Below are positions 1 through 44,164 of a stretch of 44,164 nucleotides of DNA, piece after piece. Under the pieces are notes generated by a model. The model did not search any database and had not been told where the DNA came from. It saw only the letters and a list, made by a program, of their open reading frames with translations. Both the position numbers and the translations under genes were made by a program. Source of the DNA: Candidatus Poribacteria bacterium (GTDB lineage: Bacteria > Poribacteria > DTPJ01 > WJIO01); NCBI GenBank assembly GCA_014730235.1, contig WJIO01000173.1:1-44164 (forward strand), given 5' to 3'. Each line of letters opens with the position of its first letter. The first letter of the stretch is position 1.

Positions 1-66
1 ATAATATATGAAGACTATACTACGGAGATATATTTACAGCATGAGAAAGCTAATATATCTATAGTC

Positions 67-106
67 AAAAGGCGTAAAAGAATTGATTTATTCTTTTACG
101 CCTTTT
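67..106 (+). terminator. Intrinsic-terminator-like hairpin of an upstream gene
   Basis: A perfect 16-bp inverted repeat (67-82 and 91-106) encloses an 8-nt loop. The second arm ends in TTTT and is followed by AT-rich sequence. No gene lies to its left inside the window, so it probably ends transcription of a plus-strand gene outside it. The arms are A-rich on the left and T-rich on the right, so it could work in both directions. It separates the PHP gene at 135 from whatever lies upstream. Confidence 0.7.
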
Positions 107-134
107 ATATGTAGTTTTATAATGGGAGTTATAT

Positions 135-920
135 ATGAATTTTGAATATGATTACCATGTGCATACCAAACTTTCATACTGCCATGAAGGCGAACTTACT
201 GTTGATAACCTTCTTTCTGCTGCCAAAGAAAAAGGCCTCAGGGGTTTCGCCATTACAGATCATACATCCCATCTTTATTTTGAAAGAAAAATTATATTCA
301 GTCATGAACATCTAAGGAATTACAGCATATTTCTGGATGCCATCGGAACAGAAAGAGATAACTTCGTAAATTATCTTGATATGCTGGAATTATACAAAGA
401 TCAAAATGTCTTGACGGGCACAGAGACCGATGCCGACCTTAACGGTGAGTTAATATTTGATTGGCGATACCGGGATCGGGTTGATATACTCATGGGCGGT
501 GTGCATTGGCTGCCATGTCTGGATGATTCTTTTGACAGCAAAACTTTCCTGGTTCAGTTCATGGATACCACAATGGCACTGCTGGAAAATGGTATTGACA
601 TCCTGGCTCATCCTACCCGTTTATTCAGGGCCAGGAATGTAAATATACCCTCCGAAGTCGTCCCCATGATCGTAAAAAAAGCAAAAGAAAAAGGAACAGC
701 AATTGAGCTTAACAGCCACAACCAGTTGGATATGGCAGGATTATTTGTGCGCCCCTGCATAGAAGAAGGTGTTAAGTTATCAGTGGGTACAGATACCCAC
801 AGGCTATACGAACTTGGGGGTTTTTCGTATCATCGTGAACTTCTCTCCAAATTTGGCATCACGGAAGATGATCTGGACGAAATTCTCTTTAATCATGCCA
901 ATTTATCCTATTCCGTTTGA
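135..920 (+). CDS. PHP-domain metal-dependent hydrolase (histidinol-phosphatase-like)
   Basis: A 261-aa protein of the PHP superfamily. These are trinuclear metal phosphoesterases of the HisK (histidinol phosphatase) type or related hydrolases. Visible ligands in order: HVH at 8-10, TDH at 41-43, E97, H124, H159, and the closing GTDTH with D220 and H222. This is the full set expected of an active PHP fold. No signal peptide or membrane segment is seen, so it is probably cytoplasmic. The start is supported by a GGGAG Shine-Dalgarno (SD) just upstream. No other histidine-biosynthesis gene is nearby, so histidinol phosphate is not assured as substrate; a general phosphatase or nucleotide phosphoesterase is equally possible. 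The gene stands alone between a terminator and a 356-bp gap. The family is secure, the substrate unknown. Confidence 0.85.
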   Translation: MNFEYDYHVHTKLSYCHEGELTVDNLLSAAKEKGLRGFAITDHTSHLYFERKIIFSHEHLRNYSIFLDAIGTERDNFVNYLDMLELYKDQNVLTGTETDADLNGELIFDWRYRDRVDILMGGVHWLPCLDDSFDSKTFLVQFMDTTMALLENGIDILAHPTRLFRARNVNIPSEVVPMIVKKAKEKGTAIELNSHNQLDMAGLFVRPCIEEGVKLSVGTDTHRLYELGGFSYHRELLSKFGITEDDLDEILFNHANLSYSV

Positions 921-968
921 CGTTCAGTTTCCACACTTTTAAAACAAATGCTTATGCATTAATAAATG

Positions 969-986
969 GGCACGCTGGCGCGTGCC
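969..986. repeat. Short GC hairpin, GGCACGC type
   Basis: A 7-bp stem (969-975 with 980-986) closes a TGGC loop about 50 bp after the PHP stop codon. No T-run follows, so it is not a typical intrinsic terminator. The left side shares ATGGGCACGC with the hairpin at 14186-14206. It is probably a small dispersed palindrome that may stabilise or end the PHP transcript. Confidence 0.45.
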
Positions 987-1181
987 TAATTTCATAAGAA
1001 TGCAGAACCAAGCATGACAAATGGAGGATGTTTTTTCTTAATTGGACAATGTTTTTTACACCCCCACATTCAAACTGGATGAGCCAAAACTTCTGATACA
1101 GACTAAAAACTTTATTTGTTACTCCGTTCTTCGCAATAACACAGGGATGTAAAATTTATGCTTTGAATGCAGAAATTATGC

Positions 1182-1210
1182 TTGACAAAATCTTGTTAAT
1201 TTTGTAGTTT
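1182..1210 (+). promoter_or_regulatory. Possible sigma70 promoter of the UroD-like gene
   Basis: A perfect -35 hexamer TTGACA at 1182-1187 is followed after 17 nt by a weak -10 (TAGTTT, 1205-1210). The site lies about 70 nt before the start codon at 1277, in an AT-rich stretch. The spacing is ideal but the -10 matches only three of six positions, so this is a moderate call. Confidence 0.35.
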
Positions 1211-1276
1211 GAATAAATTATGTTGTTTTTAGAACTAATCCATCAAAATCTTTTGCATTTTTGGGAAAGGAGCTAA

Positions 1277-2359
1277 ATGAATAACAATAAACCTAAACCA
1301 GCACCCCTGGAATTTAAACCGAATATAGAGGAAACAGCCAGAAGATGGGAGGCCTTTTATGAAGGTGAAATAATAGATAGACCTGTAGTTTGTGTTACTG
1401 CCCCCATAGAAGGCCGTAAAGGGGCCAGAGGAAGCGATTATTATGAGCGCGTTCATGGTGATATGGATGATATTATAGACCGGGCGTTAATATCCGCCAA
1501 TGCTACATATTACGGTGGTGAATCTGTTCCGGCCTTCTGGCTAAGCTTTGGCCCTGATGAAATATCCGTATTTACCGGCGCTGAACTGAAATGGAGCGAG
1601 TATTCAGGCAATACCAACTGGTCTGTTCCCTATGTTGAAAACTGGGAGGACGCCTTTCCCATAGAAATACAGGAAGATCATCCCCTGTGGCAGAGGATGC
1701 TGGAATTCTATCGTCGGGCGGCTGATAAAATGGCAGGGAAAATGCTTCTGGTTTCCCTTGACCTTCATACAAATATGGATTTGATCGCCGCCATCAGAGG
1801 GCCTCAGCAATTATGCCTGGATTTAATCGATCAACCCGAGATGATTGACAGGGCTATGGAATATGCCCGGGCAATTTTTCCCAAATTATGGAAGGATATC
1901 AGCGAAGCAGGCAGGATGGATGAATTTGGTTACTGTCATGGCATGTATTCCATGGAAGGAGCGGCTACTCTCCAGTGTGATTTTAGCTGTATGATCAGCC
2001 CGGAGATGTTCAGAAGGTGGGTGCTTCCAGCCCTGGAAGAAGAAGCGGAAATTGTTAAACATGTGGTATATCACTGGGACGGCCCCGGCGCATTGGTGCA
2101 TACTGAAGATCTCCTGGCCAGTAAAGGACTTCATACCATGTCTTATGTACCGGGAACAGGACATGGTGGACATATTGACTATCTTGATCTATTCAAAAAA
2201 GTGCAGGCCGGCGGTAAAGCTGTCCAGGTTCACGGCAGTCCCGACCAGATTAAATATATGCACAAAGAGCTTATACCCGAAAAAACCTATTATTCCACAA
2301 GAACACAAAGCCAGAAAGAAGCTGAGGAACTTCTGGCATGGTTTGTTAAAAATACTTAA
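1277..2359 (+). CDS. Uroporphyrinogen-decarboxylase-like (URO-D fold) protein
   Basis: A 360-aa cytoplasmic protein of the URO-D superfamily, which contains true HemE and corrinoid or methylthiol:CoM methyltransferases (MtaA/CmuA type). It looks like the diverged branch expanded in uncultured environmental bacteria and not like HemE: it starts with a charged extension (FKPNIEETARRWEAFYEGE) and ends with a TIM-barrel pattern (YHWDGPGAL, then VQVHG). I do not see the His-X-Cys zinc motif of MtaA-type methyltransferases, so a methyl-transfer role is not supported by residues. A strong AAGGAG precedes the ATG. The next gene starts 14 nt after its stop, so the two are probably co-transcribed. The substrate is unknown; no corrinoid protein is encoded nearby. 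Confidence 0.75.
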   Translation: MNNNKPKPAPLEFKPNIEETARRWEAFYEGEIIDRPVVCVTAPIEGRKGARGSDYYERVHGDMDDIIDRALISANATYYGGESVPAFWLSFGPDEISVFTGAELKWSEYSGNTNWSVPYVENWEDAFPIEIQEDHPLWQRMLEFYRRAADKMAGKMLLVSLDLHTNMDLIAAIRGPQQLCLDLIDQPEMIDRAMEYARAIFPKLWKDISEAGRMDEFGYCHGMYSMEGAATLQCDFSCMISPEMFRRWVLPALEEEAEIVKHVVYHWDGPGALVHTEDLLASKGLHTMSYVPGTGHGGHIDYLDLFKKVQAGGKAVQVHGSPDQIKYMHKELIPEKTYYSTRTQSQKEAEELLAWFVKNT

Positions 2360-2373
2360 TATGGAGGACACAA

Positions 2374-3654
2374 ATGAAAAAAATGTTTTTTATAATACTT
2401 ACCCTTTTAATCTGTCAATTTTCAGTCCAGGCAGATTTGATGGATTATGTTTCCAAAAAAGATGACTCTTTTAGCTGGAAAATAACCGAAAAGCAGGCTT
2501 TACCCAACGGTGCTGAAAAGATAGAGGTTGAAATGGTATCCCAGACATGGCAGGATATAGAATGGAAGCATCGCCTCAGGATTGTCAAACCCAAAGAAAT
2601 CAGCAATCCATCCAAAGCATCCATATATATAACCGGAAGCGGCAGCGGTAGGCAGGAACTGTTCATTGCCGGAACCATCGCTTCGGCTATTAAAGCTCCG
2701 GTTGCAGTGCTGCATGATGTACCCTTTCAGCCTTTGTTTGGTGGTAAGAATGAAGATGCTCTGATCGCTTATACGTTTATTAAAGCTATGGAAACAGGAG
2801 ATATGGACTGGCCCCTGTTATTCCCCATGACAAAAACAGCAGTAAGGGCTATGGATACAATGCAGCTTTTGTTCCGGAAAGAATATGAAATCGGAATAGA
2901 CGGTTTCGTTTTAGCCGGTGGTTCCAAAAGGGGATGGACAACATGGCTAACAGCCGCCGTTGATAAAAGGGTAAAGGGAATACTGCCAGCGGTTTATGAT
3001 AATCTGGATCTTATAAGTCAGATGAAACATCAACTGGAGGCCTGGGGCAAGTACAGCGAGCAGATAAGAGATTATACAAAGCTTGATATACCTCAACGTC
3101 TTAAAACAAATCCAGAGTTGCAGGAACTCTCCCGGCTTGTGGACCCGTATACTTATCTGGATCGAGTTACAATGCCAAAGGTGATTGTTATCGGAACAAA
3201 TGACAGATACTGGCCCCTGGATGCCCTTAATTTATATTACGACGATCTTAAGGGCGAAAGCTATATACTCTATGTTCCCAACAAAGGTCATGGAGTTGAT
3301 GATATTGACAGAATAGTGGGTGGCTGGATTGCATTTTTCAAGAAAGTGGATGGGAAGATAAAATTCCCAGATCTCAAATGGAACTATGATGAAAATCCAT
3401 CCGGATTAGAACTGTATATAGAATCGGACATAATGCCTGAAAGTATTTCCGTATGGACATCAAAATCAGACACCAGGGATTTCAGAGAGGTTAAATGGCA
3501 GAGAACCGAAATAGAGCCGAAAGGTTCTATCTATAGTTATACCCTCGAAACACCTGAGGAAGGTTATGCTGCCATATTTGGCGAGGCCGTTTATAAGGCC
3601 GATGGCAAAGAATATTATCTCTCCACCAATGTCAGGATATTAAAGGCGGAATAA
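2374..3654 (+). CDS. PhoPQ-activated pathogenicity-related (PqaA-type) secreted alpha/beta-hydrolase-like protein
   Basis: A 426-aa protein of the PhoPQ_related family (PqaA/AprA type), named after a PhoP-regulated Salmonella gene. Residues 1-20 are a Sec signal peptide (KKMFFIILTLLICQF, cut after VQA), so the product is exported. The body is an alpha/beta-hydrolase-like fold: nucleophile elbow GGSKRGW with S184, acid D277 in GTNDRYWP, and H306 in NKGHGVD, a plausible catalytic triad. The segment after about 340 looks like a small beta domain. AGGA-type SD 5 to 10 nt before the ATG. It lies 14 nt after the UroD-like gene and is probably in its operon. The biochemical substrate of this family is not established as far as I know. 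In this context it may be an esterase acting on glycans or peptides, which is inference. Confidence 0.8.
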   Translation: MKKMFFIILTLLICQFSVQADLMDYVSKKDDSFSWKITEKQALPNGAEKIEVEMVSQTWQDIEWKHRLRIVKPKEISNPSKASIYITGSGSGRQELFIAGTIASAIKAPVAVLHDVPFQPLFGGKNEDALIAYTFIKAMETGDMDWPLLFPMTKTAVRAMDTMQLLFRKEYEIGIDGFVLAGGSKRGWTTWLTAAVDKRVKGILPAVYDNLDLISQMKHQLEAWGKYSEQIRDYTKLDIPQRLKTNPELQELSRLVDPYTYLDRVTMPKVIVIGTNDRYWPLDALNLYYDDLKGESYILYVPNKGHGVDDIDRIVGGWIAFFKKVDGKIKFPDLKWNYDENPSGLELYIESDIMPESISVWTSKSDTRDFREVKWQRTEIEPKGSIYSYTLETPEEGYAAIFGEAVYKADGKEYYLSTNVRILKAE

Positions 3655-3665
3655 AAAATCCCCTT

Positions 3666-3806
3666 TGTTCTTCCAGGTTTAATGGGGTAATAATATGAAA
3701 ATTCTCTCAGCTTGTCATTCCTGCTTCAAGCTTTTAAAAAAGCTTGAAGCAGGAATAACAGCATATAGAAGTTTCTTATCTTTAACACACTGAACCCGGA
3801 AGAGCC
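3666..3806. repeat. MITE copy 1 (palindrome-core repeat family)
   Basis: A 141-bp element in the gap after the PqaA-type gene. Ends: TGTTCTTCCAGGTTTAA on the left, and ACTGAACCCGGAAGAGCC on the right, which is the complement of GGCTCTTCCGGGTTCAGT. The centre is a long hairpin (CATTCCTGCTTCAAGCTTTT with its complement). The internal order matches the inverted form of the copy at 21199-21339. No 8-bp target duplication is visible, so this copy is older or rearranged. A solo end-like relic follows at about 3840-3864. Confidence 0.7.
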
Positions 3807-3829
3807 AGATAGTTAAAAGACCTGAGAAA

Positions 3830-3864
3830 TATTCTATCAAAACCACACTAAACCCGAAAGGAAC
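3830..3864. repeat. Relic MITE end
   Basis: The stretch ending CACACTAAACCCGAAAGGAAC resembles the right terminal repeat of the MITE family (CACACTGAACCCGGAAGAGCC) but is not attached to a palindromic core. It lies just before the SD of the gene at 3901 and is probably a decayed end. Confidence 0.4.
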
Positions 3865-3900
3865 AAATAAATTAAATGTTTTTTCTCAAGGAGTCGGTAA

Positions 3901-4926
3901 TTGAAAGCTTATGTATTAAAAGAACCGTATAAACTGGAAGAAGTTGACAGGGATGAACCGCAAATCGCAGAGCCGGATGATGTGATTATTGCCATAAAAG
4001 TTGTGGGTATCTGCGGCAGTGATATGTTAAGCTATCAGGGTAAACTGGAGTTAATCAGCTATCCCAGGATTATCGGCCATGAATTTTCCGGTGTTGTGGA
4101 TGCAGTCGGTCAGGGTGTCAAACATGTTAAACCCGGTGATCCGGTAGTAGTGGAGCCGTTGATCTCATGCGGCAGGTGCAAGCCATGTATAACTGGCGAT
4201 TACAATGTCTGTGAAACGTTAAAAGTCATGGGCGTTCATGTGGACGGTGCATGTCAGGAAAAATTAAAGGTAAAAGCCCATAAAGTCTTTAAATTGCCTG
4301 ATAATGCGACTCTTAAGGAAGGTATAACTTTAGAGCCTTTCTCAGTGGGATTAGAGGCATCTCTCAGGGGGAGATTAACCATTGAGGATAAGGTAGTAAT
4401 CTTTGGAGCGGGAACTATAGGCATCTGCGTCCTTAAAGCCGTCAAATGCCATAACGCCAGGCAAATAATATCCGTAGATATAGACGATGGTAAATTGGAA
4501 CGTGCAAGGAATATGGGCGCAGACCATATCATAAATTCCAGTAAAGAAGATGTTGAAAAACGTGTAATGGAGATAACTGGCGGCAAGGGAGCAAACCTGG
4601 TGGTAGAGGCTTCTGGCGTAGAATCGGCTTTAGCTCAGTGTTTTGAGGTTACAGCTTATAGGGCCAGGGTTACGATCCTTGGTTTCTATAAATCCCCTAT
4701 GGTGCAGATTCCACCTATACATATAGTCATAAAAGAGTTGGATGTTTACGGATCAAGGGTATATAAAAACAGATTTCCCCTGGCCCTGGATATTCTGGCT
4801 AAAAAACAGGTTGTTTTGACAGATCTGATCACCCATGAATTTACATTTGATAAACTCGAGGATGCCATAAAGACAGCCATTGATCCTGAAGTGGATTCGC
4901 TGAAAGTTATCGTAACTACTTACTGA
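3901..4926 (+). CDS. Zinc-dependent medium-chain alcohol/polyol dehydrogenase
   Basis: A 341-aa MDR-family dehydrogenase of the sorbitol/threonine dehydrogenase type, oxidising a sugar alcohol or similar with NAD(P). Catalytic zinc ligands: C38 (GICGSD), H60 and E61 (GHE). The structural zinc set C90, C93, C96, C104 is complete. The nucleotide-binding GAGTIG sits at 167-172. Translation starts at TTG: AAGGAG at 3888-3893 lies 7 nt before it and the alignment begins at MKAYVL. The next gene (pyruvate-kinase C-domain) follows after 34 nt and DUF2961, GDPD and others follow closely, so it heads a probable catabolic operon. The substrate cannot be read from the sequence; a polyol or sugar acid released from glycan is likely in this context. 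Confidence 0.88.
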   Translation: MKAYVLKEPYKLEEVDRDEPQIAEPDDVIIAIKVVGICGSDMLSYQGKLELISYPRIIGHEFSGVVDAVGQGVKHVKPGDPVVVEPLISCGRCKPCITGDYNVCETLKVMGVHVDGACQEKLKVKAHKVFKLPDNATLKEGITLEPFSVGLEASLRGRLTIEDKVVIFGAGTIGICVLKAVKCHNARQIISVDIDDGKLERARNMGADHIINSSKEDVEKRVMEITGGKGANLVVEASGVESALAQCFEVTAYRARVTILGFYKSPMVQIPPIHIVIKELDVYGSRVYKNRFPLALDILAKKQVVLTDLITHEFTFDKLEDAIKTAIDPEVDSLKVIVTTY

Positions 4927-4960
4927 AAATTCTATAGTTAAATGACATTGGAGAAAAAGC

Positions 4961-5554
4961 ATGATTGTTAAAGAGATAACCTACTTCGATAATCCCGGCT
5001 TCCAGAATACAGATTCTGTTATCAAATCTGTTAAAAAACGCTGTAAGGAACTGGACATAAAACATGTGGTGGTGGCTTCCAATACCGGCGATACGGGATT
5101 GAAATTCTGGGAAGCTCTTAAAGATGAAGACATAAATCTGGTTTCAGTTACAGAGCATGTCGGTTTTTCCGGTGATGACAAAGTTTTTATTACACCAAAA
5201 AGACGTAAGGAGCTTGCGGATAAAGGCGTCAGAGTTCTTATGGCATCCCATATTCTGAGCGGCATTGGGCGTTCCATCAGCAATAAATTTGGCGGGATAA
5301 GTCACGTTGAGATAATAGCCCATACACTGCGGCGAATGGGTCAGGGTATAAAGGTTACAGTGGAAATTTCCATCATGGCGGCGGATGCAGGTTTAATACC
5401 TACCGATACGGAAATTATAGCCGTAGGAGGCAGCGGAAAAGGCGCAGATGCAGCCGCTGTTATAAAACCCGCACACATGAATAACTTCTTTGATCTGGAA
5501 ATACGCGAGATCATCGCAATGCCAAGAAGCACCGAAAGGGAAAAATATGATTGA
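4961..5554 (+). CDS. Stand-alone pyruvate kinase C-terminal (alpha/beta) domain protein
   Basis: A 197-aa protein matching the C-terminal allosteric domain of pyruvate kinase (PK_C fold) without the TIM-barrel catalytic domains. The fold signature runs from HVVVASNTGDTG (about residues 35-46), through NLVSVTEHVGFSG, to a final AVGGSGKGADAA loop near residue 155, which looks like a phosphate- or nucleotide-binding turn. Such stand-alone domains occur in bacteria and archaea and have no settled function that I know of. It cannot be a pyruvate kinase by itself. Its stop codon overlaps the start of the next gene by 8 nt (ATGATTGA), so translation is probably coupled to DUF2961. A sensor or small-molecule-binding role in sugar catabolism is possible but unproven. 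Confidence 0.8.
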   Translation: MIVKEITYFDNPGFQNTDSVIKSVKKRCKELDIKHVVVASNTGDTGLKFWEALKDEDINLVSVTEHVGFSGDDKVFITPKRRKELADKGVRVLMASHILSGIGRSISNKFGGISHVEIIAHTLRRMGQGIKVTVEISIMAADAGLIPTDTEIIAVGGSGKGADAAAVIKPAHMNNFFDLEIREIIAMPRSTEREKYD

Positions 5555-6620
5555 AAACAACGAAAATATAGCAAGGATCAGAAAAGACCGAACCTTTGGA
5601 GCCTGCAACGGAGGATGGGCTTACGACGCATACCCGGAACTGGAAACCCTGGATGCAGGCAGAAGCATAACTATAGCCGAAATAAAAGGCCCTGCTGTTA
5701 TAACCAATATCCATTCTACCCAACACTTTATCCGGGACGAAAATCTATATGATGAAGATCGTAAAGCAATGGTAACCAGGGGTGTAATCCTTGAGATATA
5801 TTATAATGACATGGAAACCCCATCTGTCAGAGTTCCTATCGGTGATTTTTTTGGCGACGGTTGCTGCGGAAAAGCACAGCATTTTACAACGCCCTTTGTG
5901 GAAAAAGCACCGGAATCATACAACTGTTTTATCCCCATGCCCTTTGAAACTTCCGCAAAGGTTGTAATTAAAAACGATACAGAATATAATATGTCCAACT
6001 ACAGCTTTGTGGAATTTGAAAAACTTCCTGAGTGGAATGATGAATTAGGATATTTCCATGCTGCATGGAAACGCTTTGACTTCCAACTTGATGGTAAAAC
6101 TGACCAGCACTTTTTCCATGTTGACGGCTGTGGACATCTCCTGGGAAGGGCCTGGAGTGTCTGCACTGATGAACCTTTCTTTCGGGGATTTCACTTTGTC
6201 ATGGAAGGAAATAATGAAGTCCGAATTGATGGAGATGAAGAACCGAGAGCAGATTACCTGGGTACAGAAGATTCCTTCGGCTTTAGCTGGGGTTTCCAGA
6301 AGACTTTTATGGGTCTGCATAACGGCATGAATTTTGTGCATCCTGAAAATCCATCTATGCTGAGTATATATCGCTTTCGGTCACAAAATCCTATACGATT
6401 CACGAAAAGTCTTGATTGGCGCATTGACTGGTCTAACGAATGGGTAAACAACGAAAATTTCCAGAACAGGATCACCCAACTGAAATCCGAAAACAGGCTC
6501 TGGGTTGACTATGCTACCACATTTTACTGGTATCAGGAAACGCCGGGTTATGATCATGGCGAGATGATGCTGTTGGATGACAGGGTGAAAAAGATATTGC
6601 ATCCAAATGTAGTAAAGTGA
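5547..6620 (+). CDS. DUF2961 (GH172-like) protein, paralogue 1
   Basis: A 357-aa DUF2961 protein. The family includes GH172 glycoside hydrolases acting on alpha-fructofuranosyl or D-arabinofuranosyl linkages. Family features: IKGPAVITNIH near 46, VRVPIGDFFGDG near 95, MPFETSAKV near 131, and ADYLGTEDSFGFSWG near 235-249 with E241 as the likely first catalytic acid. I chose ATG 5547 (MIENNE) over the in-frame ATG at 5490: AAAGGG lies just upstream, similarity begins there, and the longer form would overlap the upstream gene by 65 nt. No signal peptide, so it appears intracellular. At the position where paralogue 2 (11614-12774) has HEANTGG, this protein has HNGMNF, so the second glutamate seems to be missing. 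It may have a different mechanism or be inactive. Confidence 0.85.
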   Translation: MIENNENIARIRKDRTFGACNGGWAYDAYPELETLDAGRSITIAEIKGPAVITNIHSTQHFIRDENLYDEDRKAMVTRGVILEIYYNDMETPSVRVPIGDFFGDGCCGKAQHFTTPFVEKAPESYNCFIPMPFETSAKVVIKNDTEYNMSNYSFVEFEKLPEWNDELGYFHAAWKRFDFQLDGKTDQHFFHVDGCGHLLGRAWSVCTDEPFFRGFHFVMEGNNEVRIDGDEEPRADYLGTEDSFGFSWGFQKTFMGLHNGMNFVHPENPSMLSIYRFRSQNPIRFTKSLDWRIDWSNEWVNNENFQNRITQLKSENRLWVDYATTFYWYQETPGYDHGEMMLLDDRVKKILHPNVVK

Positions 6621-6672
6621 AAACAGAATTAAAATGTAGAATCAATACAGCCATAAGCACATAAGGAGAAAA

Positions 6673-7428
6673 ATGAATATAAATCGAAAACTCATTGTTA
6701 TAGCCCACAGGGGAAATTCCGGGCCTGCTCCGGCTAATACGATTGAGGCTATACAACAGGCTATAGAGCTTGGTGCGGACATGGCCGAAATAGATGTCAG
6801 GTCATCCAGAGATGGTGTGCCGGTTATGGTGCATAATTCTACATTGGATGAAACCACTGATGGCGAAGGACCAGTATCATCTTTTACCCTTTCGGAATTA
6901 AAAAAACTCGATGCCGGTTCATGGAAAGATAAAAAGTATGCAGGAGAAAGTATACCCACATTTGCCGAAGCCCTGGCCTACGCAAAAGGTAAAATCCGCT
7001 TTTCGGTTGATATAAAGGATGAATCCATAATACCCGTTATAGTCAGGGAAATACAAAAAGCTGATATGGTGGATGAGGTGGTAATGTGTGGATGCTGTGA
7101 ATTCCAGGCAAAGAAAGTATGGGAAGCAGATGACAGGCTTACTGTGCTTATGAATATGGACAGGGAACTGGATGAGCTGGCAGAACATGAAGACAAATCA
7201 GAATTTATAAAGGAATATATTATAAGGACTTCCAGAGGTAAGCTATCGGCTTTGAATATGCATCATGGTCATGTTACACCAGAACTGATAAAGCAAGCCC
7301 ATCTCAGGGCCTTGCCTGTATGGGCTTGGACGGTGGACGATCCTAATGATATGAAGCGACTAATCGAAATAGGTGTTGATGCCATATATACAAATTGGCC
7401 TGAGAGATTACTGGAGATTGTTGGTTAG
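6673..7428 (+). CDS. Glycerophosphodiester phosphodiesterase (GDPD)
   Basis: A 251-aa cytoplasmic-type GDPD that cleaves glycerophosphodiesters to glycerol-3-phosphate and an alcohol. TIM-barrel signatures: AHRGNSG with H12 and R13, EIDVRSSRDG with E39 and D41, MVHN with H54, then a final WAWTVDDP near 215-222 and IYTNWPERL close to the C-terminus. These are the canonical metal and acid/base residues. No signal peptide, so it would act on imported diesters or lipid turnover products. AAGGAG lies 6 nt before the ATG. It sits 52 nt after DUF2961 and continues the same strand run. Together with the pst unit at 27.7 kb it hints at phosphorus scavenging, though no diester transporter is near. Confidence 0.9.
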   Translation: MNINRKLIVIAHRGNSGPAPANTIEAIQQAIELGADMAEIDVRSSRDGVPVMVHNSTLDETTDGEGPVSSFTLSELKKLDAGSWKDKKYAGESIPTFAEALAYAKGKIRFSVDIKDESIIPVIVREIQKADMVDEVVMCGCCEFQAKKVWEADDRLTVLMNMDRELDELAEHEDKSEFIKEYIIRTSRGKLSALNMHHGHVTPELIKQAHLRALPVWAWTVDDPNDMKRLIEIGVDAIYTNWPERLLEIVG

Positions 7429-7463
7429 AATAAAACCACAGAAGTACAGAAAAGATATTTACA

Positions 7464-7814
7464 ATGCCTTATGATTTGATTGATAAAATACATAAGCAGA
7501 GAAAAAAGAAAAATGAGTTGATACGTTTAGAAACTTTTTCTCAGCTTGAAAAGCTGTTGGAAAAACTAAGCAATGAGTATGGGTTCTCTCAAGCCTATAT
7601 TTTTGGTTCTCTTGTCAAACCGGGTAAATTCCGAGAAGATTCTGATATTGATATTGCCATCTGTGGATTGGAGAATAAATATTTTTTCAGACTCATATCC
7701 GTAATATCAAGAGAGATGCTTAGAGATGTGGATTTATGCCAGATGGAAAGAGCTACCGAGGGATTTAGAGACAAAATCCTGAAACAAGGTGTGTTATGGA
7801 AAAAGAAAGACTAA
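7464..7814 (+). CDS. MNT-type minimal nucleotidyltransferase (MntA-like)
   Basis: A 116-aa minimal nucleotidyltransferase of the polymerase-beta superfamily. The signature is GSL at 48-50, then DSDIDIAI with D61 and D63, and the third aspartate in DVDLC (D90), so all three metal-binding acids are present. In MNT/HEPN (type VII) toxin-antitoxin systems this protein inactivates the HEPN RNase by AMP transfer. It overlaps the next small gene by 19 nt, as such pairs usually do. The SD is weak. The N-terminus carries a basic helix (KQRKKKNEL). The unusual point is that the partner is far too short for a HEPN domain (see 7796-7993), so antitoxin function is only a hypothesis. Confidence 0.8.
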   Translation: MPYDLIDKIHKQRKKKNELIRLETFSQLEKLLEKLSNEYGFSQAYIFGSLVKPGKFREDSDIDIAICGLENKYFFRLISVISREMLRDVDLCQMERATEGFRDKILKQGVLWKKKD

Positions 7815-7993
7815 GGTTACTCAGTATAGATATGGAAAACTATATAAAAAACATTGATGATATTTATGACAAGATCATTCAGAGAAATGAAATAGATACT
7901 GAGAGATTGATGATATTGATTAATAAGGCTTTGAAGCTAAGAACCAAATATAAAAATGACGTGGAAAGCTTTCTTCAAGCTTTATCTGATTAA
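7796..7993 (+). CDS. 65-aa helical partner of the nucleotidyltransferase, not a full HEPN
   Basis: A small all-helical protein (MEKERLRLLSIDMENYIK start) overlapping the nucleotidyltransferase gene by 19 nt in another frame. Its start resembles the first helix of HEPN/HepT partners of MNT proteins, but those are about 110-150 aa and carry an R-x4-6-H motif. None is present here, and there is no histidine at all. After the stop at 7993 only 24 nt remain before the M16 start, so the missing part is not sitting downstream in another frame. It may be a deletion derivative or a distinct class of short partner. Translation is very probably coupled to the upstream gene. Function unknown. Confidence 0.65.
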   Translation: MEKERLRLLSIDMENYIKNIDDIYDKIIQRNEIDTERLMILINKALKLRTKYKNDVESFLQALSD

Positions 7994-8017
7994 TTAAACC
8001 GGGAGATAAAAATTTAG

Positions 8018-10711
8018 ATGAAAAATAAAGACATATTGACTCAGACCATTAGCTTTGAAAAATATACCCTATCCAATGGGTTAGATGTAATACTACATGA
8101 GGATCATTCCATTCCTATAGTGGGTGTAAATATATGGTACCATGTGGGATCAAAGAACGAAAAGCGGGGAAAGACCGGTTTTGCTCATCTCTTTGAGCAT
8201 ATGATGTTCCAGGGATCGCAGAACCACAATTTCAATTATTTTGAACCGTTGGAAAAAATTGGTGGTTCGGTTAATGGCTCTACAACTCAGGACCGTACCA
8301 ACTACTGGGAAAACATTCCCAAAAACTACCTGGAACTGGCCCTGTGGTTGGAATCAGACCGCATGGGATTCCTGCTCCCGGCCATGACCCAGGAAAGGCT
8401 GGACAACCAGATAGACGTGGTAAAAAATGAAAGGCGGCAAAGCTACGACAATCAACCCTACGGTAAAGTCAGTGAAACTATAGCATCCATGATGTATCCA
8501 TACGATCATCCGTATTCCTGGCCTATTATAGGAAGTATGGAGGACCTGTCTGTTGCCTCTCTTGGCGATGTTTCAGAATTTTTTAAGACATACTATACAC
8601 CCAATAACGCTTCCCTGTGCATAGCCGGTGATTTTGATCCAGATAAGGTGAAAGAACTTGTAGAAAAATATTTCGGCAGTATCCTGCCCGGCCCGCCTAT
8701 ACAGCGCATGTCCCAATGGATACCAGAAATAAATGGAAATAAGAGGTCAGTTTTACAGGATAACGTTGAACTTTCCAGATTATTCTACGCGTGGCATACA
8801 CCATCATGGTATGGTGATGGTGATGCAGAATTTGACCTGCTGTCAGACATATTCTGTGCTGGAAAAACCTCCCGCCTGTATAAACATTTAGTCTATGACC
8901 TGCAAATAGCCCAGGACGTCAATGTTTACCAGAGATCCAGCGAGTTAGGCAGTCGTTTTACCATTGATGTAATCGCTATGGAAGGCCATTCCCTGGATGA
9001 GATTGAGGATGAATTAAACTCCCAGATGAAAGAAATACTGGAAGAAGATATCACACCAGAGGAATTAGAGCAGGCAAAAACCAACTGGGAAGCAGGCTTT
9101 GTAAGGGGATTGGAACAAATAGGCGGTTTCGATGGCAGAGCAGATAAGCTTAATGAATATAATGTGATTCTTGGTGATCCGGATAAAATCCAATGGGATA
9201 TTGATCGCTATACAAAACCTACAGTGGAAGATATGAGACAATACACCAGAAAATGGCTGAATCCTGATAAATGCGTCATTCTTCATGTAATCCCCCAGGG
9301 AGAACTTACAGCCAAAACATTTAAACTCAACAGAACAAAAACACCTGCTATAACTCCTGATACATCTTTTATACCCCCGAAAATTCAGCACGCAAAGACT
9401 TCCAATGGGCTGGAAATCCTGCTGATAGAAAATCACAAAATACCCTTAGTGCAAGCTAATATTGTTATTAAAAGCGGAAAAGCATCTGATCCACCGGATC
9501 AATTAGGTGCATCAGTTTTGACGGCTGAACTGATTGATGAAGGTACAAAATCCCGAGATGCTCTGCAAATTGCCGATGAAACAAAAAACCTGGGTGCGGA
9601 ATTGGATACAGAATCTTATTTTTTCGACGGCTCATATGTATCTCTGAATATATTAAAAAAACACCTGAATCCCGGTCTGGAACTTATAGCTGACCTCATT
9701 TGTAATTCAGTATTCCCTGAAGATGAGCTTGAACGCCAGCGAAAGATATACCTCAACCTGATTCAACAGGAGTCGAAACAGCCTTTGCTGGTGGCTTACA
9801 AGCTGTTTTTTAAATTTCTTTATGGACCGGAACACCCCTATGGACTACAACCCTATAACGGTTCGGGTACTGTGGAAACTATAAAGGCAATTAGCCGTAA
9901 ATCTCTTCTTGATTATTATAACATAAACTATGTCCCTAATAATTCAGCGGCTGTTATAGTGGGTGATATTACAATTGATGAAGCGGCAAAAAACCTGGAG
10001 GAAACATTCGAAAACTGGAAACCAGATCAGGATATAAGGAGAGATATATCCGAACCGGAAAAATTCAATTCCACAAAAATTTATATTGTAGATAAACCGG
10101 GAGCAACTCAGAGTGCTATCGTTATGGGCAATCTGGGCTTTACCAGAAAAAATCCTGAATATATATCATGCATGGTTATGAATACAGTTTTGGGTGGTCA
10201 GTTTACCAGCCGGATCAATATGAACCTTCGGGAAGATAAAGGATACACCTATGGTGCAGGTTCGGCCTTTACCGCATCAAAAGGCCTTGGTAGCTTTATG
10301 TGCTATGCTCAGGTACATACCCAGGCAACAAGAGAATCCATTATTGAAATTATAAAAGAAATGCGGGATATTGCAGGGCCACGTCCAATAACAGAAGATG
10401 AATTAAGCAATAGCAAGGGTAACATGATCAGGAAATATCCTCAGAGATTCCAAACATATTCAGGAACGGCGGGGATGCTGAATGGTATGGTGTTACTGGA
10501 TATTCCTGAAGAAGATTGGTATAACTATGTGGAAAGAGTTACATCTGTTGATACCGATGCAGTAACAAATGCGGCAAGGAAATATTTGCATCCTGATGCT
10601 TTATTGATAATAATTGTGGGAGATAGAAAACAGATCGAAAAGGAAATTCGGGGAGCAAATTTAGGGGAAATTTTTATCGTTGATTCCGATGGTAAAATTT
10701 TAAATTCCTGA
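8018..10711 (+). CDS. M16 family zinc peptidase, two-domain (pitrilysin-like)
   Basis: An 897-aa protein with two tandem M16 halves. The N-terminal half carries the inverted zinc motif HLFEH (H57, E60, H61) and the distal ligand E138 in KNERRQ, 77 residues on, as in pitrilysin. The second half starts near residue 450 (a new KTSNGLEILLIENHKIP segment parallels the N-terminal YTLSNGLDVILHEDHSIP) and lacks HxxEH, as expected for the substrate-clamping half. Near 730 a TYGAGSAF segment provides the usual R/Y-rich binding surface. These enzymes cut unfolded peptides inside a closed chamber. No signal peptide is visible, so it may be cytoplasmic or use another export route. SD GGGAG. It ends the plus-strand run. 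Confidence 0.93.
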   Translation: MKNKDILTQTISFEKYTLSNGLDVILHEDHSIPIVGVNIWYHVGSKNEKRGKTGFAHLFEHMMFQGSQNHNFNYFEPLEKIGGSVNGSTTQDRTNYWENIPKNYLELALWLESDRMGFLLPAMTQERLDNQIDVVKNERRQSYDNQPYGKVSETIASMMYPYDHPYSWPIIGSMEDLSVASLGDVSEFFKTYYTPNNASLCIAGDFDPDKVKELVEKYFGSILPGPPIQRMSQWIPEINGNKRSVLQDNVELSRLFYAWHTPSWYGDGDAEFDLLSDIFCAGKTSRLYKHLVYDLQIAQDVNVYQRSSELGSRFTIDVIAMEGHSLDEIEDELNSQMKEILEEDITPEELEQAKTNWEAGFVRGLEQIGGFDGRADKLNEYNVILGDPDKIQWDIDRYTKPTVEDMRQYTRKWLNPDKCVILHVIPQGELTAKTFKLNRTKTPAITPDTSFIPPKIQHAKTSNGLEILLIENHKIPLVQANIVIKSGKASDPPDQLGASVLTAELIDEGTKSRDALQIADETKNLGAELDTESYFFDGSYVSLNILKKHLNPGLELIADLICNSVFPEDELERQRKIYLNLIQQESKQPLLVAYKLFFKFLYGPEHPYGLQPYNGSGTVETIKAISRKSLLDYYNINYVPNNSAAVIVGDITIDEAAKNLEETFENWKPDQDIRRDISEPEKFNSTKIYIVDKPGATQSAIVMGNLGFTRKNPEYISCMVMNTVLGGQFTSRINMNLREDKGYTYGAGSAFTASKGLGSFMCYAQVHTQATRESIIEIIKEMRDIAGPRPITEDELSNSKGNMIRKYPQRFQTYSGTAGMLNGMVLLDIPEEDWYNYVERVTSVDTDAVTNAARKYLHPDALLIIIVGDRKQIEKEIRGANLGEIFIVDSDGKILNS

Positions 10712-10727
10712 AATAAGCTGATATACC

Positions 10728-11285
10728 TTATCCTATTTCTCTGGATATATGTACTGCAAAAAGTTTTATTACGTTCAGGGCATCATCAGTTTTATTATCT
10801 ATGAATACCTGAACGAAGTAATTTCTCTGCCAGAATTCTGCCATGTAACTATCAATATCGCTATCGTCAATTCGTGATTCAATCCCTGCACCGTTCCAGG
10901 GAATACCAATACCTGTAGATACCCTGTCATACACTTTGGCAACATTTTCCACAGAACCCTGATCATAAATCCTTATCTTTACCTGGGCGAAATTAAATGT
11001 ATCACCGGTATAATTGCCGTATATCTGAAATGCCCCAGAGACAAAACCATTATCTATAAATATATCAGTTTCCCCGTTAATAATATCATAAAGGCTTTCT
11101 AAATCATTGGCTTTTTCCAAAGGGCCGACTCTTTTCCATCCCCTGATGTCATCATCATCCGGGATCAACTCTGCTGGCGTTAATATATCGGAATCATCAT
11201 CACCGTTTCCCCCACATCCGATAAGTATAGATAATGCAATAATTAGCATATTAAGAAACGAGATTGATTTAACCGGATAATTCAC
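10728..11285 (-). CDS. Lipoprotein, DUF6599-like
   Basis: A 185-aa predicted lipoprotein. It starts at GTG with a good GGAGG SD 7 nt upstream. The hydrophobic stretch ISFLNMLIIALSI ends in the lipobox LIGC (Cys at about 24), followed by a charged linker GGNGDDDSD. The mature part has WKRVGPLEKANDLESLYDIINGETDIFIDNGF, the pattern W..y...nLy..INGea.iy...GF that I associate with DUF6599 proteins. The end (FVQVFIDNKTDDALNVIKLFAV) is a beta strand and helix pattern. It faces the M16 gene tail-to-tail with a 16-nt gap. Function unknown; it should sit on the outer side of a membrane. I recognise the family only by memory of its motif. Confidence 0.65.
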   Translation of the reverse strand: MNYPVKSISFLNMLIIALSILIGCGGNGDDDSDILTPAELIPDDDDIRGWKRVGPLEKANDLESLYDIINGETDIFIDNGFVSGAFQIYGNYTGDTFNFAQVKIRIYDQGSVENVAKVYDRVSTGIGIPWNGAGIESRIDDSDIDSYMAEFWQRNYFVQVFIDNKTDDALNVIKLFAVHISREIG

Positions 11286-11613
11286 TTATAATCCTCCACT
11301 ATTAATAATAATCGCTAAAAAAGGTATAAACACAAAAGGATTTTAGATTTATCTCTCATATAGAATAACAAATGTAAAATTGTTATTCAAGTTTATAAAT
11401 GTGGCTCTTCCGGGTTTGGTGTGGTTATCCCTCAGCTTGTCATTCCTGCGAAAGCAGGAATGACAGCATAAAGAAGTTTTTTTAGCTTTATCATAGAGCC
11501 ACTTTTATTATTCTTGATTATTCATTACCTATTTGTTATTATAAATTAGTTCTGAAAAATCTTTATTTGTAAATTGATCAATTATCTCAATTGCAGTATA
11601 AAAGGAGATAAGC
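11286..11613. other. 328-bp divergent gap with a MITE copy
   Basis: This gap lies between the lipoprotein gene (minus) and the second DUF2961 gene (plus), so it should hold promoters for both. It carries a 98-bp member of the repeat family at 11403-11500. I find no confident -35/-10 pair in the AT-rich flanks. A strong AAGGAG lies before 11614. Confidence 0.55.
11403..11500. repeat. MITE copy 2 (short form)
   Basis: A 98-bp element with the left end GGCTCTTCCGGGTTTGGTG and the right end AGAGCC. With flanking bases the ends read GTGGCTCT and AGAGCCAC, a perfect 8-bp inverted pair. The core is the palindrome GTCATTCCTGC GAAA GCAGGAATGAC. No 8-bp target duplication. It is shorter than the copies at 21199 and 25573 because the right arm is internally reduced. 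Confidence 0.7.
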
Positions 11614-12774
11614 ATGTATACTCAAGGTTTACTTTCATCCCTGACACGATTTAAAAAGGCAAAATCTCTCCGCGCTTCATCCTGGGATGTAAGCGGAAGA
11701 AACGGTGATGCCTGGGGAATCAAGCCCGGGGAAACCAAAGTCCTGGCCGACATAAAGGGTCCCGGTTGCATAAACCACATCTGGATGACTCAAGGTCGCG
11801 GTTATCGTAATGTTGTTATTAAGATGTTCTGGGATGATGAAGAAAATCCCAGTGTTCTTTGTCCTCTTGGCGATTTCTTTGGTCTTGGTCACGAGATAGT
11901 GAATTCCTATGACTCCATACTCTTCAGCGCATCAACCAGGGCCAATAACAAGTTTAATTCCGGTTGTGCTCTTAATAGCTATGTCCAGATGCCCTTTAAC
12001 AAATCCGCCCGGATCGAACTTACCAACGAGGGTGAAGAACCGCATGGTCAGTATTTTTATATTGATTATGAGCTTTATGATGAACCACTCGATGATGCTC
12101 TGTATTTTCACACCCAGTTTCGCAGGGAAAACCCCTTCAATGGTTGGGGACATGAGATTATAGTTAATACTCCCGAATCTAATATAGTCAACACCGAAAA
12201 GCTGGCCTGGACAAACAATTACCTGATCCTGGAAGCCGAAGGTAAAGGTCACTATATCGGCTGTAACCTGTCGGTAACCAATTTCCAGGGAACGTGGTGG
12301 GGCGAAGGTGATGACATGATCTGGGTTGACGGATATAAATGGCCTCCTGATCTGCATGGTACAGGTTCTGAGGACTACCTGAACCAGGCCTGGGGTATGC
12401 AGGACAACGCTTTCAGGCATAATGGTTCATCCATCCACGAAGCCAATACTGGTGGTTATCAGACTTCTTATGTCCATCATCTGGAAAATCCTGTTAGATT
12501 CCAGAAGGAAATTAAGGTAACCATAGAACATGGTCATGGAAATCACCTCCGAAACGAGATGGCATCAGTTGCTTACTGGTACCAGACCGAACCCCATAAG
12601 CCCTTCGGAATTGTTCCCGTAGAACAGCGCAAACCGGTAATGAAAGACGAAGACGGTAAATGGGTTATGGACGAATCAGCTAAAACTCCTCCTGCCGCTC
12701 TGGAAGTAAATGATGAAATGAAGAAAATGAAAGAGCGGTGGAAAATCAAGCAGGAAGAAGAAAAGAAAAAATAG
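11614..12774 (+). CDS. DUF2961 (GH172-like) protein, paralogue 2
   Basis: A 386-aa DUF2961 protein with both likely catalytic glutamates: E253 in HGTGSEDYLNQAWG and E276 in HEANTGGYQTSYVHH. Other family marks are IKGPGCINHIWMT near 47 and CPLGDFFGLGHE near 83. GH172 members include an alpha-D-fructofuranosidase/difructose dianhydride enzyme and D-arabinofuranosidases, so a furanoside is the likely substrate class. No signal peptide, so probably cytoplasmic; assembly into oligomers is typical of the family. The C-terminus (residues 340-386) is a highly charged extension ending KQEEEKKK. AAGGAG lies 8 nt before the ATG. It is monocistronic, with an intrinsic terminator at 12783-12817. Confidence 0.88.
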   Translation: MYTQGLLSSLTRFKKAKSLRASSWDVSGRNGDAWGIKPGETKVLADIKGPGCINHIWMTQGRGYRNVVIKMFWDDEENPSVLCPLGDFFGLGHEIVNSYDSILFSASTRANNKFNSGCALNSYVQMPFNKSARIELTNEGEEPHGQYFYIDYELYDEPLDDALYFHTQFRRENPFNGWGHEIIVNTPESNIVNTEKLAWTNNYLILEAEGKGHYIGCNLSVTNFQGTWWGEGDDMIWVDGYKWPPDLHGTGSEDYLNQAWGMQDNAFRHNGSSIHEANTGGYQTSYVHHLENPVRFQKEIKVTIEHGHGNHLRNEMASVAYWYQTEPHKPFGIVPVEQRKPVMKDEDGKWVMDESAKTPPAALEVNDEMKKMKERWKIKQEEEKKK

Positions 12775-12782
12775 TTAACATG

Positions 12783-12817
12783 AAAAAAGACCGGATATTA
12801 TATATCCGGTCTTTTTT
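12783..12817 (+). terminator. Intrinsic terminator after DUF2961 paralogue 2
   Basis: A 16-bp perfect inverted repeat (arms AAAAAAGACCGGATAT at 12783-12798 and its complement at 12802-12817) with a 3-nt loop, ending in a TTTTTT run. It starts 9 nt after the stop codon. The best terminator in the window. Confidence 0.9.
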
Positions 12818-12845
12818 CTTTCCGCTTCCACAAAAGAGGTGAATC

Positions 12846-14180
12846 ATGATAGAAATACCCTGTGTATTTATAATTATGGCCTTCTCTCAGGTTGAAGCTC
12901 ATGTAGAGGTTGAGGAAATCGTTGCAACATGCGAACCGCCGGGAAACGGTGCGGGGCCTTTCTGGTGCTACGGATCACCGTTAATATTCCGCTGGAAAGA
13001 CGATGTTTTCGTAAGTGCAATGGAAACCGGCGAGGATGTTCCGTTGTTGTGCAACACCCGATGGCGAATATTCCGAAAGCATGGTAATGAGGATTGGGTG
13101 TTGATGGCAGTCAACGACGATTTCAATCAAAGAGAACCATGCCCCCTGGTAGGATTCAGGGATGGAAGGATATTTCTTTCTGTCAATCCATCAACTCAGC
13201 CCAAAGGAACAAAATACGGCAATTGTGATCCGCATCTTCTGGAGTTCTCAGCAAAGTCACCGAGAAATTCCGGGTTACCCAGCGTTCCAGCCTGGGAAGG
13301 TGAATATGTATTTACAGATCACTCCTATAGAGGCATAGCCGCCGACGGTGAACAAGGCGAAATTCTGCTGCTAAATATCCACGCCCAAACCGGCGAACAA
13401 TTATGGAGTTTTCGCAACTCCAAAGGCGAATGGACAGGTAACGGCAGGATAAAATTTCCTATAAGATCTTGTTATCCCCAGGTATGCCTGAAAGATAAAG
13501 CAGGACATGTAATGGCTATCGGAGATATTGTGGAGCCAAAGGAAGAATGGCGTAAGTATAAACACGAAAAGACAGGCAGAGACTGGGATTATGTCTTCCG
13601 AAGACTTTTTTATACTTGGAACCCGGATGTTACCAAAAGGGATTTTTCCGAACCAGTGGAGATAGAAAATCTGGACGAAACAGCAGGTCATATAAGCAAC
13701 CTGGACATGTGGATTGATAAAGATGGCAAAGCCCATATATTATATCTTAAGCGAAGTGTCCAATCCGAATTAATGCGGGAGCGATTTTTTCCGGAAGTTC
13801 CAATGCAGGTTTCATTGGAATATGCTGTATTGCAGGAAGGAAAAATCATAAATCGGGATACATTATTTAAAGGTGGCGAAGGCGCATCAGAACTGATGCC
13901 TGGATATTCCAGATTCCATATTGACGCCAATGGTAATCTCTGGATAATGTATTATTGCAGTGGTAAAGATGAGGATGGGATTCAGGTTTCAGAAAACAGA
14001 CTACTTAAGTTGTTTCCTGAAAAGTCTGAAAAGCCTGTATCCATAGGGTTTCAGCATCCCTTCGGAAGCTTTTTTACAGCTATCCAGAGAGGTGGATCAG
14101 TACCTTCGGATGTAATTGACATATTTGGGCCGGGAAGTAAACCTAAAGAGCTTAAATACGCCAGAGTGAGGATCAAATAG
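12846..14180 (+). CDS. Probable secreted beta-propeller (BNR/sialidase-like) protein of unknown function
   Basis: A 444-aa protein with repeated beta-strand blades: GSPLIFRWKDDVFVSA near 43, GFRDGRIFLSVNPS near 103, then SNLDMWIDKDGKAHILYL near 283 and YSRFHIDANGNLWIMYYCSG near 350. The D.G.AHILY and D.NGNLWI turns are typical of BNR-like or other exo-sialidase-type propellers. The N-terminus (MIEIPCVFIIMAFSQVEAHVE) could be a short signal peptide but lacks a clear positive n-region. AGAGGTG SD before ATG 12846. I see no catalytic Arg triad or Asp box consensus strong enough for a sialidase call. It is transcribed on its own after the terminator at 12783. Probably carbohydrate-binding or hydrolytic. 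Confidence 0.55.
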   Translation: MIEIPCVFIIMAFSQVEAHVEVEEIVATCEPPGNGAGPFWCYGSPLIFRWKDDVFVSAMETGEDVPLLCNTRWRIFRKHGNEDWVLMAVNDDFNQREPCPLVGFRDGRIFLSVNPSTQPKGTKYGNCDPHLLEFSAKSPRNSGLPSVPAWEGEYVFTDHSYRGIAADGEQGEILLLNIHAQTGEQLWSFRNSKGEWTGNGRIKFPIRSCYPQVCLKDKAGHVMAIGDIVEPKEEWRKYKHEKTGRDWDYVFRRLFYTWNPDVTKRDFSEPVEIENLDETAGHISNLDMWIDKDGKAHILYLKRSVQSELMRERFFPEVPMQVSLEYAVLQEGKIINRDTLFKGGEGASELMPGYSRFHIDANGNLWIMYYCSGKDEDGIQVSENRLLKLFPEKSEKPVSIGFQHPFGSFFTAIQRGGSVPSDVIDIFGPGSKPKELKYARVRIK

Positions 14181-14185
14181 AAAAC

Positions 14186-14206
14186 ATGGGCACGCAGCGT
14201 GCCCAT
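14186..14206. terminator. GC hairpin after the beta-propeller gene
   Basis: A palindrome with arms ATGGGCACGC and GCGTGCCCAT directly after the stop codon at 14180. The realistic stem is 8-9 bp. No T-run follows, so termination would not be classical. It shares its left arm with the hairpin at 969-986. Confidence 0.45.
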
Positions 14207-14252
14207 GAATATATATTATATTACTTTATTTATTTTTCCCCCTGAAAAGTCT

Positions 14253-14374
14253 TGTTCTTCTGGATTAGGATTGCTTAAGAATATAAGCAAACTCAAGATT
14301 TTTCAAAAAGCTTGAAGCAGGAATGACAAGCTGAGAGAATTTCAAATTATTATCACACTGAACCCGGAAGAGCC
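14253..14374. repeat. MITE copy 3
   Basis: A 122-bp element with the left end TGTTCTTCTGGATTAGG and the right end CACACTGAACCCGGAAGAGCC. The left half of the core palindrome is decayed; AAGCTTGAAGCAGGAATGACAA remains on the right. No 8-bp target duplication. It lies between two convergent genes, where insertion is harmless. Confidence 0.65.
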
Positions 14375-14421
14375 AACAATTATAATGACAAAAAGGATAG
14401 ATATTCACGATTATATATATT

Positions 14422-16773
14422 TTATATGCCGATGTCAATACCTATAAAATTTTGCAAAATCAAAATCAAGACTATAAAGCTTAATATTACTATTACAAAG
14501 CAAGTGCCGGTGATTCCAATAAGTGGAACAAGAAACGCGCTTACCAGAAAAGCCCCTACGCATGAGCCTAACAAGTCCATCCCGTAAGTCAAGCCAGCAA
14601 CCTGTCCTGCTCTTGTTTTATATTTCAGGTATATTTTTGTGGCCAGGGGGAATTGGAATCCTCCTATAAATCCGGCTATAACCGGTAGTATAGGAAATAC
14701 TATATTAGCACCTAGAAAATGAAAACTTCCATTTCTGAAAAACCAGAAATTTGCCAGAAGTATCAGGGGATATATACAAACAGCAACCTGTGTCAGAGTG
14801 AAAACCTTAAGGTCATTTTCTATCTTATCCATTATACGAGTTATAACTATACTTCCCAATATAAGGCCCATCATAAAAGCCGTAAGTATCATTCCGAGTT
14901 TATAATACATATAGCCATATATTATCTGGAAGGCCAGGGAAACCACAACCTCAAAGGTAATCTCGGCAAATCCTGTGACGGCAACAGCAATAATGATATA
15001 GTTATTTCTAACATTTCTTTTAAAGTTCCCTATACTAAAAATTATTATCCCAATAACGACAACCGGCAGAAGAAACCACCAGAAATTCAGCCCTGATATG
15101 AATTCAAATAGTAATTTGAACCCCGCCTCCAGCTTTGATTCGGAAGCGAAGTGACTTGACCACAGGATCATATCATAGTAATAAGAAACAGGTCTGAAAT
15201 CACGGTTTATACTCGTATCCTGAGGTTCCTGAATCCTCTGAGAAAATCCTTCCACTCGAAAGGGATCAAGCCATACTGGCATCTGGTATTCGCTTACATA
15301 AAGGCTTTCAACTTTTCTGTTCCTGAGCCTTTCATTCAATACCTGACGATCATAGGTAAGAACATCCTTTTTTGTATTGGCGATAAAAAACACCCGATCA
15401 TCGGCAGGTATGATGATAATATCCTCAAAGACAATCTCCATAGTTTTATATATACAGTTGAGAAACTTTTGATGTTCGTCGCTTATATAATTTGCTGAGG
15501 ATACCAAGCCAAGAGAGAATACACCACCAGTATTCAGAATGTGTTTTATCTCCTGGAAAAACTCCAATGTGTAAAACCGGTTTAACTGGGCGGTAAAAGG
15601 TTCGGGTAAATCCAGTATGATAACGTCATATTTATCCTTTGTATTTTTTACAAATCGCCTGCCATCCATGTTTTTTACCCTGACTCTGGAATTTTCCAGG
15701 GGTTTCAGGTATTTCTCATCAAGCCATTTTCTGGCCAGTTCTATTACCACCGGGTCTATTTCAAGATAATCAATCTGCTTTACCGGATGCTTGAGAATTT
15801 CATCCAGACTGCCGCCAACACCACCGCCTATTAAAAGCACCTTTCGGGGTTCTGGATGTTCTAACATGGGGAAATGAGCCACCTGTTCCGCTGAGGCAGG
15901 ATCGGGAACTGTAAACATATTTAGACCATTGGAATAAAAACTCCGGTTGGACTCCCTTCCCACAACCGTCAAATTGCTGTATATAGAATTCCTGGATTCC
16001 TTTAACCCCAGCATGCCCCATTGACGTATTAGGGAACTCATGTGAAGGCTGTCAGCTTTAAAGTGATTTATACCTTTTGGTTGGTTTTCTGTATGTGAAG
16101 GTATTACCAGATAAATATTAATCAGCAGAAGGCAGGCAATTATGGCTTTAAAGAAAAACTTTACCGACTTCGGTTTTCCCACAAAAGTTTCCAGAGATAA
16201 AACCGCAGCCAGATTTAACGCGCTGATTATCATAACGATATAAAAAGAATTGAGGTACCTTATCATTATCACGCTGGTTAGCAAACCGCCAACTGACGCG
16301 CCTACAGCTTCCAGTATGTAGATATGCCCTATACGCTTTGCGTCCTTTACTGTGGGATAAATCCGGGCAGCAAGAGCAAATAAAAATCCCAGTATGGCGC
16401 ATAAGGGAGACAGAATGACAAAGGTAAATATGGATATGGGCAGGATGCCAATAACCTCGCCGGGCTGAACCTTGAGAATTAACCTTGAAATTCTAGCTGT
16501 GTATATTATAGCAGGTAAAAGAAAGGCCATGAATATCTGGCATCCAACCAATATACCAATTCTCCACTTAATTCTGTCAGATATGCGTCCTAAAATCCAG
16601 CTACCTACAGCACCCCACAAAAGCCAGTTGGCCAAAATAAGCCCAAGACATAACTCATTTCCATAAAATACCACCATAAATTCCCGGATTACTACTATCT
16701 GGCTTGATGTGGCAGTGAAGCCTATCATTGATATGGAGAAAATCAGACTTTTTTTTGCCTTCCAGTTAAGCAT
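14422..16773 (-). CDS. Polytopic membrane protein with central spermidine-synthase-like domain
   Basis: 783 aa. An N-terminal transmembrane (TM) module (residues about 10-225) is followed by a SAM-dependent aminopropyltransferase-like Rossmann domain (about 260-480), then a second TM module (about 560-783). The SAM motif is VLLIGGGVGG (312-321), with the acidic loop end D340 and D370 (NMDGRRF). The spermidine-synthase catalytic region reads LDLPEPFTAQLNRFYT instead of the usual D-x-x-DP-x-GP, so polyamine synthesis is doubtful. Such membrane-anchored SpeE-like proteins are common in environmental bacteria and uncharacterised. Its ATG overlaps the upstream M55 stop by one nt (TAATG), so translation is coupled. 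Compared with the 842-aa neighbour, the module order is TM-SAM-TM, not TM-TM-SAM. Confidence 0.82.
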   Translation of the reverse strand: MLNWKAKKSLIFSISMIGFTATSSQIVVIREFMVVFYGNELCLGLILANWLLWGAVGSWILGRISDRIKWRIGILVGCQIFMAFLLPAIIYTARISRLILKVQPGEVIGILPISIFTFVILSPLCAILGFLFALAARIYPTVKDAKRIGHIYILEAVGASVGGLLTSVIMIRYLNSFYIVMIISALNLAAVLSLETFVGKPKSVKFFFKAIIACLLLINIYLVIPSHTENQPKGINHFKADSLHMSSLIRQWGMLGLKESRNSIYSNLTVVGRESNRSFYSNGLNMFTVPDPASAEQVAHFPMLEHPEPRKVLLIGGGVGGSLDEILKHPVKQIDYLEIDPVVIELARKWLDEKYLKPLENSRVRVKNMDGRRFVKNTKDKYDVIILDLPEPFTAQLNRFYTLEFFQEIKHILNTGGVFSLGLVSSANYISDEHQKFLNCIYKTMEIVFEDIIIIPADDRVFFIANTKKDVLTYDRQVLNERLRNRKVESLYVSEYQMPVWLDPFRVEGFSQRIQEPQDTSINRDFRPVSYYYDMILWSSHFASESKLEAGFKLLFEFISGLNFWWFLLPVVVIGIIIFSIGNFKRNVRNNYIIIAVAVTGFAEITFEVVVSLAFQIIYGYMYYKLGMILTAFMMGLILGSIVITRIMDKIENDLKVFTLTQVAVCIYPLILLANFWFFRNGSFHFLGANIVFPILPVIAGFIGGFQFPLATKIYLKYKTRAGQVAGLTYGMDLLGSCVGAFLVSAFLVPLIGITGTCFVIVILSFIVLILILQNFIGIDIGI

Positions 16774-17576
16774 TATTCGTGTATCCTGGGTTTTTGTAGC
16801 AATTTCAGCATATCATTTCCAGTTACCCTGGCAGTTTTTGTGTTTCCTCCGGGTTCCTGTGGTCTCAAAACACTTACAAGTTCATAGGGCGGTTCCAGCC
16901 AGAAAGGTTTTATTTCGCCCATGTGCTCTACAGCCAATATGGCTTTTTCCTTTATAAGCTTACGGGCTTTTTCCGGTGACAGGAATACGGCGGCACCGTT
17001 GAAAACTTTATTTTGCTCTCCTGTCAAACCTGTGGCAGAACCTCGCTTTACTCCTTCCTTGACTGGTGCGACTTCCATATTAGAAACCAGTAACTGTACT
17101 TCATCACAAGCTGCCCTGTCGCCACTTAACATAATTGTCGGAACGCCGAAATATGCCGTAAAAAGCATATTGCATCCCGCTTCACCCACAGAAACATCAT
17201 TGATAATCAGATTTTCGATGGCAAAAGAACCAGTATGGCAGAGATGTCCTCCATCGGTATTGGATTTGGCGTGTTGACCTATCATAATGGCTGCATCAAA
17301 GGATTCGTTACATCCAAAGGGATAACCCATGGGCCTTCCGGTCAAAAGCCTGGCCTCAGGATGAAGAAGCTGAGGGTTTATGGCCCCGGGACCATGTCCA
17401 TCCACCACCAGCATTTCCGATGCCCCTACCTCAAGCAAACCCTCGATGGCTGCATTTATCTCCATTGTTGTAAGCTCCCGGGCTGTTTCATAATAGAGGC
17501 TTCCTGGTGATGCGTAATCGCTGGAATTAATAACACCCGATACGCCCTCCATGTCGGTCATAATGTAGATTTTCAT
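16773..17576 (-). CDS. M55 family D-aminopeptidase (DppA-like)
   Basis: A 267-aa zinc aminopeptidase of the M55/DppA family, which hydrolyses D-amino-acid-containing peptides. Family marks: MKIYIMTDMEGVSGV at the start with D8 and E10 as metal ligands, VDGHGPG near 60 with conserved D and H, then IGQHAKSNTDGGHLCHTGS near 98-116. The start is ATG 17576 (MKIY), with GGGAG 8 nt upstream, not the in-frame TTG at 17591 that would add GVLK. The stop is fused to the start of the 783-aa gene. It sits between two SpeE-like membrane proteins and overlaps neither except by that coupling. A role in peptidoglycan peptide recycling is plausible from the family. No peptide transporter is next to it. Confidence 0.9.
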   Translation of the reverse strand: MKIYIMTDMEGVSGVINSSDYASPGSLYYETARELTTMEINAAIEGLLEVGASEMLVVDGHGPGAINPQLLHPEARLLTGRPMGYPFGCNESFDAAIMIGQHAKSNTDGGHLCHTGSFAIENLIINDVSVGEAGCNMLFTAYFGVPTIMLSGDRAACDEVQLLVSNMEVAPVKEGVKRGSATGLTGEQNKVFNGAAVFLSPEKARKLIKEKAILAVEHMGEIKPFWLEPPYELVSVLRPQEPGGNTKTARVTGNDMLKLLQKPRIHE

Positions 17577-17578
17577 CT

Positions 17579-20107
17579 TTAATACTCCCAAGCAGTTTTA
17601 TACAATGAATATGTTTTCTGAAAATTACTTAAATTTTTTATTTGTTCTTTAATAATTTCCTTTTTAGTCTGGAAATATGACTCGAGCTTTTCTTTTACCT
17701 CCTCTGGATTATTTATGTTATAAAGCAAAGGAAAAACCCGGTTCATTCTCTGAACAATGGCTTCCAGATTATCATCTACAGTCTGGGAATATAAACCTTT
17801 TGGAGCTGAAAATTCCAGTATGGGATGATTGTCTGTATTGATCCTGGCATTTTCAGTATAGCTTCTTAGCTCATCTTCCCCCATAACAAAGCTGGATAAG
17901 AAATCATAAATACTGTCTATAAAAAGCATGCGCATATCCTGAACTATTTTATCATCTTTTAGTTTATTTTCCAGAGCTTTATAATCAATCTTCAGTTTTT
18001 CCTGAGTGCCTATCAATATTGTATCCGAGCTTGTGATCCATAAGGTAGTATGAGGGAATACGGATTGAAAAGTTTTTATGACCATTTTGAAATCCTTTTC
18101 CGGCATTTCATACAATGGCAGCCATTGGGCCATTACCCCATGGGGTTTCAGATGTTCCCGACAAAGGTTAAAATGCTCTATGGCATAGAGACTTCCAGCA
18201 CCAGAAACCCAAGGATGGATAGGATCTGATGTAATGACATCATATTTTTTATTTGTGGTAAGTAGGTAATTTCTACCATCGTCTATAATAAGATTCAGCC
18301 TGGGATTTTCCAGTATGTTGTGATTTTCTTTTGCAAAGTAAGAAGCGGCTTCTGTCACTTTCTTTTCCAGTTCTACACAATCCACCTGCTTTATTGTATC
18401 ATGTCTGGCCAGCATACCAGATGTAACCCCTGCACCCAGACCAATAACCAGGGCATTTTCAGGTTTTCCATGCAGTATAGCTGGAAGATGCCCCATCATT
18501 CCCAGAAGGTTCAAATCAGTTCTAAGGGTAGATGCTACAGGTTTACCGTTTATCTTCAGGGTTATATTTATACCGCGTTTGAATACTGCTACAGTGCTGT
18601 CAATTCCATCCGCATAATAAACCATCTGAGATTCATTCGTCCTGCGTTCTACGTCCAGTTTGTCGGCCCGGTTGAAATACTGGTACGGATCAAAATATAC
18701 GCCTCCGGACAGGACGCGTTTATCCCAGGATGGAACAAGGATTAATATCACCAGCACCAAAACTGATACTGATATAGCTGCTATAATTTTTAGCCCAGGT
18801 CTGATCGTATCAGACAGCCAGGAGATTACTACAGATATTAAACCTATACAGATATTTATAAATGCCAGCAAAGCGATGCTATTTTTCAAACCTATTAAGG
18901 GTATCATCAAAAATGCTGAGACTAAAGTACCTCCTATAGCCCCGAAGGTATTGGCAGAATAAGCTCCACCAACGCTTCTGCCCAGTAATTTAATATCTGA
19001 TGTGCATATTCGACTGACTAACGGGAAGGCTGCTCCCATAAGACTTGCAGGGATTAACATAATGATTAAGGCGATCATCATCTGAACCAGGGAAGCCATA
19101 CCCCATGTACCACCGAGTCTATCAAAAAGCCACAGAAAAATCACCGGTGCAACCTTGAAAGCGGCTATAGAAACTACTGCAAAAAATCCGATAAATATTT
19201 CCACCAGACCAAAAACCGACACCAGGTCTTTTATACGGTCAACAAGCTTTGAAAAAATATATCCCCCTAAAGCAATACCACACAGGAAAGCTGTCAGCAT
19301 GATACTAAAGGCGTATACACTTGTGCCAAGGATCATGGCCAGAATTCTTGTCCATATAACCTCATAAGCAAGGGCTATAAAACCTGAAATTCCAAAGGCT
19401 ATGAGTATAAATTTCTGGACTCGTGGAGAGATTTGATTTTTGACTTCTGTCTTCTCTATTCTGGATATGGGAATTGGTAAGGGCTTTTTTCTGTAAAGCC
19501 AGAGGGCCATACCGCCTACTACAATATTAATGGCTGATGCCATGTATACTGTAACCCTGATGCCCAGAGATGATATGAGAATAAACCCGGTGATAAAGCA
19601 ACCAGCAGCACCTCCCAGGGTATTTACTGAATACAAACGTCCCACATTTAAACCTATTTTATCCCGGCTGTTTACCAATTGCCTGCTTAGAACAGGAAGA
19701 GTGCCGCCCATTAACGTGGTTGGAATAATAAGTAAAATGAATGAAAGGATGAATTTTATATATCTTGCTTTTAGTATAGAGGTAATTATCTCTGAACTCG
19801 AAGAAATATAAAATTTTTGCAGCAAAAGTATAAGCAGGGGTAGGATAACAGCGTATAAACCTATTATTATTTCAATAATGGCGTATATGCGAAGGGGATC
19901 ATTTCTTTTATCAACAAAACGACCAAAGTATAGACTACCCAGAGCCATTCCGGCCATATATGAAGCCAATACAAGGCTTATGGATAATGTCGTTCCACCG
20001 AACACCAGAGAAAACATACGGGTCCACAGGATTTCATATACGAGACCGGTGAACCCGGAGAAAAGGAAAAGAAGATATATAACTGGATTTACGGTTTTTC
20101 GGGACAC
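17579..20107 (-). CDS. Large membrane protein with duplicated TM module and C-terminal spermidine-synthase-like domain
   Basis: 842 aa, starting at GTG 20107 (SD AGAGGA lies inside the end of the upstream ADH gene). Residues about 10-205 and 233-430 are two copies of one TM module: SGFTGLVYEILWTRMF aligns with SGFIALAYEVIWTRIL, and IPTTLMGGTLPVLSR with IPASLMGAAFPLVSR. The soluble domain from about 470 has the SAM motif VIGLGAGVTSG (554-564), CVELEKKV, and SDPIHPWVSGAGSLY, close to membrane-bound SpeE-like proteins. The last 60 residues are charged helix. It probably lies in the inner membrane with the SAM domain on one face. It follows the acidic-tail ADH by 4 nt and precedes the M55 gene by 2 nt. 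Activity unknown. Confidence 0.85.
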   Translation of the reverse strand: MSRKTVNPVIYLLFLFSGFTGLVYEILWTRMFSLVFGGTTLSISLVLASYMAGMALGSLYFGRFVDKRNDPLRIYAIIEIIIGLYAVILPLLILLLQKFYISSSSEIITSILKARYIKFILSFILLIIPTTLMGGTLPVLSRQLVNSRDKIGLNVGRLYSVNTLGGAAGCFITGFILISSLGIRVTVYMASAINIVVGGMALWLYRKKPLPIPISRIEKTEVKNQISPRVQKFILIAFGISGFIALAYEVIWTRILAMILGTSVYAFSIMLTAFLCGIALGGYIFSKLVDRIKDLVSVFGLVEIFIGFFAVVSIAAFKVAPVIFLWLFDRLGGTWGMASLVQMMIALIIMLIPASLMGAAFPLVSRICTSDIKLLGRSVGGAYSANTFGAIGGTLVSAFLMIPLIGLKNSIALLAFINICIGLISVVISWLSDTIRPGLKIIAAISVSVLVLVILILVPSWDKRVLSGGVYFDPYQYFNRADKLDVERRTNESQMVYYADGIDSTVAVFKRGINITLKINGKPVASTLRTDLNLLGMMGHLPAILHGKPENALVIGLGAGVTSGMLARHDTIKQVDCVELEKKVTEAASYFAKENHNILENPRLNLIIDDGRNYLLTTNKKYDVITSDPIHPWVSGAGSLYAIEHFNLCREHLKPHGVMAQWLPLYEMPEKDFKMVIKTFQSVFPHTTLWITSSDTILIGTQEKLKIDYKALENKLKDDKIVQDMRMLFIDSIYDFLSSFVMGEDELRSYTENARINTDNHPILEFSAPKGLYSQTVDDNLEAIVQRMNRVFPLLYNINNPEEVKEKLESYFQTKKEIIKEQIKNLSNFQKTYSLYKTAWEY

Positions 20108-20111
20108 AAAA

Positions 20112-21185
20112 TCAATCCTCTAATTCCTCATCATCTTCATATTCATACTCGTCTTCGTCTTCTTCCGGAAGGAATGAGATTATAGGTTTTATCATTTCGT
20201 GCTGGTTCCTGGACATTTCTTCCAGAGCTTCAGCAGTTTCACTGATATCAAATTCATGACTTATGAGGGAATTAAGATTTATCAGACCAGAAGTGGCCAA
20301 TTTGACAGCAGTAGAAAATTCGTTGCAATGGTTGGCAGAACCAAGAAGGTTAATTTCGTTTAAGGTAATTTTAGTGAGAGAAATCTGATCCAGCTTATTG
20401 CCCGTCCAGCCTACCATGACAATTTTACCGCCGGGTTTCACCAGATCAACCATTTGTAATTCAGTCTGAAGTGTACCGGCGCATTCTATTACAGCATCTA
20501 CCCCCTGATCTTTTGTCAATTCCATAACCAAATCACCAGGATCGCTTCCTTCTGAATTAATCACGTAATCTGCGCCTAAAGCTGCTGCCAGATGCAGCTT
20601 ATCTGTAGATACATCTGTTGATATAACTTTTGCACCGGATTGTTTGGCTACCTGCATAGTTAAAAGTCCAACAGTACCAGCACCCAGAATTACAACCATT
20701 TCCCCAATAGATATACCAGCCCTTTTAACCGCATGTATTGCTACAGCCAAGGGATTTATAAGAGCAGCTTCCTCCAGGGTGAGATCTTCATCTTTAAGGT
20801 GAACCATATTTGCATTTGCTGTTGTATACTCAGCAAAAGCTCCCGGAAGTTGATAACCAATAGAAACCGATTCTGAACAGAGGTTATAATTACCAGAATA
20901 ACAGGCATAGCATTCACCGCATGGCATTGTAGGATCAACAATTACTTCGTCACCTATATTGAAATTATCAACCCCTTCACCTAAAGCTGCAATTTCACCG
21001 GAGAATTCATGTCCCAGAATTATAGGATATACTACTTCCGGATGTTTACCCATATATACCCTTACATCAGAACCACATACACCGGCAACCCAGACTTTTA
21101 TCAAAACGTCACCAGGGCTGGGGTTAGGTGTTCTAATATCCTTAACAAGAACCTTTTGAGGCCCTTCACAGATAGCTGCTCTCAT
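20112..21185 (-). CDS. Zinc-dependent medium-chain dehydrogenase with acidic C-terminal tail
   Basis: A 357-aa MDR dehydrogenase of the sorbitol/threonine dehydrogenase type. Catalytic zinc: C37 (GVCGSD), H59, E60; structural zinc: C89, C92, C95, C103. The nucleotide-binding motif is VVILGAGTVGLL near 163-174. The protein ends in a 17-residue run made almost wholly of Asp, Glu and Tyr (from PEEDEDEYEYED), which is not part of the family fold and is absent from the ADH at 3901. The SD AGGAGA is inside the left target duplication of a MITE (21191-21198). The stop TGA is followed after 4 nt by the GTG of the 842-aa gene, so they are co-transcribed. The acidic tail could mediate binding or protein stability. 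Confidence 0.87.
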   Translation of the reverse strand: MRAAICEGPQKVLVKDIRTPNPSPGDVLIKVWVAGVCGSDVRVYMGKHPEVVYPIILGHEFSGEIAALGEGVDNFNIGDEVIVDPTMPCGECYACYSGNYNLCSESVSIGYQLPGAFAEYTTANANMVHLKDEDLTLEEAALINPLAVAIHAVKRAGISIGEMVVILGAGTVGLLTMQVAKQSGAKVISTDVSTDKLHLAAALGADYVINSEGSDPGDLVMELTKDQGVDAVIECAGTLQTELQMVDLVKPGGKIVMVGWTGNKLDQISLTKITLNEINLLGSANHCNEFSTAVKLATSGLINLNSLISHEFDISETAEALEEMSRNQHEMIKPIISFLPEEDEDEYEYEDDEELED

Positions 21186-21190
21186 TTTTA

Positions 21191-21198
21191 TATCTCCT
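21191..21198. repeat. 8-bp target duplication, left copy
   Basis: TATCTCCT directly before the MITE start at 21199. The same 8 bp recur at 21340-21347 directly after the element. On the minus strand it reads AGGAGATA and includes the SD of the ADH gene. Confidence 0.85.
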
Positions 21199-21339
21199 GG
21201 TTCTTCCGGGTTCAGTTTGGTAAAGATAAGAAACTTCTTTATGCTGTCATTCCTGCTTCAAGCTTTTGCAAAAGCTTGAAGCAGGAATGACAAGCTGAGA
21301 GAATTTTCAAATTATTATCAAACTTAACTCTGAAGATCC
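21199..21339. mobile_element. MITE copy 4 with intact ends and 8-bp target duplication
   Basis: A 141-bp non-coding element. The left end begins GGTTCTTCCGGGTTCAGTTT; the right end complement begins GGATCTTCAGAGTTAAGTTT, and 20 of the first 25 positions match. The centre is a 25-bp-arm hairpin (CATTCCTGCTTCAAGCTTTT with its complement). It is flanked by perfect 8-bp duplications (TATCTCCT). No transposase is encoded. The GG(C/T)TCTTC ends and 8-bp duplications fit the ISL3 family as source, which is inference. It is inserted between the Zn-ADH and the Fe-ADH. Confidence 0.88.
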
Positions 21340-21347
21340 TATCTCCT
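21340..21347. repeat. 8-bp target duplication, right copy
   Basis: TATCTCCT, identical to 21191-21198. Together they bracket the MITE exactly. Confidence 0.85.
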
Positions 21348-21362
21348 CATTATACCACAGGA

Positions 21363-22523
21363 TTAAAATGCGGCATTGTAGAGGTCAATCATTGACTCAT
21401 AATTACAAACTCTTGGATTTCCCAGATGGCAGTGATCTTCCATAGCCATTTTTGCCATTTCAGGTATACTATCCCGACTTACACCAACTTCATGTAATCG
21501 CTCAGGGAGGCCGATATCCCGACATAATACAGACACAGAATCAACTGAAGCCCTGGCAGCCTGTTCCTGAGACATTTCCCAGGTGTTTACTCCCATGGCT
21601 TTGGCTATATCTATATACCTGTCAACAGCCGATGATACGTTAAATTCCATCACATGGGGCAAAATTATAGCATTAGCTACGCCATGTGGAATGTTCGCTA
21701 CGGTTGAAAGCTGGTGGGCGAGGGAATGAACTGCTCCTAAACCCTTGTAAAAGGCCAAAGCTCCCATTGTAGAAGACATTGACATGTTTTTTCTTGCCTC
21801 AATATTATGTCCATTTTTAACAGCTTCTCGCAGGTTTTCAGCAACCAGCTTTATACCAGCAATCGCAATGGCACCGGCAAATGGGTTATATCTGCTGGAA
21901 ACATAGGCTTCTATGCTGTGACATAATGCATCTATTCCAGTGGCGGCTGTAAGTAAAGGGGATAGATTTAATGTTAGATAGGGATCTACCAGGGCCAGAG
22001 TGGCTGGACCTGTAAACACCAGCTTCTTACGATTATCGACAGTATCAGTTATAACCGCGGCTCTGGATACTTCCGTTCCTGTTCCTGATGTGGTTGGTAT
22101 TGCAATAGTGGGAATTCTTTTGGATGTTAATTTGTCCTTATTATAAAAATAATCCCTTACATGACCGGGATGACATGCCATAACCCCCATAGCTTTTGCC
22201 ACGTCCATAGGACTTCCACCGCCAAGACCTATTATGCTGTCACACCCCTCTTCGTGGTATTCCCTCAGACATTCCATAACGTTTCTATCAATAGGATTGG
22301 GTTGAACACCATCAAATAATGAAAAACCGATTCCGGATGCATCCAGACGCTCTTTTATCACATTGACCAGACCGGCTTTTACAATACCTTTATCAGTTAC
22401 TATCAAAGGTTTTGCAGAATCATAATCCTGTAGAAAAGTCGAAATGCTATCTACTGCACCTATACCGAAACTGATGTTTGCACCAAATATTTGGGCAGAA
22501 AGCAAATCCTTATCTATACTCAT
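21363..22523 (-). CDS. Iron-containing alcohol dehydrogenase (group III)
   Basis: A 386-aa Fe-ADH. The NAD(P) site GLGGGSPMDVAK is at 99-110. Metal ligands are D198 and H202 (GIDALCHSIEAY), H266 (AVHSLAHQLS) and H280 (NIPHGVANA); H270 is the usual extra catalytic-site histidine. IPTTSGTGTEV at 142-152 is the standard loop. Length is normal for the family. Substrates of this group vary (1,3-propanediol, lactaldehyde, butanol and others), so none can be chosen. It is separated from the downstream ADH by the MITE at 21199-21339 and from nadC by 105 bp. ATG at 22523. A second, partial Fe-ADH lies at the right end of the window but is not close in sequence. Confidence 0.9.
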   Translation of the reverse strand: MSIDKDLLSAQIFGANISFGIGAVDSISTFLQDYDSAKPLIVTDKGIVKAGLVNVIKERLDASGIGFSLFDGVQPNPIDRNVMECLREYHEEGCDSIIGLGGGSPMDVAKAMGVMACHPGHVRDYFYNKDKLTSKRIPTIAIPTTSGTGTEVSRAAVITDTVDNRKKLVFTGPATLALVDPYLTLNLSPLLTAATGIDALCHSIEAYVSSRYNPFAGAIAIAGIKLVAENLREAVKNGHNIEARKNMSMSSTMGALAFYKGLGAVHSLAHQLSTVANIPHGVANAIILPHVMEFNVSSAVDRYIDIAKAMGVNTWEMSQEQAARASVDSVSVLCRDIGLPERLHEVGVSRDSIPEMAKMAMEDHCHLGNPRVCNYESMIDLYNAAF

Positions 22524-22628
22524 TATATTAACCTTTCGATATATTGGTAAGAATAATTTTCTTACAGATATTTTATAGCAGATGGGTTATTAAGTCAATG
22601 AATAAACCCGGAAAAAAAAGTTCACTGA

Positions 22629-23480
22629 TTATCCATTAACCAATTCCATATCCATGCTTATATCCAAAGGCATGGCAGAATGAGTTAAAGCACCTATTGA
22701 TATATAATCTACGCCTGTGGCGGCTATTTTTTCTATATTATCAATTGTTATCCCTCCCGATGCTTCCACCAGGGCTTTACCATCAATTATTTCAACAGCT
22801 CTGGTTATCATTTGTGGTCCCATATTATCAGGCATGATTATATCTGCACCAGCTTCCAGAGCTTCCTTTATTTGCTCAAGAGTTTTTGTCTCCACCTCTA
22901 TTTTCATGGTATGAGGTATTCTTCTTCGGGCATTTTCCACAGCCTTTTTTATACTGCCGCCAACAGCGGCTATATGATTATCTTTTATTAAAACAGCATC
23001 GTATAGACCAAAGCGATGATTTCCAGCACCACCGACTCTGACTGCATATTTTTCCAATACTCTCCAACCCGGGGTTGTTTTTCTGGTATCAATAACTTTT
23101 GCCTTGAATACAGACACAGCCTGAACATATTTTTCCGCCTGGGTTGCTATTCCCGAAAGCCGCTGTAGAAAATTCAGCATGGTTCGTTCTGCTGTCAATA
23201 AAGAACGAGCGTATCCATTTATAATAGCCAATTCCTGTTTTTCTGTGATCCTGTCACCATCCAATACAATTTTTTTGAATTCTGAAGAAGGACCGATTTT
23301 TCGTAGAACCTCATTTGCCAAATCGATACCAGCAACTATACCCTCACTTTTTGATATTATCCTAGCAATTGCTTTTGTACCTTCAGGTATAACTGATTCG
23401 GATGTAATATCGCCGCTGCCTATATCCTCTCTTAATGCTAATTCTATAATGTCTTTTACAGCACCTGTATTAATGTCCAT
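22629..23480 (-). CDS. nadC: Nicotinate-nucleotide diphosphorylase (carboxylating), quinolinate phosphoribosyltransferase
   Basis: A 283-aa NadC, which converts quinolinate and PRPP to nicotinate mononucleotide in NAD synthesis. Signatures: LREDIGSGDITSE at 13-25, DTRKTTPGWRVLEKYAV near 126-142 (the R-K-T-T phosphoribosyl site), GGAGNHRFGLYDAVLIKDNH near 145-164, and the closing VEASGGITIDNIEKIA and DYISIGALTHS. Length matches the family. ATG 23480 with a weak SD. No nadA or nadB is near. Divergent from the gene at 23928 across a 447-bp gap containing repeat hairpins; an older end of the repeat family starts only 39 bp upstream of its start codon. Confidence 0.96.
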   Translation of the reverse strand: MDINTGAVKDIIELALREDIGSGDITSESVIPEGTKAIARIISKSEGIVAGIDLANEVLRKIGPSSEFKKIVLDGDRITEKQELAIINGYARSLLTAERTMLNFLQRLSGIATQAEKYVQAVSVFKAKVIDTRKTTPGWRVLEKYAVRVGGAGNHRFGLYDAVLIKDNHIAAVGGSIKKAVENARRRIPHTMKIEVETKTLEQIKEALEAGADIIMPDNMGPQMITRAVEIIDGKALVEASGGITIDNIEKIAATGVDYISIGALTHSAMPLDISMDMELVNG

Positions 23481-23518
23481 TTTTCCCTCACTATTTATAT
23501 TCTGATATTAAGTAAATT

Positions 23519-23640
23519 GGTTCTTCAGGATATAGTATGGTTATAATTGAGAATTCTCTCAGCTTGTGATTCCTGCGAAAGCAGGAATCCAGTCTCCCGG
23601 GATGATGTTTTTTCTGGATTCCTGCTTTCGCAGGAATGAC
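23519..23640. repeat. Repeat copy 5 (double-palindrome form)
   Basis: Starts GGTTCTTCAGGATATAGT like a MITE end and continues through ATTCTCTCAGCTTGTGATTCC. It holds two hairpins: a palindrome at 23568-23589 (GATTCCTGC GAAA GCAGGAATC) and one at 23618-23637. The first hairpin plus CCAG is the reverse complement of CTGG plus the second, giving larger 24-bp arms (23569-23592 and 23614-23637), so it can form one long or two short hairpins. No target duplication. Confidence 0.7.
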
Positions 23641-23822
23641 AAATTTTGTAATTTACCCTCATTATAAAGGTATTTTCTAAACACATTTTTCATTTTTTAA
23701 CGATTACTTAAATTGACTAAATTAAACATCAACAATATATCACACTTACTTTTTATGTTCAATCCATCATTTACAAAAGAAATAAACTGAGGTATACTTT
23801 TTTCAGGCCATAACCGTTAAAG

Positions 23823-23868
23823 ATGATAAATTACAAAATTTATCATTCCTGTTTTTACAGGAATGATA
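23823..23868. promoter_or_regulatory. Two mutually exclusive hairpins upstream of the isomerase-like gene
   Basis: Hairpin A: arms ATGATAAATT (23823-23832) and its complement (23837-23846). Hairpin B: arms TATCATTCCTGT (23841-23852) and its complement (23857-23868). They share 23841-23846, so only one can form. This resembles an attenuator layout, but no T-run follows B and it may simply be a decayed repeat-family palindrome. Confidence 0.35.
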
Positions 23869-23927
23869 ACCAAGTGATATTCATTTTTTAATGATTACAT
23901 TACATTATAAATCAAGGAGGAACTGTA

Positions 23928-25346
23928 ATGGACGAAAAAGTAACACTGGGGGTTTTAATTGGTAATCGGGGATTTTTTCCTGATCATCTGGTCAGTGAGG
24001 GACGTGAAGAGATATTAAAGGTACTTAAAGAACAGGGAATAGAGACAATTGCTCTGTCAAAAGAAGATACTGAATATGGTTCTGTGGAAACTCTGGATGA
24101 TGCCGTCAAATGCGCTAACCTTTTTAAAGCTAACCGGGAAAAAATACATGGAGTTCTTGTTAGCCTGCCCAACTTTGGTGATGAGCGCGGGGTTGCTAAT
24201 ACCCTGAAGATGGCAGGATTGGATGTTCCAGTTTTGGTTCAGGCTTTTCCTGATGAACTAGGTAAGATGGACCTGGCTAACCGTCGTGACAGCTTCTGTG
24301 GTAAGATGTCTGTCTGCAATAACCTGCGTCAATATGGAATAGAGTATTCCCTGACAGAACTGCATACAGTTTCACCAAGCTCTGATGACTTCAAAGGTGA
24401 TCTTCAATGGTTTACAGCCCTCTGTCGCGTTATTCATGGACTGAAAAATGCTCGTATTGGGGCTATTGGAGCCAGAACCACAGCTTTTAACACTGTCAGA
24501 TTCAGCGAAAAGCTTTTACAGGATTCGGGTATAACCGTAGAAACTATAGACCTTTCTGAAATTTTTGCTGAAACAGAAAAGATGAGCGCAGATGATAAGG
24601 CAGTAAAAGAGAAAATCGAAACCGTAAAATGCTACATTGACAGTGAAGGTGTGCCTCAGGAAGCACTTTTAAGGATGGCAAAGCTGTCTACTGTAATAGA
24701 CAACTGGATGGAAGAAAACCAGTTGGTGGCAACTGCGGTTCAATGCTGGACATCAATGGAAGAAAATTTCGGTATTGTCCCCTGTGCTGTAATGGGAATG
24801 ATGAGTGAGAATCTAATGCCAAGTGCCTGCGAAGTTGATGTTTGCGGGGCTGTAGGAATGTATGCCCTGGAACTTGCTTCAGGTAAACCCAGTGCTCTGG
24901 TGGACTGGAACAACAACTATGGTGAGGATCCCGATAAATGTGTTCTATTCCATTGCAGCAACTGGCCTAAAAGCATGCTGAAAGATCCGAAGATGGTATA
25001 TCAGGATATTATCGCCGGTACAGTTGGCGAAGAGAATTCCTATGGTGCATGCGTTGGTCGTATACCCGCTGGTCCTATGACTTTCGCCAGAGTATCCACA
25101 GCAGATACAGAAGGCGCTGTAATGGCTTATATAGGTGAAGGTGAATTCACAAATGATGATCTGAATACCTTTGGTGGTCGCGGGGTCCTGGAAGTTACCG
25201 GGCTTCAGGATTTGCTTTACTTTATATGCGAAAATGGATTTGAACACCACGTAGCCATAAACAGCTCATCTGTCTCCGGTGTGCTGTATGAGGCCTTTGA
25301 AAAATATCTGGGATGGGAAGTATATTATCATAATCCAAGTTATTAA
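23928..25346 (+). CDS. L-fucose/L-arabinose isomerase family protein
   Basis: A 472-aa protein with the fold of L-fucose and L-arabinose isomerases. These convert aldoses to ketoses using Mn2+ ligands from a Glu, an Asp and a late His. Candidate ligands here are E in PSACEVDVCG (about residue 304), D in SALVDWNNNY (about 325), and H in FEHHVAINSS near the C-terminus. Length is close to arabinose-isomerase-like enzymes and shorter than FucI (about 590). No signal peptide. AAGGAGG SD at 23913-23920. No kinase or aldolase is adjacent; the gene seems monocistronic, followed by a gap with several repeats. The exact sugar is unknown. It fits with the dehydrogenases and GH172-type genes for pentose or 6-deoxyhexose use, which is inference. 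Confidence 0.82.
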   Translation: MDEKVTLGVLIGNRGFFPDHLVSEGREEILKVLKEQGIETIALSKEDTEYGSVETLDDAVKCANLFKANREKIHGVLVSLPNFGDERGVANTLKMAGLDVPVLVQAFPDELGKMDLANRRDSFCGKMSVCNNLRQYGIEYSLTELHTVSPSSDDFKGDLQWFTALCRVIHGLKNARIGAIGARTTAFNTVRFSEKLLQDSGITVETIDLSEIFAETEKMSADDKAVKEKIETVKCYIDSEGVPQEALLRMAKLSTVIDNWMEENQLVATAVQCWTSMEENFGIVPCAVMGMMSENLMPSACEVDVCGAVGMYALELASGKPSALVDWNNNYGEDPDKCVLFHCSNWPKSMLKDPKMVYQDIIAGTVGEENSYGACVGRIPAGPMTFARVSTADTEGAVMAYIGEGEFTNDDLNTFGGRGVLEVTGLQDLLYFICENGFEHHVAINSSSVSGVLYEAFEKYLGWEVYYHNPSY

Positions 25347-25382
25347 ACCCCTTAATCCCCCTTTGGTAAAGGGTTAGATGAA

Positions 25383-25462
25383 ATTCTTCGTCCCGACCAG
25401 AATGACAGGTGTAAGAATTGAATGACAAGTACAAAAATGTTATTCTAGGCGGGACGAAGAAT
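25383..25462. repeat. Inverted repeat of a second repeat type
   Basis: 13-bp perfect arms ATTCTTCGTCCCG (25383-25395) and its complement (25450-25462), 54 bp apart. The inside includes CAGAATGACAGG, resembling dispersed repeats seen in many bacterial genomes. It follows the isomerase-like stop by about 37 bp. Confidence 0.5.
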
Positions 25463-25494
25463 CTAAAACTTTAGTGAAGTTTACTAAATTTGAT

Positions 25495-25554
25495 GGTTCT
25501 TCAGTATTAAGTTTGATAAAAATGAAAAACTTTTATAAGCATGTTATACCTGCT
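25495..25554. repeat. Relic MITE half
   Basis: Starts GGTTCTTCAGTATTAAGTTT, the same end type as the right end of the copy at 21199-21339, and runs into ATACCTGC where the core palindrome would begin, then stops. It is a truncated copy upstream of a complete one. Confidence 0.5.
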
Positions 25555-25564
25555 AAGTTATTAA

Positions 25565-25572
25565 AGGTTAAA
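25565..25572. repeat. 8-bp target duplication, left copy
   Basis: AGGTTAAA, directly left of the MITE at 25573-25710 and repeated exactly at 25711-25718. Confidence 0.8.
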
Positions 25573-25710
25573 GGGTTTTCTGGATTTAGCGTGGTAATAA
25601 TTTGAAAATTCCCTCAGCTTGTCATTCCTGCGAAGGCAGGAATGACCAAAAAAATGAGATTTTTTCTTAATCAGACTTTTTTATATTTCCAAACTCAAGT
25701 CAGAAGAACT
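25573..25710. mobile_element. MITE copy 6 with 8-bp target duplication
   Basis: A 138-bp element with the left end GGGTTTTCTGGATTTAGCG and the right end complement AGTTCTTCTGACTTGAGTTT (about 18 of 27 positions match). The core is GTCATTCCTGC GAAG GCAGGAATGAC. It is flanked by perfect AGGTTAAA duplications. Together with the copy at 21199 this fixes the family's target-site length at 8 bp. The right duplication lies 5 nt before the rhomboid ATG. Confidence 0.82.
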
Positions 25711-25718
25711 AGGTTAAA
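25711..25718. repeat. 8-bp target duplication, right copy
   Basis: AGGTTAAA, matching 25565-25572. The AGG in it could serve as a weak ribosome-binding site for the rhomboid gene at 25724. Confidence 0.8.
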
Positions 25719-25723
25719 TTAAT

Positions 25724-26434
25724 ATGATACCCATAAAGGACACTGTACCATCAAAAACATATCCTTTTGTAACTATCGGTCTGATAGTTATTAACAGCAT
25801 AGTATTCCTTTTTGAGGTATCTCTGGGGGAAGATTTAAACCAATTTTTGATGACGTTTGGCCTTATTCCACTTAGATTTTTTCATCAGATCGAGGTTGGT
25901 AAATATCCAATCAGAAGATTTATCCCATTTTTCACCTCAATGTTTCTTCACGGGGGGTGGCTTCATTTGATCGGAAATATGTGGTATCTATGGATATTTG
26001 GTGATAACGTAGAAGATCGGATGGGGCATTTAAAATATATATTATTTTATGTTTTGTGTGGACTTGCTGCTGGTACTACTCATCTTTTTACCAATGTAAA
26101 TTCAGGAATACCTACAGTTGGGGCCAGCGGTGCTATAGCTGGTGTTATGGGTGCATATATTGTTCTTTATCCCAAAGCGAAAATCTGGACTTTGATACCA
26201 ATCTTTCTTTTTATACAATTTATTGAGATACCCGCTTTTTTGTTTTTGGGTTTCTGGATTTTGATGCAGTTTTTGATAGGCACGTTTTCCCGGTCTGTGG
26301 GACCATCTCAGGGTGGAGTTGCCTGGTGGGCTCACATCGGTGGGTTTGCGGCAGGGGCAATACTGGTATTCCTATTCAAAAAGAGAAAGAAACACGAAGT
26401 AAGAAGGTATGCCGATGAATATCATCCCTGGTAA
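25724..26434 (+). CDS. Rhomboid family intramembrane serine protease
   Basis: A 236-aa six- to seven-TM rhomboid that cuts membrane proteins inside the bilayer. The dyad is S135 (GASGAIAG, 133-140) and H203 (WWAHIGGFAAG). The oxyanion pair H81 and N85 is in HGGWLHLIGNMWYLW. The N-terminus (MIPIKDTVPSKTYPFVTIGL) is the usual short cytosolic lead and TM1. The C-terminal tail is basic (KKRKKHEVRR). The SD is poor (AGG in the MITE duplication) and the MITE ends 13 nt before the ATG, so its expression context may have been changed by insertion. 27 nt separate it from the next membrane protease gene, with a strong GAGGAGG SD for that one, so both may form a proteolysis pair. Confidence 0.95.
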   Translation: MIPIKDTVPSKTYPFVTIGLIVINSIVFLFEVSLGEDLNQFLMTFGLIPLRFFHQIEVGKYPIRRFIPFFTSMFLHGGWLHLIGNMWYLWIFGDNVEDRMGHLKYILFYVLCGLAAGTTHLFTNVNSGIPTVGASGAIAGVMGAYIVLYPKAKIWTLIPIFLFIQFIEIPAFLFLGFWILMQFLIGTFSRSVGPSQGGVAWWAHIGGFAAGAILVFLFKKRKKHEVRRYADEYHPW

Positions 26435-26461
26435 TGTTTTTCTTGAGGAGGTTTAAAGCTT

Positions 26462-27301
26462 ATGTCCTATATCTTTCAGATATTCTGGATATTCGTTATG
26501 TTGGCAATGCTTGTGCCTATAATACAAAGGCGTATGCTTGAAACCAGCAGATTGCGATTCATGAAACGTCTTGAAGGTAAACGCAAAAGTCGTTTCATAG
26601 CCCTTATACATAGACAGGAAACCATGAGGCTTCTGGGTTTTCCCATAATGCGATATATTGATATAGAAGATTCAGAAGAACTAATCAGGGCGATAAATCT
26701 TACTGATGATGACGTTCCCATTGACTTAATCCTGCATACTCCCGGAGGTCTTGTATTGGCTACAGAAAGAATAGCCTGTGCAATAAAAAGACATAAAGCT
26801 AAAGTTACCATATTCATCCCCCATTATGCCATGTCGGGAGGAACGCTGATAGCCCTGGCAGCCGATGAAATAGTAATGGATAAGAGCGCTGTTCTTGGTT
26901 CTGTTGATCCCCAGGTAGGGCAATATCCAGCGGCATCTATACTGAAAGTCATCGAGCAAAAAGGTAAAGACGATATTGACGATGAAACATATATCATGGC
27001 CGATATTGCCAGCAAAGCCATGAAACAGATAAAGGACTGTGTTAAGGAAATTTTAGTCGAAAAGATGGATGAAGAAAAGGCCGAGGAAATTGCCGAAATG
27101 CTTACCAGGGGTGAATGGACTCACGATTATCCTATTACCGTACCCGAAGCCCAAGATATGGGTTTGCCTATTGTGACAGATATGCCCGAAGAAATTTATC
27201 AGTATATGAATCTATTTCCCCAGACCGAACACAGAAGGCCGTCTGTTCAATACATACCTGTTCCATATAAATCACCTGATAAAAATAAAAAAAATCCATG
27301 A
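26462..27301 (+). CDS. SDH-type (ClpP-fold) membrane-anchored serine protease
   Basis: A 279-aa protein of the serine dehydrogenase proteinase (SDH_protease/SppA-like, S49-related) family. One N-terminal TM helix at about 4-20 anchors it. The ClpP/crotonase-type core shows DLILHTPGGLVLATERIA (88-105), then PHYAMSGGTLIALAADEIVM with S125 as nucleophile, and DKSAVLGSVDPQVGQYPA. The C-terminus is basic (KSPDKNKKN). Its usual role is degradation of membrane or misfolded proteins. It sits 27 nt after the rhomboid gene, both acting at membranes. SD GAGGAGG about 9 nt before ATG 26462. It ends just before the pst regulatory region. Confidence 0.88.
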   Translation: MSYIFQIFWIFVMLAMLVPIIQRRMLETSRLRFMKRLEGKRKSRFIALIHRQETMRLLGFPIMRYIDIEDSEELIRAINLTDDDVPIDLILHTPGGLVLATERIACAIKRHKAKVTIFIPHYAMSGGTLIALAADEIVMDKSAVLGSVDPQVGQYPAASILKVIEQKGKDDIDDETYIMADIASKAMKQIKDCVKEILVEKMDEEKAEEIAEMLTRGEWTHDYPITVPEAQDMGLPIVTDMPEEIYQYMNLFPQTEHRRPSVQYIPVPYKSPDKNKKNP

Positions 27302-27327
27302 TAAAACAACAATGCGTTTTCATTCTT

Positions 27328-27360
27328 TTGTAACTTATTCTTAACCAATTCTTAATAAAG
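27328..27360 (+). promoter_or_regulatory. Pho-box-like triple direct repeat upstream of pst
   Basis: Three 11-bp units in tandem: TTGTAACTTAT (27328-27338), TCTTAACCAAT (27339-27349) and TCTTAATAAAG (27350-27360). The CTTAACC core with 11-bp periodicity is the layout of PhoB/PhoP (OmpR-family) boxes, closest to the cyanobacterial CTTAACC type. A -10 TATAAT lies 6 bp after the last unit, so the box occupies the -35 region, as at PhoB-activated promoters. It fits phosphate-starvation control of pstSCAB-phoU. Confidence 0.7.
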
Positions 27361-27366
27361 TATTGT

Positions 27367-27372
27367 TATAAT
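27367..27372 (+). promoter_or_regulatory. -10 element of the pst promoter
   Basis: A perfect TATAAT. No good -35 hexamer lies 17 bp upstream; the Pho-box-like repeat occupies that position, consistent with activator-dependent transcription. Confidence 0.65.
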
Positions 27373-27461
27373 ACCTATGAATTCAAAAGATATTGGTAAA
27401 TTTCCTGTAACCGTTAAAAAATGAGGCAATAAACCAGAAAACACGTTATTTTGGAAAACTG

Positions 27462-27570
27462 TATTCCTGCTTCAAGCTTTTTGAAGAATCTTGAGCAAAA
27501 AGGAATAAGAGTTCCACAGGAATGACAGGACTTAATTTTTAAATACATTCATAGAAAAACAGTGAATACA
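27462..27570. repeat. Repeat copy 7, decayed, in the pst leader
   Basis: ATTCCTGCTTCAAGCTTTTT on the left, and CAGGAATGACAGGACTTAAT then ATAGAAAAACAGTGAATA on the right. The right tail is shared with the copies at 39493-39604 and 43226-43335. The palindrome between is eroded. It lies between the pst promoter and pstS. Confidence 0.6.
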
Positions 27571-27690
27571 GACACAGAAAAACATTAAATAATAATTATT
27601 TTTGGTAAAAATATAGTGATATAGCAATAACCTTATATAAATTGGTTTTCACAGACCAAACCTACAAAAATTTTGAGGGAGGATATCTCA

Positions 27691-28527
27691 ATGTTAAAGA
27701 ATTTGGTAACTAAAAACATTATGCTTATTAGTTTGATGATTTTAAGCATGACTATGACTTCCAGTGTCTTTGGTGATGAAGAGCTTATAATCAACGGTTC
27801 TACTACAGTTCTTCCAATTGCCCAGAAAGTTGCTGAAGTATATATGAAAATGTATCCGGAAGTGAGTATTTCTGTATCTGGTACAGGTTCTGGTGATGGA
27901 ATAAAGGCACTTATTGATGGAACTACTGATATTGCCAACGCTTCAAGGTTCATTAAAGGCAGCGAAATTAACAAGGCTATAGAAAACGGTGTTTTTCCTG
28001 TAGCCCATAGAGTGGCTCTGGATTCCATCGTTCCTGTTATTCATCCCAGTAACACAGTAAATGACCTTACTATGGGACAGCTAAAGGATATTTATACAGG
28101 TAAAATAACTAACTGGAAGGAAGTAGGCGGCCCGGATAAAGAGATTGTTGTTATCTCTCGTGATACCAGTTCAGGTACTTACGAAGTCTGGCATAGTCTT
28201 GTTCTGGAAAAAGAAAGGGTTACTAACAAGGCATCTCTTCTGGCTTCCAATGGTGCAGTTGCAACTGCTATAGCTAATAATGAGCATGCAGTTGGTTATA
28301 TTGGTTTGGGTTATTTAAATAAAGAAGTTAAGATGATTGATGTAAATGGTGTTACTCCTGATGCCGAAACTACCCGGAACGGTAAATATCCAATTGCCAG
28401 AGATCTTTTTATGTTTACAGAAGGCTGGCCAAGAGGTGAAATAATGAATTTCATTAATTTCCTGGTAAGCCCAAAAGGTCAGAAGGTAGTTGGCGAAGTT
28501 AAATATGTACCCATATACAGTATTTAA
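27691..28527 (+). CDS. pstS: Phosphate ABC transporter substrate-binding protein
   Basis: A 278-aa periplasmic phosphate-binding protein. I chose ATG 27691 (GGAGG at 27678-27682, 8 nt away) over the in-frame TTG at 27673. Residues 1-28 are a signal peptide ending SSVFG. Phosphate contacts: NGSTTV (36-41), SGTGSGDG near 63-70, and SRDTSSGTY with R157, S161, G162, T163. Hinge and lobe segments include MGQLKDIYTGKITNWKEVGG (128-147), which is echoed in the PstC loop. The protein has no lipobox, so it is soluble. It heads a pstSCAB-phoU cluster and should be induced by low phosphate through the upstream Pho-box-like repeats. Confidence 0.95.
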   Translation: MLKNLVTKNIMLISLMILSMTMTSSVFGDEELIINGSTTVLPIAQKVAEVYMKMYPEVSISVSGTGSGDGIKALIDGTTDIANASRFIKGSEINKAIENGVFPVAHRVALDSIVPVIHPSNTVNDLTMGQLKDIYTGKITNWKEVGGPDKEIVVISRDTSSGTYEVWHSLVLEKERVTNKASLLASNGAVATAIANNEHAVGYIGLGYLNKEVKMIDVNGVTPDAETTRNGKYPIARDLFMFTEGWPRGEIMNFINFLVSPKGQKVVGEVKYVPIYSI

Positions 28528-28591
28528 AAATACAAGCTTTTACGGGTATGATTTGTTAATAATTAAGAACCAAATATAACAGGAGGAATAG

Positions 28592-28618
28592 TTAAGAGGT
28601 AGAAAAACTACCTCTTAA
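28592..28618 (+). ncRNA. Hairpin between pstS and pstC
   Basis: A perfect 11-bp stem TTAAGAGGTAG/CTACCTCTTAA with an AAAAA loop. An isolated AGGAGG at 28581-28586 precedes it without a start codon. No T-run follows. It may protect the pstS mRNA 3' end or limit read-through, giving more PstS than permease, as is common for binding-protein genes; it also occupies the space between AGGAGG and the pstC ATG. Confidence 0.5.
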
Positions 28619-28632
28619 TGCCTCGATATTGA

Positions 28633-29889
28633 ATGAATATGTCGCGAAAATTTAAAGAAAAATCTATAAGAAATATTTTTCTGGTTTTATCCATAACTGC
28701 CATTGCAACCCTCGCAGGTATAGCGTTCTTTCTTTTCAAAGAAGCAATACCTACCTTTACCAAAAAATATCCTGTATCCATACATATATACGTGCCGGTA
28801 GTTCATCGGGAAAACCAGATATGGAAAAAATCTATAAACAGAGAAAAACTAAAAGATGTATTTTCCGGCAGGATAACCAATTGGGATGAATTGGGTGGCG
28901 AACCCGGAAAGATTAACGTGATTTCGTATGCTGAAAATACCCCTGAAGGTAAAAGATGGATAGAAGAGCTTTTGGAAGGTGATACACTAGCACCTGATGC
29001 TGTAAAAGTAGATAGCGCCAGGGAAATGTCCAGAACTATAATCCGAAATAGGGAAAACTCCATAGGTTTCATGGAAAGGGAGGAAATTGGTAGAGGTCTC
29101 AAGGAATTTCAGTTGGTGACTCGTGTTGGGATTACAGGATTTCTTTTTGGTAGAGATTGGTATCCTCCGCCGAATGAACCGCCTTCGTTTCAAACCTTAC
29201 CAATTGTTCTTGCTTCTATAATTGTAACATTCTTCTCGGCTGTAATAGCCATACCATTGGGTGTTGGTTCTGCTATTTACATGAGTGAAATCGCTCATCC
29301 AAAAACAAACGAAGTACTGAAACCTGTGATAGAATTATTTGCCGCCCTGCCATCGGTTATTATAGGTTTCTTCGGTATGGTGGTTGTTGCGCCGTTCCTA
29401 CAAAGGCGTTTTGGTATACCCAATGGTCTGAATCTGACAAATGCTTCTGTTCTTCTGGCTTTTATGGCTGTTCCTACTATTGCCAGCGTTTCTGAGGATG
29501 CCTTACGCGCAGTTCCGCCAGGTCTTAAGGAGGCATCTTATGCTCTTGGAGCTACAAACTGGGAAACTACGTGGAGAGTCGTATTTCCGGCTGCGCTTTC
29601 CGGTATATCTTCCGCTGTAATACTTGGTTTGGCCCGTTCAATGGGAGAAACTATGGTTGTCCTGATGGTGGCTGGCGGCGCTGCTATGATTCCTACCAGC
29701 TTATTTGATCCAGTTCGTCCCATGACTGCCGCCATTGCCGCTGAAATGGGTGAAGCTCCCAGGGGTGGTATGCATTATCACGCCCTTTTTGCTATTGGGG
29801 TTACCCTGTTTATATTGACCTTCTGCTTTAACCTTCTGGCAGATTTTATTTCAAAGCGATATAGAGAGGCTGGTGAACGTGCAGCATAA
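28633..29889 (+). CDS. pstC: Phosphate ABC transporter permease PstC with PstS-like insertion
   Basis: 418 aa, about 80-100 longer than typical PstC. TM1 at about 14-36; then a periplasmic segment of about 130 aa; then the usual permease from GFLFGRDWYPPP (169-180) with five or more TM helices. The EAA-type loop is around 288-316 (EDALRAVPPGLKEASYALGA). Residues about 70-165 resemble lobe II of PstS: EKLKDVFSGRITNWDELGG aligns with GQLKDIYTGKITNWKEVGG. The phosphate contacts (SRDTSSGTY in PstS) read SYAENTPEG here, so binding is unlikely. Two in-frame ATGs (28633, 28639) are possible and the SD is weak. PstA starts inside its 3' end (17-nt overlap). The insertion is described further under findings. 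Confidence 0.92.
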   Translation: MNMSRKFKEKSIRNIFLVLSITAIATLAGIAFFLFKEAIPTFTKKYPVSIHIYVPVVHRENQIWKKSINREKLKDVFSGRITNWDELGGEPGKINVISYAENTPEGKRWIEELLEGDTLAPDAVKVDSAREMSRTIIRNRENSIGFMEREEIGRGLKEFQLVTRVGITGFLFGRDWYPPPNEPPSFQTLPIVLASIIVTFFSAVIAIPLGVGSAIYMSEIAHPKTNEVLKPVIELFAALPSVIIGFFGMVVVAPFLQRRFGIPNGLNLTNASVLLAFMAVPTIASVSEDALRAVPPGLKEASYALGATNWETTWRVVFPAALSGISSAVILGLARSMGETMVVLMVAGGAAMIPTSLFDPVRPMTAAIAAEMGEAPRGGMHYHALFAIGVTLFILTFCFNLLADFISKRYREAGERAA

Positions 29890-30763
29890 AGACAAAGACA
29901 TAGATAAAGGTCAAAACTGGCGAAAAATACAACAGATAATAGCCCATAATTTAATGCGTCTTACAGGTGTTATACTGGTGAGTGTATTGGCGATTATGCT
30001 GTTATTTGTTTTTGTAAGGGGTATAGGTGCTATAAGCTGGGAATTTCTGACCCAGTTTCCCAGGGATGAAATGACAAAAGGTGGTATATTTCCCTGTATA
30101 GTTGGGACGTTTTACCTGACTATAGGGGCTGTTTTGCTTGCTTTGCCTCTGGGAGTTGCAACGGCAATATACCTATCTGAATACGCCAGAGAAGGTCGAC
30201 TTGTGAATACAATCAGGTTAGGGGTAAATAACCTAGCTGGAGTTCCATCTGTGGTCTTCGGTCTTTTTGGATTATCCCTGTTTGTTGTGACATTTAAATT
30301 TGGTGTATCTATCCTCGCCGGATCTCTGACCCTTGGATTTCTTATACTTCCCGTGATTATAAGGGCTTCGGAGGAGGCTTTGTTATCAGTTCCCCATAGC
30401 TATAGAGAAGCTTCACTAGCTGTAGGTGCTACCAAGTGGCAGACAGTTTATAAGATAGTCCTTCCCAACGCTTTACCGGGAATTTTGACTGGCTCAATTT
30501 TATCTATAGGCCGTGCTGCCGGGGAAACTGCACCAATCATGTTTACCGCTGCGGTTTTCATGACTTTCAAACTACCTGATACGGTTTTTAAACCTGTAAT
30601 GGCTTTACCCTATCATATTTATGTATTGGCAACCGCTGGCACACACATTGAAGAAACTCGTCCTCTTCAATATGGAACAGCACTTATACTTATTGCTCTG
30701 GTTCTGGGTGTAAATCTTTTTGCTATTATACTGAGAAATCACCTACGAAAAAAACGAGGATAA
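29873..30763 (+). CDS. pstA: Phosphate ABC transporter permease PstA
   Basis: A 296-aa permease, starting at GTG 29873 with GAGAGG upstream and overlapping pstC by 17 nt. A second GTG at 29879 is possible. TM helices: about 31-53, 80-105, 120-140, 150-170, 205-225 and 265-290. The EAA loop is visible as EEALLSVPHSYREASLAVGA near 175-194, contacting PstB. No periplasmic insertion, unlike PstC. It forms the transmembrane pair with PstC. Length and order are typical for pstSCAB. Confidence 0.95.
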   Translation: MNVQHKDKDIDKGQNWRKIQQIIAHNLMRLTGVILVSVLAIMLLFVFVRGIGAISWEFLTQFPRDEMTKGGIFPCIVGTFYLTIGAVLLALPLGVATAIYLSEYAREGRLVNTIRLGVNNLAGVPSVVFGLFGLSLFVVTFKFGVSILAGSLTLGFLILPVIIRASEEALLSVPHSYREASLAVGATKWQTVYKIVLPNALPGILTGSILSIGRAAGETAPIMFTAAVFMTFKLPDTVFKPVMALPYHIYVLATAGTHIEETRPLQYGTALILIALVLGVNLFAIILRNHLRKKRG

Positions 30764-30794
30764 TAATCTGTATTAAACAGAAAGCTTCAAAATA

Positions 30795-31562
30795 ATGGAA
30801 TCAAAACAAGAAAAAGTTAAGATGTATTCAAAAGATCTCTCCGTATTCTACAGTGAATTCCAGGCTTTAAAAGAAATCAACATGGAGGTATATGAGAACA
30901 AAGTAACGGCTTTGATCGGTCCTTCAGGCTGTGGCAAATCCACCTATATCCGCAGCTTTAATCGCATGAATGATATTATACCTGGAATAAAAATTACCGG
31001 AAAAATCGTTTTGGATGGAGACAACATATACGAAGAAAATGTTGATGTAGTTGATATAAGAAGGCGTGTTGGTATGGTTTTCCAGAAATCAAATCCGTTT
31101 CCTAAATCCATATACGAAAATATTGCATATGGTCTGAAAATCAACAGGTATCCAAGAGGCGAAATAGCAGATCGGGTAGAAGAAAGTCTTAAGGGAGCGG
31201 CGCTCTGGGATGAAGTAAAAGACCGAATTCATGATTCTGCCCTGATGCTCTCCGGAGGGCAACAACAGAGGCTATGTATTGCAAGGGCTTTGGCCATACA
31301 TCCGGAAGTTATACTTATGGACGAACCTGCTTCCGCCCTTGATCCTATCGCGACGCAAAAGATTGAAGAATTAATAGAGCAGCTTAAAGAGAAGTATACT
31401 ATTGTGATTGTCACTCATAACATGCAACAAGCTGCCCGGGTATCCGATTATACTGCTTTCTTTTATCTTGGTGAGATGATTGAATTTGGTGAGACCAGCA
31501 AAATGTTTACAAATCCCGATAAACAAATGACTGACGAATATATCACAGGAAGGTTCGGATGA
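30795..31562 (+). CDS. pstB: Phosphate ABC transporter ATP-binding protein PstB
   Basis: A 255-aa ABC ATPase. Walker [10 protein letters not shown] (42-50), Q-loop in [11 protein letters not shown] (95-105), signature LSGGQQQRL (152-160), Walker [14 protein letters not shown] from 172, and H-loop in VTHNMQQA. The PFPKS stretch after the Q-loop is typical of PstB. The start is ATG 30795; the SD is unclear. The stop TGA overlaps the phoU start (ATGA at 31559-31562), so translation is coupled. It powers phosphate import with PstC and PstA. Confidence 0.97.
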
Positions 31563-32218
31563 TGCAGAGACATTTTGATGATGAATTAAGAGATTTAAAA
31601 GAAAATCTTGTATGTATGGGTAATGTTGTAGAAGACATGTTTCAAAAAGCCATGGATTCTCTTTTAGAGCGGGAAGAAAAACTCGCACAAGAAGTTATTG
31701 ATAGAGATGATGAGGTAGATAGACTGGAAGTTAAGATAGAAAATATGTCTATCGAATTAATTGTGTTACGCCAACCTGTCGCCTCTGATCTTCGTAAAAT
31801 TATAACTGCCCTTCATATAAACCGTCAACTGGAAAGAATGGGAGACAAAGCTGCTAATATTGCTGAAAGAAGTATAAAGTTACTGGGTTATCCACCTGTT
31901 AAACCCTATGTAGATTTACCCAGAGCCTTTGAAATTGTCAGAAGTATGGTCAGCGATACCCTGGACGCTTATATGAAGTGTGACATTAAACTGGCTATAG
32001 ATGTTATAGAACGGGACGGTAAGGTAGATGAGTTAAGAGATCAGATATTTCGTGAACTACTTACCTACATGCTTGAGGATAGCAAATATATACGGCCTGC
32101 ATTAGAGATTATCCTGGTATCCAGACATATTGAAAGAATTGGTGATCTGGCCACAGATATTTCCGAGGAAATAATATATACGGTACAGGGAGAAATCGTT
32201 AAACACCAATTCGACTGA
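31559..32218 (+). CDS. phoU: Phosphate regulatory protein PhoU
   Basis: A 219-aa all-helical PhoU with two repeated three-helix halves. The metal-cluster motifs are E/D-rich: [16 protein letters not shown] near 46-61 in the first half and [16 protein letters not shown] near 149-164 in the second. [15 protein letters not shown] (about 90-104) and [16 protein letters not shown] (about 190-205) are the matching helix ends. It connects the Pst transporter to the PhoR-type sensor kinase, repressing the regulon when phosphate is plentiful. ATG overlaps the pstB stop. No phoR/phoB genes are in the window. The last gene of the pst unit, it converges on the DUF47 gene 13 bp away. Confidence 0.96.
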
Positions 32219-32231
32219 TAATATTTATAAT

Positions 32232-32873
32232 TTACGTCTGTTTCTTTACGACCAAAGTTTCCAGTATTTCTGCTGCATCTTCAGCCACATCAGTTATCTC
32301 TGCTATTACATCTACTAGATGATTCAGATGTATTTTTCTGGCAAGTTCCAGGTCTTTTGAAAATATCTTACGTGATAATTTAGCTTCCAGAACATCAACC
32401 GATTGTTCAATCCGATGAACTTCCCCCGTTTTATCCCGAATTATGGAAAAATCCCTTGACATATTTAAAACACCTTCCTGAAGAGGTTTGATTATGGATA
32501 CTGATTCTTCAGCTATATTCCGAAAATCATCTATTAGTTCATCAGGAATATCAGGCCGTTGGGCTGTTATCATCTTGCAACAGTTCTGGGCCTGACCAGC
32601 GATTTCGTCTATAATATTTACCAGTTCCATCACATCCACTCTAAAAACAGGCAAAAAAGCCCCCTGGTGAAGCAGATCCGATATACTGCGGCGTATACCA
32701 TCAGCTTCGGATTCTGCTTTGTGAGTTTCTTCGGCATGTGACTCGGCTAAATCCATTTTGTTTTGCAGATATGAATTCAGAGATTTTAACATACTTTGAA
32801 GACATAATTCCACTTTATCAACATGCTCCTCAATCAGGCCTATAACTTTCTTTTCTGTTCCTTTTATCCGCAT
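32232..32873 (-). CDS. DUF47 family PhoU-like protein
   Basis: A 213-aa helical protein of the DUF47 (TIGR00153) family, related to PhoU. The body shows the repeating coiled-coil pattern, for example EETHKAESEADGIRRSIS near 49-66 and DVIAEITDVAEDAAEILE near 187-204. DUF47 genes usually sit beside a low-affinity Pit phosphate permease; none is seen here, and the gene converges tail-to-tail on phoU instead. I chose ATG 32873, preceded by GAGGA at 8 nt, over the in-frame TTG at 32888. It lies 17 nt after the LamG gene stop on the same strand, so it may be co-transcribed with mutL-LamG. Probably a regulator or accessory factor of phosphate uptake. Confidence 0.88.
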   Translation of the reverse strand: MRIKGTEKKVIGLIEEHVDKVELCLQSMLKSLNSYLQNKMDLAESHAEETHKAESEADGIRRSISDLLHQGAFLPVFRVDVMELVNIIDEIAGQAQNCCKMITAQRPDIPDELIDDFRNIAEESVSIIKPLQEGVLNMSRDFSIIRDKTGEVHRIEQSVDVLEAKLSRKIFSKDLELARKIHLNHLVDVIAEITDVAEDAAEILETLVVKKQT

Positions 32874-32890
32874 TGGGATATTCCTCAATA

Positions 32891-33646
32891 TTATGGCAGA
32901 CTATCAGCTTTAATCCTGCCCCATTTTGACGTTAGTTTTCCCCCGGGTTTAACATTATGCAAAACATTCATTACAGCCGCTATTTCAGCTTCTGACAAAG
33001 CTACATTCCATATAGCAACTTCATCATATATACCTTCAAAAAATGGATTCTGACCTCTTCCTAACCATAATACGCTTGTATTTGAGGTTATCTCACCGGA
33101 AAAACTGCTTCTTCTATCCTCTTTACCATCCAGGTAAATTAAAGCATCTCCGGAATCGGCATCATAAGTTGCAGCCACATGATGCCATTCATTCAGAGGA
33201 ACATCGCTTTCGCTGGCAGCCACATTATCACCCCATGCGCCGCCGGCAGTCGTAGCCCGGAACATCATCTTCTTATCGCTTCTTGTCCCGGCTTTGTATG
33301 ATGTTTCCTTGGTAACACCAGTTCCGCCGGCAGTGGAGTAGCTTTTCAGATTAATCCACATGGCAATAGTCAAAGCATTTGTTAGCATAAGGCTTTCGCT
33401 GTCCGGGATTTCCACAAAAGTATCTACACCGTTAAACTCCAACCCACCGCCGAAGATGCCATTAACCCGCTTTATATCACCCTGGAATGTACCATGATTT
33501 TCATTTCCAGAAAGGTCAATTACCTCATCTCCGTTTTCGTCATCAAAAAGATACAATGCTACCATATTTTCATCCTGAATTGCATTGCTTAAAGATACGA
33601 TAAAAGCCAGAATAAATAAACTTACAAAAAATATTTTTGTTGTCAT
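32891..33646 (-). CDS. Secreted LamG/concanavalin-A-like lectin-fold protein with WGRIK tail
   Basis: 251 aa. Signal peptide about 1-22 (KIFFVSLFILAFIVSLSNA), then one LamG jelly-roll (about 27-225): VALYLFDDENGDEVIDLSG, GLEFNGVDTFVEIPDSESL, LTIAMWINLKS, EWHHVAATYDADSGDALIYL and YDEVAIWNVALSEAEI. These are the standard strands of LamG/Pentraxin-like domains that bind carbohydrate. The C-terminal 20 residues, from PGGKLTSKWGRIK, form a tail outside the fold whose WGRIK matches the WGKIK end of the M30-like protein at 39803. SD GGAGGT. It follows mutL by 21 nt. Probably a surface or secreted protein. Confidence 0.85.
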   Translation of the reverse strand: MTTKIFFVSLFILAFIVSLSNAIQDENMVALYLFDDENGDEVIDLSGNENHGTFQGDIKRVNGIFGGGLEFNGVDTFVEIPDSESLMLTNALTIAMWINLKSYSTAGGTGVTKETSYKAGTRSDKKMMFRATTAGGAWGDNVAASESDVPLNEWHHVAATYDADSGDALIYLDGKEDRRSSFSGEITSNTSVLWLGRGQNPFFEGIYDEVAIWNVALSEAEIAAVMNVLHNVKPGGKLTSKWGRIKADSLP

Positions 33647-33667
33647 TTTCTACCTCCTGTAATATGT

Positions 33668-35512
33668 TTATCTTCTCTGAAATTTTCCCTCAAGTTCTGC
33701 TTTTTTCATTCTCGCAACTATTGGCCTTCCGTGTGGACATACATAAGGTGGTTTTGTCTCGAAAAGCTCCTTCAGTAGATTTATGGTTTCAGCATCGCTC
33801 ATTTTATCCCCAGCATGTATGGAGGAATGACATGCTGTTGTTATAAGAATATTATCCTGCAACTTCAGCTTATCGTAATCATCCAGAGAATCCGGCAGTT
33901 GATCTAACAATTCCAGTATCATGTTCTTAATATCGCCTTTTTTCATCAATGATGGTACAGACTTTACTTTAACCATCCTGTCATCTGAGATTTCAATATC
34001 AAAACCTATTTCCCTTAATATGCCAAGAATAGAATCAATCATCGACGCCTGAGAGGCAGATAGTTCCACATCCACGGTTATAAGAAGTCCTTGAGAAGGT
34101 ACTCCATCCCTCAGCATTTGCCTTTTAAGCCTTTCATAAACAACCCGTTCTTCTGCAATATGTTGGTCGATAAACAAGACTTCATCAGGTGTTTCAAGTA
34201 CAATGTAGGTATTAAAAAGCCTGGTTTTTACCTCTAGATTTTCCAAATTCATCAAAGGTAGAGCGATAGACTCTACAGGCCTTTTATGGACATCAAATCT
34301 ATTTGTTAGATTTTGAATTGGTTTTCCTAGTCTGGCAAATGGTGTTGAAGTTGACGGATATGATATATCTTTTGGTTTTTTATCCTGTTTGCTGAGATAA
34401 TCGGTGACAGAATTCTCTATTTCTGATCTACGGGGATTGGATTTATGAATTTTGGGTGGAATTGTCGGTTTCTGTTTTGAATCAGGAATATCGGCAACTG
34501 GCGCGTTTATTTCCGGTATATATTCATGCTCACGCATAGCCATAAGCAAGCCGTTGCTTATATCCCGATATACGCCTCTTTCGTTGCGAAAACGCACCTC
34601 TGTCTTGGCCGGGTGTACGTTGACATCAACCAGGTGGCTGTCCATCTTTATAAACAATATGGCTACTGGATACCTGCCTTTTGGGATAACGTTCTGAAAG
34701 GCTGAACTCAAAGCGCCGCCTATGAGTCTGCTTTTTATGGGTCTGCGATTAAGAAAAAACAATTGATGATCTCTGGAAGAACGGGTAAAATCAGGTTTTC
34801 CAATGAAAGCCAGGAGTTCCAGGTTTTCAAAATCCCAATCGAACTGTAAAATATTATCGGAAAAATCCTTTCCGTAGATCAACCTTATTCGTTCTATCAC
34901 ATTATTACATGGACGAACATCCAGAATACCTTTACCGTTATGAGAAAGCCTGAAACCCACATCCGGGCGTGAAAGGGCTGCCCATGTAACCTGGTTGACT
35001 ATATGGTTAAGTTCAGTGGTAATGGTCTTGAGAAACTTCCTTCGGGCTGGTACGTTAAAGAACAGATTGGCTACAGAAATACGAGTACCCACAGGACATC
35101 CTATACGCTCTACGTCCCTTGTAACGCCACCTTCCACGCTTATTTTCGTGCCTTCCATAGCATCCGCAGGTCGGGTAATTAGCTCTAAACGGGATACAGA
35201 CGCTATACTGGGCAAAGCTTCACCTCTGAAACCCATGGTCGTTATGGTTTCCAGATCGTCAAAGGACTGGATTTTGCTTGTTGCATGCCTTTCAAGGGAC
35301 AGCAAAGCATCATCCTGGGACATACCGGAACCGTCATCAACAATGCGGATCAGGTCCTTGCCGCCTGCCTTGACTTCCACAGTTATCTCATTAGCACCGG
35401 CATCCAGGGAATTTTCCATCAATTCCTTTACCACTGATGCAGGTCTTTCCACCACCTCGCCGGCGGCTATTTTGTTTGCTATGTTTTGGGGTAGAATTTT
35501 GATCTTTGACAT
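33668..35512 (-). CDS. mutL: DNA mismatch repair protein MutL (endonuclease type)
   Basis: 614 aa. The N-terminal GHKL ATPase has IAAGEVVERPASVVKELMEN (E30, N34), DDGSGM (59-64) and TTMGFRGEALPSI (91-103). The C-terminal nuclease site is DQHIAEERVVYE from D449, fitting DQHA(X)2E(X)4E except Ile for Ala, with ACH at 560-562 and CPHGRP from C592. It is therefore the nicking type of MutL found where MutH is absent. Length is typical. The linker (about 335-420) is low-complexity and basic. LamG and DUF47 follow on the same strand with short gaps. No mutS in the window. Confidence 0.97.
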   Translation of the reverse strand: MSKIKILPQNIANKIAAGEVVERPASVVKELMENSLDAGANEITVEVKAGGKDLIRIVDDGSGMSQDDALLSLERHATSKIQSFDDLETITTMGFRGEALPSIASVSRLELITRPADAMEGTKISVEGGVTRDVERIGCPVGTRISVANLFFNVPARRKFLKTITTELNHIVNQVTWAALSRPDVGFRLSHNGKGILDVRPCNNVIERIRLIYGKDFSDNILQFDWDFENLELLAFIGKPDFTRSSRDHQLFFLNRRPIKSRLIGGALSSAFQNVIPKGRYPVAILFIKMDSHLVDVNVHPAKTEVRFRNERGVYRDISNGLLMAMREHEYIPEINAPVADIPDSKQKPTIPPKIHKSNPRRSEIENSVTDYLSKQDKKPKDISYPSTSTPFARLGKPIQNLTNRFDVHKRPVESIALPLMNLENLEVKTRLFNTYIVLETPDEVLFIDQHIAEERVVYERLKRQMLRDGVPSQGLLITVDVELSASQASMIDSILGILREIGFDIEISDDRMVKVKSVPSLMKKGDIKNMILELLDQLPDSLDDYDKLKLQDNILITTACHSSIHAGDKMSDAETINLLKELFETKPPYVCPHGRPIVARMKKAELEGKFQRR

Positions 35513-35532
35513 ATAAGTCTTTAAAACAATTT

Positions 35533-35663
35533 GGTTATTCAGGATTAAATGTGTTTATAATTGAAAATTCTCTCAGCTTGCCATTCCTGCGGAAGCAGGA
35601 ATACAGTCTTTATGCGGATCTACTGGATTCCTGCTTCCGCAGGAATGACAAATTCTATAATTG
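35533..35663. repeat. Repeat copy 8 (double-palindrome form)
   Basis: Begins GGTTATTCAGGATTAAATGT, a decayed MITE end, then ATTCTCTCAGCTTGCCATTCC. Two hairpins on the ATTCCTGC-GCAGGAAT pattern (35583-35602 and about 35627-35646) are inverted relative to each other, as in the copy at 23519. No clear target duplication. Confidence 0.65.
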
Positions 35664-35710
35664 ACTATAGACTGTACTTTCGCACTTTTTAAAAGACATA
35701 GTATTTATGC

Positions 35711-35746
35711 GCTTGTAGGGACACGGCACGCCGTGTCCCTACAAGC
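35711..35746. repeat. 17-bp-arm palindrome of a different, GC-rich type
   Basis: Arms GCTTGTAGGGACACGGC (35711-35727) and its complement (35730-35746), loop AC. The TAGGGACACGGC...GCCGTGTCCCTA type occurs widely as a dispersed repeat in uncultured bacteria. It has no terminator T-run and lies between two genes on the same strand. Confidence 0.6.
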
Positions 35747-35901
35747 CAAGAACCCTTTTTCATTTTTAACGATTACGCTAAAGATAATATTCATGGGTGT
35801 TTAACGCTTCCAATTCGCCTAAATCCCCCTCTTTTTTTTGGGAAATAGCAATGTTTTACAAGTTTAGACTAACATACACAGAATACTAAATTCATCTTTT
35901 C

Positions 35902-37254
35902 CTATTTCGATCTTTCCCGCAAAATCTCCTGAGCCGGATCAGGTATACAATGACCTTTAGCCCTCTGCTGGTGTATCCATTCTGCCAGATAATGGTCGCA
36001 ATTCGTTACGATCTCCGGCTGCTTATCCCTTATATTTTCCGTCTGGTAAGGATCGTTTACCATATCATAAAGCTCCACAGGTTCAAAGGGGTAATTGAAA
36101 CTATCGTAGGTTCTGATCATCAGGTGTGTCTTTGTCCTTACAGCCCTTTGCACAGTATAAAGTCCGTGATCCCAGACCAAATAATCCCTGTCCAGGCCAT
36201 TATTACCCTTCATATTTTCCTTGAAGGAACTGCCGTCCCAGTCTTCCGGGTCGGGGATGTTCAGCAGATCGCACAATGTAGCCGGCAAATCCACATTATA
36301 TAGGAAAGAATCATCCTGTATATCAACGGCAGATACACCGGGCCATTTTATTATCAATGGAATTCTGTGTATACACTCATCAGCGCATACATGATCCGAG
36401 TATATTCCATGTTCGCCGAAGGCATCACCGTGATCCGCTGATATTATTATTGCCGTATCTTCCAGCACTCCCTGGCTTTCCAATTCATCCAGAACCATCT
36501 TGACGTAGTGATCAACGTATGCTATAGAAGCATCATAGCCGGTTATCATGTGCTCAAAATCTTTGCGGGATGATACAGTATCAGGCATAAGGGGAAATGG
36601 GCTTTTCTTATCCCCGAACTGGCCTGTGGCTGTAAAGGGGCCTTTTATTTCCATCAAGGTTTTAACTTCATCCTCATCTGGCCATTCCTGCTCAACGGGA
36701 AAATCTTTGAATCTGTCGGCCCATGATTCATTCATCTTATAACACCGATGAGCATCCCAGTAATTGATATGCAGAAGATAATTATCTCTGGTGGCATTTT
36801 GTTTTAACCAGGGTATAACCTTTTCATTGACCTCTTCTGCTGTCTCTGCCCCGCCTTTCAGGTTAGGGGTGTGATACTCACTCCAGCCATACATGAACCA
36901 CAAAGCGTTATGCCTGTCGGCAAAGTTGGAAAAGCTGATGGTGTCGTAACCATGTCTCCGAAGCTGGCGCATAAGCATTTCGTTTTCAGGCTGAGGCCCT
37001 CCATAATTTCTGGTTCTGATATGAAACTTCGCCCCGGCTCCGTGATTGGAAATAACACCATTGCGTATACCAAATCTTCCTGATGACCAGGCTGTTCTGG
37101 AAGGTAAACAGGGAGAGCTTCCACAGTAATAATGACCAAATCTTACCCCCTGTTCCGCTATGGAATCAATAGCTGGGGATGTAGGTCTGTTATATCCATA
37201 ACAGCCCAGGTGATCAGGCCTAAGACAGTCTATATCGAAAAATACAATTCTCAT
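35902..37254 (-). CDS. Type I (formylglycine) sulfatase
   Basis: 450 aa, alkaline-phosphatase-fold sulfatase. The FGly site is SSPCLPSRTAW with C49 in CxPSR, converted to formylglycine by a separate enzyme not seen here. Metal and fold marks: IVFFDIDCLRPDHLG with D7, D9 and D14, and IISADHGDAFGEHG near 275-288. No N-terminal signal peptide is evident, so the protein appears intracellular or exported by a nonstandard route. The last part (EPVELYDMVNDPYQTENI) is the usual C-terminal subdomain. The substrate may be a sulfated glycan or small sulfate ester. It lies downstream of the beta-helix gene on the same strand, 129 bp away, with a palindrome between. Confidence 0.94.
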   Translation of the reverse strand: MRIVFFDIDCLRPDHLGCYGYNRPTSPAIDSIAEQGVRFGHYYCGSSPCLPSRTAWSSGRFGIRNGVISNHGAGAKFHIRTRNYGGPQPENEMLMRQLRRHGYDTISFSNFADRHNALWFMYGWSEYHTPNLKGGAETAEEVNEKVIPWLKQNATRDNYLLHINYWDAHRCYKMNESWADRFKDFPVEQEWPDEDEVKTLMEIKGPFTATGQFGDKKSPFPLMPDTVSSRKDFEHMITGYDASIAYVDHYVKMVLDELESQGVLEDTAIIISADHGDAFGEHGIYSDHVCADECIHRIPLIIKWPGVSAVDIQDDSFLYNVDLPATLCDLLNIPDPEDWDGSSFKENMKGNNGLDRDYLVWDHGLYTVQRAVRTKTHLMIRTYDSFNYPFEPVELYDMVNDPYQTENIRDKQPEIVTNCDHYLAEWIHQQRAKGHCIPDPAQEILRERSK

Positions 37255-37321
37255 CTTTATTTCCTTAAATACCAGGGGATTATAGTTTTAACGAATAATT
37301 ATTATAACCAAAAGGGCTCAT

Positions 37322-37350
37322 TTAGGTTGAGTTTTATAAACTCAACCTAA
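37322..37350. promoter_or_regulatory. 13-bp-arm palindrome between beta-helix and sulfatase genes
   Basis: A perfect inverted repeat TTAGGTTGAGTTT (37322-37334) and its complement (37338-37350), loop TAT, in the 129-bp gap upstream of the sulfatase (minus strand). It lacks a long T-run in either direction. It could be an operator for a dimeric regulator, a weak terminator for the beta-helix gene, or a processing hairpin. I lean to operator or terminator without deciding. Confidence 0.4.
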
Positions 37351-37383
37351 TCTACACAATTAGACAACGTACCTCCCAATAAA

Positions 37384-39387
37384 TCAGCTTTTCTTCTCTC
37401 TTCCCCTTAAACCAACTTCAGACAGATCAAAAGGTTTAAATCCCAGTTTCAGGGCTGGAGAATCGGATTTCAGGGTATAATCGTCGTTATCAGGATCAAC
37501 AAACATAGGGTCGGCAACCAGGGAATTTTTATCAAAACAGTTTTCCTGCCAGTCGGCAAAGGTCTTAACCCCTTCCAATCCTGTTATAACGTCAGTTTTA
37601 TTGATATCAGCTTCGGGGCAGTAGTATAAGTTATAGTCCGATTCCACCGGTGCAGAACGCATGCCGCTGAGTCTGTATAATTTCCAATTGGCTTTTGCAA
37701 AGCATACAATATTTCTGTTAAATTTTATGTTCTCATGTTTGCGATCCTGGGGGTTCTGGTAATTTATTTGGCTTATTTCACCATCCAGGAAAATGTTGTT
37801 TTCCATAGTAATATTTCTGTCACTGTACCAGACATGAACACCTTCTCTGGCCCTGTATACCAGGTTATTTTCCACCAGGGTATCCCTTGTTTCGCACCCC
37901 AGGTATATCCCCCACCCCGGGCATCTGTCGCTGAAGGAATAGACATCGTGGATCAGATTGTATCTTATGATAATATTGGCATCCCGAACAAACAGACCGC
38001 CGCCGTCGTTTATCTTCTCCATAACATCATAGATTTCGTTATACTCTATGATTAACCCCTGTTCCTGGTTTTCCCGTTGTATAGGCTGGGTTTTAGTAGC
38101 CCAATGACGGGTATATATACCGGAGTGGGCGATATTATGGATCAGATTATGAGTTACAACACCGCCTCCATCGTCAATATTGATACCCACTGCGCTGGGA
38201 TAAACTTGGCCACAGTGATGAATATGATTATAGGATATATCGTTACGTTCTTCGTCATAATTGCGGCTTATAATTCCACCGCCGCCAATATCGTATATTA
38301 CATTATCCACTATTTTACAGCCATAACCAGTTAATTCCAGGGCATAAGTGCCTATGTTCCGCATGGTGTTATTCTGGAATTTTATGTAACGGACATTTTC
38401 CATTGTTACAGCAGAAGGATCAACTATGTCCCCTACATCTCCGCAGTCAGGATAACCTTTCTCAGGTAGAGGCCATTTGGTATCAGCAAAGGTTAAGCCT
38501 TCAATATTTATGTATTGAACGCATTGTTCCTTTAGTCCTCCCTCAAACTTCATAATCTGTTTAAGAACCGGGGCGATTATCTCCAGATTATCTATATCAT
38601 CCACAGGCCAGTAATAGAGTTCTCCGGTATGGACATCCAGATACCAATCACCTGGTTGAGTCAACCCTTCAAAGACATTTTCAATATAATAGCGATTAGC
38701 ACCTCCGCCGCCATGCCATCCGATGACGTGTCTGGCTTTAGGATCAAGGCATTTTACGGTTTTGCTTTCTTCATCCACCTCATCGACGATAAAACGGGTT
38801 TCGTTCCAGGAATGGAACATAACCACCTCAACATCAGTAAGATTGTGGAACTTTTTAAAGTGTTGATCCTTGTATTTAAAGGCAGCATTGCCAACAACTC
38901 CGTCAATGAAATAATAACCCTCATGGGGCAAACGGGCTCGGGTTTGACGTTTACTGTTGGCAAATAACTGCCTGAAAATCCATTTCCCTGATTTTACTTC
39001 ATCCAGTTGACATACAAGAATGTCATCTTTATATTTCTTCCAGGGTCCAGTTATGCGTTTTCCGCCGCTTATAATTGGCTTTTCCCCCGGATAGGCCATG
39101 TAGGTTATGGGACATTCAGCCGTTCCGCTGTCTTTCTGATCAAAAACTACAGTCTCATCCAGAAAATATTTTCCGCCTCTTATTATTACCTTTGCCTCAC
39201 AATCAAGTTCACCAGCTTCCTTCATCTCCCTTATCGCGTCCTTTGCTCTGGATATGGTCGCAAAGGGTCCATCTGTTTTGTCGGCATTGGGTGAAGCCAG
39301 TTTGCCAGACCAGGAATCATCACCTTCTGTTGATACAAAAAAATCAAATTTGGTTGCCGCTAATTCATCTTTGGGTTTGCTGGACAT
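37384..39387 (-). CDS. Right-handed parallel beta-helix protein, possibly GH141-like
   Basis: A 667-aa beta-helix protein of the pectate-lyase-like superfamily. The N-terminus reads FDFFVSTEGDDSWSGKLASP (about 13-32), then GPFATISRAKDAIREMK and IISGGKRITGPW, a pattern shared with GH141 proteins (fucosidase/xylanase activities known in that family). Repeated N..I..N.i coils run from about 320 to 600 (NDISYNHIHHCG, THNLIHNIAHSGIYTRH, IRYNLIHDVY, VENNLVYRAREGV). The start is MSSKPKD at ATG 39387: GGAGGA lies just before it, and the longer in-frame start at 39462 would add 25 non-signal residues. No signal peptide. It is followed by the sulfatase, suggesting a small glycan-use pair. Substrate unknown. 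Confidence 0.75.
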   Translation of the reverse strand: MSSKPKDELAATKFDFFVSTEGDDSWSGKLASPNADKTDGPFATISRAKDAIREMKEAGELDCEAKVIIRGGKYFLDETVVFDQKDSGTAECPITYMAYPGEKPIISGGKRITGPWKKYKDDILVCQLDEVKSGKWIFRQLFANSKRQTRARLPHEGYYFIDGVVGNAAFKYKDQHFKKFHNLTDVEVVMFHSWNETRFIVDEVDEESKTVKCLDPKARHVIGWHGGGGANRYYIENVFEGLTQPGDWYLDVHTGELYYWPVDDIDNLEIIAPVLKQIMKFEGGLKEQCVQYINIEGLTFADTKWPLPEKGYPDCGDVGDIVDPSAVTMENVRYIKFQNNTMRNIGTYALELTGYGCKIVDNVIYDIGGGGIISRNYDEERNDISYNHIHHCGQVYPSAVGINIDDGGGVVTHNLIHNIAHSGIYTRHWATKTQPIQRENQEQGLIIEYNEIYDVMEKINDGGGLFVRDANIIIRYNLIHDVYSFSDRCPGWGIYLGCETRDTLVENNLVYRAREGVHVWYSDRNITMENNIFLDGEISQINYQNPQDRKHENIKFNRNIVCFAKANWKLYRLSGMRSAPVESDYNLYYCPEADINKTDVITGLEGVKTFADWQENCFDKNSLVADPMFVDPDNDDYTLKSDSPALKLGFKPFDLSEVGLRGREKKS

Positions 39388-39802
39388 AACTCCTCCAATC
39401 ATTTTAAGTGATTTTAATAAATTCTGACCTTTTCGATTTGAGTGTGGAAATATAAAAAGCATTGCCTAATTAAGGCAAAATATCATCTGTTTGTCATTCC
39501 TGCTTTCGCAGAAATGCAGTTACCATGTTAAGCTCCTGGATTCCTGCTTTCGCAGGAATGACAGGACTTAATTTTAAACATATTCACAGAAAAACAGTGA
39601 ATACTACTTAAGCAGATTTTACATTATTAAATTATATATTTGTGTCTTTTTGATTCTACCATTGTATAAAGAATACTTCAACAATAATATTTTATTATAC
39701 ACTATGATGGGGGAATATGTGCTCTAAACCTTATGTTTTCAATAGTAGAACATACTAAAACAATATAACTGAATATATTACTCGGGACGAGGTATATAAC
39801 GA
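39388..39802. other. 415-bp divergent gap with a repeat copy
   Basis: The promoter region for the beta-helix gene (minus) and the M30-like gene (plus). It contains a double-palindrome repeat at 39493-39604. The rest (about 39605-39802) is very AT-rich, with no motif I can support. Confidence 0.55.
39493..39604. repeat. Repeat copy 9 (double-palindrome form with tail)
   Basis: GTCATTCCTGCTTTCGCAG (about 39493-39511) on the left and CTGGATTCCTGCTTTCGCAG to GAATGAC (39536-39562) on the right, then a conserved tail CAGGACTTAATTTTAA and TATTCAC AGAAAAACA GTGAATA, itself a 7-bp stem. The tail is shared with the copies at 27462 and 43226. Confidence 0.65.
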
Positions 39803-41260
39803 ATGAAGAATTTTAACCTGAAAATAATATTTACGGGATTTATATTTGTATTAATATTCACATATCCCGGATATTCCTGGACAGAAAATTGGGTCGATGG
39901 AACGCCGTATTTCAACGAGCAATCCCGTTTTTTGGCTGAGGTACTGGGGCATGAAGATGATGCAATGCTTGCCCCTGGAGCATTGGTTAATATTCCAGAT
40001 CCAGCGTATAAAATCGGTGATATAAAGAATTTTTATTCCTACAATATGGCAAATAATTCTCAGTACCTGGTAAAAGCCTCATTAAGAGGTGTTAGTGATA
40101 AGGCTTATATATTTGTAGAAAGCGGAAAAGCCGTAACCAAAAGTAAAGTTAATTCACTGCTGGATGCTTTTGAAAACATTTATGAATCTATAACAGGCCA
40201 CTTTGGCCCTCCACCGGATAGCATTGACGGTGATCCCCGGATATATCTATTACTGTTGGATATACTTGACGGTAATCCCGCAGATGGTATTCGTATGGTG
40301 GGTTATTACAGTCCTATAAATCAATATAAAAATACTCAGCTTCGCCGATGGAGCAATCAAAAAAGCAACGAAGTTGAGATACTTTATATAGACTATATAT
40401 CCCTAAATAATGCCAAGTTATTGGCGGAAAGTGTATTAACCCATGAGTTTACCCATATGGTTCAATGGGCCAGAGATCCAAGGGAATCAATATGGGTTAA
40501 TGAAGGTATAGCTGTTTACTCAGAAGGTCTTTTGGGTTATAATACCAGAAGCCGAATCAGTGCCTTCGAAATAGATTCGGACACATCGCTAATAAGCTGG
40601 TCAGGAAAAATAGCTGACTATGGAGCTGCATATTTGTTTATCACATACATTTCCGAACAGTTTGGCGGAGTATCAGCAGTAGAGGCTATAATCAGAAACA
40701 GGGCAGTTGGTGTAAACGGAATTAAAAAAGCTTTATCAGGCCTGGGTAAAAGCATATCCTTTGATAACCTATTCTCCAATTGGGTTGTAGCAAATTACCT
40801 TGACGATCCTGAACTGAGTGAAGGTGAATATGGCTATTCGGGCATTAATATAAAAATCAGACCCTCTGATACAGAAGAGGCATATCCTATAGCCAGCAAG
40901 AATTCTCAGATAAAAACCTGGTCAGCAAAATACATAGAATTCAAAAAGGAACAAGATGATACTTTAAATCTTACAGTTTACAATGTAGTTCGAGATGATA
41001 TTGTGGCCCAAATTATTGAAATAGGGGATGAAACCGTTGTTTCATCAGTCAAATCCAGCAATGAAAACTCCGGTACAACAACAATTCCGGTTGAAAATAG
41101 CAAAGCGATTTTGGTGGTAACTTCTCAACCTGATCCACCAGAGACAAACCTTGCATCCTCTACATATAGATATAAGGCTGATGCAGAAGCAGTTGTAGCA
41201 CCTGTAACATCCATTAGTAATAAAAAGATAACAACGTGGGGAAAGATTAAGCAGGATTAA
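39803..41260 (+). CDS. Secreted M30-like zinc metalloprotease with WGKIK tail
   Basis: 485 aa. Signal peptide 1-25 (NLKIIFTGFIFVLIF, ending GYSWT). The zinc site is THEFTH (H214, E215, H218), followed by NEGIAVYSEGL with E234 as the third ligand, the arrangement of M30 (hyicolysin-type) peptidases. The region after about 340 (NIKIRPSDTEEAYP) is a beta-rich accessory part. The last residues KKITTWGKIKQD match the tail of the LamG protein at 32891-33646, although the two have no other similarity. SD ACGAGGT about 10 nt before ATG. Monocistronic, convergent with the DUF6785-like gene (13 nt apart). Probably acts on extracellular proteins. Confidence 0.82.
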   Translation: MKNFNLKIIFTGFIFVLIFTYPGYSWTENWVDGTPYFNEQSRFLAEVLGHEDDAMLAPGALVNIPDPAYKIGDIKNFYSYNMANNSQYLVKASLRGVSDKAYIFVESGKAVTKSKVNSLLDAFENIYESITGHFGPPPDSIDGDPRIYLLLLDILDGNPADGIRMVGYYSPINQYKNTQLRRWSNQKSNEVEILYIDYISLNNAKLLAESVLTHEFTHMVQWARDPRESIWVNEGIAVYSEGLLGYNTRSRISAFEIDSDTSLISWSGKIADYGAAYLFITYISEQFGGVSAVEAIIRNRAVGVNGIKKALSGLGKSISFDNLFSNWVVANYLDDPELSEGEYGYSGINIKIRPSDTEEAYPIASKNSQIKTWSAKYIEFKKEQDDTLNLTVYNVVRDDIVAQIIEIGDETVVSSVKSSNENSGTTTIPVENSKAILVVTSQPDPPETNLASSTYRYKADAEAVVAPVTSISNKKITTWGKIKQD

Positions 41261-41273
41261 TTTTGAAATGAGA

Positions 41274-43145
41274 TTACCTCCAGAATACATAAGTTTGCGT
41301 TCCGGTTATCCATCTTATAACTATCCAGATTCCACCAATTACATAATCTCCCAGCAAAAGTCCCATAAAGAGGGGAAGCGCTTTTCTGTATCCCTTTATA
41401 CCGCCGTGTCTTATTATAAGCCTTTTAGCCAGCCAGCTAAGAAAAATTGAAAACCAGAGCCAGCTTAATGTCCATGTACTGCCAGTTAAGGCAAAAGCTG
41501 CAGGATGGAGAGTAATCCATAAAAAACGTTTTCTTAACAAATATAAAGTTAATGTAACAACAGCGCCAACCCCCATAAAACTTACTTCCAAGGTGCGCGG
41601 CGGCGAAGCGTAAAACAACCAGTTTTGCAGGTGCTTAAAACCACCCCACGGAGGGTTGACGCTGGCTCCGTTTCTGTATGACATTTCAATAAACGACCAG
41701 AAAGCTGTGGCGCTTGCCAATATAGCAGCAAGAAGCATGGCCAGGGCAAGGCGTATTGTAGATGCCTTTGTCTGCTCTGACAGCCAGAAACCTTCCAACA
41801 CATGAGGCATGGGGTGGGCCCGATATCCCCGGTTGAAACCCCATAACATGGCAAAGGATGTTAATGTAGGTACGCCCAATCTTCTGGTTCCAAGAACGTC
41901 AACCAGAACTTTCTGGGGTGTGGCCTGGAACATCTCATGGGTGGGAGGCCCTAGCTGGGCCCGAACGCGGGTTATACTTATTCCCATAATATAATAAATA
42001 CCAAAATACATGGGTATTACCCACCAATACATACCCATTCGATATGCAAAAACGAAAAGAAAAATTGAACCAGTAACACCTATAAATAAAGCTGTCCTGT
42101 ATTCTCCATTGTATTCAAAACGCTGGCTGAAAAGGCTCTTGAAAATCTGTCCCAGATGCCTTCGACTTCCCCATAGAACCAGCAAAGCCAGCATAATATA
42201 TGCTCCTGTTGTCTGGGGGCCATCATACGGAAACCCCGGCAAACTTCTCATACCTAAAATATTACCCATAACTCTTAATATCTTCCAGAACCAGTAAAAA
42301 AACCATATGGAAAACGACAGGTCTAAAGGCATAAGAAATGCAATACCAATAGCAAAAGGCAGCATATACATAGGCGTCCAGCCTATGGCGTTCCAGGGAC
42401 GCTGAGTGAAATATTGCCCGATCTCAAATTGCCTTGTGGGTATCTGGGGCAAGAAGGGATTTAATACACAAACACCGTTCCAGAGGGCAATCCCTCCGGC
42501 AACACCAAAGCCTATCCACATTAGCTTTGAGCGAAAGAATTTACCTTTTGGTTCGGTCAACTCCAGGGGCATTCGGACAATAGGAAAAGCCAGCTTTTCA
42601 TCCACTGTCCATGAGATTCGAAGAAACATATTGATGGAGATCATTACAGCTACCAGAGCGGCAAAGAAAGCAGTCCACCAAAATACTGGCACAAACCAAA
42701 GCTTATAATGTCCAACCCAGTAGACACTGGATTCTCCCTGATAATAGACCGCGAGATTTTCCGTGTCCTGTATTACCAACCAACCGGGTAAATGCTGCCA
42801 GAAAAGGCTTTGCCATTCGTTTTCGGGGGTTGCATACCAGTAACCATGAGTAAGGGCAGGAACAACAGTCTGGATCATGTCATGACCTGACATGGCAGAA
42901 CCCACAGCTAGCATTGAGTATATGGTTATCAATTCCTGTCGGCTCAGAAACCATTTAATCCCAAGATATCGAAGCAATAAGTTTATTGCAACCAGAAGGA
43001 AAAGACAAATTACAGCGTTGTAAAAAAGCGATATGGTAGTTGGAAGGCCGCTGAGATACACATGGTTATTAATCAGGAAATAGACATTGGGAATAATCAG
43101 AACCAAACCTATACATATTGAACGTATGCTAACAGATGATTTCAT
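41274..43145 (-). CDS. DUF6785/OPT-like polytopic membrane protein
   Basis: 623 aa with about 14 predicted TM helices: 10-28, 40-60, 155-175, 205-225, 260-285, 295-310, 330-350, and so on to 595-615. Conserved motifs include SRQELITIYSMLAVGSAMSGHD near 68-89 and a late YRAHPMPHVLEGFWLSEQ near 455-472. It resembles the DUF6784/DUF6785 family, related to oligopeptide transporters of the OPT superfamily, found mainly in uncultured and planctomycete-like bacteria. A transport role (peptide or metal-siderophore) is inferred from the fold only. ATG 43145; no strong SD. It faces the M30-like gene, so peptide release and uptake might be linked, but they are not one operon. Confidence 0.72.
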   Translation of the reverse strand: MKSSVSIRSICIGLVLIIPNVYFLINNHVYLSGLPTTISLFYNAVICLFLLVAINLLLRYLGIKWFLSRQELITIYSMLAVGSAMSGHDMIQTVVPALTHGYWYATPENEWQSLFWQHLPGWLVIQDTENLAVYYQGESSVYWVGHYKLWFVPVFWWTAFFAALVAVMISINMFLRISWTVDEKLAFPIVRMPLELTEPKGKFFRSKLMWIGFGVAGGIALWNGVCVLNPFLPQIPTRQFEIGQYFTQRPWNAIGWTPMYMLPFAIGIAFLMPLDLSFSIWFFYWFWKILRVMGNILGMRSLPGFPYDGPQTTGAYIMLALLVLWGSRRHLGQIFKSLFSQRFEYNGEYRTALFIGVTGSIFLFVFAYRMGMYWWVIPMYFGIYYIMGISITRVRAQLGPPTHEMFQATPQKVLVDVLGTRRLGVPTLTSFAMLWGFNRGYRAHPMPHVLEGFWLSEQTKASTIRLALAMLLAAILASATAFWSFIEMSYRNGASVNPPWGGFKHLQNWLFYASPPRTLEVSFMGVGAVVTLTLYLLRKRFLWITLHPAAFALTGSTWTLSWLWFSIFLSWLAKRLIIRHGGIKGYRKALPLFMGLLLGDYVIGGIWIVIRWITGTQTYVFWR

Positions 43146-43178
43146 TAATTTTCCTGAAATGTAATAACCAAAAATTAA

Positions 43179-43371
43179 GGTTCTTTCGGTTTTAATGTGG
43201 TAAAGATAAGAAACTTCTTTATGCTGTCATTCCTGCGAAAGCAAGAATACTGTTTTTATAAGGATCTCCTGGATTCCTGCTTTCTCAGGAATGACAGGAC
43301 TTAATTTTAAATATATCACAGAAAAACAGTGAATACTAATTAGTCGTCATTCCCGGTTTCGCAGGAATGAC
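43179..43371. repeat. Repeat copy 10, composite
   Basis: Starts GGTTCTTTCGGTTTTAATGTG (MITE-type end), then AAAGATAAGAAACTTCTTTATGC as in the copy at 21199. Next comes a double-palindrome core (43226-43295) with the CAGGACTTAATTTTAAATAT tail, then a third imperfect palindrome (43346-43371, GTCATTCCCGG... GCAGGAATGAC). It looks like two repeat units joined. No 8-bp target duplication. It fills the gap between the DUF6785-like and partial Fe-ADH genes, both minus strand. Confidence 0.65.
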
Positions 43372-43412
43372 AATATGAGTGATATTAATTTTTTAAAGAT
43401 ATGATTAATATG

Positions 43413-44164
43413 TTAAAAACCCGATACTGAGTTTAACATTTCCTTCAGGTAATGGGGAGTCAGCTTTCTGGGATTATTATGGACTCTTTCAGGATGAAAG
43501 CCTTCTTTAACAATAACTTCCACTCCTTCGGGTGGAATTCCAGCCTGTTTCAGGGTTATGGGAAGCCCGGTATCGTCTGCAAGCTGTTTGAGTAATTCTT
43601 TAATCTGAAAAACATTTTCACACCCCAGAACGTGGTCAAGTCTGCTTAACTTTACCGACGTAATATGACTTTTATTAAAGACCAAAAATTCACCCAGCAG
43701 CAGCGCGCAGGCTGCACCATGAGGTATATTATAATAAAGGGTCATGGGATATGACACAGAATGAACGGCTGTGGTTTTAGTATTGGAAAAGGCCAATCCG
43801 GCATATAAGGCAGCGCTGGACATACATGACCTAAGCTCAATATTATCAGGATTATCCATTAAAGCTTTAAGATTATTAGCCACAAGCCCTAAAGCCTCCA
43901 GAGCATATATATCGGAGATCGGGTTGGAAAATTTAGACCAGAAGGCCTCCAGGGCATGGGCCACAGCGTCAAAAGCCGTGCTGGCTGTTACGGAAAGGGG
44001 TAATGTCAGGGTAAGTTCAGGATCAACCACAGCATGGTTGGAAAACATAAGTTTATGAGAAAGGGAATATTTTTTCTTTATGCTCTTATTCCAGAAAGTC
44101 GCCCAGGGGGTAACTTCGCTTCCGGTGCCGCTGGTGGTGGGTACAGCTATTAGAGGCAAACCGG
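43413..44164 (-). CDS. Iron-containing alcohol dehydrogenase, N-terminal part outside the window (possibly phosphonoacetaldehyde-reductase-like)
   Basis: The C-terminal 250 residues of an Fe-ADH; the reading frame continues past the window end, and the NAD(P)-binding GGGSP part is missing. Visible: PLIAVPTTSGTGSEVTPWAT at the left edge, then STAFDAVAHALEAF (metal ligands D and H), and AVHSVSYPMTLYYNIPHGAA (further H ligands). TSGTGSEVTPWAT, KKYSL and the AFSNTKT segment recall the phosphonoacetaldehyde reductase/PsrA group, but I rely on memory for this. It is not a copy of the Fe-ADH at 21363. Stop at 43413, then the composite repeat. If the reductase reading is right, it would link to 2-hydroxyethylphosphonate metabolism. 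Confidence 0.75.
   Translation of the reverse strand, partial: GLPLIAVPTTSGTGSEVTPWATFWNKSIKKKYSLSHKLMFSNHAVVDPELTLTLPLSVTASTAFDAVAHALEAFWSKFSNPISDIYALEALGLVANNLKALMDNPDNIELRSCMSSAALYAGLAFSNTKTTAVHSVSYPMTLYYNIPHGAACALLLGEFLVFNKSHITSVKLSRLDHVLGCENVFQIKELLKQLADDTGLPITLKQAGIPPEGVEVIVKEGFHPERVHNNPRKLTPHYLKEMLNSVSGF

Follow-up and report, generated by a model that had tools for sequence, protein, structure and literature searches.

The phosphate importer encoded in the window (the whole 44,164-nucleotide stretch of contig WJIO01000173.1, from Candidatus Poribacteria bacterium, analyzed here) raises a question of architecture. Why should its permease subunit PstC hold, inside its own chain, what looks like one lobe of the phosphate receptor PstS, and what could such a lobe do there?

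An additional domain in PstC

The pst operon is intact in the window, with pstS, pstC, pstA, pstB and phoU all present (Table 1). At its end, convergent to phoU, lies the gene for a DUF47/PhoU_div protein (32232-32888; PF01865, E=7.6e-29). The gap between pstS and pstC holds a 12-bp hairpin without a T-run (28591-28619, GUUAAGAGGUAG-AAAAA-CUACCUCUUAAU; intergenic z-score, -2.9), which could tune the expression of pstS relative to that of pstC.

Table 1. Features of the pst operon and of the lobed PstC in the window
Feature	Position	Strand	Evidence or remarks
pstS, encoding the complete phosphate-binding protein with both lobes (278 aa); immediately precedes pstC	27691..28527	+	TIGR02136 E=1.2e-79; PF12849 E=1.1e-42
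Lobe II of the pstS product	~27991-28368	+	No other single sequence matched the PstC lobe as closely
pstC, permease plus inserted lobe	28633..29889	+	418 aa; TIGR02138, 280 bits; Foldseek top matches, E. coli PstC 9k3x/9k3y/9k3s
TM1/N-terminal helix, residues 3-43	28639..28761	+	AlphaFold2 secondary structure; alignment with lobeless PstC
PstS lobe II-like domain in PstC, residues 46-168	28768..29136	+	Profile matches; lobe-only model against PstS structures, Z up to 10.8
Conserved PstS motif VFSGRITNWDELGG kept in the PstC lobe, residues 76-89	28858..28899	+	Alignments
SYAENTPEG, replacing the PstS phosphate loop SRDTSSGTY, residues 98-106	28924..28950	+	Alignments
PstC permease core, start FLFGRDWYPPP, residues 170-411	29140..29865	+	PF00528 E=2.5e-21; VIA-align to 9k3s_B Z=16.2, residues 171-361
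pstA, without lobe	29873..30763	+	PF00528 E=8e-20
pstB, ATPase	30795..31562	+	PF00005 E=1.7e-30
phoU	31559..32218	+	PF01895 E=6.7e-48

The pstC gene is a single open frame, and its product, the only good PstC of the genome, scored well above the equivalog cutoff of the TIGR02138 profile (196.45 bits). The original prediction held that this protein is about 80 to 100 aa longer than usual; longer it is, but that figure was too low, since the frames of lobeless relatives measure approximately 302 to 341 aa and the excess is therefore nearer 115 to 120 aa. The insert itself comprises about 120 aa and is placed between TM1 and the permease core, at a site where the alignment shows a short linker in the closest lobeless relatives (e.g., LFKEIKVLDFLLGRHWYPTYDPP in L130).

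When searched alone against profiles, the insert gave significant matches to the PstS families (TIGR02136, E=5.6e-10; PF12849, E=1.4e-6), and the whole protein scored 25.8 bits against a cutoff of 27 bits. By BLASTP it was 30% identical to the adjacent PstS over 129 aa (E=3e-14). A phmmer search of the PDB at E values up to 6e-4 matched only periplasmic phosphate-binding-type proteins, all annotated as phosphate-binding or periplasmic substrate-binding except for Sll0540, which the fold search returned as a putative phosphate-binding protein. The similarity to lobe II of PstS thus stands, although the range first given for it (28840-29128) was slightly narrow: it spans approximately residues 46 to 165 (28768-29127). 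Only positions 94 to 185 of the 267 in the PstS profile are covered, without the other lobe or the two-lobed ligand cleft. The match to PstS lobe II is far beyond chance, profiles, BLASTP and predicted fold agree on it, and the domain lies, as proposed, in the TM1-TM2 periplasmic loop.

The motifs on which the proposal was built are exact, namely, KDVFSGRITNWDELGG at residues 74 to 89 (28852-28899), INVIS at residues 94 to 98 and SYAENTPEG. The phosphate-contact loop of PstS has indeed been lost from the lobe. Its R...SGT signature is present in 154 of 156 PstS proteins, whereas the lobes, that of the window included, lack it; an SGT string occurs anywhere in the lobe region in just one of 52 lobed PstC rows.

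Predicted fold of the lobe

The full-length AlphaFold2 model of the window PstC, built from 52 lobed PstC rows, had a mean pLDDT of 70. In Foldseek its first matches were the E. coli PstC structures (E, 9e-11), with the PstS structures 1twy and 4gd5 ranking lower. Since VIA-align of this model compared the permease part only, the lobe was modelled separately from lobed PstC rows and zero PstS rows, the latter being kept out because the fold test had to stay independent of them.

The lobe-only model (pLDDT, 74.5) recovered the lobe II-type fold that had been anticipated. Its top PDB matches were all phosphate-binding proteins (Foldseek E, 4e-5), and the comparison with 9l8j gave the maximum VIA Z score (10.8; 3.3 Å over 105 residues), while the remaining PBP-type folds, LysR effector domains among them, started at a Z of about 6.5. 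The region matched, residues 71 to 208 of chain 9l8j_B, is a single contiguous lobe, and the insert of PstC, being one such lobe, can fold alone. Confidence in this fold prediction is moderate, not high.

Distribution of lobed PstC

The PstC proteins of Bacteroidales generally carry a comparable lobe, inserted at the same site, after TM1 and before the GxxWxP start of the core. An alignment search with the lobe as the query yielded 80 loci, all of them from Bacteroidota and nearly all from named Bacteroidales, and almost all corresponded to an intact lobed PstC. A genome scan with patterns from the single PstC copy of the window had found nothing, since that copy is divergent. Among 296 Bacteroidota genomes, a PstC match was obtained in 95, and 5 of these were lobed. 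In the small phylum of G278, two of nine genomes showed a match at E values up to 1e-50, both lobed. Across 386 genomes, of which some 300 sampled the other parts of Bacteria, the lobed proteins among the matches listed came from the window genome and G278 only; in this survey lobed proteins scored far above the cut, and a lobe too degenerate would escape alignment.

Within the phylum of the window genome, the matches listed to P0001 or to the lobed profile A3 start at the core and contain no lobe, and those PstC proteins with long frames (411 to 434 aa) are not lobed either. In two of these genomes (G010, locus L010, 973-2247; G013, locus L019, 988-2247) an N-terminal DUF805 membrane domain is fused in frame to PstC, and the two frames examined by Pfam matched PF05656 (E, ~1e-15) plus PF00528. 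Several other genomes of family f3 have similarly long PstC frames.

The proposed survey of relatives thus returned lobeless PstC wherever one was found in the same phylum, and lobed PstC in Bacteroidales and in two genomes of the G278 phylum. Lobed PstC is clade specific and patchy. Bacteroidales PstC is usually of this kind, so that the idea of a lobe unique to the window genome was rejected.

A full PstS was encoded in all seven lobed genomes examined; an eighth record is a plasmid-labelled contig whose sole match was the lobe itself. The lobe therefore does not replace PstS, and that candidate role was discarded. As to gene order elsewhere, a Parabacteroides pst operon (L041, 2998-7810) reads pstC-pstA-pstB-phoU followed by an OprO/OprP porin gene, with no adjacent pstS, and in G278 and G386 a gene reading like an outer-membrane barrel lies just upstream of pstC.

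Origin of the permease and of the lobe

In the permease tree, the window protein grouped with the lobeless PstC proteins of G299, G320, G207 and G219 (support, 99/97). Its identity with the G320 permease, from a phylum in which PstC was lobeless wherever found, is 59%, compared with 46 to 48% for the best permeases from its own phylum. Similarly, the window PstS is closest to those of G207, G299 and G320. The pstS-pstC pair (27691-29889) thus has its nearest kin outside its own phylum, unlike mutL, 4 kb away on the same contig, whose closest relative is in a genome of the same order (53%) and the next in the same phylum. Judged by the kinship of mutL, the contig is native to the lineage, which together with the foreign affinity of pstS and pstC suggests that the pst operon was acquired horizontally.

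As for the lobe, it grouped in the lobe tree with the PstS of its own operon (80/91), and the Bacteroidales and G278 lobes formed a separate clade (100/97). Its pairwise score was also best with its own PstS among the 68 sequences compared (129; the best of the other lobes scored 104), and the two share private P and W residues. These affinities suggest a separate capture of the lobe from the upstream pstS. It is nevertheless quite possible, if somewhat doubtful on balance, that one ancient insertion was the source of the window lobe and of those in Bacteroidales and G278, followed by transfer, or by loss in the lobeless kin. Such a history would account for the identical insertion site and for the Y, E and F residues, rare in PstS, that the window lobe shares with the Bacteroidales lobes, and it is compatible with the AU tests, which rejected neither a single lobe clade (p=0.45) nor a single lobed-permease clade (p=0.12); it sits badly, however, with the nesting of the window permease among lobeless PstC proteins and with the affinity of the lobe for its own PstS. 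The alternative concerns descent and would be compatible with either a docking or a gating mechanism.

Duplication from a PstS gene, as originally suggested, is therefore plausible, the adjacent pstS being the best-scoring donor, but it is not proved, given the AU values. In the same way, the comparison of the lobe with local PstS proteins tended to the expected grouping without rejecting one lobe clade.

Proposed function

We tentatively prefer, at a little short of an even chance, the reading in which the ligand-incompetent PstS lobe II in PstC serves as a tethered accessory surface for docking or positioning soluble PstS. The position of the insert between TM1 and the core corresponds to the periplasmic face, on which the binding protein docks in this class of transporter. 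The lobe, in the first periplasmic loop, would touch PstS beside the translocation pore, and this contact would capture and orient the receptor, phosphate itself still being bound only by complete PstS. That such contact occurs and aids transport is suggested by analogy with MalF P2, a large periplasmic domain reported to contact MalE directly throughout the cycle (PMC3150292, its reference 98). Against this reading count the very long branch of the window lobe and the fact that most PstC proteins work without any lobe. The MalF P2 domain has, to our knowledge, no sequence relation to the PstC lobe, so the analogy is functional only.

The main rival to accessory docking is gating by mimicry, in which the tethered lobe would occupy the docking site of PstS lobe II and keep the resting transporter closed until loaded PstS displaced it. 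A lobe derived from PstS would inherit the docking face of PstS, and the ITNW..GG motif has been kept while the phosphate loop was lost, but the retained motif may be merely core forming, and a permanent local competitor would require a release mechanism; we consider such gating unlikely. A version with a wider claim, that receptor lobe II was captured on two or more independent occasions into one and the same PstC loop, with the phosphate loop lost each time, and that the resulting half-receptor mimic gates or competes with PstS docking, appears rather improbable.

The lobe of the window might also be a tolerated, drifting remnant, functionless in this genome, an idea to which its very long branch (3.39), its lack of close relatives and its missing phosphate loop lend some color. 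Yet the genome's sole PstC maintains these more than 120 codons in an intact frame, the core fold is retained in the predicted model, and purifying selection acts on comparable lobes elsewhere. In 19 independent Bacteroidales pairs, the median omega was 0.066 for the lobe and 0.028 for the permease; thus, the Bacteroidales lobe is under purifying selection, though evolving faster than the permease, and is hence functional there. Being both usual in Bacteroidales PstC and under such selection, the lobe is best regarded as a maintained domain and not as a decaying remnant, and we give little credence to loss of function in the window.

An assembly or binning artefact is scarcely credible, despite a draft genome of 451 contigs with 4.8% contamination, since the fusion is in frame and coding on both sides, mutL ties the contig to its order, and many named Bacteroidales records, some annotated pstC, share the architecture and refute an artefact as its source.

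To return to accessory docking, the lobe, with its worn phosphate loop, probably helps pump and catcher fit together. The lobed Bacteroidales proteins have already been deposited, the annotated records seen being labelled only 'phosphate ABC transporter permease subunit PstC', and a literature search, with most subscription journals outside its scope, found no published description of the lobe. Keeping in its chain one half of its own receptor, without the ability to bind, such an importer offers a natural test of PstS docking and of transporter signalling to PhoR. Since Bacteroides and Parabacteroides carry the lobe, its role is testable in culturable gut bacteria by lobe deletion.

Comparison with known systems

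The closest counterparts are the Bacteroidales PstC proteins, such as WP_005853879.1 of Parabacteroides distasonis and WP_272702192.1 of Bacteroides finegoldii, which have the lobe at the same site, have lost the phosphate loop, are about 40% identical over the full length and have the same operon partners. Their lobe is shorter, however (about 109 aa, versus 123 aa in the window), and belongs to its own clade, and the window permease, unlike the Bacteroidales-type lobed PstC, groups with lobeless proteins. E. coli PstC in the PstSCAB complex (9k3s, 9k3x and 9k3y) resembles the window protein in the fold of its permease core, but with 319 aa it contains no periplasmic lobe. Conversely, PstS and other PBP_like_2 proteins (9l8j, 4gd5, 4exl and 1twy) resemble the PstC lobe in lobe II sequence and predicted fold, whereas the latter is one lobe only, membrane tethered and without the R...SGT loop.

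Binding-protein material is likewise covalently joined to a permease in OpuA (7ahh) and GlnPQ. Importers of that SBD-fused type carry a complete two-lobed binding domain instead of a soluble receptor, whereas the window PstC carries half a domain that coexists with soluble PstS. Finally, in the maltose importer, one permease subunit likewise has a large folded domain, MalF P2, in a periplasmic loop; no match between this domain and the PstC lobe was seen here, and the contact with the binding protein, reported for MalF (PMC3150292), is proposed for the PstC lobe.
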